64,000 nt of DNA. Origin: Sulfitobacter sp. EhC04 (lineage in GTDB: Bacteria > Pseudomonadota > Alphaproteobacteria > Rhodobacterales > Rhodobacteraceae). Shown in pieces: positions 1-64,000 of this stretch (position 1 is the stretch's first letter; each line of letters begins with the position of its first letter). Location of the stretch: the NCBI RefSeq assembly GCF_001650875.1, contig NZ_LXYI01000009.1, positions 62,001 through 126,000 of the forward strand, read 5' to 3'. Below the pieces are notes generated by a model. It saw only the letters and a list, made by a program, of their open reading frames with translations. It did no database searches and had not been told where the DNA came from. A program made the position numbers and the translations under genes.

Positions 1-213
1 ATGGTCGGCACCGTCTATATGCAGGCAGAACCGGGCGCGCCCGCCTTTGTCGCTGTCGGCAAATCCGTGTCAGAGGGCGAAACCCTGCTGATCGTCGAGG
101 CGATGAAAACAATGAACCATATTCCCGCCCCGCGCTCCGGGACTGTCAAACGCATCCTGGTGGGCGACGGCGACGCGGTCGAATTCGGTGCGCCCCTGGT
201 GATCATCGAATAA
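1..213 (+). CDS. accB: Acetyl-CoA carboxylase biotin carboxyl carrier protein, 3' part
   Basis: This is the carboxyl-terminal 70 residues of the biotin carrier subunit of acetyl-CoA carboxylase, which shuttles carboxybiotin to the carboxyltransferase in fatty acid synthesis. The biotinylation motif EAMKTMN is visible, and its lysine carries the biotin. The first ATG of the window corresponds to the internal Met of the conserved PMVGT motif, so the true start lies upstream of the window and the gene is truncated only by the window edge. The stop is 10 bp before accC, so the two are almost certainly one operon, as in most proteobacteria. Confidence 0.95.
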
Positions 214-223
214 GGCGCTGACA

Positions 224-1576
224 ATGTTTAATAAAATTCTTGTCGCAAACCGGGGTGAAATCGCGCTGCGCGTGATCCGTGCCGCCCGCGAAATGGGCAT
301 CCAGTCCGTTGCGGTGCATTCGACCGCCGACAGCGACGCCATGCATGTGCGGATGGCGGACGAATCCGTCTGCATCGGCCCGCCCTCTTCTGCGCAATCC
401 TATCTGTCGATCCCGTCGATCATCGCCGCCTGCGAGATCACGGGGGCAGAGGCGATCCACCCCGGCTATGGCTTTTTGTCCGAAAACGCAGGATTCGTGC
501 AGGTGATCGAGGATCACGGGCTGACCTTCATCGGCCCCACCGCCGAACATATCCGCGTCATGGGCGACAAGATCACCGCCAAGGAAACCATGCGCAAGCT
601 GGGTGTGCCCTGCGTGCCCGGTTCCGAAGGCGGCGTGGCGACCTTGGAAGAGGCCAAGCGCCTAGGCGAGGAAATCGGCTATCCGGTGATCATCAAGGCC
701 ACCGCAGGTGGTGGCGGCAAGGGCATGAAGGTGGCAGCATCCGCCGCCGAGATGGAACGCGCCTTTCAGACGGCGCGCGCCGAGGGCAAGTCGAACTTCG
801 GCAACGACGAAGTTTATATCGAGAAATACCTCACCACCCCGCGCCACATCGAGATCCAGGTCTTTGGAGACGGCAAGGGGCGCGCGGTGCATCTGGGCGA
901 ACGCGATTGTTCGCTGCAACGCCGCCACCAGAAAGTGTTCGAGGAAGCCCCCGGCCCCGCCATCAGCGAGGAAGAGCGCGCGCGCATCGGCAAGACCTGT
1001 GCCGATGCCATGGCCGATATCAACTATATCGGCGCGGGCACCATCGAATTCCTGTACGAAAACGGCGAATTCTACTTCATCGAGATGAACACCCGCCTGC
1101 AGGTCGAACATCCCGTGACCGAGGGCATCTTTGGTGTCGATCTGGTGCGCGAACAGATTCAGGTCGCCAGCGGGATGCCGATGTCCTTCCAGCAGGAAGA
1201 CCTGAAGATCAACGGCCACGCGATCGAGGTCCGCATCAACGCAGAGAAATTGCCCAACTTCCGTCCCTGTCCGGGCCGGATCACCCAGTACCACGCGCCG
1301 GGCGGCCTGGGGGTGCGGATGGATTCGGCACTTTATGACGGCTATTCAATCCCACCCTATTACGACAGCCTGATTGGCAAGCTGATCGTGCATGGCCGCA
1401 ACCGGCCCGAAGCGCTGGCACGGTTGGGCCGCGCCCTGGGCGAGCTGATCGTGGATGGCGTGGATACAACTGTGCCGCTGTTTCACGCGCTGCTGCGCGA
1501 AGAGGACATCCAGACCGGCAACTACAACATTCACTGGCTCGAACACTGGCTGGAAACCAATCTCGGCGACGGCTGA
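224..1576 (+). CDS. accC: Acetyl-CoA carboxylase, biotin carboxylase subunit
   Basis: The 450-residue protein has the usual length of the ATP-dependent biotin carboxylase that carboxylates the biotin on AccB. Three regions are recognisable. An N-terminal domain begins MFNKILVANRGEIALRV. The ATP-grasp domain has the glycine-rich loop KATAGGGGKGMK near residues 160-170 and the catalytic segment EMNTRLQVEHPVTE near residue 290. A C-terminal domain contains the conserved GHAIEVRINAE segment. It is preceded at 10 bp by accB and followed after 5 bp by aat, which suggests co-transcription. Confidence 0.98.
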   Translation: MFNKILVANRGEIALRVIRAAREMGIQSVAVHSTADSDAMHVRMADESVCIGPPSSAQSYLSIPSIIAACEITGAEAIHPGYGFLSENAGFVQVIEDHGLTFIGPTAEHIRVMGDKITAKETMRKLGVPCVPGSEGGVATLEEAKRLGEEIGYPVIIKATAGGGGKGMKVAASAAEMERAFQTARAEGKSNFGNDEVYIEKYLTTPRHIEIQVFGDGKGRAVHLGERDCSLQRRHQKVFEEAPGPAISEEERARIGKTCADAMADINYIGAGTIEFLYENGEFYFIEMNTRLQVEHPVTEGIFGVDLVREQIQVASGMPMSFQQEDLKINGHAIEVRINAEKLPNFRPCPGRITQYHAPGGLGVRMDSALYDGYSIPPYYDSLIGKLIVHGRNRPEALARLGRALGELIVDGVDTTVPLFHALLREEDIQTGNYNIHWLEHWLETNLGDG

Positions 1577-1581
1577 CGCCG

Positions 1582-2217
1582 ATGACAGACCTGACGCCGG
1601 AACTGGTGCTGCGCGGCTATGGGATCGGCATTTTCCCGATGGCCGAACACCGCGACGACCCGGAAATCTTCTGGGTCGATCCGCGCCGCAGGGGCATCAT
1701 GCCCCTGGAGGGGTTCCACCTTTCGCGGTCCCTTGGCAAGGCGATGCGGCGGACGGGTTTTGACGTGACCATCAACCAGGACTTTGCCGGTGTGGTTGCC
1801 GCCTGCGCAGACCGCACCGACACCTGGATCAATGCAGAAATATCAAGCCTTTACAGCGCGCTGCACGAGATGGGCAATGCGCATTCGCTTGAAATCCGCG
1901 AGGATGGCGTGCTGGTCGGCGGGGTCTATGGCGTGACCCTTGGGGCCGCGTTCTTTGGCGAAAGCATGTTCTCGCGGCGCAGCAATGCGTCGAAAATGGC
2001 ACTGGCCGCATTGGTTGTGCGCTTGCGCGATGCCGGGTTTTCCCTGTTTGACGCGCAGTTCCTGACCGACCACCTCGCCTCCCTCGGCGCGATAGAGATC
2101 ACGCGGGCGCAATACCACCTGAGACTGGAAAAGGCGCTGGCGACCCGTGCGGACTTTGCCGCGCCGCCGGTTCTGCCGCTTCAGGACGTAGTGCAGCGCA
2201 TGACCCAGACGTCATAG
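1582..2217 (+). CDS. aat: Leucyl/phenylalanyl-tRNA--protein transferase
   Basis: The 211-residue protein belongs to the Aat family, which transfers Leu or Phe from aminoacyl-tRNA to proteins with N-terminal Arg or Lys and so marks them for ClpS/ClpAP degradation. Family segments are present: an N-terminal GIFPMAEHRDDPEIFWVDP, then RSLGKAMRR, a central HSLEIREDGVLVGGVYGV, and GESMFSRRSNASKMAL. It starts 5 bp after the accC stop. Its last 37 bp overlap, tail to tail, the DUF2155 gene on the other strand. The accC-aat-DUF2155 order is usual in Rhodobacterales. Confidence 0.95.
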   Translation: MTDLTPELVLRGYGIGIFPMAEHRDDPEIFWVDPRRRGIMPLEGFHLSRSLGKAMRRTGFDVTINQDFAGVVAACADRTDTWINAEISSLYSALHEMGNAHSLEIREDGVLVGGVYGVTLGAAFFGESMFSRRSNASKMALAALVVRLRDAGFSLFDAQFLTDHLASLGAIEITRAQYHLRLEKALATRADFAAPPVLPLQDVVQRMTQTS

Positions 2218-2534
2218 CGCCGATGCTCCAGCGCCGACAACGCCGGGGCCGATGCGATCATCCAGCCGGAAAACACCGTGCCGGTCTTGCCGGTTTCCGA
2301 GATTTCAAGCTCGGCAAAGGCGTCGCCAGCGGGGTTGCCCACAGGATAGCGGCATTCGTTCAGCACGATATCAAGATTGCCCAGCCGCGCCGACTGGCCC
2401 GCGCTCAATTCGATGTCGCTGGTGTGGCCAGAGGTCTTGTCCAGCGCGCGCAGCACGGCACCGGATGCGCTGGACACCTCCTGCGCGGCGGCAGGTACGG
2501 CAAGACATGCAGCAAGAACAAGAAACCTGATCAT
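2181..2534 (-). CDS. DUF2155 domain-containing exported protein
   Basis: This small 117-residue protein of unknown function starts with a clear Sec signal peptide (MIRFLVLAACLAVPAAAQ). The ATG at 2534 is chosen because the signal peptide begins there; an upstream extension is out of frame with any recognisable domain. The mature part contains the segment LGNLDIVLNECRYP and the segment VFSGWMIASAPALSALEHRRYDVWVMRC, both typical of DUF2155. Two cysteines, one in each segment, could form a disulfide in the periplasm. It overlaps the 3' end of aat in convergent orientation and lies 26 bp downstream of the NDUFA12-like gene. Confidence 0.85.
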   Translation of the reverse strand: MIRFLVLAACLAVPAAAQEVSSASGAVLRALDKTSGHTSDIELSAGQSARLGNLDIVLNECRYPVGNPAGDAFAELEISETGKTGTVFSGWMIASAPALSALEHRRYDVWVMRCTTS

Positions 2535-2560
2535 GTTGACCACTGTTGGACGCGCCGGGT

Positions 2561-2944
2561 TCACTCCGGGCTCCAGGCCTCGTAATCGGACCGGTCCTTT
2601 GGATGCGGCTGCCGGATCGAGCCCGCAGGCGCATAAGCCAGCGCGGTGCCGGTCAGGTTCTCGATATGGGGTTTTTCCCAGGCCTTGTGCACCAGCGGCT
2701 TGTCGCTGGGCGGCTCGTCCCAGGTGCGGTGCAGCCAGCCATGCCAATCGGGGCTGACGCGAGAGGCTTCCATGTCGCCGTTGAAGATCACCCAGCGTTT
2801 GGAATCGTCCGCATTGCGGTAATAGATGTTGCCCTGATCATCCTCACCCACGCGGGTGCCCTTGCGCCAGGTGAAGAACTGGGTGTTCAGGGTCTGCCCG
2901 TCCCACCATGTCAGCGCCCGGAATATCGTGTTGAGAATGCCCAT
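2561..2944 (-). CDS. NDUFA12-family NADH:ubiquinone oxidoreductase accessory subunit
   Basis: The 127-residue product matches the NDUFA12 (B17.2) family, an accessory subunit of complex I shared by mitochondria and alphaproteobacteria. Characteristic segments are WWDGQTLNTQFFTWRKG, VGEDDQGNIYYR, RRWVIFNG-like (here KRWVIFNGDMEASRV) and PDWHGWLH. The ATG at 2944 is used because the family begins with a short MGILNTIFR-type helix and the region upstream is intergenic. It probably shares a transcript with the DUF2155 gene. The presence of this subunit supports an alphaproteobacterial origin. Confidence 0.9.
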   Translation of the reverse strand: MGILNTIFRALTWWDGQTLNTQFFTWRKGTRVGEDDQGNIYYRNADDSKRWVIFNGDMEASRVSPDWHGWLHRTWDEPPSDKPLVHKAWEKPHIENLTGTALAYAPAGSIRQPHPKDRSDYEAWSPE

Positions 2945-3108
2945 GAAACTCTCCGCTCTTGTTGGCGTTGTTATGCACCATCGGTGCCGCAGGGTCCAGC
3001 GGGTGTTGCAGCAAAGACTCCCCTCCTGCGCGACATGTGGCCCTGCCCCGCATCGCGTATTGGCCTGAATGGCGATGCTCCATATTGTTTCCAAAACGGA
3101 GACATCCC

Positions 3109-4875
3109 ATGGCAGCCAAGACCAAGACCCCCAAGCATGTCGCTGAATGTCACGGCGTCAAGGTGCCCGACAGCCCGATGATGACCCCTGAACGGGCCGA
3201 GCGGATCAATGCCGCACGCTATGAGGGCCAGGAGATCGCCGGCGCGCTTGAGGTCATCCGCCCCGGCGACCGGGTTCTGGAACTGGGTGCCGGCATCGGG
3301 CTGGTGGGCGCAATTGCCGCCTCGAACGGCAAGCCCGAAAAGGTCCTGTCGTTCGAGGCAAACCCAGGCCTGATCCAGCATATCAACACGCTGTACCGGC
3401 TGAACGACCTGCAAGACCAGATTGAGGTGCGCAACGAGGTGCTGATCAGCGCGCCGAACCCGCCGGAAACCATGGCATTTCACATCCGCAATTCCTACCT
3501 TGGCTCTTCGCTGATCGACACCGACAAACGCGCGACTACACGGGTCGAGGTGCCGACCGCCCGCTATGACGAGGTGCGCCGCGACTTTGCCCCGACGGTC
3601 CTGCTTATGGACATCGAAGGGGGCGAGCTGGATTTCCTACGCCATGCCTCGCTTGAAGGCATCCGCGCCATCGTGCTCGAATTCCACCCCGCCGCCTATG
3701 GCAAGGAGGGGATGCGCGAGTGCAAATCCATTCTGGAACGCGCGGGCTTTGCCAAGGTACCGGAGCATTGCACCCGTCAGGTCTGGACCTGCACCTTTGA
3801 TGCCAGCCTGCGCCCGCCGGTGCCGGATGCGGGATGGTCCTGCGATCAGCAGACACTTGAAGAGGCCATCGTCGTCCCACCGGCCGACAGCGGCTTTGTC
3901 CAGCCGGTGGGAGTATTGGAACGCAACGGCACCTATCACGGCAGCGGGGCGCTGTGGCGCAACGGGCGCGCCCTGACGGTGGCACCGCCGATGCCGGAGG
4001 GGGATCTACCCCTGCGCAAGGGCACATGGCTGTGGGGGGGCGTGCTTTGGGCGCATTTCGGCCATTTCCTGGTGGAAAGCACCGCGCGGCTGTGGGCGCT
4101 GGAGACCCTGAAGACCGATATCGACGGCATTCTGTTTGTGCCCAAGCGGCCAAAGACCGGCGAAGAGGTTCAGACCTTTCAGAAGGATTTCATTGAACTG
4201 ATGGGCACGGATGTGCCGGTGGTCAGTGTGACCGCACCGACGCGGGTTGAACGGCTGATCGTGCCGGGTCAGGGCTTTGGACTTGGCACCATGATCACCG
4301 GCACCCAGAAGTTCCGCGATGCAATTGCCGCGCGGTTTGGCCGCGACGTGGCGGCCGAGGGGCCGGAAAAGCTTTATATCAGCCGCAGTGGCCTGCCCTC
4401 GGGCCGGGGCAATCTGGTGGGCGAAACCGAGTTGGAGGCGAAGCTTTCCGCCGAAGGCTACACCATCTATCATCCCGAAAAGCATGATCTGCGCAGCCAG
4501 ATCGCCACCTACAAGGCGGCCCGCCAGATCATTGCCGCCGAAGGGTCTGCCTTGCATCTGCTGGCGATGGTGGCCGATCCGGCGGCACAGGTGGCCATTG
4601 TCGTGCGCCGCCCCTCCGGTGCGACGCGCAACCTTGAACAGCACCTCATGTCCTTTGCCGGGATCACCCCGCTGACCATCATCCAACTGGCCAGATCGTG
4701 GAAACCCATGGGGGCGGCCAAACCCCGCCTGTGGATGGGTGAGCTGGACATGCCCGCCCTGCAATCCGCATTGGCGGAGGGCGGGTTTATCGCTGCCAAA
4801 TCAGGCACTTGGGCGCCCCTGGACCCGAAAGAGGTGCAGAAACGTCTTGGTGGCCAGTTCGAGGAAGTGGCCTAG
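3109..4875 (+). CDS. FkbM-type methyltransferase fused to GT61-family glycosyltransferase
   Basis: The 588-residue protein joins two enzyme domains. Residues about 30-230 form an FkbM-type SAM-dependent methyltransferase: the SAM loop VLELGAGIGLVGAI, then FEANPGLIQHI, and VLLMDIEGGELDFL near residue 170. Residues about 290-560 look like a GT61 (DUF563) glycosyltransferase, with GVLWAHFGHFLVESTARLWAL, EKLYISRSGLPSGRG and AEGSALHLLAMV. The ATG at 3109 is chosen because a GGAG ribosome-binding site precedes it and the methyltransferase begins soon after. The likely role is decoration of a surface glycan, but the acceptor cannot be read from sequence. It overlaps the RidA gene tail to tail by 4 bp. 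Confidence 0.85.
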   Translation: MAAKTKTPKHVAECHGVKVPDSPMMTPERAERINAARYEGQEIAGALEVIRPGDRVLELGAGIGLVGAIAASNGKPEKVLSFEANPGLIQHINTLYRLNDLQDQIEVRNEVLISAPNPPETMAFHIRNSYLGSSLIDTDKRATTRVEVPTARYDEVRRDFAPTVLLMDIEGGELDFLRHASLEGIRAIVLEFHPAAYGKEGMRECKSILERAGFAKVPEHCTRQVWTCTFDASLRPPVPDAGWSCDQQTLEEAIVVPPADSGFVQPVGVLERNGTYHGSGALWRNGRALTVAPPMPEGDLPLRKGTWLWGGVLWAHFGHFLVESTARLWALETLKTDIDGILFVPKRPKTGEEVQTFQKDFIELMGTDVPVVSVTAPTRVERLIVPGQGFGLGTMITGTQKFRDAIAARFGRDVAAEGPEKLYISRSGLPSGRGNLVGETELEAKLSAEGYTIYHPEKHDLRSQIATYKAARQIIAAEGSALHLLAMVADPAAQVAIVVRRPSGATRNLEQHLMSFAGITPLTIIQLARSWKPMGAAKPRLWMGELDMPALQSALAEGGFIAAKSGTWAPLDPKEVQKRLGGQFEEVA

Positions 4876-5228
4876 GCTTTGGCCAGCGCCGTCACCTCGA
4901 TCTCGATCCGGTATTTCGGGTCGATCAACCCGCATTCGATCATCGTTGCCGCCGGTGGGTGCGCGCCGAAGGTGGCCTGCAACACCGGCCAGCAGGGTTC
5001 GAACTCTGCCCGGTCGGGCAGCATGTAGGTGACCCGCACAACATCGGCAAAGCCGACACCCGCCTCGGTCAGGGCCTGCCCGATGATGGCAAGCGCAGAG
5101 CGGCATTGTTCGACCACATCGTCGCCCTGCCCCACGGTCCCTGCCACATGCACGAAACCGCCCGCGACCACCGCGCGGCAATAGCCGATCGTCGGCTCGA
5201 ACGCGCCGCCCGAGAATATCCGTTGCAT
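4872..5228 (-). CDS. RidA family protein (YjgF/YER057c/UK114)
   Basis: The 118-residue protein belongs to the RidA family of small trimeric enzymes. True RidA hydrolyses reactive enamine/imine intermediates such as 2-aminoacrylate, while other subfamilies have pathway-specific roles. Conserved elements are GFVHVAGTVGQG, a central VVEQCRSALAIIGQALTEAG and the C-terminal RIEIEVTAL. The product ends shortly after that segment. Its 3' end overlaps the methyltransferase-glycosyltransferase gene by 4 bp in convergent orientation. RidA homologues often occur in 2-aminobenzoate pathways, but this one lies 7 kb from the anthraniloyl-CoA operon, so a link is only a possibility. Confidence 0.9.
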   Translation of the reverse strand: MQRIFSGGAFEPTIGYCRAVVAGGFVHVAGTVGQGDDVVEQCRSALAIIGQALTEAGVGFADVVRVTYMLPDRAEFEPCWPVLQATFGAHPPAATMIECGLIDPKYRIEIEVTALAKA

Positions 5229-5298
5229 CCTGTCACTGCTCCTGTCTTGTGATCTGTTTCATGGCATCAGCCGCCCGTATCATCGGGGGCTATAGCGC

Positions 5299-5331
5299 TT
5301 CGCGTTAAACCCTTATCAAGATAAACGCGAA
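5299..5331. promoter_or_regulatory. Inverted repeat upstream of the RidA gene
   Basis: TTCGCGTT at 5299-5306 is repeated in inverted orientation as AACGCGAA at 5324-5331, with a 17-bp AT-rich spacer containing CTTATCAAGATA. The site lies about 70 bp upstream of the RidA start, between it and the clpX terminator. It could be a promoter/operator region, but no regulator can be assigned. Confidence 0.3.
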
Positions 5332-5356
5332 ACGCCGTGATCCCGGTTGTCGTAAT

Positions 5357-5385
5357 GAAAAAGGGCGCGCCACCCGGCACGCCCT
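5357..5385 (-). terminator. Rho-independent terminator of clpX
   Basis: Read on the minus strand, AGGGCGTGCC and GGCGCGCCCT form a 10-bp stem (one G-U pair) with a GGGT loop, followed directly by a TTTTT run. It lies about 40 bp after the clpX stop codon. Confidence 0.8.
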
Positions 5386-5422
5386 GTCTCATATCTTATC
5401 ATACTGTGGCGCACCGCATGGG

Positions 5423-6688
5423 TCACCCGGCGGTGGCCGATTCCTTTTCGGCATCGCTGTGGATCATCAGCGGGGCTGCGTCGGACATCACAGCCTCTTC
5501 GTTGACAACCACCTCATTGACTGAATCCAGCCCCGGCAGTTCGAACATCGTGTCCAGCAGAATGTCCTCAAGGATGGAGCGCAGGCCCCGCGCGCCGGTT
5601 TTCCGTTCGATGGCGCGTTTGGCAATCGCCTGCAACGCATCATCGGTAAAGGTCAACTCGGTGTCTTCCAGTTCGAACAGGCGCTGGTATTGCTTGACCA
5701 GCGCGTTCTTGGGCTGGGTCAGGATGGTGACAAGCGCGTCCTCGTCCAGATCCTCAAGCGTTGCCAGAACCGGCAGACGACCTACAAACTCCGGGATCAA
5801 CCCGAATTTCAGCAGGTCCTCAGGCTCAAGATCGGTGAAAATCTCGCCAATGCCGCGGGCATCCTTGTCGCGCACGTCGGCGCCAAAGCCCATGGCAGAC
5901 CCTTTGCCGCGTGCCGCGATGATCCGGTCAAGACCCGCAAAGGCCCCGCCGCAGATAAACAGGATGTTTGTGGTGTCCACTTGCAGGAATTCCTGCTGCG
6001 GATGCTTGCGCCCGCCCTGCGGCGGCACGGAGGCAACCGTGCCTTCCATCAGCTTCAGCAGCGCCTGCTGCACGCCCTCGCCCGACACGTCGCGGGTGAT
6101 CGAGGGGTTTTCGGATTTGCGCGTGATCTTGTCGACCTCGTCGATATAGACAATGCCGCGCTGCGCCCGCTCCACGTTGTATTCAGAAGACTGAAGCAGC
6201 TTGAGAATGATGTTTTCCACATCTTCGCCCACGTAACCGGCTTCGGTCAGGGTGGTTGCATCGGCCATGGTGAAGGGCACGTCGAGAATCCGCGCCAGCG
6301 TTTGTGCCAGCAGCGTCTTGCCGCAGCCGGTCGGGCCGATCAGCAGGATGTTGGATTTCGCCAGTTCGATGTCACCGCCCTTCTGGGCGTGGTTCAAACG
6401 TTTGTAGTGGTTGTGGACCGCGACAGAGAGCACCTTTTTCGCGTTCTGCTGGCCGATCACGTAGTCGTCCAGCACGTCGCAAATGTCCTTGGGCGTCGGC
6501 ACACCATCGGTTGCCTTCAGCCCGCTCGCCTTGGTCTCTTCACGGATGATGTCCATGCAAAGCTCAACGCATTCATCACAAATGAACACAGTGGGGCCTG
6601 CAATCAGCTTGCGCACCTCATGCTGGCTTTTACCGCAAAAGCTGCAATATAGGGTGTTCTTGCTGTCACCGCCGGAATTATTCGCCAT
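5423..6688 (-). CDS. clpX: ATP-dependent Clp protease ATP-binding subunit ClpX
   Basis: This 421-residue AAA+ unfoldase feeds substrates to ClpP. The N-terminal zinc-binding domain has [11 protein letters not shown] and, 20 residues later, CDECVELC. The AAA+ module shows the Walker A loop [12 protein letters not shown], the Walker B segment IVYIDEVDK, and the pore loop region with [10 protein letters not shown]. The C-terminal domain has the arginine-containing [11 protein letters not shown] sensor segment. Length and order are standard. It lies 132 bp downstream of clpP on the same strand, the usual clpP-clpX arrangement, and is followed by a terminator. Confidence 0.98.
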
Positions 6689-6820
6689 GTCAGGCCTTTC
6701 AGGTCTGCTTTTTCGCTCAATCGACGCGCAAGCGCGCCACTCTTCTTCCCAACCCTAGGCCACGCCCCCCCCAGCCACAATCGCAAAATCGTCACAGTCG
6801 CGAGGGGGTGAGACCCTGTG

Positions 6821-7465
6821 TTATTTTTTCTTCGCCGCGTCGGGGTCATCCGCCTTGCCGCGGCTTTCGACGATCTCGTCGATATGGCCCCAGTCCTTGG
6901 CTTCTTCGGGGGTCATCCACAGGTCGCGGTCCAGCGCCTTCTGGACAGCCTTCATCGTCTGGCCGGAGTGTTTGACATAGAGCTCGTACATCCGTTCGCG
7001 GGTGCGTTCGATGTGACGCGCGGAAATCAGGATGTCTTCCGCCTTGCCCTGCGAGCCGCCGGAGGGTTGGTGGATCATCACTTCGCCATTGGGCAGCGAG
7101 AACCGCATCCCCTTTTCGCCGCCGATCGCGATGACCGACCCCATGGAGGCCGCCATGCCGCAGATCAGCGTCGAGACCTTGGGCTTGATGTATTGCATGG
7201 TGTCATAGATCGACAGGCCGGCCGTCACCTCGCCACCGGGCGAGTTGATGTACATGCTGATTTCCTTCGACGGGTTTTCCGCCTCAAGATGCAGCAGTTG
7301 CGCCACGATAAGGTGGCTCATCCCGCTGTGAATCGGACCGTTCACAAAGATGATCCGCTCCTTCAGCAGGCGCGAGAAGATGTCATAGGCGCGTTCGCCC
7401 CGGCTGGTCTGCTCAACCACCATCGGGACCAGCGTGTTCATGTAGGTGTCATATGGATCGTTCAT
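6821..7465 (-). CDS. clpP: ATP-dependent Clp protease proteolytic subunit ClpP
   Basis: This is the serine protease subunit of ClpXP, 214 residues from the chosen start. The catalytic serine lies in GMAASMGSV, the histidine in VMIHQPSGG and the aspartate in LDRDLWM. The gate segment [19 protein letters not shown] is conserved. The ATG at 7465 is chosen because family proteins begin with [19 protein letters not shown]-like residues; an in-frame ATG 11 codons upstream adds unconserved residues. It is followed by clpX, 132 bp away. The sequence around the catalytic serine ([19 protein letters not shown]) is a common alphaproteobacterial form. Confidence 0.97.
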
Positions 7466-7684
7466 CGCTCTGCCTGTCGTTCTCGTTCGCTGGACCATAC
7501 CCGCAAACTCTTACCCAGAGATTAGTCGCGCCGCAGAGGGGGTTCAAGGGGGGCCGGGCCGCCTTGGCCCGTCAGCGGGGCGATCTATCTGACGCGGTTG
7601 GCAAAAAGCTTCGAATTGCCGCTTCCGGCGGCAGTATAATCTGGCCCGGCGAAAACGCCGATCGGGGATCCGGCAAAGGCGGGT

Positions 7685-9181
7685 TCAGCCCTGCACCGTG
7701 ACCGGTGCCGGTGTGGCCGTCACCTGCCCGCGCCGCGTGATATATCGCGCCAGCACCTGCGCCAATGGCGCGCCGTCGCGCCCCTGTAACAATGCGACCG
7801 TGACCTCCTCCACCGGGTCCAGCCGCCGCCCCGTCGCGCGCAGGGTCAGGTCTGAAATGCGCGTGCCTTCCGCCGCCCCCGGCGCGATGGCAAAGGACAG
7901 TCCCGCCGCCCGCATCATCCTTGTGTCCTGCCGCGCGAAAGGGTCTTCGGCAAAGGCGGCATGTGCCGCCGCTTCCAGCAGGACCGCAATGGCAGCCCCC
8001 GTCAGGCCGCGTTTGGCCACATGCCGGTCGCCGGACACCTGCGCCAGATGGCGCGACAGAATCGGCTGTCCGGGCAAAATCGTTTCCGCCGCTCTCAAAG
8101 GCGGGACCAGCGCCACATCGGCCCCCGTCTCCGCCAGCATCGCATCCCCGATCAGCGCCTTCCAGGTGCCGCTGAAACTGTCGCGATGATGCAGCATGTC
8201 CGCCGCGGTTCCGACCGGCGTGTCGTCCCCCGCGCCCACCACCTGTAACGCTGCGGCATCCGGCCTGATCAACCGGCTGAAAATCGGGATCAGCCCCTGG
8301 CGCAGGTCGGCCATCTGCCCATTCTTCACCGCAATATCGACGCGGGTCACAAAGCGGCCCTGCGCCCCGGAGGCGACGATATGCGTGCCGCCCACCACCT
8401 CGGGCTCGGGCAAGGCATGGCCGGAGCGCCCTGAAAAGATCACATCGACCCCCTCCAGCCCCGAGGCCAGGGCGCGGTCCGCCTCGAACCCCATTTGCGA
8501 CAGCAAGACAACAACCTGCGCCCCGGCGGCACGGCGCGCGGCAATGGTCTGTTGCAGCGCCGCCAACGAAAATCCGGTATCGGGCCGGTGCGGATCGGCC
8601 AGGCCGATCACGGCAACCTGTGCCCCGCCCGGTGTGAAAGTCGCATGATCCGGCTGATCTGCGGCATTGGCGGCCAGCGCGCCGGGGGATGGCTGCGGCA
8701 CCGCCCGGTCAAAGGTTTCCGCTTCCGGTTTCAGCAGATGCCCCGCCAGCGCTGTGCCGCTGCCGCCCCCGTCCAGAACGATGGTGCCGGGGCGCGCGCT
8801 GCGGATCGCGCCGATCACCGTGGCCATCTGCGCCAGCCCGCCCATCGGCCCATAGACCGCGCCAAGTGCATCAAAACCTTCGGCGGTCATCGCGGCATCC
8901 ATCGGGGTGCGCCCGCCAATCCCATATCGGATGCGCATCGCCTCCCCGGTCAGGTTCGGCACCCGGTCAGGGCCATAGCGCACCGCCGCCGGGCGCAGAT
9001 GATGCGGCAGGACCATCCCGCGCAGATCGCTGAAATGCAGCAGGGTGATGTCTCCCAACGGGTAGAAATCGAGCAGCGCCGCCTGATCATAGCGGTCCTG
9101 TGCCACGGCCCGCCGCGCGGACAGCGCAAACCCGACACCGGCAGCAATCGTCTGCCCCAGGACCTCGCGACGCGTCGGCAT
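7685..9181 (-). CDS. SoxB-like 5'-nucleotidase/metallophosphatase-fold protein, metal site degenerate
   Basis: The 498-residue exported protein begins with a twin-arginine signal (TRREVLGQTIAAGVGFALSARRAVAQ). From residue 35 it aligns by eye with SoxB, the thiosulfate-oxidising dimanganese hydrolase: PLGDITLLHFSDLRG, VYGPMGGLAQMATVIGAIR, VVVLLSQMGFEADRALASGLEGVDVI, and IPIFSRLI are in SoxB order. The metal ligands are missing. SoxB's D-x-H is DLR here, GGD is GGG, the LLSHNG histidine is Gln, and the GGHTHD segment is SGRSGH. It is therefore probably a non-catalytic relative. No other sox genes are present. It is divergent from phoX across 199 bp. Confidence 0.75.
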   Translation of the reverse strand: MPTRREVLGQTIAAGVGFALSARRAVAQDRYDQAALLDFYPLGDITLLHFSDLRGMVLPHHLRPAAVRYGPDRVPNLTGEAMRIRYGIGGRTPMDAAMTAEGFDALGAVYGPMGGLAQMATVIGAIRSARPGTIVLDGGGSGTALAGHLLKPEAETFDRAVPQPSPGALAANAADQPDHATFTPGGAQVAVIGLADPHRPDTGFSLAALQQTIAARRAAGAQVVVLLSQMGFEADRALASGLEGVDVIFSGRSGHALPEPEVVGGTHIVASGAQGRFVTRVDIAVKNGQMADLRQGLIPIFSRLIRPDAAALQVVGAGDDTPVGTAADMLHHRDSFSGTWKALIGDAMLAETGADVALVPPLRAAETILPGQPILSRHLAQVSGDRHVAKRGLTGAAIAVLLEAAAHAAFAEDPFARQDTRMMRAAGLSFAIAPGAAEGTRISDLTLRATGRRLDPVEEVTVALLQGRDGAPLAQVLARYITRRGQVTATPAPVTVQG

Positions 9182-9380
9182 CCTTGCCCGTTCCCCCTGC
9201 TTTGGTGATCGGCACCAGCTTGCCCGCTTGCCCCCCCGGTCGCAAGACCCCGCGCCGCCGCTTGAGGGAAATTGCCAAATGCACGGGACATGGCCGGAAA
9301 TATGCGTCAGATTTGTCATGAAACAACAATACTTCGACGTCAAAGACGGCGCAGCGAAACACAGCCAGAGGATTCCCGCA

Positions 9381-11408
9381 ATGAAGCGCAGCGACATCGT
9401 CAACGACCCCAGCATCGGCAACAAGGCCGAAGCCTTTGAAGCCTTCGATGACATTCCGACAAACCCCAACCTGACCCGCACCATCGGGGATGTGATCAAC
9501 GCCCGCTACGGACGCCGCGACATGCTGCGCGGGATGCTGGGGGTCTCGGCCACGACCGCGCTTTTCGGCACCTCCGCGCTGATCGCGCCGAAACAGGCGC
9601 AGGCGGCGGCCCATGCCGACAGCCGCTATGTCTTTGACGAGGTGACGGCAGGCAATGACGAGACCCACCATGTGGCCGATGGCTATGACGCGCAGATCCT
9701 GCTGCGCTGGGGTGACCCGATCATGGCCGATGCGCCGGAATTCGACGTGATGAACCAGACAGCGACCGCACAGCTCAAGCAGTTCGGTTACAACAACGAC
9801 TATGTGGGCTTTGTCCCGCTGAACGAGGATGGCACGCGCGGGCTGCTGTGCGTGAATCACGAATACACCAACGAAGAGGTCATGTTCCCCGGTCTGGGCC
9901 GACAGGACAGCGACGGTTTCGCCGGCATGACGCCTGAGTTGATCGACATCGAGATGGCCGCCCATGGCGGCTCCGTCGTCGAGATCGCACAGGACGACGC
10001 GGGGAAATGGTCTGTCGTGCGCGACGGCAAGATGAACCGCCGGATCACGCCGCTGGACACCGCAATGGCCCTCAGCGGCCCCGCCGCTGGCCACAAGCGT
10101 CTGATGACCAATGACGACCCGACAGGGACCAAGGTGATCGGCACGATCAACAACTGCGCAGGCGGCTTGACCCCCTGGGGCACATGGCTGATGGCCGAAG
10201 AGAATTTTCACGGCTATTTCTGGACCGACAATGTCGATGCCGAAGGCAAACCGGTGATCGACAGCGCCAACCCGGAGGCGGCCTCTTATGAACGCTACGG
10301 CGTGCCGGGGGGCTGGTATGCCTGGGGCAAGACCCACGACCGCTGGAACATCGACCGCGAACCCAACATGCCCAACAAGTTCGGCTGGGTGGTCGAGGTT
10401 GACCCGATGGACCCGACCTCCACCCCGGTCAAGCACACCGCACTGGGCCGCTTCCGCCACGAGGGCGCGGAAACGACTGTCGCCTCGGATGGCAAGCTGG
10501 TGATCTACATGGGCGACGACAACCGCTTTGATTACCAGTACAAATATGTCTCCAACGGCACCGTGTCGGACGACCGCGCCGCCAATACCAAGCTGCTGGA
10601 GGACGGCACGCTTTACGTCGCGCGCTTTGATGAGGATGGCACGGTGACTTGGCTGCCGCTGGTGCATGGCGAAGGTCCACTGACAGCGGAAAACGGGTTC
10701 AACGACCAGGGCGATGTGATGATCGACACGCGCATCGCCGCCGATCTGGTCGGGGCCACCCCGATGGACCGCCCCGAAGACGCGCAGCCGCGCGGCGACG
10801 GCACGGCCTATATCATGCTGACCAACAACTCGCGCCGCGAAGAGGGCAACGCCGCCAACCCGCGCCCCCAGAACAACTTTGGCCATATCATCGAGATCAA
10901 GGAAGACGGCGGCAACCATTCGGCCACCTCTGGCACCTGGTCGATCCTGGTGAAATGCGGCGATCCAGCGATTGCCGATGTGGGCGCACAGTGGAACCCC
11001 GAAACCTCTGAAAACGGCTGGTTCGGGTCCCCCGACAACTGCGCCATCGACGCGAACGGGCGGCTGTGGATCTCGACCGATCAGGGATCCAACTGGGGCA
11101 AGACCGGCAAATCAGACGGGCTTTACGCGCTGGAGACCGAAGGCGAGACGCGCGGCACGTCCAAGCTATTTTTCCGCTGCCCCGTGGGCGGCGAGATGTG
11201 CGGCCCCTATTTCACCGACAATGGCGAGACATTGTTTCTGGCGGTGCAGCACCCCGGCACGGATGGCACCAAGGATCTTGCGGGATTTGAGCGCGCCTCG
11301 ACCTTCGAAGACCCGGCAACCCGCTGGCCGGACTTCGACCCCGCCATGCCGCCGCGCCCCTCTGTGGTGGTGGTGACCAAAAAGGGCGGCGGCAAGATCG
11401 CGGTCTGA
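9381..11408 (+). CDS. phoX: PhoX family alkaline phosphatase
   Basis: The 675-residue protein resembles PhoX (DUF839), a periplasmic calcium- and iron-dependent phosphatase that releases phosphate from organic esters. A twin-arginine signal lies near residues 45-75 (GRRDMLRGMLGVSATTALFG). Family segments in the mature part include GLLCVNHEYTNEEVMFPG, GGLTPWGTWLMAEENFHGYF, RFRHEGAETTV and IDANGRLWISTDQG. The ATG at 9381 is chosen for the GAGG ribosome-binding site 8 bp upstream and because PhoX proteins carry an N-terminal leader of this length before the Arg pair. A strong terminator follows. No convincing Pho box was found upstream. Confidence 0.9.
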   Translation: MKRSDIVNDPSIGNKAEAFEAFDDIPTNPNLTRTIGDVINARYGRRDMLRGMLGVSATTALFGTSALIAPKQAQAAAHADSRYVFDEVTAGNDETHHVADGYDAQILLRWGDPIMADAPEFDVMNQTATAQLKQFGYNNDYVGFVPLNEDGTRGLLCVNHEYTNEEVMFPGLGRQDSDGFAGMTPELIDIEMAAHGGSVVEIAQDDAGKWSVVRDGKMNRRITPLDTAMALSGPAAGHKRLMTNDDPTGTKVIGTINNCAGGLTPWGTWLMAEENFHGYFWTDNVDAEGKPVIDSANPEAASYERYGVPGGWYAWGKTHDRWNIDREPNMPNKFGWVVEVDPMDPTSTPVKHTALGRFRHEGAETTVASDGKLVIYMGDDNRFDYQYKYVSNGTVSDDRAANTKLLEDGTLYVARFDEDGTVTWLPLVHGEGPLTAENGFNDQGDVMIDTRIAADLVGATPMDRPEDAQPRGDGTAYIMLTNNSRREEGNAANPRPQNNFGHIIEIKEDGGNHSATSGTWSILVKCGDPAIADVGAQWNPETSENGWFGSPDNCAIDANGRLWISTDQGSNWGKTGKSDGLYALETEGETRGTSKLFFRCPVGGEMCGPYFTDNGETLFLAVQHPGTDGTKDLAGFERASTFEDPATRWPDFDPAMPPRPSVVVVTKKGGGKIAV

Positions 11409-11425
11409 AATCGCTGCCATTGACG

Positions 11426-11454
11426 AAGGGGCCCTGCTTGCGGGGCCCCTTTCT
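11426..11454 (+). terminator. Rho-independent terminator of phoX
   Basis: AAGGGGCCC at 11426-11434 pairs with GGGCCCCTT at 11443-11451 around an 8-nt loop and runs into TTTCT. It begins 18 bp after the phoX stop. Confidence 0.85.
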
Positions 11455-11651
11455 GTTGGATGCCTTGCGCAACCTGCTGTGTGTCAGATCGGGGGGCGAC
11501 CGGAACAGCAGTGCTTTGTGCCGAGCGCAGTGAAGGGTTGCTTTGAGACCATCGTGACGCGAAGTGCAAGACGGGCCAGCGCCTGCGGCTTGTTCCGGGC
11601 CTGGGTGCCAGTGATCGGCGGCAGCCTCGTTCGCATGGCTGTACCACGGGA

Positions 11652-12842
11652 TCACGTTACGCGGCTGCGCACCTTGTAGGCCTCATCGTCCCACAGGTTG
11701 TTCACCATCACATCCCGGATCACCGCAACCGCTGCACTCACGTCACCAGCATCCAGATAGAGCGGCGTGAACCCGAACCGCATGATATCCGGCGCGCGGA
11801 AATCGCCGATCACGCCCCGGTCAATCAGCGCCTGCATCGCGGCATAACCATGTTCGAACCGGAACGACACCTGGCTGCCACGCACCTGCGCGTCGCGCGG
11901 GCTGGCCAGGGTGAGCTGCGGCACATCGCGCTCCACCTCTTCGATGAACTGCTCCTGCAAGGCGATGGAGGCGGCGCGCAGGTCGTTCATGTCAACGCCT
12001 TCCCAGACCTTCATCGCCTCTTGCAGCGCGGCCATTTGCAAGATCGGCGGCGTGCCGACACGCATCCGTTCAATCCCCCGACCGGGTGTGTAATTGAGAT
12101 CGAAATCAAACGGCGCGCGGTGACCCAGCCAGCCACTGAGCGCCGGTTCCGCCACATCCGCAAGATCGGGGCGCACATAGATGAATCCCGGCGCGCCCGG
12201 CCCGCCATTCAGGTACTTGTAGGTACAGCCCACCGCGAACTCACAGTTTGACCCCTTCAGGTCCACCGGCAAGGCGCCTGCCGAATGCGCCAGATCCCAG
12301 ACCATGACCGCGCCCGCCGCATGGGCCAGGTCGGTCATCGGCTTCATCTCGTGCTTGCGACCCGTGCGGTAATCCACCTCTGTCAGCATCACCACGGCAA
12401 TGCTGTCGTCGATCGCCTCCGCCACTGCCTCCGGCTCCACCGTTTTCAGCTCGTAACCTTGCTCCAGCAGGCCCACCAACCCTTCGGCGATATAAAGATC
12501 GCTGGGGAAGTTGCCGGTGTCACTGAGGATCACGCGCCGCTCTGGCCGCATCTTCACCGCCGAGGCCAGCGCCTGATAGACCTTGATCGACAAGGTATCT
12601 CCCATCACCACCGACCCCTGCGGCGCGCCGATCAGCCGACCCACCGCATCGCCCACGTCCGAGGGCATCGCCATCCATCCGGCCTTGTTCCAGCCCCGGA
12701 TCAGCATCTGCGCCCATTCCTCGTTCATCACGCCGGACACCCGCGCCGGCACATCCACGGGCATCGGACCCAGCGAATTGCCATCCAGATAGATCACGCC
12801 CTCGGGCAGGATGAAACGGTCTTTTCTCAATACATCAGCCAC
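11652..12842 (-). CDS. kynU: Kynureninase
   Basis: This PLP enzyme of 396 residues cleaves L-kynurenine to anthranilate and alanine. Family features are IYLDGNSLGPMP near residue 20, the conserved VVMLTEVDYRTG, AVMVWDLAHSAGALPVDL, and the PLP lysine in GCTYKYLNGGPGAPGF. A GTG start at 12842 is used; it abuts the stop of kynA. It is the last gene of the eight-gene operon and supplies the anthranilate that the upstream enzymes activate and degrade. No kynurenine formamidase (kynB) is seen in the window. Confidence 0.97.
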   Translation of the reverse strand: MADVLRKDRFILPEGVIYLDGNSLGPMPVDVPARVSGVMNEEWAQMLIRGWNKAGWMAMPSDVGDAVGRLIGAPQGSVVMGDTLSIKVYQALASAVKMRPERRVILSDTGNFPSDLYIAEGLVGLLEQGYELKTVEPEAVAEAIDDSIAVVMLTEVDYRTGRKHEMKPMTDLAHAAGAVMVWDLAHSAGALPVDLKGSNCEFAVGCTYKYLNGGPGAPGFIYVRPDLADVAEPALSGWLGHRAPFDFDLNYTPGRGIERMRVGTPPILQMAALQEAMKVWEGVDMNDLRAASIALQEQFIEEVERDVPQLTLASPRDAQVRGSQVSFRFEHGYAAMQALIDRGVIGDFRAPDIMRFGFTPLYLDAGDVSAAVAVIRDVMVNNLWDDEAYKVRSRVT

Positions 12843-13670
12843 TTACAGCGCTCCTCTCACGTTCCACAACTCGGGGAACAACTCCACTTCCAACATCTTG
12901 CGCAGATAGGCCACCCCACTGGTGCCGCCGGTGCCGCGCTTGAATCCGATGATGCGTTCCACCGTGGTGACATGGTTGAACCGCCAGCGGCGGAAGTAAT
13001 CCTCCAGATCGACCAGTTTCTCGGCCAGTTCATAAAGTTCCCAATGGGTTTCGGGGTCTTCGTATATCTTTTGCCACAGGTCCTGCACTGCCGGGTCGGC
13101 CTTCCAGTCGCCCTCGCCCGGGACGCCGGCCAATGAGGGCACATCCAGCCGCGCACAGACCGTATCAATCGCAACCTGATAGAGGCTGGGCTGCGCCAGT
13201 TCCGTTTTCAGCGCCTCGTATGCCTCTGCCTTGTGCTTGTGCAACTTCATCAACGCGCCAATACGGTTGCCCAGCAGATATTCAACCAGCCGGTACTGAT
13301 GCGACTGAAAACCGCTTGAATTTCCGAGGCTTGGCCGAAACGCCGTGTATTCGCTGGGGGTCATGGTGCGCAGCACGTCCCAGGCCGAATTCAACTGCTC
13401 AAAGATCCGCGCAACGCGGGTGAGCATCTTGAAGGCGGGTTGCAGCCTGCCCTGCAACATCGACTGACGCGCCGCCTGCAATTCATGGATCGCCAGCCGC
13501 ATCCACAGCTCAGACGTCTGGTGCTGCACGATGAACAACATCTCGTCATGGGCCGTGCTTTGCGGGTGCTGGGCCGACAGGATGGCGTCAAGGCCCAGAT
13601 AATCGCCATAGGACATGTCCTTGGCAAAATCCATCTTCGCCCCTTCGGAGGCGCTGTCAAAGTCGCTCAT
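12843..13670 (-). CDS. kynA: Tryptophan 2,3-dioxygenase
   Basis: This heme dioxygenase of 275 residues opens the indole ring of tryptophan to N-formylkynurenine. The substrate-binding helix [18 protein letters not shown] near residue 45 is conserved. The C-terminal segment [19 protein letters not shown] contains the axial heme histidine, and [11 protein letters not shown] follows. The start codon overlaps the stop of the CoA ligase gene (ATGA), and the stop touches the kynU start, so the three are translationally linked. Confidence 0.97.
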
Positions 13671-15286
13671 GTTTTCTCCCGCAGTGCAAAGCGCTGGATT
13701 TTCCCGGTCGCCGTTTTTGGCAGATCATCCACAAAACGAACGTCACGGGGGTATTTATAGGGTGCAATTTCCGCTTTAACATGATCCTGCAACAGCTTGA
13801 CAGTGCTGGCATCTTTCGGCGCACCCTCGACCAGAACCACATGCGCCTGCACGATACAGCCGCGCGCCTCGTCCGGGGCACCGACCACGGCACATTCTCT
13901 GACCATCGGGTGGCTCAGCAGCGCCGCCTCCACCTCTGGCCCGGCGATATTGTACCCGGCAGAAATGATCATATCATCATTCCGCGCTGCAAAATGCAGA
14001 TAGCCGTCCTCGTCCATGGTGAAACTGTCGCCGGTGATATTCCAACCGTCCTTGACATAGACCTGCTGCCGGTCGTCGGCCAGATAACGGCAGCCGGTCG
14101 GGCCCCGCACCGCGAGCCGCCCAACCTCGCCGCGTGGCACTTCCGCGCCTTTCTCGTCGATCACCCTGGCCTCATAGCCTGTCACCGGCTTGCCCGTGCA
14201 AGCGGCCCTGTGATCGTCGAACCGGTTGGAAATGAAGATGTGCAGCATCTCTGTCGCCCCGATCCCGTCCAGCATCGGTTTGCCGGTCTTTTCCTTCCAG
14301 TCGTGATAGACGGGTGCGGGCAACGTCTCTCCCGCGCTGACCGCGGCGCGCAGCGAGCTGAGGTCAGCCCCATCCTCCATCGCCTGCAACATCGCACGAT
14401 ATGCCGTGGGCGCGGTGAAACAGACGGTTGCCTTGAATTTCTCAATGATTTCAATCATATTCGGCGGGCTTGCCGTCTCCAACAGCGTCGCCGCCGCCCC
14501 GAAGCGAAGCGGAAAGACTGCCAAACCGCCCAGCCCGAAGGTGAAGGCCAGCGGCGGTGAGCCGACAAAGACATCCTCTGGCGTCACACCCAGCACCTCG
14601 CGGGCGTAGCCGTCCGCGATGATCATCAGATCGCGGTGGAAATGCATCGTCGCCTTGGGGCTGCCCGTGGTCCCCGACGTGAAGCCCAGCAGCGCCACGT
14701 CATCCGCCGAAGTCTCGACCGCGTCGAACCTCACCGGCTTTTCCAGCGCCAGCCGGTCCAGTTCCGCGTCATGGTTGGAGGTGCCGTCGAAACCCACCAC
14801 GGTTGTCAGGAAATCAGAGGTCTTGGCACAGGTGGTCATTTCATCCATCAACCGCGTGTCGCACAGCGCGTGGCTGATCTCCGCCTTGTCCACAATCGCC
14901 GCCAACTCGCGGGCGCGCAACATCGGCATGGTGTTGACCACAACCGCGCCCGCCTTGGTCGCGGCCAGCCAGCAGGCCACCATGGCGGGATTGTTGGCCG
15001 AGCGGATAAGCACGCGATTACCGGGCTTTACGCCGAGGTCTTCAACCAGTGCACGGGCCAGTTTATTGGTCCAGTCGGTCAATTCCTTATAGGTGCGCCG
15101 CCGCCCGTTGCCGATCAGGGCGGTGTGATCCCCAAACCCTTTTTCAACCATTGAATCAGTCAGTTCCACACCGACATTCAACTTTTCCGGATAATCAAAC
15201 CCATCCAACAGAAAATCGGGCCAATCGCCCTGCGCGGGCAGGTTGTCGCGGGTGAAGGTATCTGTGTGAGCCGAAACGCCAAGCAT
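13667..15286 (-). CDS. 2-aminobenzoate (anthranilate)-CoA ligase, benzoate-CoA ligase family
   Basis: The 539-residue AMP-forming acyl-CoA synthetase has the ATP loop [19 protein letters not shown] near residue 190, the [20 protein letters not shown] region, and the C-terminal lysine motif [14 protein letters not shown]. The N-terminal segment is typical of the benzoate/2-aminobenzoate-CoA ligase group. Context gives the substrate: kynA-kynU make anthranilate and the operon begins with an anthraniloyl-CoA monooxygenase/reductase. It therefore most likely makes anthraniloyl-CoA from anthranilate, ATP and CoA. It starts 1 bp after the acyl-CoA dehydrogenase stop and overlaps kynA by 4 bp. Confidence 0.88.
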
Positions 15287-15287
15287 G

Positions 15288-16436
15288 TCAGTGTCCTCCC
15301 AATGTCTGGCGGGCGATCACGACGCGTTGCACGTCGGAGGCCCCTTCATAGATGCGTAACGCGCGGATCTCGCGGTAGAGGCTTTCGACCATCTGGCCGT
15401 GCCGCACACCGTCGCCGCCATGCAGTTGCACCGCCTTGTCGATTACCTGTTGCGCGTGGTCGGTGGCAAAAAGCTTGGCCATCGCCGCCTCGCGGGTCAC
15501 GCGCGGCGCGCCGGAATCCTTGGTCCAGGCGGCGCGGTAGATCAGCAAGGCACTCGCATCCACATCCACCGCCATGTCGGCGATATGGCCCTGTACCATC
15601 TGCAGATCGGCCAGCGGCGCGCCCTGCACCTTGCGGGCAGTCACGCGGGCAATCGCCTCGTCCAGCGCCCGGCGGGCAAAACCGAGTGCTGCCGCCGCCA
15701 CGGTGGAGCGGAAAACATCCAGCACCGACATGGCAATGCCGAAGCCCTTGCCGCGTTCACCAATCAGCGCCGAGCCGGGGATCTTCACGTTGTCGAAATG
15801 CAGCGTCGCCAGCGGATGCGGTGCGATGGTTTCCAGCCGTTCCTCCACGATCAGGCCGGGCGTGTCGGCGGGTACGACAAAGGCCGACAACCCCCGCGCG
15901 CCCGGTGTTTCGCCGGTCCGTGCGAAAACCGTATAGACATCGGCGATGCCGCCATTGGAAATCCAGGTCTTGCGCCCGTTCAGCACAAAGCCGTTGCCTT
16001 CCGTTTCCGCCGTCATGGTCGAACTGGCCACGTCTGACCCCGATTGCGGCTCGGTCAGGGCAAAGGCGGAAATCGCCTCTCCGGCCCGTGTCTTGGGCAA
16101 CCAGGCCGCCTGCTGTTCCGGCGTGCCGAAAAGCGAGATCGCACCGGTGCCCAGCCCCTGCATGGCAAAGGCGAAATCGGCCAGCCCGTCATGCCGCGCC
16201 AGGGTCTCGCGGATCAGGCAGAGGCTGCGCACGTCCAGCACCTGATCGCCCTCGGCCCCGGAATGACGCAACCAGCCGCCCGCCCCAAGGCGCGCCACCA
16301 GATCGCGGCAGGCCGCATCCGTATCGCTGTGATCCACCTCGCCCAGCGTCTTGCCGGCCCAATCGTCCAGCGCCTCCGCCAGTTCGCGGTGGCGGTCCTC
16401 GAAAAACGGCCAGGTTAGGAAACTCCGGTCAGACAT
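15288..16436 (-). CDS. Acyl-CoA dehydrogenase
   Basis: The 382-residue flavoprotein has standard segments: the FAD-binding [36 protein letters not shown], the substrate-proximal [21 protein letters not shown], and the catalytic base region [20 protein letters not shown], whose Glu in YEGAS is the usual general base. The ATG at 16436 is preferred over one 9 bp upstream because a GGGGGA ribosome-binding site is 9 nt away from it and abuts the upstream ATG. Its place between the enoyl-CoA hydratase and the CoA ligase suggests it desaturates an alicyclic CoA intermediate of anthraniloyl-CoA breakdown. Confidence 0.9.
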
Positions 16437-16494
16437 GATGCGCATTCCCCCGCTTCTTTATGCCAAAAATACTCCAACGCCCGGCCTGCATCTC

Positions 16495-17295
16495 TCAGTC
16501 CCCCTCAAAGACCGGGCGTTCCTTGGCCACAAAGGCCTTGTAGGCGCGCTCGAAATCGCCGGTCTGCATGCAGATCGCCTGGGCCTGCGCCTCGGCCTCG
16601 ATGGCCTGTTCGATCGACATGGCCCATTCCTGCGCCAGCATCGTCTTGGTCATCATATGGGCAAAGTTCGGGCCGGCCTGAATCTGCTGCGCCAGCTTCA
16701 ATGCGTCCGCCTCCAGCGCGTCTGCGCCGGTGAGCCGGTTGAAAAAGCCCCAGCGCTCGCCCTCGTCCGCCGACATCGACCGCCCGGTGTAAAGCAACTC
16801 TGCCGCCCGTGTCTGACCGATGATGCGCGGCAGGATCGCGCAGGCGCCCATGTCGCAGCCCGCAAGCCCGACACGGGTGAACAGGAACGCGGTCTTCGCC
16901 TCGGGCGTGGCGATGCGCAGGTCGGACGCCATGGCGATGATCGCACCCGCACCGACGCAGATGCCATCGACAGCGGCGATCACTGGCTTGCCGCAGTTCA
17001 CGATGGCCTTGACCAGATCGCCGGTCATGCGCGTGAACCGCAGCAGTTCCTTCATGTTCATTTTGGTCAAAGGGCCAATGATATCATGCACATCCCCGCC
17101 GGAGCTGAAGTTTCCCCCGTTGGAGCCAAAGACCACCACATCCACGTCATCGGCATAGACCAGATCACGGAACCAGTCGCGCATTTCGGCATAGCTGTCA
17201 AAGGTCAGCGGGTTCTTGCGGTCCGGGCGGTCCAGCCGCACAGTGGCGATCCCGTCCTTGATGTCACAAATGAAATGCTTCACGTCACTGCGCAT
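16495..17295 (-). CDS. Enoyl-CoA hydratase/isomerase family protein
   Basis: The 266-residue crotonase-fold protein has the oxyanion-hole segments [13 protein letters not shown] and [21 protein letters not shown]. At the first catalytic Glu position of typical hydratases (PEI-x-LG) this protein reads TRVGLAG, so that acid is absent; a Glu is present in [10 protein letters not shown]. This pattern fits a specialised hydratase, hydrolase or isomerase rather than a generic one. The ATG at 17295 has a GAGGAG site just upstream. Its first codons overlap the 3' end of the MarR gene. It probably acts on ring-reduced CoA esters in this operon. Confidence 0.88.
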
Positions 17296-17749
17296 TTGCA
17301 GTCTCCTCTTTTTCAAATTCGGCAGCGGTGGCAAAGGCTTGCAGCCCTTCGGCCATCGCGCGGGCATCGGCGGGGCTGACCCCCGCCAGCATCTTGTCGA
17401 TCCAGTTTTCATGGGCCTGCGCCTGGCGCGCAAACTCCTTTTGCCCCGCAGGCGTCAGGCGCAGGATGATGGCGCGGCGGTCCCCCGGCACCGGGGTACG
17501 TTCCACCAGACCTTCATCGCTCAGCCGGTCCGCGATGCCGGTCACATTGCCGTTCGACACCCGCAGCACCCCGCTGAGCTGGCTCATCTTCAGCCCTTCG
17601 GGATGCCGCGACAGGGCTGACATCACGTCAAAGCGCGGCAGCGTCGTGTTGTGCTCGCGGCGCAGTTTCTCACGCACTTCCTGTTCCATGCCCCGCACCA
17701 CCTTGAGCAGGCGGAGCCAGAGGCGCAGCCGGTCTTTGGCGGCACTCAT
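17285..17749 (-). CDS. MarR family transcriptional regulator
   Basis: The 154-residue winged-helix regulator shows the MarR core: [23 protein letters not shown], the recognition helix region [23 protein letters not shown], and the wing [15 protein letters not shown]. It lies inside the anthraniloyl-CoA operon, with 4-bp (upstream) and 11-bp (downstream) overlaps. MarR proteins in aromatic-acid operons commonly repress their own operon and are released by aryl-CoA ligands. That role is inferred here from position; a candidate operator lies at 20824-20852. Confidence 0.93.
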
Positions 17750-18480
17750 ACCTCGCCCCCCGACAGGGACAGCGTGTGGCCGTTCACTGCGGCGGCACCG
17801 TCAGACAACAGGTAAAGCGCTGCGGCGGCAACCTCGGAGGTTTTGACAAAGCGGTTCTGCGGGCTGGCCCTGGCCAGGATGGCGCGCGCCTCGTCTTCGC
17901 TCTTGCCGGTGGATTGCACAATGTTGTCCACGCTGCGGGCCAGCAGCGGCGTGTCGATGAACCCCGGACAGATGGCGTTTACCGTGATGCCCGTGCGGGC
18001 CAGTTCCAGCGCCAGCGCGCGGGTCAGGCCGATCACCCCATGTTTCGCCGTGACGTAGCCCGCAACATAGGGATAGCCCTTGAGCCCGGCGGTGGAGGCG
18101 ACAACAATCAGCCGCCCGGTGCCTGCATCCTTCATATCCGCCAGCGCCGCCTGCCAGACGTTGAAGACACCGGTCACATTGACCGCCATCATCTCGGTCA
18201 TGTCCTGCGCGGTGATCTTGTGAAAGGGGGCCGAATGGGCGGCCCCTGCGTTGGCGATAACCCCGGTGATCGGCCCCTGCGCATCCCGCGCGGCGGCAAA
18301 GGCTGTGGCGACCGCGTCCGGGTCGGTCACATCGCAGAGCTGATAGGGCAGCCCCTGCTCTTTCAGCGGCGCTTCGCGGCGGCCCATGATCGTGACGGCG
18401 GTGCCGGATTTTGCCACCGCCTGCGCAATCTCGGCACCTACGCCGGTGCCGCCTCCGGTGACAATCACATGGCCGGTCAT
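17746..18480 (-). CDS. SDR family NAD(P)-dependent oxidoreductase
   Basis: The 244-residue classical short-chain dehydrogenase has the nucleotide loop [14 protein letters not shown] at the N-terminus, the NAG segment [10 protein letters not shown], the catalytic serine region [11 protein letters not shown] and YVTAKHGV with the Tyr-x-x-x-Lys pair. It overlaps the genes on both sides by 4 bp (ATGA). In this operon it would oxidise a 3-hydroxyacyl-CoA-type intermediate downstream of ring reduction, by analogy with the aerobic 2-aminobenzoyl-CoA pathway of Azoarcus/Thauera. The substrate is inferred. Confidence 0.9.
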
Positions 18481-20774
18481 ACCTGTTCGACCTCTGCCGC
18501 GCGGTCGGCCAGTCGCCAGGCCTGATCGCGGCCCGCATCATAGGGCTGCGGCCATTTCGCGTGCCTGTCGCCAATCGCGGCACCCGCATGCAGTGTCCAA
18601 TACGGGTCCGACAGATGCGGCCGCGCCAGGCAGACAAGATCGGCACGCCCCGCCATCAGGATCGAGTTGACGTGGTCGGCCTCATAGATATTGCCGACCG
18701 CCATCGTCTTGATCCCCGCCTCGTTGCGGATCCGGTCAGAGAACGGGGTCTGGAACATCCGGCCATAGACCGGCTTGCCCGTGGTCGAGGTCTGCCCGGC
18801 GGAGACGTCGATGATGTCGGCACCCGCCGCTTCGAACATCCTGGCGATTTCAACGGCTTCTTTTGGGGTCACGCCATCATCACCCGACCAGTCGTTGGCC
18901 GAGATGCGCACTGACATCGGCTTGTCCTCGGGCCAGACGGCGCGCATGGCGGCAAAGACCTCCAGCGGGTAACGCATGCGGTTTTCCAGACTGCCACCGT
19001 ATTCATCCTGCCGCGTATTGCTGAGCGGAGAGATGAAGGAGGAGATGAAATAGCCGTGCGCCGCGTGCAGTTCGATCATGTCAAAGCCCGCGCGATCGGC
19101 CATTTCGGCGGCGGCGACAAATTCATCGCGCACCTTGTTCATATCGGCGCGGGTCGCGGCCTGTGGCGTGGCGTTTTCATTTGACCACGGGATCGCAGAG
19201 GCGGAGATCAGCGGCCAATTGCCCTGTTTCAGGGGCTTGTCCATGCCTTCCCAGCCGATCCGGGTTGAACCCTTGCGCCCGGAATGGCCGATCTGGCAGC
19301 AGATCTTTGCGTCGGTCTCTTCATGGACAAAGGTGGTCAGGCGCTTCCACGCGGCCTCATGCTCGGGCGCATAAAGGCCGGGGCAGCCTGGTGTGATCCG
19401 CCCTTCGGGCGAGACGCAGGTCATCTCGGTATAGACCAGCCCCGCGCCGCCCTTGGCCCGTTCGCCGTAGTGGATCAGGTGCCAGTCGGTCGGGCAGCCA
19501 TCGACCGCCTTGTACTGCGCCATGGGCGAGACGACGATGCGGTTGGCAAGCGCCATCTTGCGCAGGCGGAAGGGCGCGAACATCGGTGCCCGCACGGGGC
19601 CATTGCTGCCCGCGCCCGCCTGTTCCATGAACCACTTTTCCGCCCCCTCCAGCCATTTGGCGTCGCGTTCGCGCAGGTTTTCGTGGCTGATGCGCTGGCT
19701 GCGGGTCAGCATCGAATAGTTCAGCTGTACCGGGTCAAGGTCGAGATAGCGTTCGACATCTTCGAACCACTCAAGCGAGTTGCGCGCCGCGGATTGCAGG
19801 CGCAGCACCTCAAGGCGGCGGCTGTCCTCGTATTTGGCAAAGGCGGTTTCAAGGTTGTTGTCCCTGTGCACATGGTCAGCCAGCGAGATCGCGGATTCCA
19901 GTGCCAGCTTGGTCCCCGACCCGATGGAGAAGTGTGCGGTCGCGGCGGCGTCGCCCAGCAGCACGACGTTCTTGTGGTGCCAGGTTTCGCACAACACGCG
20001 GGGGAACCTGATCCAGGCTGAACCCCGGATGTGTTTTGCATTTGTCATCAGGCTGTGGCCGTCAAGGTGATCCTTGAACACCTCTTCGCAGATGGCAATT
20101 GTCTCGGCCTGTGTCTTGTCACCGAAACCGTAGTTGTCGAAGGTCTGCTGCGAACATTCGACGATGAAGGTCGCCGTGTCCTTGTCGAACTGATAGGCAT
20201 GCACCCAAAGCCAGCCCTTGTCGGTCTTCTCGAAGATGAAGGTAAAGGCGTCGTCGAATTTCTGATGCGTCCCAAGCCAGAGGAACTGGCATTTGCGTAC
20301 ATCAATGTCAGGCTGGAAAGTGTCCTGAAATTCAAGCCGGGTCTTGGAATTCAGCCCGTCGCAGGCGACCACGAGGTCATAATCGTCCATATATGCCGAT
20401 GCGCTTTCGACCTCTGTTTCGAATTGCAGGTTCACGCCCAGTTCGCGGGCCCGCGCCTGCAGGATCATCAGCAATTGCTTGCGCCCGATGCCGCAGAACC
20501 CATGGCCGGAGCTGACTGTCTTTTGGCCCTTGTAGACCAGCGCCATGTCATCCCAATAGGCGAAGTGGCTGCGGATTTCGCGGGCCGAGACCGGATCGTT
20601 GGCTTCGAGGTTCGCAAGGGTTTCATCCGACAGCACCACGCCCCAGCCGAAGGTGTCGTCGGGTTTGTTGCGTTCCAGCACGGTCACATCCGCGTCCGGG
20701 TTCCGCAACTTGGTCGAGATGGCGAAATACAGCCCGGCGGGACCGCCGCCCAGACAAATTGCACGCATGGTCAC
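18477..20774 (-). CDS. 2-aminobenzoyl-CoA (anthraniloyl-CoA) monooxygenase/reductase, two-domain flavoprotein
   Basis: The 765-residue protein has an N-terminal FAD aromatic hydroxylase domain ([14 protein letters not shown] at residue 5; [20 protein letters not shown] near 280) joined to a C-terminal old-yellow-enzyme FMN domain from about residue 395 ([41 protein letters not shown]). This architecture is that of 2-aminobenzoyl-CoA monooxygenase/reductase, which hydroxylates and then reduces anthraniloyl-CoA to a non-aromatic cyclohexene CoA ester. Salicylyl-CoA 5-hydroxylases are close relatives and often carry that name. It is first in the operon, and kynA-kynU downstream support anthraniloyl-CoA as substrate. 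Confidence 0.92.
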
Positions 20775-20823
20775 ATCCCCTCATCAAAGCAGTTGAGACA
20801 AGGCTATGCGGTTTTATTTTTTA

Positions 20824-20852
20824 CTTCAAGCAAAAATATTTTAAGGTTGAAG
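20824..20852. promoter_or_regulatory. AT-rich control region with inverted repeat, candidate MarR operator
   Basis: CTTCAA (20824-20829) is repeated in inverted form as TTGAAG (20847-20852) inside a strikingly AT-rich stretch about 50-80 bp upstream of the first operon gene. The region also separates this operon from the divergent DgoK-like gene. Position suggests the operon promoter and a possible site for the MarR protein encoded within the operon; no direct evidence. Confidence 0.35.
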
Positions 20853-20938
20853 GAAAGTGAACTCTCCGTCTTTGCCCCGGCCTTGCGCCCTGTGAATTGA
20901 GGATGGCCCTTGCCGCGCGATTGGGCCAATGTCGCCCC

Positions 20939-21826
20939 ATGACAGATAAACAGATAAATCCCGACTGGGTTGCGGTAGATGCAGGCGCGCATGGGCTGCG
21001 GGCCTGGGCCATGCGGGGCGGTCGGGCGGTGGCGCAGGTGCAATCCGGCTTCGACGCCGATGACCTGACCCCTGCGGGGCTGCGCCCGGCCCTGGACCAA
21101 TTGACCGCTGGCTGGCAAACTGGCGCAGGCACGCCGGTGGTGATCTGCGGCCCCCTCGAAGGCGGCGATGCCGCGCTGCGGGCGGTGCCCTGCACACCGC
21201 TTGGGGAAACCCTTTCGCGTGCAGCCGGTGCGCCATCGCCGCTTTTTCCCGTGCCGGGGCTGCGGCAGAAATCCCCCGCCGATGTCATGCAGGGCGAGGA
21301 AACCCGCATCGCGGGCTTCATGGCGCTGAACCCCGGCTGGGACGGGGTGATCTGCCTGACCGGGCCGCACAGCAAATGGGCAGAGGTCAGCGCGGGCGAA
21401 GTGGTCAGCTTTCAAAGCTTCATGACCGGGGAGCTGGTTGACCTGCTTGGGAAGCACTCGACCCTGCGCCCTGCCCTTGGCACATCCGCCATCGACATGG
21501 CCGACTTTACCGAAGCGGTATCGGACGCCCTGAGCCGGCCCGAACGTCTGGCCGCAAGACTGCTGACCATCCGCTCCGGCAACCTGCTGAGACCCCAGGC
21601 GGATGGCACGGGGCTTGCGCAGTTGAACGGTCTGCTGATCGGGGCGGAACTGGCGGCTGCGCGCGCCTATTGGCTGGGCCAGAACCTGGCCCTGATCGGC
21701 GCGCCGGAACAGACCCGGCTTTATGCAGCCGCACTGGAGGCACAGGGCGCCCCCGCAACGGTCGCAGACGCCGCCCGCATGGCATTGGCCGGGCTGACGG
21801 CCGCCTACCGGCTGGCAAACACCTGA
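20939..21826 (+). CDS. 2-dehydro-3-deoxygalactonokinase family protein (DgoK-like)
   Basis: The 295-residue protein resembles DgoK, the kinase that phosphorylates 2-dehydro-3-deoxygalactonate in galactonate breakdown. Family signatures are VAVDAGAHGLRAWAMRGG at the N-terminus, VMQGEETRIAGFM, LTGPHSKWAEV and FMTGELVDLLGKHS. The ATG at 20939 is chosen because family proteins begin a few residues before the phosphate-binding VAVD segment; there is no clear ribosome-binding site at any candidate start. The usual partner aldolase (DgoA) is not adjacent, so the substrate in this organism is unproven. Confidence 0.78.
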   Translation: MTDKQINPDWVAVDAGAHGLRAWAMRGGRAVAQVQSGFDADDLTPAGLRPALDQLTAGWQTGAGTPVVICGPLEGGDAALRAVPCTPLGETLSRAAGAPSPLFPVPGLRQKSPADVMQGEETRIAGFMALNPGWDGVICLTGPHSKWAEVSAGEVVSFQSFMTGELVDLLGKHSTLRPALGTSAIDMADFTEAVSDALSRPERLAARLLTIRSGNLLRPQADGTGLAQLNGLLIGAELAAARAYWLGQNLALIGAPEQTRLYAAALEAQGAPATVADAARMALAGLTAAYRLANT

Positions 21827-21895
21827 CACAGACCCGGTTGACCCCGCTGGCTTCTGCTATTACTTAACATGATAACTTATTAGGGAGCAGCGGCT

Positions 21896-23314
21896 GTGAA
21901 CTGGGAAGAATTTCGAAAGCGCGGTGCGGATGCAGCGAACTGGGCGTCGGATTATCACCGAGATCTGCGTGACCGGCCCGTCAGGGCGCGCAGCAAGCCG
22001 GGCGATGTGCTGGCGCAACTGCCGCTCTCCCCGCCGGATGCGGCACAGCCCGTCGATGACATCCTGGCCGATCTGGAACACACCATCCTGCCGGGCATGA
22101 CCCATTGGCAGCACCCCCGTTTCTTTGCCTACTTCCCGGCCAATGCGGCCCCCATATCGGTCCTGGCGGAATATTACGTCAGCGCCATCGCGGCGCAATG
22201 CATGCTCTGGCAGACCTCTCCGGCGGCGACTGAACTGGAAACCCGCGTCTGTGACTGGATGCGACAGGCCATCGGCCTGCCTGACGGATTTTCAGGCGTG
22301 ATCCAGGACAGCGCCAGCACCGCAACGCTTTGTGCCGTGCTCAGCATGCGCGAACGTGCGCTGGACTGGACGGGGAACACCAAGGGGCTGAGCGGCCAGC
22401 CGACCTTGCGTATCTATTGCTCGGCGGAGGTGCATACCTCCATCGACCGGGCGATCTGGATCAGCGGCATCGGTGAGGCAAACCTCGTACGCGTCCCCAC
22501 CGGCGGGCCCACCCGCGCGATGGATGTGGACGCCCTGCGCGCCGCCATCGCGGCGGACCGGGCGGCGGGGCTCCACCCCGCCGGGATCATCGCCTGTGTC
22601 GGCGGCACCAGCGCCGGGGCGACAGATGGCATCGCCGCTGTGATGGATGTGGCCGAGGCCGAAGACCTATACACCCACATCGACGCGGCCTGGGCCGGAT
22701 CAGCGATGATCTGCCCCGAATTCCAGACACTTTGGGCCGGAGTGGAACGGGCGGATTCGGTGGTGCTGAACCCGCATAAATGGCTAGGCGCGCAGTTCGA
22801 CTGCACCACCCATTTCCTGCGTGATCCGGCGACACTGGTGAAAACGCTGGCGATCCAGCCCGAGTATCTGAAAACCCACGGCGCGGACGGTATCATCAAT
22901 TATTCCGAATGGTCGGTGCCGCTGGGTCGCCGGTTCCGCGCGCTGAAACTGTGGTTCCTGATCCGGGCGCATGGGTTGGACGGGCTGCGGCAAATGATCC
23001 GCAACCACGTCGGCTGGACCGAAGGTCTGGCACGGCGGCTGGCAGAAGTGCAAGGATTCGAAATCGTGACGCAACCGATGCTGTCGCTTTTCACCTTCCG
23101 CTATGCGCCGCCGGGTGCGGGCGATCTGGACGCGCTGAACCAGGAACTGGTGAACAGGATCAATGACGACGGGCGCATCTATCTGACCCAGACGCGGATA
23201 GATGGCGCGCTGGTGATCCGGTTCCAGGCCGGTGCCTTTACCGCAACGGCGCAGGACGTGGACATGGCGTTCGACGTGATCACCGAACTGGCGGCGGAGA
23301 TGCGCCCTGCGTAA
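21896..23314 (+). CDS. Group II PLP-dependent amino acid decarboxylase (aromatic-L-amino-acid decarboxylase family)
   Basis: The 472-residue protein belongs to the aromatic amino acid (DOPA/tryptophan) decarboxylase family. The N-terminal THWQHPRFFAYFPAN segment, HIDAAWAGSAMICPE (Asp binding the PLP ring nitrogen) and the PLP lysine in LNPHKWLGAQFDCT are all present. The GTG start at 21896 follows an AGGGAG ribosome-binding site. Likely substrates are tryptophan, tyrosine, phenylalanine or DOPA, giving the amine and CO2. It is near the tryptophan-degradation operon but transcribed the other way, so a link is only suggestive. An imperfect palindrome TTAACATGATAA lies at 21864-21875 upstream. 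Confidence 0.88.
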   Translation: MNWEEFRKRGADAANWASDYHRDLRDRPVRARSKPGDVLAQLPLSPPDAAQPVDDILADLEHTILPGMTHWQHPRFFAYFPANAAPISVLAEYYVSAIAAQCMLWQTSPAATELETRVCDWMRQAIGLPDGFSGVIQDSASTATLCAVLSMRERALDWTGNTKGLSGQPTLRIYCSAEVHTSIDRAIWISGIGEANLVRVPTGGPTRAMDVDALRAAIAADRAAGLHPAGIIACVGGTSAGATDGIAAVMDVAEAEDLYTHIDAAWAGSAMICPEFQTLWAGVERADSVVLNPHKWLGAQFDCTTHFLRDPATLVKTLAIQPEYLKTHGADGIINYSEWSVPLGRRFRALKLWFLIRAHGLDGLRQMIRNHVGWTEGLARRLAEVQGFEIVTQPMLSLFTFRYAPPGAGDLDALNQELVNRINDDGRIYLTQTRIDGALVIRFQAGAFTATAQDVDMAFDVITELAAEMRPA

Positions 23315-23326
23315 GCCGGGAAAGCC

Positions 23327-24202
23327 TCAAGGTGCGACGACGGTCACGCCGGGAATGCGCTGGATCACCTCAACGTCCTCGTCATAGATGTCGGTCATCT
23401 GTTCGACCAGTTCATCCGTCCAACCGGGCATGTCGAGCTCTTCCTCGATCTCCTCCTCCAGCGCGAACTTGTCGAGGAAGGCCGAAATCACCCGGCGCTT
23501 CTGCATCTCGGACATGCCGGGGTGGTTGTCGATATAGGCGCGGAAGCGCTGCATGCCTTCCTTGCTCATGATCGCGGCGAGCAGATCGAAGCCGCCGATG
23601 ATCTTCTCGTGATGTTCAACGCCCGCCATCTCGCGGATGATCTGTGACCAGATCAGCGGCATGTCCTCGTTGCACCAGACGGTGATCGGAACATCGGGTG
23701 CAGCCTGACGGATTGCCGTCAGGGTGTCGGACCATTTGACATCCAGCGGCCCGCGCCCACCCCAGAAGGCGGTATCGGATTTTTCCAACGCAACAGAATG
23801 CAACACCGGCAACAGCGCCGCCGGATTGCGGATCGCCAGAAAGATCTCCACCTCGTCATCGGGAAAAATCTCGGACATGTTGCGCATCCGTGCTGCCGCG
23901 TCGGGATAGAGCATCCCTTGCCGCATCGCCGTGCCTGCGGTGCGAAAGAAGTTGGGATCGGACAGGATCACCCGTTCGGCGGCGTCATCATCAAGGATGA
24001 CATCCAGAAGCACCTCGCGCGCCTCGGGCCCTGCTGGCGCGCGGTGCATCGCATTCAGCGTATCGCGGACAAGCTTGCGGTAGGTCCCCGGACTGGGGAT
24101 CATGACGCCACGGTCCCGAAACTGGGATGCGTTGCGCAGGAGGGATTTGATCAACCGGTCCTGCTCGGTGTAATGGGCGCCTGTATGCAAGATCAACTGC
24201 AT
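23327..24202 (-). CDS. Conserved hypothetical protein, possible sulfotransferase-like P-loop fold
   Basis: The 291-residue protein is not assigned to a named function. The N-terminus MQLILHTGAHYTEQDRLIKSLLRN has the shape of a sulfotransferase-like P-loop (beta strand, HTGAH-type loop, helix) but without a classical PAPS-binding signature, and VEIFLAIRNPAALLPVL resembles the second conserved sulfotransferase segment. The C-terminus is strongly acidic (EEEIEEELDMPGW). No signal peptide or membrane segment is visible. It faces the decarboxylase gene with a 12-bp gap and stands alone, with tRNA-Thr 275 bp upstream. Similar proteins occur in Rhodobacteraceae. Confidence 0.6.
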   Translation of the reverse strand: MQLILHTGAHYTEQDRLIKSLLRNASQFRDRGVMIPSPGTYRKLVRDTLNAMHRAPAGPEAREVLLDVILDDDAAERVILSDPNFFRTAGTAMRQGMLYPDAAARMRNMSEIFPDDEVEIFLAIRNPAALLPVLHSVALEKSDTAFWGGRGPLDVKWSDTLTAIRQAAPDVPITVWCNEDMPLIWSQIIREMAGVEHHEKIIGGFDLLAAIMSKEGMQRFRAYIDNHPGMSEMQKRRVISAFLDKFALEEEIEEELDMPGWTDELVEQMTDIYDEDVEVIQRIPGVTVVAP

Positions 24203-24477
24203 GGTGTTTTCTTCGCACTCTCTTGATTTCGCCCTTCCTTATCCCGTTGCGGGACCTGTGTAAAACTGCAAATGCCTTGCCGAACCGGCCCAGCGGGAAT
24301 CCGGCAAGCCCCGTCTCACCCGCGCTCTGCCCGACCGGCTGGTCACACCGGCGCAGCACGGCAAAAGATTTTTCACCGCCCCTCACCGACGCGCTTGCAT
24401 CCCCAATCGCGATCTACTAAAGAACGCGCACGCTTGAATGGGCATCCCCTTTCAAAGCGTCATCGCCTGAGGCGACG

Positions 24478-24553
24478 GCCCCTATAGCTCAGCTGGTAGA
24501 GCAACTGATTTGTAATCAGTAGGTCCGCGGTTCGAGTCCGTGTGGGGGCACCA
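24478..24553 (+). tRNA. tRNA-Thr (anticodon TGT)
   Basis: A complete cloverleaf of 76 nt with encoded CCA. The acceptor stem GCCCCTA pairs with TGGGGGC (one G-U). The D arm is GCTC/GAGC, the anticodon stem ACTGA/TCAGT encloses the loop TTTGTAA with TGT at 24511-24513, and the T arm carries GGTTCGAGTC. A short T run follows without an obvious hairpin. Confidence 0.97.
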
Positions 24554-24699
24554 TTTTTCGCGAGATATCAACAGCTTTACGCCTATCCATCCGCCTGTCG
24601 CTAAGCGCGCAGGTTGTCACATGAACGTATGAAAAGGGGCCTGGCATTCCTTGGGGACAGTCCCCTGTTCCCTGCGGCGGAAACCGAGATCCGCGCCGG

Positions 24700-26259
24700 T
24701 CACAGCACCACTTCGATCAGGCTCGGGCCCTTGCGGGTCAGACCGTCCGCAAGGGCGGCTTCCAGATCTTCGCAGTCGGTGACCCGGATGGCCTCCACGC
24801 CCATGGACCGCGACATCTGCACCCAGTCCAGCGCCGGGCGGTCGAGGCTGAGCATGTCGATTGCACGCGGGCCGGGGTTGCCGACGCCCACGTTGGTCAG
24901 CTCGCCCCGCAGGATCTTGTAGCTGCGGTTGGCAAAAACCAACGTCGTGATGTCCAGATTCTCGCGTGCCATCGTCCACAGCGCCTGAACGGTGTACATC
25001 GCTGATCCGTCCCCGGTCAGCGCCATTACCCGGCGATCGGGGCAGGCAATGGCCGCGCCGATGGCAGCAGGCAGGCAGTATCCGATCGAACCGCCGCAGT
25101 TGTTCAGCCAGGTATGGCGCGCCGCGCCCATGGTCGCGGGGGAAAACGCCCGGCCCGTTGTCACGGATTCGTCCACCACGATGCCATCCTGCGGAATCGC
25201 GCGGGCGATGCAGGCCGCCAGTTTCTCCAGGTCGATGGTGCCGCTGGGCGCATCGGGCAGATCATGCTGGGCCACATGGGCGGGAGGTGTGTCTGATGCT
25301 GCCAGCGCCGCGCAGAGGCCACTCAGCGCCGCGCCCAGATCTGCGCCCGCATCGGCCAGTGTCACGATCTCGGCCCCGTCGCGGGTCAGGATCGCGGGCT
25401 TGCCGGGATAGGCGAAAAAGCCGATGGGCGCGCGCGCGCCGATCAGGACAATCCGCTTGAACGGTTCCAGCACCTTCAGGGCGATGTCGATGGGGTATGG
25501 CACACGGCCAACGGCGACCCGCCCTGCCCCGCGTTCCAGCCGCGCGTTGGACCATTCCGACAGCAGCTTGCAGCCGGTTTTCGCGGCGATCCGCCCGGCG
25601 GTTTCAAGGTTCTCTTCAGTCAGGGCTGTGCCGCCCAGCAGCAGCAGGGTGTCTGGCCCGTCCAATGCGGCAGCGGCCTGCGCCAGCATGTTTTCGTCAA
25701 AACGCGCGGGTACAGGGGGTTCCAGCGCCGCCGCCGGGGTGCCGCCGGTGTCCCAGGCGGTGTCGCTTGGCAGGATCAGGGTCGCGATCTGCCCCGGTGC
25801 GGTCATGGCGGCCTGCACCGCCTCGGCGGCATCCTTGCCCACGGTCCCGGCAGAGGGCGATGTGCGAACCCAATGCGAGACCGGGCGCGCAATCCCTTCG
25901 ATATCGGCGGTCAGCGGCGCGTCCAACTCGATATGGCTGGAGGCATGTTCGCCCACGATGTTGACCACGCCCGAGCCTGCCTTTTTCGCGTTGTGCAGGT
26001 TGGACACCCCGTTGGCCAGCCCCGGCCCCAGGTGCAACAGCGTCGAGGCGGGTTTGCGTGCCATGCGGAAATAACCATCGGCGGCCCCGGTCGCGACAGC
26101 TTCCTGCAGGGCCAGGATCGACCGCATGCCCGGAATATGGTCCAATGCCGCGACAAAATGCATTTCCGAGGTGCCGGGATTGGTGAAACAGACCTCCACC
26201 CCGTTGGCCAGCAGGCTGTGCACCAGGCTTTCAGCGCCGTTCATCTGGTCGTCTTTCAC
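24700..26259 (-). CDS. Thiamine pyrophosphate-dependent enzyme, acetolactate synthase/benzoylformate decarboxylase-like
   Basis: The 519-residue TPP enzyme has an N-terminal PYR domain with the cofactor-activating Glu in ILALQEAVATGAADGY, a central domain, and a C-terminal PP domain with the metal-diphosphate motif ALTGDGSAMYTVQAL followed by FANRSYKIL. The GTG at 26259 is chosen because AAGGA lies 6 nt upstream and it overlaps the stop of the ligase gene as GTGA, implying translational coupling; an ATG lies five codons further in. It could decarboxylate a 2-oxo acid or an acyl-CoA made by the adjacent ligase. The true substrate is unknown. Confidence 0.82.
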   Translation of the reverse strand: MKDDQMNGAESLVHSLLANGVEVCFTNPGTSEMHFVAALDHIPGMRSILALQEAVATGAADGYFRMARKPASTLLHLGPGLANGVSNLHNAKKAGSGVVNIVGEHASSHIELDAPLTADIEGIARPVSHWVRTSPSAGTVGKDAAEAVQAAMTAPGQIATLILPSDTAWDTGGTPAAALEPPVPARFDENMLAQAAAALDGPDTLLLLGGTALTEENLETAGRIAAKTGCKLLSEWSNARLERGAGRVAVGRVPYPIDIALKVLEPFKRIVLIGARAPIGFFAYPGKPAILTRDGAEIVTLADAGADLGAALSGLCAALAASDTPPAHVAQHDLPDAPSGTIDLEKLAACIARAIPQDGIVVDESVTTGRAFSPATMGAARHTWLNNCGGSIGYCLPAAIGAAIACPDRRVMALTGDGSAMYTVQALWTMARENLDITTLVFANRSYKILRGELTNVGVGNPGPRAIDMLSLDRPALDWVQMSRSMGVEAIRVTDCEDLEAALADGLTRKGPSLIEVVL

Positions 26260-27830
26260 GTATTTTCCTTTTCTGCGGCCCAATAAGGGGCCCGCAAGTC
26301 TTTCTTCAGTATTTTCCCGATGGTGCTGCGCGGCAGGGCGTCGCGCAGTTCGACCGCCGACAGGCGTTGGCTTTTGCCCAGTTTAGCGTTGGCCCGCGCC
26401 AGTATCTCTTCGGCCCCGCGCGCGGTGCCCTCGCGCCGCACTACAAGGCCCAGCGGAGTTTCGCCCCAGGCCTCTGACGGCACGCCGATCACGGCGGCAT
26501 CGGTGACGTCCGGGTCGTCCAGCAGCACCAGTTCCAGGTCATTGGCATAGATGTTCAGCCCGCCCGAAATGATCATGTCCTTCTTGCGGTCCGACAGAGT
26601 CAGAAAGCCGTCGTCGTCCAGATACCCCATGTCGCCGGAGCGAAAGAACACATGGCCCGCCGCGTCACGCCAGATGGTGTCCGCCGTCAGGTCGTCGCGC
26701 CCGAAGTATCCCGCCATCATGGTAGGCCCACGGCCGCAGATTTCACCGACCTGCCCCGTCGGCACCTCGTTCCCCTGCCCGTCTATCAGGCGAATTTCAT
26801 TGCCCGGTGCGGCTTTGCCCACGGTGTGCAGCTTGTCGGGATGCTCATCCGCGATCAGAACCGTGACGCCGCCACCCTCGGTCAGCCCGTAGTATTCGAT
26901 CAGCTTGCCGGGAAAGCGCGCCAGTACATCGCGTTTGACGTCCGCGCGCAGCGGGGCGGAGGTCGAAAATTTCATCCGCATGGAGGACAGATCGAAGCTG
27001 TCGAAATCCGGCAGGTCCATGATGCGTTTGTACTGGACCGGCACCAGCATGGTGTGGGTGATCTGCTCGCGCTGCACGGTTTCCAGATAGGTGCGGGCGT
27101 CGAATTTCGGCATCAGGTGCACTGTCGATCCGCCGAACAGGGTCGGGACAAAGGCCACGATGGTGGTGTTGGAATAAAGCGGGGTGGAGATCAGCGTGCG
27201 GGCATCCGCGTCATAGCCGTTGGGCGTGACCCGGTCCATCTGGGCGGCACGCATCCAGTGGTCGTGGACGATCCCCTTTGGCGTGCCGGTGGTGCCGGAG
27301 GAGTAAATCAGGTTGAAGGGGTCCTTCATGTCGATGGGCACCATCGGGTCAGAGCTGTCGGCCCCCGCCAGCGCACCCTCAAAGCTGTCATAGCCCGCCG
27401 CCTCGAAATCCAGCGCAAAGCGGTTGATTGCCATCTCGCCCAGGAACCCGTCCAGCAGGTCACGGTAGGTCTGCGCAACAAAGATCGCCTTGGCCCCGCA
27501 GTCTGTCAGCATCTTGTGAAGCGCATCGGGGGACGCCATGGAGGACAGCGGCGTCACGCATCCCCCTGCCCGCAGAATACCCATGAAGAGCGTGGCATAG
27601 GGGATCGAATTGGGCGACAGGATCGCCACGTTCTGCCCCTTTTGCAGACCCTGCCCCAGCAGCAGGTTAGCTACCCGGTTGATTTGCACGTCAAAGTCGC
27701 CCCAGGTCAGCCGATCCTGGCCACAGACCAGCGCCAGCCGGTCGGGATGGGCCGCGGCATTGGCGCGGACGCGCGCGACAATGGTTTCGGTGGGGGGTAT
27801 TTCGCCGACAGGCGGGTTGATGGGTATCAT
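26256..27830 (-). CDS. AMP-dependent acyl-CoA synthetase/ligase
   Basis: The 524-residue adenylate-forming enzyme has the ATP loop NLIYSSGTTGTPKGIVHDH near residue 165, YGLTEGGGVTVLIADEHP, the SGDMGYLDDDGFLTLSDRKKD hinge region and the C-terminal PRSTIGKILKKDLR lysine. It activates a carboxylic acid to its CoA thioester. It lies 5 bp after the TRAP permease and overlaps the TPP-enzyme gene by 4 bp, so uptake, activation and a TPP-dependent step are co-expressed. The substrate is not deducible from sequence alone. Confidence 0.88.
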   Translation of the reverse strand: MIPINPPVGEIPPTETIVARVRANAAAHPDRLALVCGQDRLTWGDFDVQINRVANLLLGQGLQKGQNVAILSPNSIPYATLFMGILRAGGCVTPLSSMASPDALHKMLTDCGAKAIFVAQTYRDLLDGFLGEMAINRFALDFEAAGYDSFEGALAGADSSDPMVPIDMKDPFNLIYSSGTTGTPKGIVHDHWMRAAQMDRVTPNGYDADARTLISTPLYSNTTIVAFVPTLFGGSTVHLMPKFDARTYLETVQREQITHTMLVPVQYKRIMDLPDFDSFDLSSMRMKFSTSAPLRADVKRDVLARFPGKLIEYYGLTEGGGVTVLIADEHPDKLHTVGKAAPGNEIRLIDGQGNEVPTGQVGEICGRGPTMMAGYFGRDDLTADTIWRDAAGHVFFRSGDMGYLDDDGFLTLSDRKKDMIISGGLNIYANDLELVLLDDPDVTDAAVIGVPSEAWGETPLGLVVRREGTARGAEEILARANAKLGKSQRLSAVELRDALPRSTIGKILKKDLRAPYWAAEKENT

Positions 27831-27835
27831 GGCAA

Positions 27836-29827
27836 TCAGGCTGCTGTTGGTTCAATCTGTCTTGCGCGCCATGCCAGAATTATCGGCAGGGCGCAAAGGG
27901 CGGCACCGATGATGAACGACAGGCTGTAGCCCCAGTTCAGCAGATCGGTGTGCGGTTTGGCAATCAGGACACCGCCAAAAAACAACAGCACCCGCAGCGG
28001 CAGTTCGAACCGCCCCCGCACCGGGCCGACCAGGCTGATGTAGCCCTGAAGCGCCGAGGCAATCATCGCCACGCCGATCAGCGCGCAGGACAATGCGACC
28101 GCGACCTCCCATGCCGGGGCCTGCCCGATCAGCGCAGGGTTCAGCACAAAGAAGAAAGGCGCAATATAGATCACCCCACCCAGGCGCATCGCCTCGAACC
28201 CGGTGGCGATGGGGTTGGACCCGGCCATGGTTGAGGCCGCAAATGCCCCCAGTGCGACGGGCGGCGTGATATAGCTGACCATGCCCCAGTAAAGGATGAA
28301 GAGGTGCACCGCGAGCCGGTTCAGCCCACCGGCCTCAAGCGCGGGGGCCAGCACCACCGCCAGAAAGATGTAACAGGCGGTCACCGTCATCCCCATGCCG
28401 AAGATAAATGCGGTCAGCGCGCCCATCAGCAGCAGCACAAGCGTGTTGTCCCCGGCAAGGAAGACCAGTTCATTCACCAGCGTGCCCGCCAGCCCGGTGG
28501 CCGAAAACGAACCGACAATCAGCCCGACCCCCAGCAGAATGGCAGTCAGCTCTGCCAGCCCCATGCCAACGCCCACGATCATATTGCCCAGCCGCTGCCC
28601 GTTCAGGCGGAAGCGGGCGCGAAACTGGTTCACGATCAGCAGCAGGACAGTTGCATAGAAAGGCGCGGAGGATTCCTGGCGCAACCCGATCATCATGTAG
28701 AGCAGCAGCGCGAAGACAAAGATATAGGGCCAGCCCTCGATCATGACTTCCTTGAGCCTTGGCAGATCCGGCTTGGGCAGGCCGCGCAACCCGCGCCGGG
28801 CCGAATAGGCGTCGATCTGGGCGAAAAGGCTCCAGTAATACAGGATGCTGGGGATTGCCGCCGCCAGCGCGATCTCCACATAGGGGCGCGACAGGAAGGA
28901 TGCCATGACAAAGGCGGTGGCCCCCATGATTGGCGGCATCAACACCCCGCCGGTAGAGGCGCAGGCCTCTGTCGCGGCGGCGGTCTTGGCGGAGAAGCCG
29001 GTCTTGCGCATCGCCGGGATCGACACCGCCCCCGTGGTCAGCACATTGGAAATGACAGAGCCCGACATGGACCCCATGAAACCGCTGGCAAAGATCGACA
29101 CCTTGGCAGCGCCGCCCCGGTAGCCGCCGACCAGCCCCAGCGCCAGATCGTTGAAGAACTGTCCGCCGCCGGTGCGTTGCAACACCGCCCCGAACAGGAT
29201 GAAGCCGATGACAACGCCACCAAAGGCCTTCATTGGAATGCCGAATGAGCTTTCGGCGGAATAGATGTGATAGGGTACGGTCTGCATGAACGTGCTCTGG
29301 AATCCCGAGAACGGGTCAGGCACATGGCCTGCAAACGTGGGATAAAAGGCAAAGAGCGTCACGATCAGGAACAGGATCAGCCCGCCTGCGCGGCGCGTCG
29401 CTTCAAGGATCAGGAAGAAGAAGGCGACCGAGACATATTGCGCCGTCTCGGGTGCCGCGTATTCCCAGCCCTGAGACAGGTTCGCCTGTGCGGTCTGGGT
29501 CAGATACCCGGTGCAGGCCAGCGAGGCCGCGAACAACGCCCAGTCCAGCAAGCTGGGCCTGCCGCCCTTGCCGCCGCGCATCTGGAAAATCAGGAATGTC
29601 AGGGCCAGAAATATCCCGCCCAAAAGGTAAAGATACCGCCCCTCGATCAGCACCAGCCCGAAAAGCTGTGTGTTGAACAACTGGTTGACCACCAGCACCA
29701 GCGACAGAAGTGTCCCGGTGATGACGGCCCAGCGTGCGGGGCCGCTGATCCGCTCTGCCGGGGTTTCCCCGTCGATTGCGACTTCTTCGACCGCTTTTTC
29801 GGCTGCGTTCTTGTTCTGCTCGGTCAT
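27836..29827 (-). CDS. TRAP transporter fused permease subunit (DctQM type, TAXI-associated)
   Basis: The 663-residue membrane protein combines the small and large TRAP permeases. After a soluble N-terminus, about four membrane segments (DctQ-like; WAVITGTLLSLVLVVNQLF, YLYLLGGIFLALTFLIF) lead into a DctM-like region of many more, including FMGSMSGSVISNVLTTGAVSIPAMRK and ACASTGGVLMPPIMGATAFVMA. Fused permeases of this size normally pair with TAXI solute-binding proteins, and one is encoded directly upstream. The ATG at 29827 is used; an upstream GTG in frame is also possible. Confidence 0.93.
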   Translation of the reverse strand: MTEQNKNAAEKAVEEVAIDGETPAERISGPARWAVITGTLLSLVLVVNQLFNTQLFGLVLIEGRYLYLLGGIFLALTFLIFQMRGGKGGRPSLLDWALFAASLACTGYLTQTAQANLSQGWEYAAPETAQYVSVAFFFLILEATRRAGGLILFLIVTLFAFYPTFAGHVPDPFSGFQSTFMQTVPYHIYSAESSFGIPMKAFGGVVIGFILFGAVLQRTGGGQFFNDLALGLVGGYRGGAAKVSIFASGFMGSMSGSVISNVLTTGAVSIPAMRKTGFSAKTAAATEACASTGGVLMPPIMGATAFVMASFLSRPYVEIALAAAIPSILYYWSLFAQIDAYSARRGLRGLPKPDLPRLKEVMIEGWPYIFVFALLLYMMIGLRQESSAPFYATVLLLIVNQFRARFRLNGQRLGNMIVGVGMGLAELTAILLGVGLIVGSFSATGLAGTLVNELVFLAGDNTLVLLLMGALTAFIFGMGMTVTACYIFLAVVLAPALEAGGLNRLAVHLFILYWGMVSYITPPVALGAFAASTMAGSNPIATGFEAMRLGGVIYIAPFFFVLNPALIGQAPAWEVAVALSCALIGVAMIASALQGYISLVGPVRGRFELPLRVLLFFGGVLIAKPHTDLLNWGYSLSFIIGAALCALPIILAWRARQIEPTAA

Positions 29828-29862
29828 GGGCTCGCTCACGTATTGGGGGACGGCACAGGGCA

Positions 29863-29890
29863 AACCGGCCGGCGAAAACGTCGGCCGGTT
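29863..29890 (-). promoter_or_regulatory. Intercistronic hairpin between TRAP binding protein and permease genes
   Basis: AACCGGCCG (29863-29871) and CGGCCGGTT (29882-29890) pair, and the stem extends inward by three pairs (one G-U) to close an AAAA loop, giving 12 bp. There is no T run after it on the minus strand, so it is more likely an mRNA-stabilising or attenuating hairpin that raises expression of the binding protein over the permease than a full terminator. Confidence 0.6.
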
Positions 29891-29909
29891 CGGTCACATG
29901 TCGCGAAGA

Positions 29910-31046
29910 TCAGAAGACGACTTCGAAACCGCCGGCTTCCAGCGCCTTGCGGCGCGCGTCGGCCCATGCCGCTTCCCAGTCAGCGGGGTTGGCGGCCTTG
30001 GTTTCTTCCCAGGCTTTTGCCAGGGCTTCCTGACGGGCAATCAGGTTGTCGTTATGCGCCTGTGCCGCATCGGTCCAGACACCCGCTTCGGTGTAATAGC
30101 GGATCGCACCTTCGTGGTAGGGCACCACCCATTCCATGTCCTGCTTGTCCATGGCCCAGCCGCCAATGCCCGGTGCCTTGCCGTCATACTGGGGGAAGAG
30201 TTCGACCATCGCCTTGGTCATGTTGTACACGAGATCCGTATCGGTGGCGTCAATCGCCGTCAGAACGGGATAGGCATAGCCCGCCCCCTGATACCCGTCG
30301 GTGCCGTCGATGGTGGCACCCACCACGGCCTTGTTCGGCGTGAAGAACGGCGCGATGGCCGTCATCCGCGCCAGACCTTCTGCATTGTCGGGGTCGACGG
30401 GCGGCCAGAACAACCCGCGCGGACCCGCTTCGGCCTCATAGGCCTTGCCGGAGTTGGTGGAGGCAAAGGCCGCATCGACCTGGCCTTCGATCAGCCCGGT
30501 CCAGCTGGCACCGAAACCGCCGAAATCGACCCGCTCCACGTCATCCCATGTCAGACCGCCATAGGCGAGATAGGCCTCGGTGTTCACGTTCAGCGCGGGC
30601 GCGCCGACGATATAGGCCACGCGCTTGCCCTTGAGGTCGGAAAATTCCTTGATGTCGAGGTCATTTGCCACGCCAACCGCAAGGTTGATCGCGCCGCCAT
30701 TGTTGGCCATCAGCACGCGGATGGGCTGCGGGCCCCAGTTTTCCGCGCCGAAGTCAAACACACCTTCCTGCGCCATGAAGCTGCCGCCAACGCCGGTCGC
30801 AGAGAATTCCACCCGGCCCTGCCGCAGTGGCTCTGTCCGCGACACGTCGTTCTTGCCCGGCAGCACGCGCAGGTTCACACCCGCCGCATCCTGAAGCGCC
30901 GCACCGATGGCGACAGCCTGGTTATAGCCAGCCGAGCCTGTGTCATAGGCGGTCCAGCTCATCTGCTTGGGCAGATCAAACTCCTGCGCGGTCGCCATGG
31001 TGGCCGTCAGGCCCAGCGCCGCGATCGTTGACGTAATGTAGTTCAT
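29910..31046 (-). CDS. TAXI family TRAP transporter solute-binding protein
   Basis: The 378-residue periplasmic protein begins with a signal peptide (MNYITSTIAALGLTATMATAQ) and has TAXI-family features: the YDTGSAGYNQAVAIGAALQD segment, SDLKGKRVAYIVGAPALNVN and WTGLIEGQVDAAFASTNSG. It captures a solute for the fused permease encoded next. It is first in a four-gene operon with the permease, an acyl-CoA ligase and a TPP enzyme, which suggests that the imported compound is a carboxylic acid. Confidence 0.93.
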   Translation of the reverse strand: MNYITSTIAALGLTATMATAQEFDLPKQMSWTAYDTGSAGYNQAVAIGAALQDAAGVNLRVLPGKNDVSRTEPLRQGRVEFSATGVGGSFMAQEGVFDFGAENWGPQPIRVLMANNGGAINLAVGVANDLDIKEFSDLKGKRVAYIVGAPALNVNTEAYLAYGGLTWDDVERVDFGGFGASWTGLIEGQVDAAFASTNSGKAYEAEAGPRGLFWPPVDPDNAEGLARMTAIAPFFTPNKAVVGATIDGTDGYQGAGYAYPVLTAIDATDTDLVYNMTKAMVELFPQYDGKAPGIGGWAMDKQDMEWVVPYHEGAIRYYTEAGVWTDAAQAHNDNLIARQEALAKAWEETKAANPADWEAAWADARRKALEAGGFEVVF

Positions 31047-31136
31047 TGTTTCCTCCCCGGAATTTTATGACGCTTCCGCATTTGAAAGCGTGTTGAACTT
31101 GATTGTGGTCTTGCCTCTCCCTGTTGCGAAATCGAA

Positions 31137-31151
31137 TTCCGCCTTACGGAA
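31137..31151. promoter_or_regulatory. Palindrome upstream of the TAXI-TRAP operon, candidate operator
   Basis: TTCCG-CCTTA-CGGAA is a 5-bp inverted repeat with a 5-bp spacer, 91 bp upstream of the binding-protein start and 133 bp upstream of selA. IclR-family regulators commonly bind short TTCCG/CGGAA-type palindromes of this kind. Which regulator would act here is unknown; the only IclR gene in the window is 9 kb away in another operon. Confidence 0.35.
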
Positions 31152-31283
31152 CAAGATATGAAGCATGGCTTTGCGGAGTCAACACCACATCGCCTGTCTT
31201 GGCAGCCGCGCGCCGCCGTGGCTCTCGACCCGCCGCCGCCCCTGACCTATGCAGGGAAGGTCACCAGATTTGAGGGGCCATGA

Positions 31284-32678
31284 ATGACCGCCAGCCTGAA
31301 AGACCTGCCTCAGATCGAGGCGCTGCTGTCACAGCCGAGCATTGCGGACCTGTCGCAGGCCTATAGCCGGGCAGAAACTGCGGCGGCGTTACGTGACGTC
31401 ATCGGCGGATTGCGCGCAGCCCTGCAAAGCGCGACACCGCCCGCCGCCCTGCCCGACTTTGCTGGTGGGGATTTTGCCGCCCTGGTGGCGCTGCAGATAA
31501 CGGCGGCGCGCGCGCCGTCGCTCCGGTCGGTGATCAATGCAACCGGCGTCATCATCCACACCAACCTGGGCCGCGCCCGTATGGCCCCACAGGCGATTGC
31601 GGCAATGACTGGGGCGGGGGCAGACGCGACAAACCTTGAGCTTGACCTTGAAACCGGCAAGCGCGGGTCGCGTCATGCCCATGTGGAGGGGCTGATCCGC
31701 GATCTGACCGGGGCCGAGGCCGCCGTGGTGGTCAACAATTGTGCCGCTGCGGTGCTGCTGAGCCTGATGGCCACCGCAAGCGGGCGCAGTGTGGTCGCCT
31801 CGCGCGGGGAATTGGTCGAGATCGGCGGGTCCTTCCGCCTGCCTGACGTGATTGCGCAAAGCGGTGCACGGCTGCGCGAGGTGGGCACGACGAACAAGAC
31901 GCGGGTGGCGGATTACGCCGATGCCATCGACGACACCACCGCCGTGCTGCTGAAAAGCCATACCAGCAACTTTCGGATCGTCGGTTTCACCGCAGCACCC
32001 GACAGGCAGGCGCTTGCCCGGTTGGCCAGCGAACGCAGGGTGATCCTGATGGAAGACCTCGGCAGTGGCGTGCTGGTCGACCTGACCCGCTTCGGGCTGA
32101 GCGATGAACCCGTGGTCTCCGATGTGCTGAAGGCCGGTGTCGATCTGGTCATGTTCTCGGGCGACAAGCTGCTGGGGGGGCCGCAGGCAGGCATCATCGC
32201 CGGAAGGCGCGAGATCGTGGCAGAGTTAAAGGCGCATCCGTTGATGCGCGCGCTGCGCATCGACAAACTGTCGCTGGCCGCCCTTGAGGCGACCTTGCGG
32301 CTTTACCGCGCGCCGCATGATCCATTGCAGGAGGTGCCGGTGCTGCGGATGCTGTCGGAGCCGCTGGAAGATGTGGCCGGGCGCGCCGCCGCGCTGGCGG
32401 ACAGGCTGGCCATGGTCGGGGTTCGCGATATCAAGACAGAGGCCACATCCGCCCGCGTCGGCGGCGGCACCTCGCCAGAGCAGGACCTGCCCAGCCGGGC
32501 CCTGTCCATCCGCCTCGACGGAATGTCGGCAGAGGCGCTGGCTGCGGCACTGCGCCGTGGCCCGCCCCCGGTGATCGGCCGGATCGCGCAGGATCGTGTA
32601 CTGCTCGACATGCGCAGCGTGCAGGACGATGAACTGCCCCTGATCGCGGAGGCCTTTGCCGCGATCCTGCGCCGATGA
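31284..32678 (+). CDS. selA: L-seryl-tRNA(Sec) selenium transferase
   Basis: The 464-residue PLP enzyme converts seryl-tRNA(Sec) to selenocysteinyl-tRNA(Sec) using selenophosphate. Family segments include SVINATGVIIHTNLGRARM, VNNCAAAVLLSLMAT, LREVGTTNKTRVADY and the PLP lysine in MFSGDKLLGGPQAGII. The start at 31284 has a GAGGGG ribosome-binding site. Its stop overlaps the selB start (ATGA). With selB and the tRNA-Sec gene downstream it forms most of the selenocysteine-insertion machinery; selD is not in the window. Confidence 0.97.
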   Translation: MTASLKDLPQIEALLSQPSIADLSQAYSRAETAAALRDVIGGLRAALQSATPPAALPDFAGGDFAALVALQITAARAPSLRSVINATGVIIHTNLGRARMAPQAIAAMTGAGADATNLELDLETGKRGSRHAHVEGLIRDLTGAEAAVVVNNCAAAVLLSLMATASGRSVVASRGELVEIGGSFRLPDVIAQSGARLREVGTTNKTRVADYADAIDDTTAVLLKSHTSNFRIVGFTAAPDRQALARLASERRVILMEDLGSGVLVDLTRFGLSDEPVVSDVLKAGVDLVMFSGDKLLGGPQAGIIAGRREIVAELKAHPLMRALRIDKLSLAALEATLRLYRAPHDPLQEVPVLRMLSEPLEDVAGRAAALADRLAMVGVRDIKTEATSARVGGGTSPEQDLPSRALSIRLDGMSAEALAAALRRGPPPVIGRIAQDRVLLDMRSVQDDELPLIAEAFAAILRR

Positions 32679-34585
32679 CGGTCTGCTGCCTTGTGGTGAT
32701 CGGCCATGTGGACCATGGCAAGACCGCTCTGGTGCGGCGGCTGACCGGGATCGACACCGACCGGCTGGCCGAGGAGAAAGCACGCGGCCTGTCCATTGTC
32801 GCAGGCTATGCCCATCGCACCTATGCCGGCGGCACCGTCGATTTTGTCGATGCGCCGGGCCACAGCGATTTCGTGCAGGCGATGATTTCGGCAAGTTCTG
32901 GCGCGCAGGCCGCGCTGGTGGTGATCTCTGCCGTTGATGGCATCGCGCCCCAGACCCGCGAGCACCTTGAGATTGCTGCTCTGCTTGGCCTTACCGAGGC
33001 GGTCATCGCGGTGACCAAAACCGACCTGCTGCCCACCGGGGCGCTGGACGAAGTGCTGACGGCCATCCGCGACGATCTTGCGGGCAGCGCATTTGCCGAT
33101 GCGCCGATGATCCCCTGTTCCTCGGTCACAGGCAGCGGCGTGCAGGCGCTGGAGGGGGCGATTGAAGTCCTGCTGCGCCGGGTGCAGGCGGGGCGTGGTC
33201 CGGCCTTCCCCTATCTGCCGGTTGACCGCGCCTTTACCCTGCCGGGGCGCGGCACCATCGTCACCGGGACGCTGCTGGGGCGCGCGCTGAGGGTCGGGGC
33301 GGACATGCTGCTGCAACCGGGCGCGCTGCCGGTGACCATCCGGGGGCTGCACAGCCGGGACGCGGCGCAAGAGACGATCATCGCGGGCGGACGCACAGCC
33401 GCAAATCTGCGCGGCGTTGCCGTCGAAGACGTGCCGCGTGGCGCGGTCCTGTGTGGCGCGGCGGCGGGTGACGCATCGACTTGCATCGACGTGCATCTGA
33501 CGCTGCTGGCGGCAGCGGGGCTGAAACACATGCAGGAGGTTCGTGTGCATATCGGCACCGCACATGTCGTGGCGCAGATACGGCTCTTTGGCGCGGGCAG
33601 GTTGGCGGCGGGGGAGAACGGCCTTGCCCAGTTGCGGTTCCGGCATCCGGTCATGGCCCATGCCGGGCAACGCGCGATCCTGCGCCGGTTGTCGCCGCCA
33701 TCGACACTGGGCGGCGCGGTTGTGCTGGACCCGCAAGCCCCGCCGTCGCGGGCTGGTGACAAGGCGCGGGTGCGGGTGTTGCGCGCCGCTGTGGCGCAAG
33801 ACCTTGCCGAGGTTGCCCTTGCCCTGATCGCCGCCAATGGCGGTGCCGTCCCCCTGCAAGACGCGGCAAGGCTTGCGCGGCGGGATCTGGCGACCCTGCG
33901 CGCGGCGCCTGGCCCCGAGGTCATTGAGATAGCCGCAGACAGGGTGACCTCTGCCGAGGCCATCGCAGATTGCCGGGCGGCGCTGTTGCAGGTCATCCGC
34001 GACCATCACAGGCGCTATCCGGCCAGATCGGCGGTGCCGCTCTCGGCGCTTTGCCCGCGCGACACCGCCCCCGACCTGCTGCACCATGTCCGGCAGGCGC
34101 TGATCGAGGACGGCACCTGCCGGCAATCCGAGCGCGGCATGGCGCTGGCACGACATGATCCAATGACAGCACTGCCGCGCGCGCATCTGGAGCGGCTGGC
34201 ACAGATCGAGGCCGCGGTCCGCGATGGCGGGCTGGCACCGCCTGCGCTGTCGCAGGTGTTGGGCGGACCTCAGGATCAGGACCTGCTGGGCCTGCTGATC
34301 GACCAGGGCGCGTTGATCGCCCTGCCCAATATCGCGCTGAAACAGACCGTGGTGCTGCACCGCGAGACCCTGCGCACGGCGGCGGGGGCGCTGCGCGCAG
34401 CCTTCCCGCCCCCTGCCGCCTTTACCACCGGCGAAGCCCGCGCGGCGCTGGACACAAGTCGGCGTATCATCGTCCCGCTGCTGGAGCATTTCGATGCCCT
34501 CGGGGTCACCACGCGCGGCGGCGACCGGCGTCGGATGTCGGATGTTCCGGGCGGATTGCGCGACCCTGGCCATGGCGCGGGTTGA
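32675..34585 (+). CDS. selB: Selenocysteine-specific translation elongation factor
   Basis: The 636-residue GTPase brings Sec-tRNA to UGA codons by binding the SECIS hairpin with its C-terminus. The G domain has GHVDHGKTALVRRLTG, DTDRLAEEKARGLSI (the SelB version of the switch region), DAPGHSDFVQAM and TKTDLLP. Translation-factor beta-barrels follow (residues about 170-350), then winged-helix repeats that end near FDALGVTTRGGDRRRM. It overlaps selA by 4 bp and is followed by a hairpin, a 99-bp palindromic repeat and selC. Confidence 0.97.
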   Translation: MTVCCLVVIGHVDHGKTALVRRLTGIDTDRLAEEKARGLSIVAGYAHRTYAGGTVDFVDAPGHSDFVQAMISASSGAQAALVVISAVDGIAPQTREHLEIAALLGLTEAVIAVTKTDLLPTGALDEVLTAIRDDLAGSAFADAPMIPCSSVTGSGVQALEGAIEVLLRRVQAGRGPAFPYLPVDRAFTLPGRGTIVTGTLLGRALRVGADMLLQPGALPVTIRGLHSRDAAQETIIAGGRTAANLRGVAVEDVPRGAVLCGAAAGDASTCIDVHLTLLAAAGLKHMQEVRVHIGTAHVVAQIRLFGAGRLAAGENGLAQLRFRHPVMAHAGQRAILRRLSPPSTLGGAVVLDPQAPPSRAGDKARVRVLRAAVAQDLAEVALALIAANGGAVPLQDAARLARRDLATLRAAPGPEVIEIAADRVTSAEAIADCRAALLQVIRDHHRRYPARSAVPLSALCPRDTAPDLLHHVRQALIEDGTCRQSERGMALARHDPMTALPRAHLERLAQIEAAVRDGGLAPPALSQVLGGPQDQDLLGLLIDQGALIALPNIALKQTVVLHRETLRTAAGALRAAFPPPAAFTTGEARAALDTSRRIIVPLLEHFDALGVTTRGGDRRRMSDVPGGLRDPGHGAG

Positions 34586-34597
34586 GGGGGTGGCGCA

Positions 34598-34618
34598 CCG
34601 GGGGTTTCACACCCCCGG
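34598..34618 (+). terminator. GC-rich hairpin after selB
   Basis: CCGGGGGT (34598-34605) pairs with ACCCCCGG (34611-34618) around TTCAC, 12 bp after the selB stop. A T-containing stretch (TATATTTTGGG) comes about 13 bp later, so termination is plausible but not textbook. Confidence 0.5.
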
Positions 34619-34658
34619 ACCCCCGTGGTATATTTTGGGAACAATGAAACTGGCGCTA

Positions 34659-34757
34659 ACAGCGTCCCGCCTTTGACCTGGAGCATATCAATTCGCCAAT
34701 GTCCCGAGAGCGCGCAGCGCGGCAGGGTATTGGCGATTCAGGTTCAAGGCGGGGCGC
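34659..34757 (+). repeat. 99-bp palindromic dispersed repeat, copy A
   Basis: This 99-bp unit recurs in inverted orientation at 57105-57203 with 91 of 99 identical bases and no gaps. It is built as a nested palindrome: outer arms of about 20 bp (left GCGTCCCGCCTTT, right AAGGCGGGGCGC), inner arms TCGCCAAT/ATTGGCGA, and a core of GAGCGCGCAGCGCGG. It contains no gene. It lies between selB and selC. It is best described as a REP- or MITE-like palindromic element of unknown family. Confidence 0.85.
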
Positions 34758-34776
34758 TTTGGGGTCAGGGCCATAC

Positions 34777-34871
34777 GGAGGTGACTGGAGTCTGGTGGCT
34801 TCCCTGGTCTTCAAAACCATGGACGCGTCGCAACGGCGTGTGGTGGGTTCGATTCCCATCCACCTCCGCCA
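34777..34871 (+). tRNA. selC: tRNA-Sec (anticodon TCA)
   Basis: A 95-nt tRNA with the hallmarks of selenocysteine tRNA: the UGA-reading anticodon TCA at 34811-34813 in the loop CTTCAAA, an acceptor stem GGAGGTG pairing with CACCTCC (an eighth position reads A-C), a long variable arm of about 20 nt, a T arm GTGGGTTCGATTCCCAT, and encoded GCCA at the end. It follows selA-selB and precedes the selenoprotein genes on the same strand. Confidence 0.95.
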
Positions 34872-34927
34872 CTGGACATCGCGGCGCGATGCGCCACACT
34901 GTGTCCTGACCAGCGGGAGGGGCCAGG

Positions 34928-36532
34928 ATGCACAATGAGACAGCGGATATTTCGCCGCCCGGATTCTCTCTGGCAGATCTGGCGGGCGCAACCCACAGCT
35001 TTCCCACCCGGCGCAGGGCGCTGGTCTGTTTCGTCAAGCAAGATTGCGAAACCTGCAATACGGCAGGCCCGGTGCTGGAGGCGTTTCACCGCGCGTTCGG
35101 GTCAGAGATGGATGTCCTGCTGGTGTCCCAGTCGGGTGACGCCAGCACGGTTTTCGCCCAGCGCCATGGGCTGAGGATGCCGGTGCTGGATGACCGCGCC
35201 TGCAAGACCGCCTTTGCCTGGGACATCGAAAGCGTGCCATCGGTGTTCCTGTGTGATGCGGACGGCACATGCATGACCCGTTTCGAAGGCTTCGTGCGCA
35301 GCGACTGGGAGGCGCTGGCCGCTGACCTGGCAGCCCAGACCGGCACACCAGCCGCACAGGTCGACTGGCAGGGCCTCCCCGCCTGGCGACCGGGATGTGG
35401 GTCAAAGCACCTGGACCCCGAGGTCTTTGACAAGCTGCGCGCCGAGGCGCAAGGCAGCCCGATCCGCGCGCGGCGCATCGAGATCGCCAGCAGCGACGAT
35501 GTGGCGGAGTTCATGTTCGACCAGGGATTCTCTGACGGGTTGCCGCTGGTGCCGCCCACGCCCGAGCGGGTGATGCGGATGCTGGCAGGCACCCACCGCG
35601 ACGCGCAGGACGTGGTGGCCACCGTGCCGCCAAACATGGGCGAGGCCACGGTGGAGAAGGTCGCGATCAACGCGGTGATGGCCGGGTGCAAACCCGAGTA
35701 TCTGCCCGTGGTCATCGCCGGGGTCGAGGCGGTCTGCACCGATGCCTTCAACATCCACGGCGTCACCGCGACCACGATGGGTGCGGCCCCGGTGATGGTT
35801 GTGAACGGCCCGATCCGCGACAGGATCGGCATGAACATGAAGCTGGGGGCGCTGGGGGCCGGCAACCGTGCCAATGCCACCATAGGCCGCGCGCTGCGGC
35901 TGGTGGTGCGCAATGTCGGCGGTGCCTCTACCGGGGGGGTCGAACGCTCCACCCTTGGCAATCCGATGAAATTCACCATGTGTTTCGCGGAATGGGAAGA
36001 ACGCGCGCCCTGGGAGCCGCTGCATGTGGAGCGGGGTTTCAACCGGGAGGATTCGGTGGTGACCGTCTTTGCCATGACCGGCGGGCCGGTCCATATCGTG
36101 GATCAGACCTCGCGCGGCCCGGAGCAGATCGCAGGCTCGCTGGGCATGGGGCTGGAGGGGGTGTTCCTGCCCAAGATGCACAACCTTCCTGTCGACGCGC
36201 TGCTGGTGGTCTGCCCGGAACATATCGACACGCTGATGCGGGACGGCCCATGGGACAAGGACCGCCTGCGCGACCGGATACAGCAGGTCACTTCGCGGCC
36301 CTTGCGGGAGATGCTGGCCGACGAAAGATCCGGTGCCGGTATCCTGCCCGACGCCGCCGCAGGGATGGATGCAGAGGCGCTTGACCGCCCGGCGCCGAAA
36401 TTTGCCGGCACCGATTTCATCCATATCGTGGTGGCCGGATCGGACGCGGGCAAATTCTCCTCCGCGTTCCACGGCTGGGCCACGGGGGAGGTCGGCTCGA
36501 TCTCGGTTTCCAGAAAGATTGATCCGGGTTAG
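34928..36532 (+). CDS. Thioredoxin-fold protein fused to a large conserved domain, partner of the UGSC selenoprotein
   Basis: The 534-residue protein starts with a thioredoxin/peroxiredoxin-like domain (about residues 8-135) with a C40-E-T-C43 redox motif in CFVKQDCETCNTAG and a cis-proline segment ESVPSVFLCD near 104. A second domain (about 180-534) contains DQGFSDGLPLVPPTPERV, AGCKPEYLPVVIAGVEAV, NIHGVTATTMGAAPVMVVNGP and a motif-poor C-terminus; I do not recognise a known activity. No signal peptide is visible. The start has a GGGAGG ribosome-binding site and lies 56 bp after tRNA-Sec. The UGSC selenoprotein gene begins 23 bp later, so the two proteins probably work together, perhaps in thiol or selenol redox chemistry. 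Confidence 0.72.
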   Translation: MHNETADISPPGFSLADLAGATHSFPTRRRALVCFVKQDCETCNTAGPVLEAFHRAFGSEMDVLLVSQSGDASTVFAQRHGLRMPVLDDRACKTAFAWDIESVPSVFLCDADGTCMTRFEGFVRSDWEALAADLAAQTGTPAAQVDWQGLPAWRPGCGSKHLDPEVFDKLRAEAQGSPIRARRIEIASSDDVAEFMFDQGFSDGLPLVPPTPERVMRMLAGTHRDAQDVVATVPPNMGEATVEKVAINAVMAGCKPEYLPVVIAGVEAVCTDAFNIHGVTATTMGAAPVMVVNGPIRDRIGMNMKLGALGAGNRANATIGRALRLVVRNVGGASTGGVERSTLGNPMKFTMCFAEWEERAPWEPLHVERGFNREDSVVTVFAMTGGPVHIVDQTSRGPEQIAGSLGMGLEGVFLPKMHNLPVDALLVVCPEHIDTLMRDGPWDKDRLRDRIQQVTSRPLREMLADERSGAGILPDAAAGMDAEALDRPAPKFAGTDFIHIVVAGSDAGKFSSAFHGWATGEVGSISVSRKIDPG

Positions 36533-36555
36533 GTTATGGACAGAGGAGAACGCCT

Positions 36556-37077
36556 ATGACGACAATTCTCGACCCCACGGACGAACGCACCCCGGTAGAG
36601 CGGCAGGTGGCCGAACGTCCGGGCAGCCTGTCGGGGGTGGTCGGCCTGCTGGACATCAGCAAGCCGCGCGGCAATGTGTTTCTGGATGCGCTCGAAGGTC
36701 TGCTGGCAGAGAAAGCCCCCGGGATCACCACCCGGCGCTATACCAAGCCGACCTTTGCTAAACCCTGCCCCGATGCGCTGCGCCATGAGATTCGCGGTGA
36801 CTGCAATTTTGTGATCGAGGCTTTGGCCGACTGAGGTTCCTGTACGACGTGCAGTATGCACGACAACGTCTGGTTTGAAATCCAGGGGATCCCGGCAGTC
36901 GCCATCGCATCGAGCGAATTTGGCCAGGCCGCAGAATCGCAGCGCCGCGCGTTGGGCATGAATGACGCGCGCTATGTGCTGGTGCCGCATCCGATTCAGG
37001 ATGCGACTGACGCTGAAATGCGCGCCAAGGCGGCGCAGGCGGCGGATGACATCATCGCCGCACTGACCGCAGGCTGA
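36556..37077 (+). CDS. UGSC-type selenoprotein with in-frame UGA (Sec93)
   Basis: Read through the TGA at 36832-36834, this is one 173-residue protein. Codons before and after the TGA are in the same frame and continue the same family: FVIEALAD, then U93-G-S-C96-T-T-C99, then SMHDNVWFEIQGIPAVAIAS. The U-G-S-C motif names the known UGSC (seleno)protein family, whose other members may have Cys at this site. A GAGGAG ribosome-binding site precedes the ATG. A SECIS-like hairpin follows the UGA, and selA, selB and selC lie directly upstream, so decoding as selenocysteine is strongly supported. The Sec and nearby cysteines suggest a redox or selenol-based activity; the reaction is unknown to me. 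Confidence 0.92.
36845..36865 (+). promoter_or_regulatory. Bacterial SECIS-like hairpin
   Basis: CGTGCA (36848-36853) pairs with TGCACG (36857-36862) around a GTA loop that begins with G, 20 nt after the UGA at 36832-36834. Position and a G at the top of a small loop match bacterial SECIS rules; a G46-C64 pair extends the lower stem past an A-A mismatch. Confidence 0.75.
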
Positions 37078-37082
37078 AACGC

Positions 37083-37114
37083 GTCGCGCAGCCCTTCCGG
37101 AAGGGCTGCGCGAC
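37083..37114. terminator. Perfect 32-bp palindrome after the selenoprotein gene
   Basis: GTCGCGCAGCCCTTCC is followed directly by its reverse complement, ending the selenoprotein transcription unit 5 bp after its stop and lying before the convergent SDR gene. It could act on both strands; T runs are weak (AGATAATTAA). Confidence 0.65.
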
Positions 37115-37199
37115 AGATAATTAACCCGAAAGGAAGCGGTGAGCCATGAGGCACAGGCCGGGTGGGTGCCTGTGGTCGCGGCCCCGCAGCAACGCGCCG

Positions 37200-37970
37200 C
37201 TACAGCTTCATCCCGCCCAGCTCCGCAACGCCGACAAAGCTGCGGTTCCATGTGGGGCTGATCAGCACTTCGTTGATGCAGACATGGGGCGGGGCCTCGG
37301 CGATATAGCGGACCATTGCGCCCAGGTCCTCGGCCTGAAGCATCCTTGCCATGTCTGCCTCAGAGGGGGGCCTGGGGCGGTGCTGCATGATCGGTGTTGC
37401 GACCTCGCCGGGCATCAGGGCGGTGCAGCGGATCCCGTTCACGCCCTCATCCTGATTGATCGAATGGCTCAGCGCCACAACCGCGTGTTTTGACGCGCTG
37501 TAGGCGGGTCCGGTCAGCCGCGACGGGTGCCGTCCCGCCCAGGAAGACGTCAGGATCAGCGTGCCGTCACCCCGCGCCCGCATCTGCGGCAGGACAGCCA
37601 GAACGCCGTTCATCACGCCCTTCAGGTTGATGTCCACCACCCGGGCGAAATCGGCAGGCGTGATGGCGTTTACCGCGCGGTTGGGGACGTTGATACCTGC
37701 ATTGGCCATGAAAATGTCGATCCGCCCGCGCCGGGCCATCACATCGTCGCAGATCGCCTGTGTTGCATCGGGGTCGATCACGTCAAGAACCTGCGCCTCT
37801 GCCGTGCCGCCTGCCTGTGCGATCGCTGCCGCGACGCGGTCAAGTTCGGCCTGCCGCCGCCCCGACAGCACCACATGGGCCCCGCTCGCCGCCAATGCCT
37901 TTGCCGCCGCCTCCCCGATGCCGCCACCGGCACCTGTGACCCAGGCGGTCTTTCCTGTCAGAGTACCCAT
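37200..37970 (-). CDS. SDR family oxidoreductase
   Basis: The 256-residue short-chain dehydrogenase has the cofactor loop TGAGGGIGEAAAKALAAS, NAG in FMANAGINVPN, catalytic serine in LILTSSWAGRHP and YSASKHAVVAL with the Tyr-x-x-x-Lys pair. The ATG at 37970 follows a clear GGAGG site. It is divergent from an SMP-30/gluconolactonase gene, a pairing common in sugar or polyol oxidation where a dehydrogenase makes a lactone and the lactonase opens it. The substrate is not identifiable. Confidence 0.9.
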   Translation of the reverse strand: MGTLTGKTAWVTGAGGGIGEAAAKALAASGAHVVLSGRRQAELDRVAAAIAQAGGTAEAQVLDVIDPDATQAICDDVMARRGRIDIFMANAGINVPNRAVNAITPADFARVVDINLKGVMNGVLAVLPQMRARGDGTLILTSSWAGRHPSRLTGPAYSASKHAVVALSHSINQDEGVNGIRCTALMPGEVATPIMQHRPRPPSEADMARMLQAEDLGAMVRYIAEAPPHVCINEVLISPTWNRSFVGVAELGGMKL

Positions 37971-38092
37971 GGTTTCCTCCCTCATGCGGTGTTCGGGCCA
38001 AGACAGACACAGAAGTCCGCCCATGTCCATTGCGCTGGCAGGGCCCTCATGCTGTTCTGAGCGGAGGCGACAATGCGCTGCGGGAGGATGAC

Positions 38093-39013
38093 ATGGACGT
38101 GACGCTGACACTGGTATGCGAGGGGCTGGATTTTCCCGAAGGCCCCATCGCCATGGATGACGGATCAGTGATCCTGGTGGAGATACGCGGCCAGCGCCTG
38201 ACCCGCGTCAAGCCGGACGGAGGCAAGCAGGTCATTGCCGAGCTGGGCGGTGGCCCCAATGGCGCGGCGGTGGGGCCGGACGGGATGATCTATGTCTGCA
38301 ACAACGGCGGCTTTGTCTGGACCGAAGGGGATGAGATCACCCGCCCCATCGGCACGCCGGATGATTACGTCAGCGGCTCGATCCAGCGGGTCGATCCGGT
38401 GACCGGCGCGTTCGAGACGGTTTATGATGCCTGCGACGGCCAGCCCCTGCGCGGCCCCAATGACATCGTCTTTGACAAGGAAGGGGGTTTCTATTTCACC
38501 GATCTGGGCAAGACCACGCCAGACTACGTGCATCATGGAGCGTTCTATTACGCCAGACCGGACGGCAGCCGGATCACGCGGGTCCATGCGCCGATGATCA
38601 CGCCCAACGGCATTGGTCTGTCGCCGGATGACAAGACCGTGCATGTGGCCGAAACCCGCACCGGAAGGGTCTGGAGCTTTGATCTGCTGGAACCCGGCAG
38701 GACCCAACCGCATCCCTATACCATGCCGGGGCGGTTGCTCACCACCCTGCCCGATTATCAGTTGCTGGACAGTCTGGCGGTGCAGGCAGACGGGCAGATC
38801 TGTGTGGCGACCCTGATGCGCGGCGGGATCAGCGTTGTGCCGGTGGATGGCGGCCCGGTGCGCTATGTCGCGGGACCGGGCGATCCCTATATCACCAACA
38901 TCTGCTTTGGCGGGCCGGACATGCGCGACGCCTGGATCACGGCCTCCGGGACCGGCTGCCTGTATCACGCGCGCTGGCCGGAACCGGGCCTTCGGCTGAA
39001 CTTCAACGCCTAG
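38093..39013 (+). CDS. SMP-30/gluconolactonase/LRE family protein
   Basis: The 306-residue beta-propeller protein has family segments: CEGLDFPEGPIAMDDG with the metal-binding Glu at the N-terminus, GPNGAAVGPDGMIYVCNN, GPNDIVFDKEGGFYFTDLG, ITPNGIGLSPDDKTVHVAET and LLDSLAVQADGQICVATL. These supply the usual metal-site Glu, Asn and Asp residues of lactonases. The start has a GGGAGG site. It probably hydrolyses a sugar-derived lactone, likely the product of the divergent SDR enzyme. Confidence 0.88.
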   Translation: MDVTLTLVCEGLDFPEGPIAMDDGSVILVEIRGQRLTRVKPDGGKQVIAELGGGPNGAAVGPDGMIYVCNNGGFVWTEGDEITRPIGTPDDYVSGSIQRVDPVTGAFETVYDACDGQPLRGPNDIVFDKEGGFYFTDLGKTTPDYVHHGAFYYARPDGSRITRVHAPMITPNGIGLSPDDKTVHVAETRTGRVWSFDLLEPGRTQPHPYTMPGRLLTTLPDYQLLDSLAVQADGQICVATLMRGGISVVPVDGGPVRYVAGPGDPYITNICFGGPDMRDAWITASGTGCLYHARWPEPGLRLNFNA

Positions 39014-39090
39014 GGCCAGAACCCATTTATCCGACACCGCTGACAGCAAAACCACAAAAGGTCAGTGGTTTGAGGCCTGCGGCACCTACA

Positions 39091-39118
39091 GCCCCCGGAT
39101 CACGCGTGATCCGGGGGC
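39091..39118. terminator. Perfect 28-bp palindrome between convergent genes
   Basis: GCCCCCGGATCACG and its exact reverse complement lie between the lactonase stop (39013) and the aminotransferase stop (39131). The position suggests a shared transcription end for both strands; T runs are absent. Confidence 0.55.
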
Positions 39119-39130
39119 GGCGATCAAACA

Positions 39131-40486
39131 TCACGAAACAGCAGCAAGGCCCGCGTCCAGCGCGTCGATGATGCGCGCAACTTCGTCTTCTGAAATAATC
39201 AGCGGCGGGGACAGGATGATATTGGACCCGGAGGTCCGCACCATCGCCCCGTGTTCATAGGTCACCTGATGCAGGGTGGCGATCAGCTTCTTGTCGACGC
39301 CCGCCTTGGTGGCACGGTTCGACGTCAGCTCGATTGCCGTCATCAACCCGTGACCGCCGCGCACATCGCCGATCACCTCATGGGTCTTGGCCAGCCTGGT
39401 CATGCCCTCGAACATCTGGGCACCGCGCGCGGCGGCGTTGTCCTTGACCTGAAGCCGCTCGGTTTCACGCAGGCAGGCGACGGCCGCCGCCGCGCCCACG
39501 GGATGGCCCGAATAGGTATAGCCGGAGGCAATTGCGCCCTTGCCGGTCTTGTCGCCCTCGAACACCTCTGCAATCGCGTCAGAGATCATCACCGCCCCGA
39601 ATGGAAAATATCCGTTTGTGATCGCCTTGGCAGTGCAGGACATGTCGGGCCTGACCCCCCAGTGGCGCGATCCGGTCCAGTCGCCGGTGCGGCCGAATGC
39701 GGTGATCACCTCGTCCGCGATCAGCAGGATCCCGTGGCGGTCGCAGATGTCGCGGACACCCGGCATGAAGCTGGGATGCGGCGGGATCACCCCACCCGCG
39801 CCCAGTATCGGCTCCATCACAAAGGCCGCAATGGTTTCCGCGCCCTGAAAGGCGATCTCGTCTTCCAGCGCGGCCAGGCAAAGCTGCGCCAGCTTTTCCG
39901 GGTCGGTCTCGTTGAAGGGGTTGCGATAGGTATAGGGGGCCGGAATGTGGAAACATCCGGGCATCATCGGCTCGTACTGGGTGCGGAAATTGGCATTGCC
40001 GTTGACGCTGGCCGCCAGGGTGTGGGTGCCGTGATAGCCCTTCTTCAGGGACAGGTATTTCACCCGCCCCGCCGCGCCCCGGATCTTGTGGTATTGCCGC
40101 GCCAGTCGCAGCGCGACCTCCATCGAATCCGACCCGCCGGAGGTAAAGAACGCGCGGCTCAACCCGTCAGGTTCAAAGAAGTCTTTCAGCATTTGGCTCA
40201 ACTCGATCACCACGTCATTCGAGGTGCCGCGAAAGATGGAATAATAGGGCAGCTTGTCCATCTGCGCGGTGATCGCCTCTTTCACCGGGGCGCAGGAATA
40301 GCCCAGGTTGACGTTCCACAGCCCGCCCACCGCGTCGATGGTGCGGTGACCATCCACGTCGGTGATGTGAACACCTTCGCCACCCACGATGATCTGCGGC
40401 GGATTGGCAAGGCTGTCCGCCGGGTGGGTCATCGGGTGCCAGAGGTTGCGGGCGTTATGTTCCTTGAGAAAGTTGGAGTCTTTCAT
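39131..40486 (-). CDS. Class III aminotransferase (putrescine/omega-amino acid--pyruvate type)
   Basis: The 451-residue PLP aminotransferase has the N-terminal HPMTHPADSLANPP segment, AFFTSGGSDSMEVALRLARQY, ILLIADEVITAFGRTGDW and the PLP lysine in MSCTAKAITNGYFPFGAV. It is most like omega-amino acid or putrescine:pyruvate aminotransferases (SpuC group), which convert a terminal amine to an aldehyde. It is the last gene of a minus-strand operon with an amidotransferase, a GS-like ligase and a P450, where it would deaminate an amine or amino acid intermediate. Confidence 0.9.
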   Translation of the reverse strand: MKDSNFLKEHNARNLWHPMTHPADSLANPPQIIVGGEGVHITDVDGHRTIDAVGGLWNVNLGYSCAPVKEAITAQMDKLPYYSIFRGTSNDVVIELSQMLKDFFEPDGLSRAFFTSGGSDSMEVALRLARQYHKIRGAAGRVKYLSLKKGYHGTHTLAASVNGNANFRTQYEPMMPGCFHIPAPYTYRNPFNETDPEKLAQLCLAALEDEIAFQGAETIAAFVMEPILGAGGVIPPHPSFMPGVRDICDRHGILLIADEVITAFGRTGDWTGSRHWGVRPDMSCTAKAITNGYFPFGAVMISDAIAEVFEGDKTGKGAIASGYTYSGHPVGAAAAVACLRETERLQVKDNAAARGAQMFEGMTRLAKTHEVIGDVRGGHGLMTAIELTSNRATKAGVDKKLIATLHQVTYEHGAMVRTSGSNIILSPPLIISEDEVARIIDALDAGLAAVS

Positions 40487-40499
40487 CGGGTGTCCTATT

Positions 40500-41300
40500 C
40501 TATTTGGCTTGTGACAGAACCTGCGAGGGACGGTCGGTTTGGGTGAATTCCGGATCGCGACCGCCGAGGCTGAACGTGGCGGCCTGCGCCGCTGCCTTCA
40601 GCCGCGGGGTGATCGCGGCAAGAACGTCGGGCGTCGCGCGCGCCCTCGGGACGGCGACGGAAAGCGCGCCGATCACCTTGCCCCCCTGCCCGAACAGCGG
40701 CGCGCCCTGAGAGGTGACCTCGGTATCAAAGGCGCTGTCGAGCTGGCTGGTGCCAGCCGCGCGAACCTCGGCCATCATCGCGCGCAGGGCATCGGGGTTC
40801 GTGATCGTCTTTTCCGTCATCGGGGCAAGCGGCTGTGCCAGGACCCTGTCGACCAGTTCCGCGTCGGCAAAGGCCAGCACCGCCAGCCCGCTCGACGTGG
40901 CGTGCAGGGGCAGCATTTCAGCCGCATCAAAGGAGACCTGGGTGCCATGGCGCATGGGATCGTAGTGGAACACCGAAGACAGCATGCCGCCCTGCAAAAG
41001 CGAGGCATGGGCCAGTTCGCCCAGGTCATCGGCCAGCTCGGTCACGATAGGACGCAGCAGGCGGCGCACCGGAAAGGCGGCCTCGCGCACCGCCGTCAGC
41101 CGCAGCAGCGCAGGCCCCAGCCGGTAGGCCCGTGTCACCGCATCCTGTTCCAGAAAGCCGTTACGCTCCAGTTCCGCCAGATGGCGGTGGACGGTGGCCT
41201 TGTCCCGGCCGGCCAGGCGGGCAAAATCGCCCAGCCCGATTTCTGATCTGGCCTTGGTGAAATGATCAAGCAGTTCAAGCGCCTTGGTAATCGTCCCCAT
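40500..41300 (-). CDS. IclR family transcriptional regulator
   Basis: The 266-residue regulator has an N-terminal winged helix (GLGDFARLAGRDKATVHRHLAELERNGFLEQD) and a C-terminal effector domain (ELADDLGELAHASLLQGGMLSSVFHYD; DTEVTSQGAPLFGQGGKVIGALSVAVP). The ATG at 41300 has a GGGGGG site 6 nt upstream and overlaps the amidotransferase stop by one base (TGATG). It sits inside the amine-catabolism operon it probably controls; a palindrome at 47725-47743 is the likely site. Confidence 0.93.
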   Translation of the reverse strand: MGTITKALELLDHFTKARSEIGLGDFARLAGRDKATVHRHLAELERNGFLEQDAVTRAYRLGPALLRLTAVREAAFPVRRLLRPIVTELADDLGELAHASLLQGGMLSSVFHYDPMRHGTQVSFDAAEMLPLHATSSGLAVLAFADAELVDRVLAQPLAPMTEKTITNPDALRAMMAEVRAAGTSQLDSAFDTEVTSQGAPLFGQGGKVIGALSVAVPRARATPDVLAAITPRLKAAAQAATFSLGGRDPEFTQTDRPSQVLSQAK

Positions 41301-42034
41301 CACCATCCCCCCTGTTCAGGCATTACATGGGCCTCCGCATATTCGAAAAAGCGCGCGATCTCTTCGGCAAAGACCCGTCGGTCGGCCCGGCAGCGCAGAG
41401 AGGCGCGGGCCTTTTCCGTCACCTCGGCACCGACCTCGTCGGCATAATGTTCGACAAGGTCGGTGATGAACTGGTGGGTCATTTCCGGGTGGTGCTGAAC
41501 CGTGAACAGGCTGGTGCCAATCGCAAAACCGGCAACCGCGCAGCCCGGCCCCTCAAAGACGACCTGCGCGCCCTCCGGCACAGCGCCAACCTGTTCAATG
41601 TGCGATCCGTAAAGCGCCAGTTCCCGGTCCGGCCCGGCCCAGGGCGTCAGGCCCACACGCCGGACGTCCAACAGCCCATGCCCCCACCCTTGCGGATTCG
41701 GGACAATCGGCGCGCCCAGCACCTTGGCGATCAGCTGATGCCCGAAACAGGCCCCGAACAGCGGCAAGCGGGCGGTGATCATGCCGCGGATCAGCGCCTG
41801 CAAACGCAGCATCCAGGGCAGGTCTGCATTCACCGATGCGGGGCTGCCGGTGATCATCACGCCGTCGAAGCTCTGAATATCTTCCGGGAACACACCCCGG
41901 CAGACCCAGAACGGCACGCAGCTCCAGCCCGGGCGCACGAGGTGGATCAGATCGGCGAATTTCTCGCCATCATGGGGCCGTGCATGGGCAAAGGCGCTGT
42001 CATCGGTGTTGGTGATCAGGATCGCGATGTTCAT
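41300..42034 (-). CDS. Class I glutamine amidotransferase family protein (PuuD/GuaA-like)
   Basis: The 244-residue protein is a free-standing class I amidotransferase domain. The nucleophile elbow LFGACFGHQLIA holds the catalytic Cys and TVQHHPEMTH the His. Free-standing members near a GS-like ligase usually hydrolyse gamma-glutamyl products (PuuD removes glutamate from gamma-glutamyl-aminobutyrate). It starts 1 bp after the GS-like gene. The start at 42034 is chosen because MNIAILITNTD begins the first beta strand. Confidence 0.88.
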   Translation of the reverse strand: MNIAILITNTDDSAFAHARPHDGEKFADLIHLVRPGWSCVPFWVCRGVFPEDIQSFDGVMITGSPASVNADLPWMLRLQALIRGMITARLPLFGACFGHQLIAKVLGAPIVPNPQGWGHGLLDVRRVGLTPWAGPDRELALYGSHIEQVGAVPEGAQVVFEGPGCAVAGFAIGTSLFTVQHHPEMTHQFITDLVEHYADEVGAEVTEKARASLRCRADRRVFAEEIARFFEYAEAHVMPEQGGW

Positions 42035-42035
42035 G

Positions 42036-43328
42036 TCAGACAAACCACACGTAGAAATCCAGCAGGGCATTGGGTTCCATGTCTCGAGTCTTGCGGTATT
42101 CCCGTTCCTTCATGAAAACCTGATGTGCGACAAGTTCTTCGCCCACGGCCTCTGCCAGCACCCTGTCGGCCTGCAGGTCCTTCATGGCCTGCCTGAGATT
42201 GGGCGCAACGCCGTGTTTCGCATCGGTCCAGTCAAATCCGTCACCGGTCTCGATTGCAGGCAGGGCCAGCTTGCCCTCAAAGCCCAGTCTTGCGGCCTGC
42301 AACACGGCGGCGGTAGCGGTATAGGGGTTGGCGCTGGCGTCTGCCATCCGGTGTTCCAGCCGCGCCTTGGCCCCGCCTTCGCAGGAGACCCGCGTGGTCA
42401 CCGCGCGGTGATCGCCGCCCCAGTTCTGCCAGTACCCCGACAACGACCCCGGCTGCAGCCGCAGATAGGAGGTCGCGGTGGGGGCCAGGAGCCCGGCCAG
42501 CGCCTTGTGATGATGAACCAGCCCCGCCAGGCAGCCACGCGACAGGTCATTGAGGTGATCCGGCCCGCCCAGCGGACCGGCGGCCAGCGCATTCTGTCCC
42601 GCCGCATCGGTGAAGGAAAAGTTGATGTGCATCCCCGATCCGCCCACATCCGCGATGGGTTTGGGCAGGAAGGTCAGGATGATCCCGTGATCCAGCGCGA
42701 CCTCACGCGCCATCAGGCGGAACAGCACGATGTCGTCGACGGCCTTCAGCGCGTCATCGAAGGTGAGCGTATATTCGAACTGCGGGCTGTCGTATTCCGC
42801 CGTGATCATGTCGAGCTGAAAGCCCATTTCCCCGGCCTTGCGCCAGATCACGTCATTGAACCGCATCGGGTCGGCGAAAGGTCCGGTGCCATAGACCACG
42901 CCGCCGGGCGCATCATAGGGGCGCAACCGACCATTTTCGTCACCCTGAAACGCATAGGCCTCAAGCTCGATCCCGACCTTGGGGGTCAGCCCGTGCCTGC
43001 CCCAGTCCGCAATCGCCCGTTTCAACGCCCCGCGCGGACACAGTGGCAGGGCCATGCCGTCGGTGTCGTAAAGATCACCCAGCACAATTTTCGTGTCCGG
43101 CTCCCAACTGGCGCGGATGTCATCGCCCCGCCAGCGCAGTTCCATGTCCGGCATCCCCTCGCGCACTTTGGCAAAGGGCGCGTCCAGCAGCAGGTCGCGG
43201 TCGTAATGGACGCCAAAGGTGGCGCGGGCAAAGCGGGTGTCATTGTCGCCGATCTTTGACCCCGGCAGGTATTTGCCGCGCGGGATCGACAGGTGGTCGA
43301 TGAACAAGGCGCGTAATCGGTCAGTCAT
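42036..43328 (-). CDS. Glutamine synthetase family protein (gamma-glutamyl-amine ligase type)
   Basis: The 430-residue protein has the GS catalytic fold: GIELEAYAF and ITAEYDSPQFEYTL supply metal-binding acids, GGSGMHINFSFTD the ammonia/ATP histidine region, and GGDHRAVTTRVSC-like and AKARLEHRMADASANPY the glutamate-binding arginines. It lacks the adenylylation loop and some positions of true GlnA, and its context points to gamma-glutamylation of an amine (PuuA/GlnT-like). It is 7 bp after the P450 gene and 1 bp before the amidotransferase gene. Confidence 0.88.
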   Translation of the reverse strand: MTDRLRALFIDHLSIPRGKYLPGSKIGDNDTRFARATFGVHYDRDLLLDAPFAKVREGMPDMELRWRGDDIRASWEPDTKIVLGDLYDTDGMALPLCPRGALKRAIADWGRHGLTPKVGIELEAYAFQGDENGRLRPYDAPGGVVYGTGPFADPMRFNDVIWRKAGEMGFQLDMITAEYDSPQFEYTLTFDDALKAVDDIVLFRLMAREVALDHGIILTFLPKPIADVGGSGMHINFSFTDAAGQNALAAGPLGGPDHLNDLSRGCLAGLVHHHKALAGLLAPTATSYLRLQPGSLSGYWQNWGGDHRAVTTRVSCEGGAKARLEHRMADASANPYTATAAVLQAARLGFEGKLALPAIETGDGFDWTDAKHGVAPNLRQAMKDLQADRVLAEAVGEELVAHQVFMKEREYRKTRDMEPNALLDFYVWFV

Positions 43329-43335
43329 GGCAACC

Positions 43336-44592
43336 TCAATTCAGCGTGACGCGCACGGGAAGACGCTTGATCCCGCCGACGAAATTGGAGCGGACAAAGG
43401 CCTCCGGCCCGGCGGGTTCGATGCTTTTGATCCGCTTGGTGAGTTCCTCGAACAGAACGCGGACCTCAAGCCGGGCCAGATGCATCCCAAGGCAGACATG
43501 CGGCCCACCCTGCCCCCAGCCCAGCTGGCGGTTCGGCTTGCGCGCAAAGGTCAACCTGTAGGGGTCCTCGAACATCTCTTCGTCGCGGTTGGCCGAGACA
43601 AACCAGTAGAGCACCTTGTCGCCCTGCCTGATCTGCTTGCCATGGACCTCGGTGTCGCGGGTGGCGGTGCGGCGGAAGTAGGTGGCGGGCGAGGCCCAGC
43701 GCACGATCTCATCCGGGGCGCTGGCCCAGACCGCGCCGGATTGCATTTCCTCCAGCAGACCGGGCTGGCGCGCCAGCGCCTGGATGCCCGCGGCGATGGA
43801 ATAGCGCGTGGTGTCATTGCCCGCTGCCACCAGCAGGCAGAAGAAGTTGCGAAAATCGCTTTCCGAAATCACCTCGCCATTCTCGTCCGGTTGCAGGATC
43901 AGGTGCAGGATACCGTCTGTATCGCCTGCGGCGTTCTTCTTTTCCATCAACGCGCGGGCGTATTCATAAAGCTCCGCGCCCGCAGGGGAATTGAACGGCA
44001 TCAGGCGGTAGGCGTCGGTGTCCAGCTTGTCGGCCACATGGTCGGTGAAATCGGGATCGGTGTTGGCCATCAGCGCATCGCCCTTGTCCACCAGCCAGGG
44101 CAGATCCGCGTCCGGGGTGCCAAGGATCTGGCCCAGCATCCGCATCGGCAGTTCGCGCGCGATGTCCTGTGTGGCGCAGAATTCGCCCTTGGCCAGCGCC
44201 GCATCCAGGATCGGATGACACAGATCGCGGATCTGGTCCTCGAAACCTGCCACGACACCGGGCGAGAACGCCCGTGCCACCTTCATGCGCACCTTGCGGT
44301 GATCTGTGCCATCCGTCTCCTGAAAGGTGCGGCGGGCCAGGTATTCTTCGGGTGTCTGATCCTCCATCCGGATGCCCTGGGCCGATGAAAACGTCTCCGT
44401 ATCGCGGATCATCTGCACAATGTCCTCGTGCCTTGTGATCGACCAGTATCCCTTGCCCTGATCGAAGTCCGACCAATGGCAGGGGTCTTCGGCCCGCAAC
44501 CGGGCAAAGGTGTTGTAGGGCGCGCCGTTGGCAAAGCTGTCATGCTTGCCCAGGTCGGCGAACCCGTCGTCTTCAGGAACCCATATGGTCAT
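43336..44592 (-). CDS. Cytochrome P450
   Basis: The 418-residue soluble P450 has the I-helix oxygen-activating motif LLVAAGNDTTR, the K-helix EIVR pair in APDEIVRWASPATYFRRTA, and the heme-cysteine loop LGWGQGGPHVCLGMHLARLE. Bacterial soluble P450s use a ferredoxin and reductase as electron donors; none is adjacent. The ATG at 44592 overlaps the TctA gene by 20 bp. Being followed by a GS-like ligase, amidotransferase and aminotransferase, it may hydroxylate an amine substrate, as P450s of mycobacterial piperidine/morpholine clusters do next to a GS-like gene. Confidence 0.93.
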   Translation of the reverse strand: MTIWVPEDDGFADLGKHDSFANGAPYNTFARLRAEDPCHWSDFDQGKGYWSITRHEDIVQMIRDTETFSSAQGIRMEDQTPEEYLARRTFQETDGTDHRKVRMKVARAFSPGVVAGFEDQIRDLCHPILDAALAKGEFCATQDIARELPMRMLGQILGTPDADLPWLVDKGDALMANTDPDFTDHVADKLDTDAYRLMPFNSPAGAELYEYARALMEKKNAAGDTDGILHLILQPDENGEVISESDFRNFFCLLVAAGNDTTRYSIAAGIQALARQPGLLEEMQSGAVWASAPDEIVRWASPATYFRRTATRDTEVHGKQIRQGDKVLYWFVSANRDEEMFEDPYRLTFARKPNRQLGWGQGGPHVCLGMHLARLEVRVLFEELTKRIKSIEPAGPEAFVRSNFVGGIKRLPVRVTLN

Positions 44593-46177
44593 AGCTGCGT
44601 CTGCGCCTTTGCTGTTTCGTCTTGATTTCAAAATGCCGCGTCTTGCGCCCCGCGATGCGCCGGGCAAAGCGGTCAGAGGATTTGCGTGCCAGGCTGCGGC
44701 GGTCGGTCGGCACCCAGTCGCGCCAGACCCGCCAGAAGGTGCCCAGCAGGATCACCACGATCAGCGCGAAAATGACAAAGGCGATGGGCCGGTCGATGAA
44801 GTCGAAAGGCGTGTTCACCCGGTTCATCGATGCCCGCAGCTTGACCTCCATGATGCCGCCCAGCACCATGCCCAGCACAATCGGCACGATGGGCAGGTTC
44901 AGCCGTTTCAGCACGTAACCGATCAGGCCAAAGACCGCCGCGATGGCGCAGTCCACCGCCGAATTGCGGATCGAATAGACCCCGACAAAGCTGAGCAGCA
45001 GGATGCACATGCCCAGGAAACGGTTGGGGATTTTTGTCAGATACACCAGCCAGCCGGTTGAGATCAGCAGGAAGATCACCACAAGGACATTCAGCAGCAG
45101 CAGCGCCAGGTACAGCGCCACCACGAAATCCATCTGATACAGGAACAGCCCCGGCCCCGGCACCACATTGTGAACGTAAAAGACCGACAGCATCATCGCG
45201 GTCAGCGCCTCGCCCGGAATGCCCAGCGCCAGCAGCGGGATCATCGCCGCCGCAGGCACCGCGTTGTTGGCGGTTTCCGATGCAATCAACCCTTCGGCGG
45301 AGCCCTGACCGAAGGCCTCGGGCGTTTTCGACATCTTCCGCGCGGATGTGTAGGACATGAACTGCGCGGTGAATTCGCCCACGCCGGGGATCATCCCCAT
45401 GAAAACGCCGAAACCGGCAGATACGGTCGCGACACGCGGATGCCGCGCCAGCTCGCGAAACCCCTGGAACAGCGAGCCGCGCGACTTTGTCAGCCGCACC
45501 TTTTCATCGTCCATGGTCAGCAGCACCAGCGCCTGGCTGAGCGCGAAAAGCCCCAGCACCACCACGATCAGGTTCACGCCACTGGCAAGCCATGTCTGGT
45601 CGAAGGTAAAGCGGCGGGTGTATTTGACCGGCTCCAGCCCCACGGTAGACAGAAAGATGCCAAAACCGGTCAGCGCCGTCGCCATCAGCATCTGCCCCCG
45701 ATGCGCCACGATCACCAGAATGATGCCCAGAAGCGCGGCCAGGAAAATCTCGCGCGAGCCGAACATCGGCGCGACGCGTGCCAGCAGCGGCGACAGCGCA
45801 ATCAGGCAGATGACAGAGAAGATACCGCCGAAGAAGCTGGCGGAATAGGCCAGCGACAGCGCGCGCCGCCCCTCGCCCCGCAGGGTCATCGGGTAGCCGT
45901 CATAGGTGGTCAGCGCATTGACGGCGGTGCCGGGCGTGTTGATCAGGATCGCCGGTATCGCTCCGCCGAACATGGAGGAGCCGTAGATGCCCAAAAGCAC
46001 CGTCAGCCCCACAATCGGATCCATCGAAAACGTCGCGGGCAGCAGGATCGCGATGGCCACCGCAGGCCCCACGCCGGGGATCGCACCGATGGCGACCCCG
46101 CCGATGGACCCCACCAGAAGGGCGATGGCCACATCCCAGCGGGACAGAACCTCTATCGCGGAAAGAAGGATATCCAT
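44573..46177 (-). CDS. Tripartite tricarboxylate transporter permease, TctA family
   Basis: The protein of about 534 residues has TctA family signatures: GSIGGVAIGAIPGVGPAVAIAILLP, GIYGSSMFGGAIPAILINTPGT and the second repeat FGVFMGMIPGVGEFTAQF with ASETANNAVPAAAMIPLLALGIPG. About 11-12 membrane segments are apparent. Its long basic tail (RRIAGRKTRHFEIKTKQQRRRR) overlaps the P450 start. The ATG at 46177 overlaps the TctB stop (TGATG); a GTG one codon upstream is also possible. It forms the large membrane subunit with TctB and TctC. Confidence 0.94.
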   Translation of the reverse strand: MDILLSAIEVLSRWDVAIALLVGSIGGVAIGAIPGVGPAVAIAILLPATFSMDPIVGLTVLLGIYGSSMFGGAIPAILINTPGTAVNALTTYDGYPMTLRGEGRRALSLAYSASFFGGIFSVICLIALSPLLARVAPMFGSREIFLAALLGIILVIVAHRGQMLMATALTGFGIFLSTVGLEPVKYTRRFTFDQTWLASGVNLIVVVLGLFALSQALVLLTMDDEKVRLTKSRGSLFQGFRELARHPRVATVSAGFGVFMGMIPGVGEFTAQFMSYTSARKMSKTPEAFGQGSAEGLIASETANNAVPAAAMIPLLALGIPGEALTAMMLSVFYVHNVVPGPGLFLYQMDFVVALYLALLLLNVLVVIFLLISTGWLVYLTKIPNRFLGMCILLLSFVGVYSIRNSAVDCAIAAVFGLIGYVLKRLNLPIVPIVLGMVLGGIMEVKLRASMNRVNTPFDFIDRPIAFVIFALIVVILLGTFWRVWRDWVPTDRRSLARKSSDRFARRIAGRKTRHFEIKTKQQRRRRSYDHMGS

Positions 46178-46710
46178 CACAGGTACAATATGAAAAAGGA
46201 GCGAAGCGTGCCGGGCAACGCATCATAGACGGCCGCACCGGGGATCTTGACGCCCAGAAGCCCCTTGAAAAGGGCAACCGTGCAGACCGCAAAAAGTGCC
46301 GCGACCCAGAAATAGCCCGCATCCCGGTAGCCCAGCCGCCATGTCAGCGCGCAGGCGAAGATCAGGCTCATCGGCAGAAAGCCTGCCACCGGAACCAGAA
46401 ACACATAGGCCATGAACCACAGCACATATTCCAAAGGCTCCAGCCAGCGCCGCGCCTCGACCCAGTCCAGCCGGTCGGGGCGACGGCGCCGCATGAGCAA
46501 GAGGTGCAGTCCGAAACTGGTGACCATCATGGCAATCGCCACGCCGGGCCAGAACCGGGGCTGGGCGGGAAAGGACTTGGCGTCTTCGATCCACACGGTC
46601 TGTGTGGTGATCTGTGACAGCAGCAGCAGCGACAGCCCCAGTGCGCCAAGGATAAACACGGCCTGCCCCGCCACGCGCGTCCTGGCCTGAAGATCGGATT
46701 CAATGCTCAC
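46177..46710 (-). CDS. Tripartite tricarboxylate transporter small permease, TctB family
   Basis: The 177-residue protein has about four predicted membrane segments (AGQAVFILGALGLSLLLLSQ; FWPGVAIAMMVTSFGLHLLLM; YVLWFMAYVFLVPVAGFLPM; YFWVAALFAVCTVALFKGLLG) and the FPAQPRFWPG motif common in TctB. The GTG at 46710 is chosen because GGGGGA lies 6 nt upstream. Gene order TctC-TctB-TctA is standard. Confidence 0.88.
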   Translation of the reverse strand: MSIESDLQARTRVAGQAVFILGALGLSLLLLSQITTQTVWIEDAKSFPAQPRFWPGVAIAMMVTSFGLHLLLMRRRRPDRLDWVEARRWLEPLEYVLWFMAYVFLVPVAGFLPMSLIFACALTWRLGYRDAGYFWVAALFAVCTVALFKGLLGVKIPGAAVYDALPGTLRSFFILYL

Positions 46711-46731
46711 GTCATGTCCCCCGGACAAGTG

Positions 46732-46754
46732 GAAGGGGCCGGCATGGCCCCTTC
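46732..46754 (-). promoter_or_regulatory. Intercistronic hairpin between TctC and TctB genes
   Basis: GAAGGGGCC (46732-46740) and GGCCCCTTC (46746-46754) form a 9-bp stem with a 5-nt loop in the gap between the binding-protein stop and the TctB start. It is not followed by a T run, so it more likely protects the TctC message or attenuates transcription than ends it. Confidence 0.6.
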
Positions 46755-46761
46755 GTCTGGC

Positions 46762-47697
46762 TTAGTCGAGCGCTTCGCCGATCGCGCCGAGCGTTTTCTT
46801 GTCAGCCTCGATGATCGCGGCACTTTCGGCAGCGTCCTTCCAATAGACCAGCGCGCCGGTCTCTTCGGCCACTTTCTGGGCGCGGTCGCTCATCGCGGTC
46901 TTTTCGGCCACTGCCGCGATCTTGGCGCGGACGTCCTCGGGCGTGTCCTTGGTCACGAACAGGCCGTTCCACAGCGCGATGTTCAGATCGCCGTCGACTT
47001 CACCGATGGTGGGGGTGTCGGGGATCTTGCTGATCCGCTCACCGGTGATTGCCACCAGTACCTTGACCTGATCAAGGCAGGGCAGGATCAGCTGCAGCGT
47101 CGTGTTGATGACATCCGCATCGCCGGAGGCCAGCGTGTTGCAATCCAGCGCGTCGAAAGCCGCGTCGGAAGCCCAGTTGAAATCCATCTTGCTGGCAAGC
47201 GCCTTGGTCACCTGTGTCGGTGTCAGCACGTCGCCAAAGTGACCCAGAACCACATCGTTCTCCCTGGCGTAGGCGGCCAGCTCCTGCATCGAGGAATAGG
47301 GCGCATTGCCCGAGGTTGCGATGACAAAGGGATAGGTCAGAAAGATGCCGATGGGGTCGAACTTCTCGGGCGTCAGTTCGGGAATGTCGATCTGGTGGCC
47401 GACCAGGGACACGGCGGGCACGAAAGACCCGATGGTGTAACCGTCCGCCGGGGCGGTGGCCACGTCGATGGCACCGGGGAACGGGCCGCCGCCGCCGCCG
47501 GGCTTGTTCACAACCGCCGCGGCGACGCCGTATTCGGTCTGGAAATCCTCGGCGATCATCCGTGTCAGCACGTCTTCCAGATCGCCCGGAGGCCACGGCA
47601 CGATGAACGTCACCGGCTTTTCGGGGTATTCGGCCAATGCAGGCCCGGCAAGGCCCAGCGCAAGGGCCGCGATTGTTGCGGTCAGAACCGTCTTCAT
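46762..47697 (-). CDS. Tripartite tricarboxylate transporter substrate-binding protein, TctC/Bug family
   Basis: The 311-residue periplasmic protein has a signal peptide (MKTVLTATIAALALGLAGPALA) and the Bug-family start YPEKPVTFIVPWPPGDLEDVLTR, with the VNKPGGGGGPFPGAIDVATAPADGY segment. Bug proteins usually bind carboxylates, amides or small aromatic acids. It is first in the operon containing TctB, TctA, P450, GS-like ligase, amidotransferase, IclR and aminotransferase, so it probably imports the pathway substrate. Confidence 0.9.
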   Translation of the reverse strand: MKTVLTATIAALALGLAGPALAEYPEKPVTFIVPWPPGDLEDVLTRMIAEDFQTEYGVAAAVVNKPGGGGGPFPGAIDVATAPADGYTIGSFVPAVSLVGHQIDIPELTPEKFDPIGIFLTYPFVIATSGNAPYSSMQELAAYARENDVVLGHFGDVLTPTQVTKALASKMDFNWASDAAFDALDCNTLASGDADVINTTLQLILPCLDQVKVLVAITGERISKIPDTPTIGEVDGDLNIALWNGLFVTKDTPEDVRAKIAAVAEKTAMSDRAQKVAEETGALVYWKDAAESAAIIEADKKTLGAIGEALD

Positions 47698-47724
47698 GGT
47701 GAACTCCCTGTTATATTATCAGCA

Positions 47725-47743
47725 TGGTTCATTATTCGAACCA
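47725..47743. promoter_or_regulatory. Palindromic operator candidate in the TctC / aldehyde dehydrogenase intergenic region
   Basis: TGGTTC-ATTATTC-GAACCA is a perfect 6-bp inverted repeat with a 7-bp spacer, placed 28 bp upstream of the tctC-type gene and 129 bp upstream of the divergent dehydrogenase. Its size and sequence resemble operators of IclR-family regulators (for example KdgR-type TGGNTC sites), and an IclR gene is in the operon. Confidence 0.5.
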
Positions 47744-47871
47744 CTGGTTTGAAATTCTTGACTTTCCACACCCACCTGTCAACAGTTCATTTGAGACAGC
47801 CAAGGTGGCCGAGCCGTTCGACCGCTGTAATGCGCTCCGTTTTGACGCAACGCCCGATGGAGGAATGCCCG

Positions 47872-49356
47872 ATGGACCAAAGCCGAATCGCAGAGTTGCG
47901 GGATGCGCCCGTGCCCCCTGCCCGCCATTTGATCGGCGGCGCTGCCGTCGCCGCGTCGGACGGCCGGGAAATGGAGGTATGCTCCCCCCTGAACGGTGCG
48001 GTCCTGACCACAATGGCAAAGGGCACCCGCGCGGATGCGGATCAGGCCATCGCCGCGGCGCGACGCGCCTTTGACAGCGGGGTCTGGGCCAACCTGGCCC
48101 CGGCAGCGCGCAAGGCGGTGCTGCTGAAATGGGCGGCACTGATCGAAGAACACGCACTGGAGATTGCGGTGCTGGGGGTGCGCGAAAACGGCACCGAAAT
48201 CGGCATGGCACTGAAGGCCGAGCCGCTGTCGGCGGCTGGCACCATCCGCTATTACGCCGAAAGCATCGACAAGCTATATGGCGAAATCGCCCCGACCGCG
48301 CCCGGCACGCTGGGGCTGGTGCACCGCGAACCGGCGGGGGTCGTGGGGGCCATCGTGCCCTGGAATTTCCCGTTGATGATCGGCGCATGGAAACTGGGAC
48401 CGGCGCTGGCGGCCGGATGCAGCGTGGTGCTGAAACCGGCAGAGACTGCATCGCTGACCCTGCTGCGCATCGCGGAGCTGGCGCTGGACGCGGGGGTGCC
48501 ACCCGGCGTTTTGAATGTTGTCACCGGACCGGGGGCTGAAGTGGGCGCGGCCATTGCGGAATCGATGGATGTGGATGTGCTGGTCTTTACCGGCTCCGGC
48601 CCCACCGGGCGGCGGCTGCTTGAGGCCTCGGCCCGCTCGAACCTGAAACGGGTCTATCTGGAACTGGGCGGCAAATCCCCCAACATTGTCTTTGCCGATG
48701 CCCCCGATCTGGATGAGGCGGTGAAGGTCACGGCCAACGGCATCTTCCGCAACGCAGGTCAGGTCTGTATCGCCGGGTCGCGCCTGCTGGTGGAACGCAG
48801 CATCCACGATGAATTTGTCGAAAAGCTGGCCGCCTTTACCCAGACCATGAAAGTCGGGGACCCGCTGGACCCGGACACCACCTGCGGCGCGGTCAATTCG
48901 CAGGCGCAACTGGACCGCAACCTTGCCTTTGTCGAAGAGGCCCGCGCACAGGGGCGCACCATTGTCACGGGCGGCGGGCGCATTCTGCAAGACACGGGCG
49001 GCTACTACATGGCCCCCACCGTAATCACCGGCGTGCAGTCCGATGACCGGCTCGCGCGGGAAGAAGTCTTCGGCCCCGTGCTGGCCGTGCAGGCCTTTGA
49101 CACCGAGGACGACGCCGTCAACCTAGCCAATGGCACCGACTATGGCCTTGCCGCTGCCGTCTGGACCGCCAATCTGGGCCGCGCGCACCGGATGGTGCGC
49201 AGGATACGGGCCGGGCTGGTGCATGTGAACACCTACGGCGGATCGGACCTGAGCGTACCTTTGGGCGGCGTCAAGCAATCGGGCAACGGGCATGACAAGT
49301 CCCCGCATGCCTTTGACAAGTACCTCGACCTGAAAACAGCGTGGATCAAGCTATGA
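47872..49356 (+). CDS. Aldehyde dehydrogenase
   Basis: The 494-residue NAD(P)-dependent aldehyde dehydrogenase has VGAIVPWNFPLMIGAWKLGPAL, the Rossmann loop FTGSGPTGRRLLEA, the general-base Glu in LELGGKSPNI, the nucleophilic Cys in NAGQVCIAGSRL, and EEVFGPVLAVQ. The ATG at 47872 follows a GGAGG site at 47859-47863 with an 8-nt spacer; an upstream in-frame ATG at 47857 has none. It would oxidise the aldehyde from the aminotransferase or P450 step and shares a control region with the transporter operon. Confidence 0.95.
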   Translation: MDQSRIAELRDAPVPPARHLIGGAAVAASDGREMEVCSPLNGAVLTTMAKGTRADADQAIAAARRAFDSGVWANLAPAARKAVLLKWAALIEEHALEIAVLGVRENGTEIGMALKAEPLSAAGTIRYYAESIDKLYGEIAPTAPGTLGLVHREPAGVVGAIVPWNFPLMIGAWKLGPALAAGCSVVLKPAETASLTLLRIAELALDAGVPPGVLNVVTGPGAEVGAAIAESMDVDVLVFTGSGPTGRRLLEASARSNLKRVYLELGGKSPNIVFADAPDLDEAVKVTANGIFRNAGQVCIAGSRLLVERSIHDEFVEKLAAFTQTMKVGDPLDPDTTCGAVNSQAQLDRNLAFVEEARAQGRTIVTGGGRILQDTGGYYMAPTVITGVQSDDRLAREEVFGPVLAVQAFDTEDDAVNLANGTDYGLAAAVWTANLGRAHRMVRRIRAGLVHVNTYGGSDLSVPLGGVKQSGNGHDKSPHAFDKYLDLKTAWIKL

Positions 49357-50579
49357 AGAACCGCACCATTCTGGTCGTCGGGACCTATGACACCAAGGAC
49401 GACGAACTGAATTACCTCGGCGATGTGATCCGCCGTCAGGGCGGCGGCGTTCTGAGCATGGATGTCAGCGTGCTTGGCGACCCTTCCGGGCCCACGGATG
49501 TGTCCAAACATCAGGTGGCCGAGGCCGGGGGTCATTCCATCGCCGACGCCATCGACAGCGGCGACGAAAACATCGCGATGCAGATCATGGCCAAAGGGGC
49601 CGCAACCGAGGCGCTGCGCCTGTACCGGTCGGGGGATATTCACGGGGTCATCGTGCTGGGCGGGACCATGGGCACCGATCTGGCACTGGATGTCTGTGCG
49701 GCACTGCCCCTGGGCGTACCGAAATACATCGTCTCGACCGTCAGCTTTTCAGCGCTGATCCCGCCTGATCGTCTGGCGGCGGATGTGCAGATGATCCTCT
49801 GGGCGGGCGGGCTCTACGGGCTGAACTCGGTCTGCAAGGCGTCGCTGTCGCAGGCCGCCGGTGCGGTGCTTGGCGCGGCACGCGCGGTTGAACCACCCGA
49901 ACGCGACCGCCCGCTGATCGGCATGACCTCCTTTGGCAAGACGGTGCTGCACTACATGGTCAGCCTGAAACCGGCGCTGGAGGAACGCGGTTTTGAAGTC
50001 GCTGTATTTCATGCCACGGGCATGGGCGGACGTGCTTTTGAAAGTCTGGCCGCCGAGGGCGCCTTTGCCGCTGTGATGGATTTCGCCCCGCAGGAGGTTG
50101 GCAATCACCTGATGGGATCGACGATCAGCGCGGGCGCGGACCGGATGACCGCCGCCGGGCGTGCCGGCATCCCCCAGATCATTGCACCGGGATGCTATGA
50201 CCTCGTGGATTTCGTCGGCTGGCAGGACCCGCCCGCGCAGGTCGCGGGGCAAGAAATTCATGCCCACAACCGGCTGCTGTCCTCGGTGATGATGACCGCC
50301 GGACAGCGCCGCGACATGGCGCGCGCGATGTGTGACAAGCTGGCGCAGGCGCAGGGACCCACGGTGCTGATCCTGCCTGAACAGGGATGCAACGAATGGG
50401 ACCGCCCAGGCGGGCCGCTGTCCGACCCCGATGGCCTGATCGCCTTTGTGGCCGAGATCAAGGCGCGGTGTCCGGACAACGTACGACTGATTTCGCTGGA
50501 CGCGCATATTAACGACACGGCCTTCTCTGACATGGCGCTTGAAGTCTTTGACGCCTGGCGGGCTGACGGGGTGCTGTAG
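49353..50579 (+). CDS. Tm-1-like ATP-binding domain-containing protein (UPF0261)
   Basis: The 408-residue protein matches the family named after tomato Tm-1 (UPF0261). It has the N-terminal VVGTYDTKDDELNYL segment, the glycine-rich VIVLGGTMGTDLALDV (nucleotide-binding), GMTSFGKTVLHYM and the C-terminal EQGCNEWDRPGGP. The start overlaps the aldehyde dehydrogenase stop as ATGA, so they are co-translated. Its function is not established; members are often next to catabolic genes. Confidence 0.88.
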   Translation: MKNRTILVVGTYDTKDDELNYLGDVIRRQGGGVLSMDVSVLGDPSGPTDVSKHQVAEAGGHSIADAIDSGDENIAMQIMAKGAATEALRLYRSGDIHGVIVLGGTMGTDLALDVCAALPLGVPKYIVSTVSFSALIPPDRLAADVQMILWAGGLYGLNSVCKASLSQAAGAVLGAARAVEPPERDRPLIGMTSFGKTVLHYMVSLKPALEERGFEVAVFHATGMGGRAFESLAAEGAFAAVMDFAPQEVGNHLMGSTISAGADRMTAAGRAGIPQIIAPGCYDLVDFVGWQDPPAQVAGQEIHAHNRLLSSVMMTAGQRRDMARAMCDKLAQAQGPTVLILPEQGCNEWDRPGGPLSDPDGLIAFVAEIKARCPDNVRLISLDAHINDTAFSDMALEVFDAWRADGVL

Positions 50580-50634
50580 GGCCCGGAGACCGGTTTTCCT
50601 TTGACCTCTCTCCCGGCCACGGGCAAAAGGCTGC

Positions 50635-52002
50635 ATGGCAAAACCAACCAAGACATTTTCCTGCACGGCCTGCGGCGCGACGTTCAACAAATGGTCCGGG
50701 CGCTGTGATGGCTGCGGTGAATGGAACACCATTCAGGAGGACAAGGGAATTTCCGCAGGCCCACCCAGCAAGTCGCTGGGCGCGCGGCGCGGCTCTGCGG
50801 TGACGTTGACGGATCTGAGCACCGAAGAGGCCCCGCCGCCGCGCAGCCAAAGCATGATCGCAGAGCTTGACCGCGTGCTGGGCGGAGGTCTGGTGGCGGC
50901 CTCGGCCATTCTGGTGGGCGGCGATCCGGGCATCGGCAAATCGACGCTGCTGTTGCAGGCGGCCGCGCAATTTGCACGCAACGGGCTGAAAACCATATAC
51001 GTCAGCGGCGAAGAGGCCAGCGCACAGGTGCGCATGCGCGCCCAGCGGCTGGGCCTGTCGGATGCGCCGGTGAAACTGGCGGCAGAGACCAACCTGCGCG
51101 ATATCCTGACCACGCTGGACCGCGAACGCCCGCAGCTTGCCATCATCGACTCCATCCAGACCATGTGGGCCGACAATGTCGAAAGCGCCCCCGGCTCGGT
51201 CAGTCAGGTGCGCGCCGCCAGCCACGAATTGACAGCCTTCGCCAAGCGCACCGGCACATCGGTCATTCTGGTGGGCCATGTCACCAAGGACGGCCAGATC
51301 GCCGGGCCCCGCGTGGTCGAACATATGGTCGATACCGTGCTTTATTTCGAAGGAGAGCGCGGCCATCAGTTCCGCATCCTGCGCGCGGTCAAGAACCGCT
51401 TTGGACCAGCGGACGAGATCGGGGTGTTCGAAATGACCGGCCAGGGCCTGGCCGAGGTCACCAACCCCTCGGCCCTGTTCCTGTCCGAACGCGGCGAACC
51501 CTCTGCCGGATCGGTGGTCTTTGCCGGGATCGAAGGCACAAGGCCCGTGCTGGTCGAGTTCCAGGCGCTGGTCGCCCCCTCGCCCCACAGCCAGGCGCGG
51601 CGCACGGTGGTGGGCTGGGATTCAGGGCGGCTGGCGATGATTCTCGCCGTGCTTGAGGCGCGCTGTGGCATCCCTTTTGCCGGGCTTGACGTCTATCTGA
51701 ACGTCGCGGGCGGCATGAAGGTGTCCGAACCCGCCGCCGATCTGGCGGTTGCCGCCGCCCTGCTGAGCGCGCGCGAAGATGTGGCGCTGCCCGCAGAAAC
51801 AGTGGTTTTTGGCGAAATCAGCCTCTCTGGTGCGCTGCGGCCCGCCAGTCAGACTGAAAACAGGTTGAAAGAAGCGCAAAAACTTGGTTTTACCTCCGCA
51901 ATCGCGCCCGCAGGGGGCAAAGCGGTGGGGACAACGGGCATCACGCTCAATCAACTGAGCGATCTGACCGGTTTTGTCGGTGAAATATTCGGCGCTGGAT
52001 AG
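50635..52002 (+). CDS. radA: DNA repair protein RadA
   Basis: The 455-residue recombination ATPase promotes branch migration. It has an N-terminal four-cysteine zinc motif (CTACGATFNKWSGRCDGCGEW), a RecA-like domain with Walker A GGDPGIGKSTLL, Walker B LAIIDSIQT, the RadA-specific KNRFG (VKNRFGPADEIGVFE) near residue 260, and a C-terminal Lon-protease-like domain. Length is standard. It begins the radA-cvpA-(histidine kinase)-purF block. Confidence 0.98.
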   Translation: MAKPTKTFSCTACGATFNKWSGRCDGCGEWNTIQEDKGISAGPPSKSLGARRGSAVTLTDLSTEEAPPPRSQSMIAELDRVLGGGLVAASAILVGGDPGIGKSTLLLQAAAQFARNGLKTIYVSGEEASAQVRMRAQRLGLSDAPVKLAAETNLRDILTTLDRERPQLAIIDSIQTMWADNVESAPGSVSQVRAASHELTAFAKRTGTSVILVGHVTKDGQIAGPRVVEHMVDTVLYFEGERGHQFRILRAVKNRFGPADEIGVFEMTGQGLAEVTNPSALFLSERGEPSAGSVVFAGIEGTRPVLVEFQALVAPSPHSQARRTVVGWDSGRLAMILAVLEARCGIPFAGLDVYLNVAGGMKVSEPAADLAVAAALLSAREDVALPAETVVFGEISLSGALRPASQTENRLKEAQKLGFTSAIAPAGGKAVGTTGITLNQLSDLTGFVGEIFGAG

Positions 52003-52028
52003 CGCCCTGGGACGAAGGCGAGCAGCAG

Positions 52029-52583
52029 ATGGACGGGTTTACCATTATTGATGGCGTGGTGGCGCTGGTCATCGTGCTTTCCGCGCTTTTGGCTTATGGC
52101 CGCGGGTTGGTGCGCGAGTTGATGGCCATTGTCGGCTGGATCGCCGCGGCGGTGCTGGCCTATCTCTTTGCGCCGCAGGTCGAACCGCTGGTACGCGAAC
52201 TGCCTGTGGTCGGCGAATTCCTGGCCGACAGCTGCGAATTGTCCATCATCGGGGCCTTTGCCATCGTCTTTGCCGTGGCGCTGATCGTGGTCTCGCTGTT
52301 CACGCCGCTGTTTTCTTCGCTGGTGCAACGCTCCGTTCTGGGTGGGCTGGACCAGGGGCTTGGCTTTGTCTTTGGTGTGGCGCGGGGCATCATCCTGGTG
52401 GCGATTGCCTTTTTCGTCTATCAAACGGTCATCCCGGATCAGCAGTTCACCATGGTTGATGAAAGCCGGTCGGCCACCGTATTCGCGCGCTTCACCGGCC
52501 AGATCGAGGAACAAAACCCCGAGGATGCGTTGGGTTGGATCACCACGCGCTACGAGGAACTGGTGGGCAGCTGCGGCGCCTGA
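52029..52583 (+). CDS. cvpA: CvpA family membrane protein
   Basis: The 184-residue inner-membrane protein has the CvpA start DGVVALVIVLSALLAYGRGLVRELMAIVGWIAAA with predicted membrane helices and a C-terminal soluble tail. It is 26 bp after radA. CvpA genes are classically next to purF; here a histidine kinase gene and 2.1 kb of sequence separate them. Its role in colicin V production or purine-linked envelope functions is only known from other species. Confidence 0.88.
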   Translation: MDGFTIIDGVVALVIVLSALLAYGRGLVRELMAIVGWIAAAVLAYLFAPQVEPLVRELPVVGEFLADSCELSIIGAFAIVFAVALIVVSLFTPLFSSLVQRSVLGGLDQGLGFVFGVARGIILVAIAFFVYQTVIPDQQFTMVDESRSATVFARFTGQIEEQNPEDALGWITTRYEELVGSCGA

Positions 52584-52649
52584 GCCCGGTCGGGGTTTAA
52601 CCTTCTGTTATCCAAGCAACGGTAGATTGCCCCCGTCAGGAGCAGTCTC

Positions 52650-53768
52650 ATGTCCGATACGGACCAATTTGCCCATCTGGATTACATTGCCACCCCCGTC
52701 TTTGTGCTGGAGGTGCCGGCAGACGGCCTGCCGGTCTATTGCGCATTCAACGCCAGCGCCCGCGCGATCAGCGGGCGGCCCCTGTCGGACTACCTGGGGC
52801 GCACGGCGGCACAGATCTATGACACCGTTTACGGGCGCGCGGCATTGTCGCGCCATTGCCAGGTTGCCAAAGGCGGTAAGCCCCTGACCTACGAGCTGCA
52901 GTTGCCCCTGGCGGGCGAGGTCCGGCAGGTGCGCACCACGCTGTCGCCGGAAATGGATGCGGACGGCAGGGTTTTCAGGCTTTATGGCGCATCGCTTGAT
53001 ATCACCGAGGAAACCAGGGCGCGGGAGGCGAGGGTTTCCTTTCACACCGCCGCCTCCGAGATGGAGCAGTTCGTGGCGATGGCGGCCCATGATCTGCGCG
53101 CGCCAATGCGCAATGTCACCATGCTGGCGGAAATGCTCAAGGACGATTTCGTCGATCACGGCGATGGCAAGCTGGACATGATCAACATGATGGACGGCAT
53201 TGCCGACAAAACCATGAAGCTGATCGACGATATCCTGTTGCACACCCAGTCGGTCGAGGCGGAGGAGACCGAAACGCTGTTCGACCTCTCCGAACTGACC
53301 TGTCTGATCTGCGATATCCTCGACCCCGAAGAACGCCATCACGTCAATGTCACCCCCGCCGCCCTGCTGACCGACAAAACAGCGCTGCAGATCGCCCTGC
53401 GCAACCTGATCGAGAATGCGGTGAAACACACCGGCAGAGTGCAGATGCTGCTGGACATCTCGGTCGAACAATTGCCCGGCGGCATGATCGCCGTCACGCT
53501 TGAGGACAATGGCAAGGGTTTCAGCGATGCCGCGCTGCAACTGATGAACGGCGGCGGTTTCCGGGTGGACGGCGGCTACGGGCTGTTCGGTGTCCGGCGC
53601 ATGATCCGAGCCCGTGGCGGCACGATCACCGCCGGCAACTCCCCCACGATGGGCGGTGCCACGATCCGGTTCACCCTGCCAGGGCGGATCGTGGCCACGG
53701 GGGCGCAGGCCATCGCCCGGCAACTGCCCCTGCCATCGCGCCCATCGCTGCAACAGCAGTCGGTCTGA
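52650..53768 (+). CDS. PAS-domain sensor histidine kinase
   Basis: The 372-residue protein has an N-terminal PAS-like sensor (about residues 8-120; IATPVFVLEVPAD, LYGASLDITEETRAREAR), then a HisKA domain with the phospho-accepting His in MAAHDLRAPMRN, and an HATPase with N box LRNLIENAVKHTG, G1 VTLEDNGKGFSDA and G2 GGYGLFGVRRMIRARGG. No membrane segment is visible, so it is probably cytoplasmic. No response regulator is adjacent. The start has an AGGAG site. It sits between cvpA and purF, normally adjacent. Confidence 0.93.
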   Translation: MSDTDQFAHLDYIATPVFVLEVPADGLPVYCAFNASARAISGRPLSDYLGRTAAQIYDTVYGRAALSRHCQVAKGGKPLTYELQLPLAGEVRQVRTTLSPEMDADGRVFRLYGASLDITEETRAREARVSFHTAASEMEQFVAMAAHDLRAPMRNVTMLAEMLKDDFVDHGDGKLDMINMMDGIADKTMKLIDDILLHTQSVEAEETETLFDLSELTCLICDILDPEERHHVNVTPAALLTDKTALQIALRNLIENAVKHTGRVQMLLDISVEQLPGGMIAVTLEDNGKGFSDAALQLMNGGGFRVDGGYGLFGVRRMIRARGGTITAGNSPTMGGATIRFTLPGRIVATGAQAIARQLPLPSRPSLQQQSV

Positions 53769-53966
53769 TGTGGAACGCCGCGCATCCTTGACTCAATGGG
53801 GCCTTTTTTGGATTCCTGCCTAGGGGCGGCATCATGCAATATTGGCCCAAAACATCGAGTGTTTCCGATCCGGACCGGACGTTGGGTGCCGTGTGGGGCA
53901 AGGTCCAGTTCGTGGACTTTGTTGCGGTGCCATTGGCGCGGTGCCTACCCCCAAGCGCCTCCGCCC

Positions 53967-54112
53967 GGCGTCAGCCGGGCATCGCCCGACCTCCCCCCGG
54001 AGGGCGATTTTGCACCGTCAGCCAAGCCATGATCCGGTCTGCGGGCTGAAACGTTTCCCATCACATACAGGTCTGGAACGCCCTCCAGGTCGGGCGATAC
54101 CCGGCTGACGCC
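53967..54112. repeat. 146-bp element bounded by 26-bp inverted repeats
   Basis: GGCGTCAGCCGGG... at 53967-53992 recurs inverted at 54087-54112 with 25 of 26 identical bases, 94 bp apart. A CCCCCCGGAGGGCGATTTTG segment follows the left arm. It resembles intergenic repeats I associate with Roseobacter-group genomes, but no family is assigned. Confidence 0.65.
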
Positions 54113-54308
54113 TCATGTCACTCTGGGACTCCTTCCCGCCATTCCCCACAACCTGCACGAAGGCCCGGCTTCCAAACTTCGGTCAGCTTATGACGTGAAG
54201 GCCAAAGCCGTCTAACGTTCAGCAGCCGGACAGCCATATCGCCGAGATCATGCGCCTGGGTCACAAACCTGATGATCAGGTCGTTTTCGTGTGACGTTCA
54301 AGATCTAG

Positions 54309-54571
54309 GGCCTGTGGACATTCATCTTCCACCACCCGTTTCAGTCCAAAATTGCTCAGTTCCAGGCAAGAGAGCACAGGAATGGCCAGCTATTTCAAGC
54401 TCTCTTAACGCAGAAGTGGGCAATTTTGGCGAAACCCCTGCGGGGCACGGCGGATTTTGCCTCTGCCATCTCGGATTTTCGCTACCAATGATCACATTGC
54501 TGCGCTCAAATCAGAGCGCCAGCGGCAAAATCCGACTCGCGCGGGTGGCGGAAGATGAATGCCCACAGGCC
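54309..54571. mobile_element. MITE-like element, 263 bp, 30-bp terminal inverted repeats, CTAG flanks
   Basis: The left end GGCCTGTGGACATTCATCTT (54309 on) and the right end (reverse complement from 54571) match over 30 bp at 28 positions. Both ends are flanked by CTAG (54305-54308 and 54572-54575), which looks like a 4-bp target duplication and is typical of IS5-family (IS427-group) insertions. No transposase is encoded, so it is a non-autonomous element or a deleted insertion sequence. Inner inverted segments CGGATTTTGCC/GGCAAAATCCG are also present. Confidence 0.8.
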
Positions 54572-54736
54572 CTAGGCTCAATGGGGCCCTGAGCAAGAAC
54601 CGCTTTTCCGGCAAATATCTTCAATCAGCGTCACAAGAACGAAACAAACCGCATGGTACTGCGGGCTGCGGGGTGACACTGCGCTTCAAGACCCCTACAT
54701 AGGCGGCACGCCCACCCGGATTCGGAGCTGCTCCCC

Positions 54737-56245
54737 GTGACCAATCCCACCGCCAAGATCATGCCCCCTGCCCATCCTTTCGACACCTCGTACCTTCGCG
54801 ATGGCGATGACGACGACAAACTGAAGGAGGAATGCGGCATCTTTGGCGTGGTCGGCGTGGCCGACGCCTCCAATTTCGTCGCGCTGGGGCTGCATGCCCT
54901 GCAACATCGCGGCCAGGAGGCGGGCGGCATCGTCTCTTACCAGTCAGAGGCCGGGTTTCAATCCGCACGGCGGTTTGGCTATGTGCGCGACAATTTCACC
55001 AGCCAGGCGGTGATGGAAACACTGCCCGGCGAGCTGGCCATCGGCCATGTGCGTTATTCCACCACCGGGTCCAAGGGGCAGACAGCGATTCGCGACGTGC
55101 AGCCCTTTTTTGGCGAATTCGCCATGGGCGGGGCGGCGATTGCCCATAACGGCAATATCACCAATGCCAACGCCCTGCGCCGCGAGCTGATCGAGCGCGG
55201 CTCGATCTTTCAGTCCTCCTCGGACAGCGAATGCATCATCCATCTGATGGCGCGGTCCCTGCAACGCAACATCCCCGAACGGATGGAAGACGCCCTGCGC
55301 CGGGTCGAAGGCGCGTTTTCCATCGTCGCCATGACCCGGACCAAGCTGATCGGCGTGCGCGACCCGCTGGGCGTGCGCCCGCTGGTGCTGGGCCGCGTCG
55401 GCGACGGCTGGGCGCTCAGCTCGGAAACCTGCGCGCTGGACATCATCGGCGCGGAGTTCGTGCGCGAGATCGAACCCGGCGAGATGGTGGTGATCACCGC
55501 CAGCGGCGTGGAAAGCCATTTCCCCTTCCGCCGCCAGTCACCCCGTTTCTGCATTTTCGAACATGTCTATTTCAGCCGCCCCGACAGCATTCTGGGGGGC
55601 CGCAGCGTCTATGAAACCCGCGAGGCGATTGGCCGCGAACTGGCCAAGGAAAGCCCGGTGGAGGCCGATCTGGTCTGCCCGGTGCCCGACAGTGGCACGC
55701 CCGCCGCCATCGGCTACAGCCTAGAATCCGGCATTCCCTATGCCATGGGGATCATCCGCAACCAGTACATGGGCCGCACCTTTATTGAACCGACAGAGCA
55801 GATCCGCAACATGGGCGTGCGTCTGAAGCTGAACGTCAACCGCGCCCTGATCAAGGGCAAGCGGGTGATCCTGGTGGATGACAGCGTGGTGCGTGGCACC
55901 ACCAGCCGCAAGATCAAGGAAATGATCCTGGATGCGGGTGCTGCCGAGGTCCATTTCCGCATCGCCAGCCCGCCCACGGCCTGGCCCTGTTTCTATGGCG
56001 TTGACACGCCGCAGCGCGAAAAACTGCTGGCCGCGACCATGTCCGAAGACGAGATGTGCAAACATCTCGCGGTGGATTCCCTGCGCTTTATCTCGCTTGA
56101 CGGTCTGTACCGGGCCGTGGGTGAGGCTGAAGGGCGCAATGCCAAATGCCCGCAGTATTGTGATGCCTGTTTTTCCGGGGAATACCCCGTGACCCCGGCG
56201 GACAAGATCAAGGAAGGCTTCAAGATGAAGACGGCGGCAGAGTAA
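54737..56245 (+). CDS. purF: Amidophosphoribosyltransferase
   Basis: The 502-residue enzyme makes phosphoribosylamine from PRPP and glutamine, the first step of purine synthesis. The N-terminal nucleophile domain begins at Cys33 in EECGIFGVVGVADAS, after a 32-residue propeptide rich in Asp that would have to be removed. The PRPP loop VILVDDSVVRGTTSRK is present. C-terminal cysteines in CDACFSGEYP, with two others upstream, match the iron-sulfur form of the enzyme (Bacillus type). A GTG start is used; an internal ATG at codon 9 is also possible. Confidence 0.96.
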   Translation: MTNPTAKIMPPAHPFDTSYLRDGDDDDKLKEECGIFGVVGVADASNFVALGLHALQHRGQEAGGIVSYQSEAGFQSARRFGYVRDNFTSQAVMETLPGELAIGHVRYSTTGSKGQTAIRDVQPFFGEFAMGGAAIAHNGNITNANALRRELIERGSIFQSSSDSECIIHLMARSLQRNIPERMEDALRRVEGAFSIVAMTRTKLIGVRDPLGVRPLVLGRVGDGWALSSETCALDIIGAEFVREIEPGEMVVITASGVESHFPFRRQSPRFCIFEHVYFSRPDSILGGRSVYETREAIGRELAKESPVEADLVCPVPDSGTPAAIGYSLESGIPYAMGIIRNQYMGRTFIEPTEQIRNMGVRLKLNVNRALIKGKRVILVDDSVVRGTTSRKIKEMILDAGAAEVHFRIASPPTAWPCFYGVDTPQREKLLAATMSEDEMCKHLAVDSLRFISLDGLYRAVGEAEGRNAKCPQYCDACFSGEYPVTPADKIKEGFKMKTAAE

Positions 56246-56288
56246 CCTGCTGCCATTTTCTGTCATGAGGTCCTGCCATGATGGCGGG

Positions 56289-56711
56289 ATGGACCACGCC
56301 CCTGCCCCGCTTCTTTCTGTCCTGACCACCTGGTCCGAGCCTGCGCGCGATGCGCTTTGGGCCTGTCGGGGCCTGTTTCACGTCGCGGCAGAACAGGCGG
56401 AAATCGGGCCGCTGGACGAAAGCCTGAAATGGGGCCAGCCCGCATGGCGGCCCCGCGCGCCGCGCACCGGCAGCACCCTGCGGATGGGCTGGTCGGCGGG
56501 TCAGCCACAAAACCTGCTGCTCTTCGTTGATTGCAAGACCGATCTGGCCGCAAGGATGCGCGAGATCTACCCGGACCTTGGTGTAAACGACGGACGGCGA
56601 CAGATCGCGTTGGATCTGGGCCGCCCCCTGCCGGAACAACCCATCGCCCATCTGGCGCAGATGACCTTCTGCTACCATCTGTCGCGCCGTGCAGCCCGGA
56701 CCGTAGGCTAA
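56289..56711 (+). CDS. DUF1801 domain-containing protein
   Basis: The 140-residue protein has DUF1801-like features: LDESLKWGQPAWRP, NLLLFVDCKTDLAARMREIYPDL and ALDLGRPLPEQPIAHLAQMTFCYH. Its function is unknown. The ATG at 56289 is used because the domain begins soon after. It is 43 bp after purF and may be co-transcribed. Confidence 0.75.
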   Translation: MDHAPAPLLSVLTTWSEPARDALWACRGLFHVAAEQAEIGPLDESLKWGQPAWRPRAPRTGSTLRMGWSAGQPQNLLLFVDCKTDLAARMREIYPDLGVNDGRRQIALDLGRPLPEQPIAHLAQMTFCYHLSRRAARTVG

Positions 56712-56837
56712 AGGCCGCGCAGCCCTCGGCAGGGCTTGGCTGATCGGATGGCACCCCCTTCTCCTTGCCGTACAGCCTTGTTAGCTGGCCGTTCACCGAC
56801 GAATCGGCAACCCGCGCATGCCGCGAAAAGGCACACC

Positions 56838-57104
56838 ATGAGCAGCACAGAGAAACAGCAACCCACCCCCGCGAAAGTGGCCGAGATCGCCACCACAGAG
56901 GCCCGGCTGGCCCGGACCGCCCTGATCGGCATTTTCGGCAGCGCCGCCGCCCCCGGCGCGCTGGTGCGCACCCCCAACGGCAAGATCGCCCGCGTCGGTG
57001 TTGGCGACAAGGTCGCAGGCGGCACCGTTGCCGCCATCGGCGATGACCAGTTGGTGCTGAACATGGGCAGCCGGACCAAGTCGCTGAAACTGCCGCGAGG
57101 CTAA
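56838..57104 (+). CDS. Small hypothetical protein with pilus-assembly/secretion-type beta domain
   Basis: The 88-residue protein has a short variable N-terminus (MSSTEKQQPTPAKV) and a core GALVRTPNGKIARVGVGDKVAGGTVAAIGDDQLVLNMG that resembles the small beta domain of PilP and type II secretion protein C. There is no membrane segment, so it is probably soluble. It stands alone between the DUF1801 gene and a repeat element. Function unknown. Confidence 0.6.
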   Translation: MSSTEKQQPTPAKVAEIATTEARLARTALIGIFGSAAAPGALVRTPNGKIARVGVGDKVAGGTVAAIGDDQLVLNMGSRTKSLKLPRG

Positions 57105-57203
57105 GCGCCCCGCCTTGAACTTGAATCGCCAATACCCTGCCGCGCTGCGCGCTCTCGGGATATTGGCGATGGGGTATGCTTCAGGTTAAAGGCGGGACGC
57201 TGT
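57105..57203 (-). repeat. 99-bp palindromic dispersed repeat, copy B
   Basis: This is the second copy of the repeat at 34659-34757, in the opposite orientation (91 of 99 identical). It starts immediately after the stop of the small hypothetical gene (57104), so it may also act as that gene's transcription end. Confidence 0.85.
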
Positions 57204-57239
57204 AGTGCAACTATTGACGGCGCGCGCGCGGCAAGGCAC

Positions 57240-57884
57240 ATGGCCACCATGACAAAAACCGCATTGATCACCGGCGCGTCGCGCGGCCTGGGTGCCGCGC
57301 TGGCAGAGGCGCTTTGCCCCACCCATCACATCATCGCCGTGGGCCGCACCACCGGCGCGCTTGAGGAACTGGATGACCGCATCCAGGCCAGGGGCGGTGC
57401 CGCGACACTTGCACCGATGGATGTCGCCACGCCCGAAGCCATGGCGGTGCTCTGCCGGGGCATTCACGACCGCTGGGGCAGGCTGGACCTGTGGCTGCAC
57501 TGCGCCATCCACGCGGCCCCGCTGGCCCCCGCCGATCATGTCGATGCGAAGGACATGGAGAAATCGGTGGCCTGCAATGTCACCGCCACGGCCACCCTTA
57601 TCACCTATGTCGCGCCGTTGCTGGGGCAGTCGGGTCAGGCGGTCTTTTTCGATGATCCGCGCGCGGGAGAGAAGTTTTTTGGCGCCTATGGTGCCAGCAA
57701 GGCGGCGCAGATCGCGCTGGCACGGTCCTGGGCGGCAGAGGCGGCAAAGAACGGGCCAAAGGTGCATATCCTGACCCCGGACCCGATGCCCACCGCCACC
57801 CGCGCCAGGTTCTTCCCGGGCGAGGAGCGCAGCAATCTGGCCGATCCGCATGGACAGGCCGCTGCGGTAATCGCGCAACTCTAG
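57240..57884 (+). CDS. SDR family NAD(P)-dependent oxidoreductase
   Basis: The 214-residue protein has the SDR cofactor loop [19 protein letters not shown] and [19 protein letters not shown] with the Tyr-x-x-x-Lys pair, but the NAG motif is replaced by [10 protein letters not shown] and the usual catalytic serine stretch reads VFFDDPRAG. This is a shortened, divergent SDR of uncertain activity. The start may be the ATG at 57240 or at 57249; neither has a strong ribosome-binding site. Confidence 0.8.
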
Positions 57885-57964
57885 GCACCCCTCCTTTTTC
57901 AATCGACCCGCCCTGTCCTTGCCGCCCGCGCGACCCTCGCCTATCAAGGGCAAAAGGGCTTTCC

Positions 57965-58750
57965 ATGCGCATTCTCATCACAAACGACGACGGCATCGCC
58001 GCACCCGGCCTCAAGGTTCTGGCCCGTATTGCCACTGAACTGGCGGGCAATGGCGGCGAGGTCTGGACCGTGGCACCCGCGTTCGAGCAGTCGGGCGTGG
58101 GCCATTGCATCAACTACGTCAAACCCACGATGATCAGCGAATTGGGGCCGCGCCGCTATGCGGCCGAAGGCTCGCCCGCCGATTGCGTGTTGATCGGCGT
58201 TCATGACGTGATGAAATCCGCCCTGCCCGACCTGGTGCTGTCGGGGGTGAACCGGGGCAACAACTCGGCCGAGAACACGTTGTACTCCGGCACCATCGGC
58301 GGTGCGATGGAAGCGGCGTTGCAGGGCTTTCCCGCCATCGCGCTGTCGCAGTACTTTGGCCCCGCGAACCGCGACCTGGACGACCCGTTCGAGGCGGCGG
58401 CGACCCATGGCGCGGATGTGATCCGGCGTATCCTTGCGGTCACCCCCGAGGATGAGACCGATTATCGGCTGTTCCACAATGTGAATTTCCCCCCAGTCCC
58501 CGCCAGCGCCGTCAAGGGCACGCGTCTGGCACCCCAGGGCCGCCGCCCCGGTGTGGTTTTCGCGACCGAACCGCATTTGGCCCCCTCGGGCCGCCGGTTT
58601 TCCTGGATAAAGGGGGGCGACCAGCAGGTGATGACCGCCCCCGGTTCCGATGCGGCGGTAAACCTGGAAGGCTATGTCTCGGTCACGCCGATGCGGGCCG
58701 ACCTGACGGCGCATGACATGATGGACAGATTCGCGGGCATCAACACGTGA
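57965..58750 (+). CDS. surE: 5'/3'-nucleotidase SurE
   Basis: The 261-residue phosphatase releases phosphate from nucleoside monophosphates. It has the metal-binding N-terminus [15 protein letters not shown] (tandem Asp), [14 protein letters not shown], and [27 protein letters not shown]. It overlaps pcm by 4 bp (GTGA). The surE-pcm-NlpD-like order is classical. Confidence 0.97.
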
Positions 58751-59403
58751 CCGATGAGGAACTGACAGAAGCCGAACGCAAGATGCAGTTTCTCTATGCC
58801 CTGCGCTCCAAGGGGGTGACGGACACCCGCGTACTGAACGCGATGGAAACCGTCGATCGCGGTCCCTTCATCAAGGGACTGTTCGCGCAACGTGCCTATG
58901 AGGACATGCCGCTGCCCATCGCCTGCGGCCAGACCATCAGCCAGCCTTCGGTCGTGGGGCTGATGACGCAGGCGCTTGAGGTCTCGCCCCGCGACAAGGT
59001 GCTGGAGATCGGCACCGGGTCGGGCTATCAGGCGGCAATTCTGAGCAAGCTGGCGCGCCGGGTCTATACCATCGACCGGCACCGCAGGCTGGTCCACGAG
59101 GCCCGCGCGATATTCGAGCAGATGGATCTGAACAACATCACCGCGATCACGGCGGATGGCAGTTTCGGACTGACCGAACAGGCCCCCTTTGACCGCATCA
59201 TCGTGACCGCCGCCGCCGAAGACCCGCCCAGCCCGCTGCTGGCGCAGCTCAAGGTGGGGGGCATCATGGTGCTGCCGGTGGGCCAGTCGGACACCGTTCA
59301 GCACTTGATCCGTGTGCGGAAAACCGCTCAGGGCCTTGAATATGACGAAATGAGGGCCGTTCGCTTCGTTCCGCTGCTCGAAGGGTTGGGCAAGGACACA
59401 TAA
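58747..59403 (+). CDS. pcm: Protein-L-isoaspartate O-methyltransferase
   Basis: The 218-residue repair methyltransferase recognises damaged isoaspartyl residues. It has MEDMPLPIA-like ([27 protein letters not shown]), the SAM loop [15 protein letters not shown] and [24 protein letters not shown]. It uses a GTG start overlapping the surE stop. Confidence 0.97.
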
Positions 59404-59465
59404 TTGCGCTATAAGTGCGGCAAATCCCCGGATTTACACGGGGGGAGATAGATGAGGACATGCAG

Positions 59466-60695
59466 ATGCGCCATTCATTCATGCGCCGCCCCGTGCGGCT
59501 GAGCTTTCTGGCCGGGTCCAGCGCCATGTTGCTAAGCGCCTGCGCGGGCCAGCCGCTGGACTTTGACCTGCGCGGGAATCTCGGCACCTTCACCACGGCA
59601 CAGGCCGCGACAGCACCCCTGGCGGACCGGCCCAGCCCGGACAGCCGTGGTGTGATTTCCTATCCGAATTACCAGGTCGCGGTGGCCCGGCGCGGCGATA
59701 CGCTGGCCGATGTGGCCGCGCGCGTGGGGGCCAGCACCTCGCAACTGGCCAGCTACAACGGCATCGACCCATCGGTGAAGCTGCGCAAGGACGAGATCAT
59801 CGCCCTGCCCAACCGCGTTGCTGAACCCTCTGCCGCAACCGGTGCCGCGGCTGGGCCGGTGGATATTTCGTCACTGGCAGGCAGCGCGATTGATCGTGCC
59901 CCCACCGCTCCCGGTGTTCAGACCGCGACGCTGGCACCGGCCAGCCCCGCACCCGCCGCCGCCGTGCAATCGGCCAGGGAACCGATCCGCCACCGCGTTG
60001 AGCGGGGCGAGACGGCCTATACCGTGGCGCGGCTCTATTCCGTGCCGGTCAAGGCGCTGGCGGAATGGAACGGGCTGGGCGCGGATTTTGCGGTGCGCGA
60101 AGGTCAGTTCCTGTTGATCCCGGTGCCGCAGCAGAACCCGCCAAAGCGCAGCACCGCCGTGACGGCAACCCCGGCGGCTGTACCTGCCCCCGACACCACC
60201 CTGCCGGGTCAGGGCAGCCCGACACCGACACCGCCATCGGCCAAGACGGCCCTGCCCCAGGATGACACAGCCAAGCCGCTGCCCCCCGCCGCCACACCGC
60301 AGAAACCGGTCGCGGACGTTGGCAAGACGACGGCCACCACGGCCAAGGCCAAGATGACAACCCCGGTTCAGGGCAGCATCATTCGCGGCTATGCCAAGGG
60401 CAAGAATGAAGGCATCAACATCAAGGCGGCCGCCGGTGCCCCGGTCAAGGCCGCCGATTCCGGCACCGTTGCCGCCATCACCAAAAGCGCCGAGGGCGTG
60501 CCGATTGTGGTGGTCCGGCATGAGGGCAACCTGTTGACGGTCTATGCCAATGTGGCCAGCGTCAGCGTTGCCAAGGGCGACAATGTGGCGCGCGGCCAGC
60601 AGATTGCCAAGCTGCGCGGCGGCGACGACGCCTATGTTCATTTCGAGGTGCGCAAGGGTTTTGAGAGTGTTGACCCTGCCCCCTATCTGAACTGA
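59466..60695 (+). CDS. NlpD-like lipoprotein, LysM and M23-family domains
   Basis: The 409-residue protein has a lipoprotein signal (lipobox MLLSAC) and two LysM domains (VAVARRGDTLADVAARVGAS; HRVERGETAYTVARLYSVP), then a Pro/Thr/Ala-rich linker and a C-terminal M23-like domain with GINIKAAAGAPVKAADSGTV and DAYVHFEVRKG. In active M23 peptidases the last segment is H-x-H; here the first His is Val, or absent (YVHFEV), as in NlpD/EnvC amidase activators. The ATG at 59466 has a GAGG site 8 nt upstream. Likely role: activating cell-wall amidases in division. Follows pcm. Confidence 0.88.
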   Translation: MRHSFMRRPVRLSFLAGSSAMLLSACAGQPLDFDLRGNLGTFTTAQAATAPLADRPSPDSRGVISYPNYQVAVARRGDTLADVAARVGASTSQLASYNGIDPSVKLRKDEIIALPNRVAEPSAATGAAAGPVDISSLAGSAIDRAPTAPGVQTATLAPASPAPAAAVQSAREPIRHRVERGETAYTVARLYSVPVKALAEWNGLGADFAVREGQFLLIPVPQQNPPKRSTAVTATPAAVPAPDTTLPGQGSPTPTPPSAKTALPQDDTAKPLPPAATPQKPVADVGKTTATTAKAKMTTPVQGSIIRGYAKGKNEGINIKAAAGAPVKAADSGTVAAITKSAEGVPIVVVRHEGNLLTVYANVASVSVAKGDNVARGQQIAKLRGGDDAYVHFEVRKGFESVDPAPYLN

Positions 60696-60840
60696 TCAAC
60701 CTGCCGCGCGCCTTTTGGTGTGCGGCAAGATACCTTGAAAATGCCCTGCATTTGTCTCAAATGGCCAGCTTCCGCCGTAAGGCTGCCGCGTTGCGGTATT
60801 AGAAACAATCCGACGCAAATTGTTGCGATTGGATACTCTG

Positions 60841-61869
60841 ATGCCCGTCCACTACGGCTACACGAACACGATCTACGGCACCCAGAGCACGGTCAACGGG
60901 GCCGCGCATAACTATGGGTTCTCGCCTGCAGCAGGCTCAACCTGGCGCTACACCGGGCCGGACACCTATTTCGTGGTCGATGAAAACGACGGTGCGACGC
61001 AGTTCAACGGCGACCCCACGAACGAGGTGGTTTCCGCGCAGGAGCGTTTCGGCGGTTTCGGCCAGCAGACCACGGACGTGGGCGGCACACCGCGGCAGGT
61101 GATCTATGATTATACCTTTACGGTCACCGATGGCACGACAACCTGGCGCGTGGCGGTTATTGATGTCGACCTGAACAACGACAACGACCTGGACGATGCA
61201 AACGAGGATGGTTTTTACCTGGTCTTTCCCGATGGGATGCCGCCGCCAGATACCAACCTCACGGCCAATGGGATCAGCGACAACAGCGACCTGATCCCCC
61301 ATAGCAGCCTCGGCGCCAGTGTGGTGTGCTTTGCCAGCGGCACCCTTATCGAAACGGCAGACGGCCCCGTCGCGGTCGAAGCACTTTGCCCCGGCCAGCT
61401 TGCCCTGACCCGTGACGCCGGGCTGCAACCCATCGCCTGGATCGGTTCGACCACCATTGCGGCGCAGGGGGAACTTGCCCCGATCGTGATCAGCAAAGGC
61501 ACATTGGGCAACAATCGCGATCTGGTTGTTTCGCCGCAACATGCCATCCTGTTGCAGGACTGGCGTGCCGAACTTCTGTTCGGTCAGGAGGAAGTGCTGG
61601 TACGGGCCAAGGACCTGATTGGCCATGACGGCGTTTACCGGCGTCCGGGCGGGATCGTGACCTATCACCACATTCTGTTCGAGGCGCATCACCTGCTGCA
61701 CTCCGAAGGGCTCTGGACCGAAAGCCTGTATCCCGGCGACATGACCCTTCAGTCTGTCAACGACGCCGCCGGAGAGGAGATCAGAAAGCTGTTTCCCGAC
61801 CTCGCGGCCTATGGCCCCAAGGTCGCCCCCTGCCTGCGCGCCTATGAGGCCGGTCTGCTGGCGGCCTGA
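60841..61869 (+). CDS. Hint-domain (hedgehog/intein-type) protein
   Basis: The 342-residue protein has an N-terminal region (residues about 1-150) rich in Asn, Asp, Gly and Thr with a repeating VDLNNDNDLDDANEDG calcium-binding-like segment. A Hint domain begins near residue 160: VVCFASGTLIETADGPVAVEAL, WIGSTTI and SPQHAILLQDWRAEL with the conserved His. Such proteins are common in marine alphaproteobacteria and are often secreted; autocleavage is possible because the Cys and His are present. No signal peptide is visible and the start (ATG at 60841) has a weak ribosome-binding site. Confidence 0.8.
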   Translation: MPVHYGYTNTIYGTQSTVNGAAHNYGFSPAAGSTWRYTGPDTYFVVDENDGATQFNGDPTNEVVSAQERFGGFGQQTTDVGGTPRQVIYDYTFTVTDGTTTWRVAVIDVDLNNDNDLDDANEDGFYLVFPDGMPPPDTNLTANGISDNSDLIPHSSLGASVVCFASGTLIETADGPVAVEALCPGQLALTRDAGLQPIAWIGSTTIAAQGELAPIVISKGTLGNNRDLVVSPQHAILLQDWRAELLFGQEEVLVRAKDLIGHDGVYRRPGGIVTYHHILFEAHHLLHSEGLWTESLYPGDMTLQSVNDAAGEEIRKLFPDLAAYGPKVAPCLRAYEAGLLAA

Positions 61870-61871
61870 AG

Positions 61872-62714
61872 TCAGGCGACCTGGACGCCCTTGCGGCCTG
61901 CAAGGTCGGTGAAATACTGCCAGGCCACCCGGCCCGACCGCGACCCGCGCGTGGCCTGCCATTCGACAGCCTCGGCGTGCAGGGTCTCTGCGTCGATCTC
62001 GACCCCATAGGCATCGCAATAGCCCCGGATCATCGCCAGGTATTGATCCTGATCGCAGGCGTGAAACCCCAGCCAGAGGCCAAAACGGTCTGACAGGGAA
62101 ACCTTTTCCTCTACCGCCTCCGCCGGGTTGATGGCGCTGCCGCGTTCGTTTTCGATCATGTCGCGCGGCATCAGGTGGCGGCGGTTGGAGGTGGCATAAA
62201 GCACGACATTGTCGGGCCGCCCTTCGATACCGCCATCCAGCACGGCCTTGAGCGACTTGTAATGCGCATCATCATGACCAAAGCTGAGGTCATCGCAGAA
62301 CAGGATGAACCGTTGCGACGCACCGCGCAGCAGGTTCAGCAACCGCCCCACCGACGGCAGGTCCTCGCGTTGCAGTTCGACCATGCGCAGCGCCTCGTGC
62401 GACGCATGAACATCGGCGTGTATCGCCTTTACAAGGCTGGATTTTCCCATCCCCCGCGCGCCCCAAAGCAGCGCGTTGTTGGCGGGCAGACCAGCAGCGA
62501 ACTGCCGTGTGTTGGCCAGCAGCGTATCGCGCGACCGGTCGACGCCGATCAGCAGGTCCAGCGCCACGCGGGAGACATTCTGCACAGGTTCCAGCCGATC
62601 CGGCCCGGTGTGCCAGACAAAGGCCGCCGCCGCGTTGAAATCAGGTGTGGGCAGCGGCGCCGGTGCCATACGTTCCAGCGCCGCTGCAATACGGTCAAGC
62701 GGGTCGTCTATCAC
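61872..62714 (-). CDS. DUF815 family AAA+ ATP-binding protein
   Basis: The 280-residue protein has the ATPase loop NNALLWGARGMGKSSLVKAIHAD near residue 80, the Walker B RFILFCDDLSFGHDD, and the VVLYATSNRRHLMPRDM sensor region, all of the DUF815 family. Function is unknown. Its start overlaps the tatC stop by 4 bp (ATGA), so it is the last gene of the tatB-tatC operon. It faces the Hint-domain gene with 2 bp between stops. Confidence 0.9.
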   Translation of the reverse strand: MIDDPLDRIAAALERMAPAPLPTPDFNAAAAFVWHTGPDRLEPVQNVSRVALDLLIGVDRSRDTLLANTRQFAAGLPANNALLWGARGMGKSSLVKAIHADVHASHEALRMVELQREDLPSVGRLLNLLRGASQRFILFCDDLSFGHDDAHYKSLKAVLDGGIEGRPDNVVLYATSNRRHLMPRDMIENERGSAINPAEAVEEKVSLSDRFGLWLGFHACDQDQYLAMIRGYCDAYGVEIDAETLHAEAVEWQATRGSRSGRVAWQYFTDLAGRKGVQVA

Positions 62715-63619
62715 TTCAGATCACCCTCGTCGTCTTCTGGATCTTCGTCGAAACCCGCCATCAGGGGGTCTTCCTCGACCTCGTCGTCGTAATAGCCCTC
62801 CGCGCGCAGTTGCGCCTCGCGCTTGGCCTCCACCCGGCTGACAAGGAAGATCGACACTTCATAGAGCCCGTAGACCACGACAAAAAGGATCAGCTGTGTC
62901 ACTACATCCGGCGGTGTGACAAGGGCGGCAAGCAGCAGGATGCCGACAACCGCGTATTTGCGCACGTTGCGCAGCCCCTCGGTGCTGACCAGCCCGGCCT
63001 TGCCCATCAGGGTCAGCAATACCGGAAGCTGAAAGCAAAGCCCGAAGGCCACGATCATTTTGAGCGTGATATCAAGGCTTTCGTTGACCTTGCCGTTAAA
63101 GACGATGTCGATGCCGGACTTGCGCGCGTCGCCCTCGACCACCAGCGCGGTCAGGTAGGAGGCGGCGTCGGAAAAGCCCAGAAAGAACTGCATCGCCAGT
63201 GGCACAACCACGTAATGCGCAAACGCGGCCCCCAGCAGGAACAGCGCGGGCGATGCCACGAGAAACGGCAGGAACGCGTTTTTCTCGTTCTTGTAAAGGC
63301 CCGGCGCCACAAAACGCCACAGCTGCGTGGCGATCACCGGAAAGCTGATGGCCAGCCCGCCCACCATCGAGATGCGGATCAGGGTAAAGAAATACTCCTG
63401 CGGGGCGGTGTATTGCATCACCGGGTTCGGATTGCCGAGATTGCGCATGGTCTTTTCAATCGGCACCAGCAGGAAATCCAGGATCGCACTGCCAAAGGAA
63501 AAGCAGATCACCATGCCCACGATAAAGGCCAGCACCGACCGGATCAGCCGGGTGCGCAGTTCTGCCAGATGTTCGATCAGCGGCGCTGCGCTGTCGTCGA
63601 TATCGTCGGTGGCGCTCAT
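62711..63619 (-). CDS. tatC: Sec-independent protein translocase protein TatC
   Basis: The 302-residue receptor subunit of the twin-arginine export system has the family N-terminus PLIEHLAELRTRLIRSV and six predicted membrane helices, with the conserved periplasmic loop APQEYFFTLIRISMVGG and ATQLWRFVAPGLYKNEK. An acidic C-terminal tail is longer than usual (EEDPLMAGFDEDPEDDEGD). It is 3 bp after tatB. Tat substrates in the window include PhoX and the SoxB-like protein. Confidence 0.97.
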   Translation of the reverse strand: MSATDDIDDSAAPLIEHLAELRTRLIRSVLAFIVGMVICFSFGSAILDFLLVPIEKTMRNLGNPNPVMQYTAPQEYFFTLIRISMVGGLAISFPVIATQLWRFVAPGLYKNEKNAFLPFLVASPALFLLGAAFAHYVVVPLAMQFFLGFSDAASYLTALVVEGDARKSGIDIVFNGKVNESLDITLKMIVAFGLCFQLPVLLTLMGKAGLVSTEGLRNVRKYAVVGILLLAALVTPPDVVTQLILFVVVYGLYEVSIFLVSRVEAKREAQLRAEGYYDDEVEEDPLMAGFDEDPEDDEGDLK

Positions 63620-63622
63620 GGT

Positions 63623-64000
63623 TTACTCTTTTTTGGCCGCTGTGGCGGCAGGCTTGGCTGCCGGTTTTTTCGCGGCGGGCTTCCGGGCGGCGGATTTTGC
63701 GGCAGATTTGGCTGCCGTTTTGGTCCCGGCAGTTTTGGTTCCGGCAGTTTTGGTCGCAACCGGCTTTTTCGCGGCGGGCTTCTTGGCGGGGGCCTTCTTC
63801 GCGGGGGCTTTCGCCGCGGGGGCCTTCTTCGCGGCGGGCTTGGGTGTTTCCGGCTTTGGCGCAGCCGGGGCCGATTCGGCTTCCAGCGCGTCGGCGCGGG
63901 CCATCGCCTCTGCCGCCTCGCGTTGCTTGCGTTCAGCAGCGGTGCGGGCTGTCTTGGCCTGAATTTTCTTCACGTCCTCGGCCCGTTGCGCGGCCAGCTT
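63623..64000 (-). CDS. tatB: Sec-independent protein translocase TatB, C-terminal part
   Basis: Only the C-terminal 125 residues are in the window; the gene continues beyond 64000 on the minus strand. The visible part is a charged helix (AAQRAEDVKKIQAKTARTA) followed by a long Lys/Ala/Pro-rich tail of repeated PAAKKPA-like units. TatB is assigned from position directly before tatC and from the charged-helix/tail layout. The tail resembles histone H1-like lysine repeats and is longer than in most TatB proteins. Confidence 0.8.
   Translation of the reverse strand, partial: KLAAQRAEDVKKIQAKTARTAAERKQREAAEAMARADALEAESAPAAPKPETPKPAAKKAPAAKAPAKKAPAKKPAAKKPVATKTAGTKTAGTKTAAKSAAKSAARKPAAKKPAAKPAATAAKKE

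Follow-up and report, generated by a model that had tools for sequence, protein, structure and literature searches.

This locus raises the question of whether the TGA codon at positions 36832-36834 separates two broken genes or is read as selenocysteine (Sec) within a single gene, and of what the encoded protein may do. The window, which is the whole stretch of 64,000 nucleotides from Sulfitobacter sp. EhC04 that was analysed, carries on its forward strand an open frame that starts with ATG at 36556, reaches this TGA as codon 93 and runs on in the same frame to the stop codon at 37075-37077. The start is preceded on the same strand by GAGGAG (36543-36548), which, judged from the sequence itself, resembles a ribosome-binding site. 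When the TGA is read through, the frame (36556-37077) encodes 173 residues with Sec at position 93, in the motif U-G-S-C-T-T-C. An earlier note, made from the letters of this DNA, had described one gene with these exact coordinates and had assigned it by this motif to the UGSC family, and both statements agreed with the family models. The read-through protein scored 170.7 bits against NF041046, 'UGSC family (seleno)protein' (cut-off 125), and 168.7 bits against PF24696 (cut-off 25), of which it is the one match in its own genome. The piece 5' of the TGA corresponds to positions 4-68 of the 147 of NF041046 and the piece 3' of it to positions 70-147; with PF24696 as well, each half matched the corresponding part of the model.

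Relatives were collected by a contig scan with the half downstream of the TGA as query, which leaves the codon itself out. The scan returned at least 592 pattern matches, 567 of them encoding a relative, and the best 80 loci, which are close relatives, were kept. The codon before GSC was readable in 79 of these (the record of L059 begins past the motif), and it was TGA in all 79. The frame remained open beyond the TGA in every one of them, and homologues that end before the TGA or lose the downstream frame, which the note had named as evidence against its reading, were not found among these 79. We regard the read-through as settled, since the family models match both before and after the TGA and the codon is TGA in all readable relatives. 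The window gene is a further member of an already known selenoprotein family. The expectation that standard gene calling would break the gene held in part. On the Acidovorax sp. T1 plasmid p2-T1 (NZ_CP021650.1, 8574-11135; L145), which carries a TGA form, the frame past the TGA runs into the domain of the partner protein described below and then into a Y2 transposase domain, and the PLSDB gene table, stated to be incomplete, gives just a 'hypothetical protein' at 8640-8930. On the other hand, the NCBI family name already contains '(seleno)protein', so a pipeline that uses NF041046 need not split the gene.

The note had also pointed to a possible SECIS element, a hairpin 14 nt past the UGA with a G in its 3-nt loop. 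This hairpin was seen at 36848-36862 on the forward strand, and consists of CGTGCA (36848-36853), the loop GTA (36854-36856) and TGCACG (36857-36862). Its 6-bp stem begins at base 14 past the UGA, and the loop is separated from the UGA by 19 bases. The bacterial SECIS model, as given in the excerpt used of a 2026 review (PMC13188914), has a loop of 3-9 nt with a G in the first two positions, a stem of 4-16 bp, a distance of 16-37 nt from the UGA and a folding energy of -7.5 kcal/mol or lower. The hairpin of the window fits this geometry, with G as the first loop base, 6 bp and 19 nt, and the folding energies of -11.5 kcal/mol for 36832-36885 and -9.3 kcal/mol for a 45-nt stretch are both below -7.5. 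As a stand-alone proof the hairpin was rejected, because in this one sequence it is within chance. The single-sequence fold was unremarkable (z-score 0.16), with 108 of 200 shuffles folding equally well. Synonymous re-draws of the sequence yielded some bSECIS-like hairpin of at least 6 bp in 6030 of 20000 cases, 383 of these with at least four G-C pairs, and in a second draw of 20000, 2063 had a 6-bp stem in exactly this position. The reading as SECIS is based on comparative evidence, namely frozen third codon positions, pairing and two-sided changes, and the single sequence contributes little proof.

The third positions were compared in 80 UGSC sequences, the window and 79 others. Thr98 is encoded by ACG in 77 and by ACA in 3, its third base being always G or A, and Cys99 is TGC and Ser100 AGT in all 80, while Ser95, Cys96 and Thr97 each use several codons in the same sequences. 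In the partner genes of 76 loci, Thr is mostly ACC and AGT makes up about 9% of the Ser codons. The log-probabilities of this codon constraint are uncalibrated because the loci are related. The 6-bp stem can be paired in all 46 distinct sequences among the 80, and it is present in the lowest-energy fold of 76 of the 80. The stem pair 18-30 occurs as G-C, G-U and A-U; RNAalifold counted 0 pairs changed on both sides in the 80 close sequences, G-U being taken as the commonest type. In the more distant L013 and L145, Trp at residue 99 and Phe or Val at 101 turn a C-G pair of the stem into G-C. As Trp99 occurs in Cys forms too, this amino-acid change need not be driven by the RNA.

Among 14 rows picked for diversity (13 distinct), every cell pairs and two of the six pairs show changes on both sides; the covariation score and the number of cells changed on both sides were each reached by 0 of 500 shuffles. 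The same two quantities were reached by 0 of 500 shuffles in the 46-sequence set also, and the shuffles ignore kinship. The number of pairs changed on both sides gave no support to the structure, being reached by 369 of 500 shuffles of the 46-sequence set and 106 of 500 of the 14-row set, and the number of further pair types was reached by 281 and 106 of 500, respectively. A lower stem (columns 9-15 with 36-42), in which 83.2% of the cells are paired overall, is not claimed as part of the SECIS. The ten Cys forms serve only partly as a hairpin-less contrast. The six bacterial ones are without a bSECIS-like hairpin of at least 6 bp, and all four haloarchaeal ones have such a hairpin, with varying geometry. 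Judged from these sequence comparisons, the predicted hairpin is a conserved SECIS.

The genes for Sec insertion lie on the forward strand of the same window. The selA gene (31284-32678) scored 572.2 bits against TIGR00474 (cut-off 267.9), and selB (32675-34585) scored 257.6 bits against TIGR00475 (cut-off 242.25); the piece of selB in the whole-genome scan, at 240.8 bits, fell just under that cut-off. The tRNA-Sec gene selC (34777-34871) was found by ARAGORN with the anticodon TCA, and Rfam RF01852 matched 34777-34867 with 75.2 bits (gathering 47). These genes had been placed immediately upstream of the UGSC gene. They are upstream, but a gene of 534 codons (34928-36532) stands between selC and UGSC. 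A genome without selD would have spoken against the earlier reading; selD was found elsewhere in this genome (G000:C8:92515-93405), at 282.1 bits (cut-off 125) and without an internal stop. This selD is contained in an open frame of 741 residues. Matches to selA were present in 34 of the 80 loci and to selB in 33, mostly in records with alphaproteobacterial names. A cluster of 13 of the 80 loci contains a gene that, in the two members checked (L015 and L020), combines Pyr_redox_2 with AIRS, as in an Ndh-SelD fusion. The selD of the window's own genome is likely a Pyr_redox-SelD fusion of this type. Homologues of SelD, FdhA (9 matches), AhpC-TSA (11) and CMD (6) in this genome had no internal TGA, and no match to GrdB or Rdx was found in it. 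The idea that UGSC is the sole selenoprotein of the genome is unsupported beyond these six families.

Taken together, the sequence data make it almost certain that 36556-37077 is a functional UGSC selenoprotein gene, whose UGA at 36832 would be decoded as Sec by means of the adjacent selA-selB-selC and the distant selD, under the direction of the hairpin at 36848-36862. A pseudogene, or a sequencing error at 36832, would account for the fact that the TGA interrupts the frame in this sequence. This explanation is refuted by the TGA in 79 of 79 readable relatives, and the frame kept on both sides, the covarying hairpin and the adjacent Sec machinery also speak against it, so that we attach practically no probability to it.

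The UGSC family is thinly spread among the relatives of this organism. It was found over cut-off in 5 of the 295 genomes of the same taxonomic family, its own genome included, and a sixth genome (G273) had a match below the cut-off. Distant members comprise the TGA forms L010, L013 and L145 and the Cys forms L005, L012, L141-L144 and L146-L149; in these ten Cys forms a Cys codon takes the place of the UGA. In an alignment of 19 rows reaching to haloarchaea and actinobacteria, position 93, which the note had suggested checking in homologues, is invariably Sec or Cys, and Gly94, Ser95, Asp103 and Lys64 are invariant as well. Cys96 and Cys99 are not universal, residue 96 being Ser in L005 and residue 99 being Trp in L013, L145 and others. 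The GOS survey of the ocean published in 2008 (PMC2398784) lists 255 Sec sequences of UGSC in its Table 2, and UGSC counts as one of the more common selenoprotein families in ocean surveys.

The gene between selC and UGSC, which the first reading missed, is a partner gene that belongs to the same unit as UGSC. It encodes 534 residues (34928-36532, forward strand), with a TlpA/ResA-like thioredoxin domain (AhpC-TSA, 30.1 bits; cut-off 26) followed by a C-terminal domain of no known family (35333-36529). The N-terminal domain has CETC at residues 40-43 and ResA as its best structural match, although the ResA score in NCBIfam, 25.9, is far under the cut-off of 170. The C-terminal part of about 400 residues of the window protein had no match in Pfam or NCBIfam at E values up to 10 and none in the PDB by sequence, and a deeper profile gave chance-like PDB matches only. 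In a fold search with the partner, the best 50 rows were all thioredoxin-type folds, so the fold of the C-terminal domain is unplaced.

The association of this partner with UGSC is close. The C-terminal domain was encoded on the same strand as UGSC in 77 of the 80 loci and the N-terminal domain in 76; in the three loci without the C-terminal domain (L031, L050 and L059), the record starts at UGSC. In 73 of the 76 pairs measured, the gap between the two genes lay between -4 and 109 bases; in the other three it was 199, 298 and 575 bases. In L026, a single frame covered just part of the partner. The thioredoxin motif DCxxC was present in 75 of 76 partner frames (70 by the first pattern and five more with the frame extended upstream), and was not found in L066. 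Within the taxonomic family, the C-terminal domain occurred in exactly the 5 of 295 genomes with UGSC over cut-off (hypergeometric 5.6e-11, kinship ignored). It also adjoined UGSC in all nine plasmid records with UGSC homologues. In the seven of these records in which the domain is annotated, its genes encode about 330-370 residues, a length that would seem to leave no room for a fused thioredoxin domain like that of the window protein. Near the Cys forms on plasmids, trxB is annotated in three of eight loci (L142, L143 and L144) and trxA in L143; one of the eight, L149, is without any annotation. In the haloarchaeal plasmid loci L146 and L148, one Cys-form UGSC is flanked by two paralogues of the partner domain in each, which suggests a two-chain partner. 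Two same-strand matches to the partner domain were also seen near the single TGA-form UGSC of L013.

The fold of UGSC was predicted with AlphaFold2 from 47 fairly close sequences (mean pLDDT 91.8). The model has five beta-alpha units, with Sec93 placed between the strand 85-91 and the helix 94-109. A search for a solved relative by sequence gave chance-like matches only. With Foldseek, the best matches of the model in the PDB were an azoreductase, a flavodiiron protein and lumazine synthase; TM-scores normalised by UGSC were 0.37-0.52 in the best 50 of 1779 matches, and these 50 also held other Rossmann-like folds such as TIR domains and small GTPases. No thioredoxin fold was present among them. 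The predicted fold of UGSC is flavodoxin-like and not thioredoxin-like.

UGSC was also compared with GrdB, the Sec subunit of glycine reductase, for which alphaproteobacterial GrdB-like proteins, mostly TGA forms themselves, were used. Such GrdB-like selenoproteins are common in the Alphaproteobacteria, where PF07355 matched in 30 of 289 genomes; 15 of the 20 GrdB-like loci (L094-L113) had the Sec-motif pattern, with TGA in all 15, L107 had Cys at the Sec site, and L097, L101, L103 and L105 gave no pattern match. When the diverse UGSC alignment was compared with GrdB by hhalign, Sec was aligned on Sec over 71 columns, with a score of 34.2, a P value of 0.00056 and a low probability of 30%; the first UGSC alignment gave P 0.0038 and 8.7%. 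The control scores reached at most 23.4 in 150 column shuffles and 23.6 in 150 shuffles that kept the Sec motif, and reversed profiles scored 14.2 and 15.9. In the reverse test, 2 of 16 GrdB-like proteins matched PF24696 (best E 0.0019). PF07355 had no match among 37 UGSC members at E values up to 10, in a search whose filters drop most matches above about 0.1, and the partner profile did not match GrdB (P 0.096). From these profile comparisons, which are weak when judged by usual standards, UGSC is probably a distant relative of the GrdB/PrdB Sec domain and not a member of it. The two share, besides the aligned Sec, a similar succession of elements behind it (helix, G-I-P strand, later loop) and the UxxC motif, and they differ in that UGSC lacks a PF07355 match and its partner a GrdB match. 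GrdB is best known from amino-acid fermenters. The UGSC hosts found here are different, being Sulfitobacter-type bacteria, gammaproteobacteria and haloarchaea.

The gene neighbourhoods give some indication of the role of the pair. In the window, genes of a TAXI-type TRAP transporter (DctM and NMT1-like, 27836-31046) lie before selA on the opposite strand, and SDR, SMP-30-type and P450 genes are also present. Matches to these neighbours across the 80 loci numbered 5 for TAXI, 20 for SDR (distant SDRs counted), 5 for SMP-30 and 1 for P450, and four further downstream genes of the window had matches in none of the 80. The eight annotated plasmid neighbourhoods, in a gene table that is incomplete, contain mostly transporters, CoA-transferases, dehydrogenases, lyases and hypothetical proteins, with SDRs and an amidohydrolase among them. 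In single relatives (L074 and L045), genes for an acyl-CoA dehydrogenase, a TauD-type dioxygenase, an RraA-like protein and an MFS transporter were seen nearby as well. The individual neighbours differ from locus to locus, and the neighbourhoods viewed speak for catabolism.

Two other functions have to be weighed against these data. UGSC could have a thioredoxin-like fold and act as a thiol:disulfide oxidoreductase or a peroxidase-like redox protein, with the partner as its redox client or reductant. Such a protein was supposed in the 2008 GOS study (PMC2398784), and the UxxC motif, the thioredoxin domain fused in the partner and the thioredoxin reductase near some Cys forms would suit it. However, the confident model has five beta-alpha units and flavodoxin-like matches, with no thioredoxin in its best 50 rows, the neighbourhoods look catabolic, and in the Cys homologue L005 Ser replaces the second Cys of UxxC. 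We consider such a role unlikely. The Sec of UGSC could instead serve another chemistry, such as the handling of metals, metalloids or organometals, in which UGSC would be a carrier and the partner a separate enzyme. Other Sec gene clusters have been tied to organometals, as with the SAO system in the portion used of the 2026 review (PMC13188914). In the incomplete table, no product name from the eight annotated plasmid neighbourhoods points to organometals or metalloids; a zinc transporter substrate-binding protein is listed in L145. This alternative seems quite improbable to us.

The explanation that we prefer, a UGSC selenoprotein that works with its partner as a GrdB-like, thioredoxin-fed reductase, is as a whole rather probable in our judgement. 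In this mechanism, the flavodoxin-like alpha/beta domain of UGSC would hold the selenol where the third strand ends and the next helix starts, and the C-terminal domain of the partner would complete the substrate site. The substrate, a small organic acid, may be attacked by the selenol to give a Se adduct or selenenyl-sulfide, which could be resolved first by the nearby Cys96 or Cys99 and then by the thioredoxin domain with CETC that is part of the partner. With the Cys forms, a separate thioredoxin and thioredoxin reductase may play that role. The role of the unit would be catabolic, not one of defence against oxidants. Whether UGSC and the partner form one such reductase, thioredoxin-fed and devoted to organic-acid catabolism, we judge to be evenly balanced. 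More tentatively, the pair could form, within the GrdB/PrdB selenol reductases, a third branch, ranging from proteobacteria to haloarchaea with a fused or neighbouring thioredoxin supply, which would reductively cleave an organic acid at a C-N or C-X bond and have a private selA-selB-selC in some alphaproteobacteria.

Known systems offer points of comparison. In glycine reductase, as outlined in the review excerpt (PMC13188914), the substrate is bound by GrdB, and thioredoxin serves as reductant at a later step; a tie to thioredoxin is common to GrdB/PrdB and UGSC. The GrdB-like proteins FarB/FarE have been linked to breakage of the C-F bond in fluoroacetate (PMC10838667). By their description in the excerpt of that paper, they resemble the arrangement proposed here, in which a small organic acid is the substrate of a GrdB-like Sec protein and a second protein, and they are a precedent only for a GrdB mechanism beyond amino acids. 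The UGSC family as described in NF041046, PF24696 and PMC2398784 agrees with the window protein over its full length, in the U-G-S-C motif and in the existence of Sec and Cys forms. The fusion of UGSC to a domain 'Unknown_1' in the ocean study (PMC2398784) may correspond to the partner domain, and the partner pairing and the flavodoxin-like fold are absent from the family account in the excerpt of that study. The portions used of PMC2398784, PMC9312934, PMC13188914, PMC5029168 and PMC10838667 do not link UGSC with GrdB or with the partner; such a link may be in print elsewhere.

The 2026 review, in the part used here, still counts UGSC among the selenoprotein families with largely uncharacterized functions (PMC13188914). 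The conserved linkage to the partner, the predicted fold, which is not that of thioredoxin, and the possible mechanistic relation to GrdB deserve to be followed up, and with them the function of UGSC becomes testable. If the link to GrdB is true, selenol-based reductive cleavage would extend past glycine and proline reductase.
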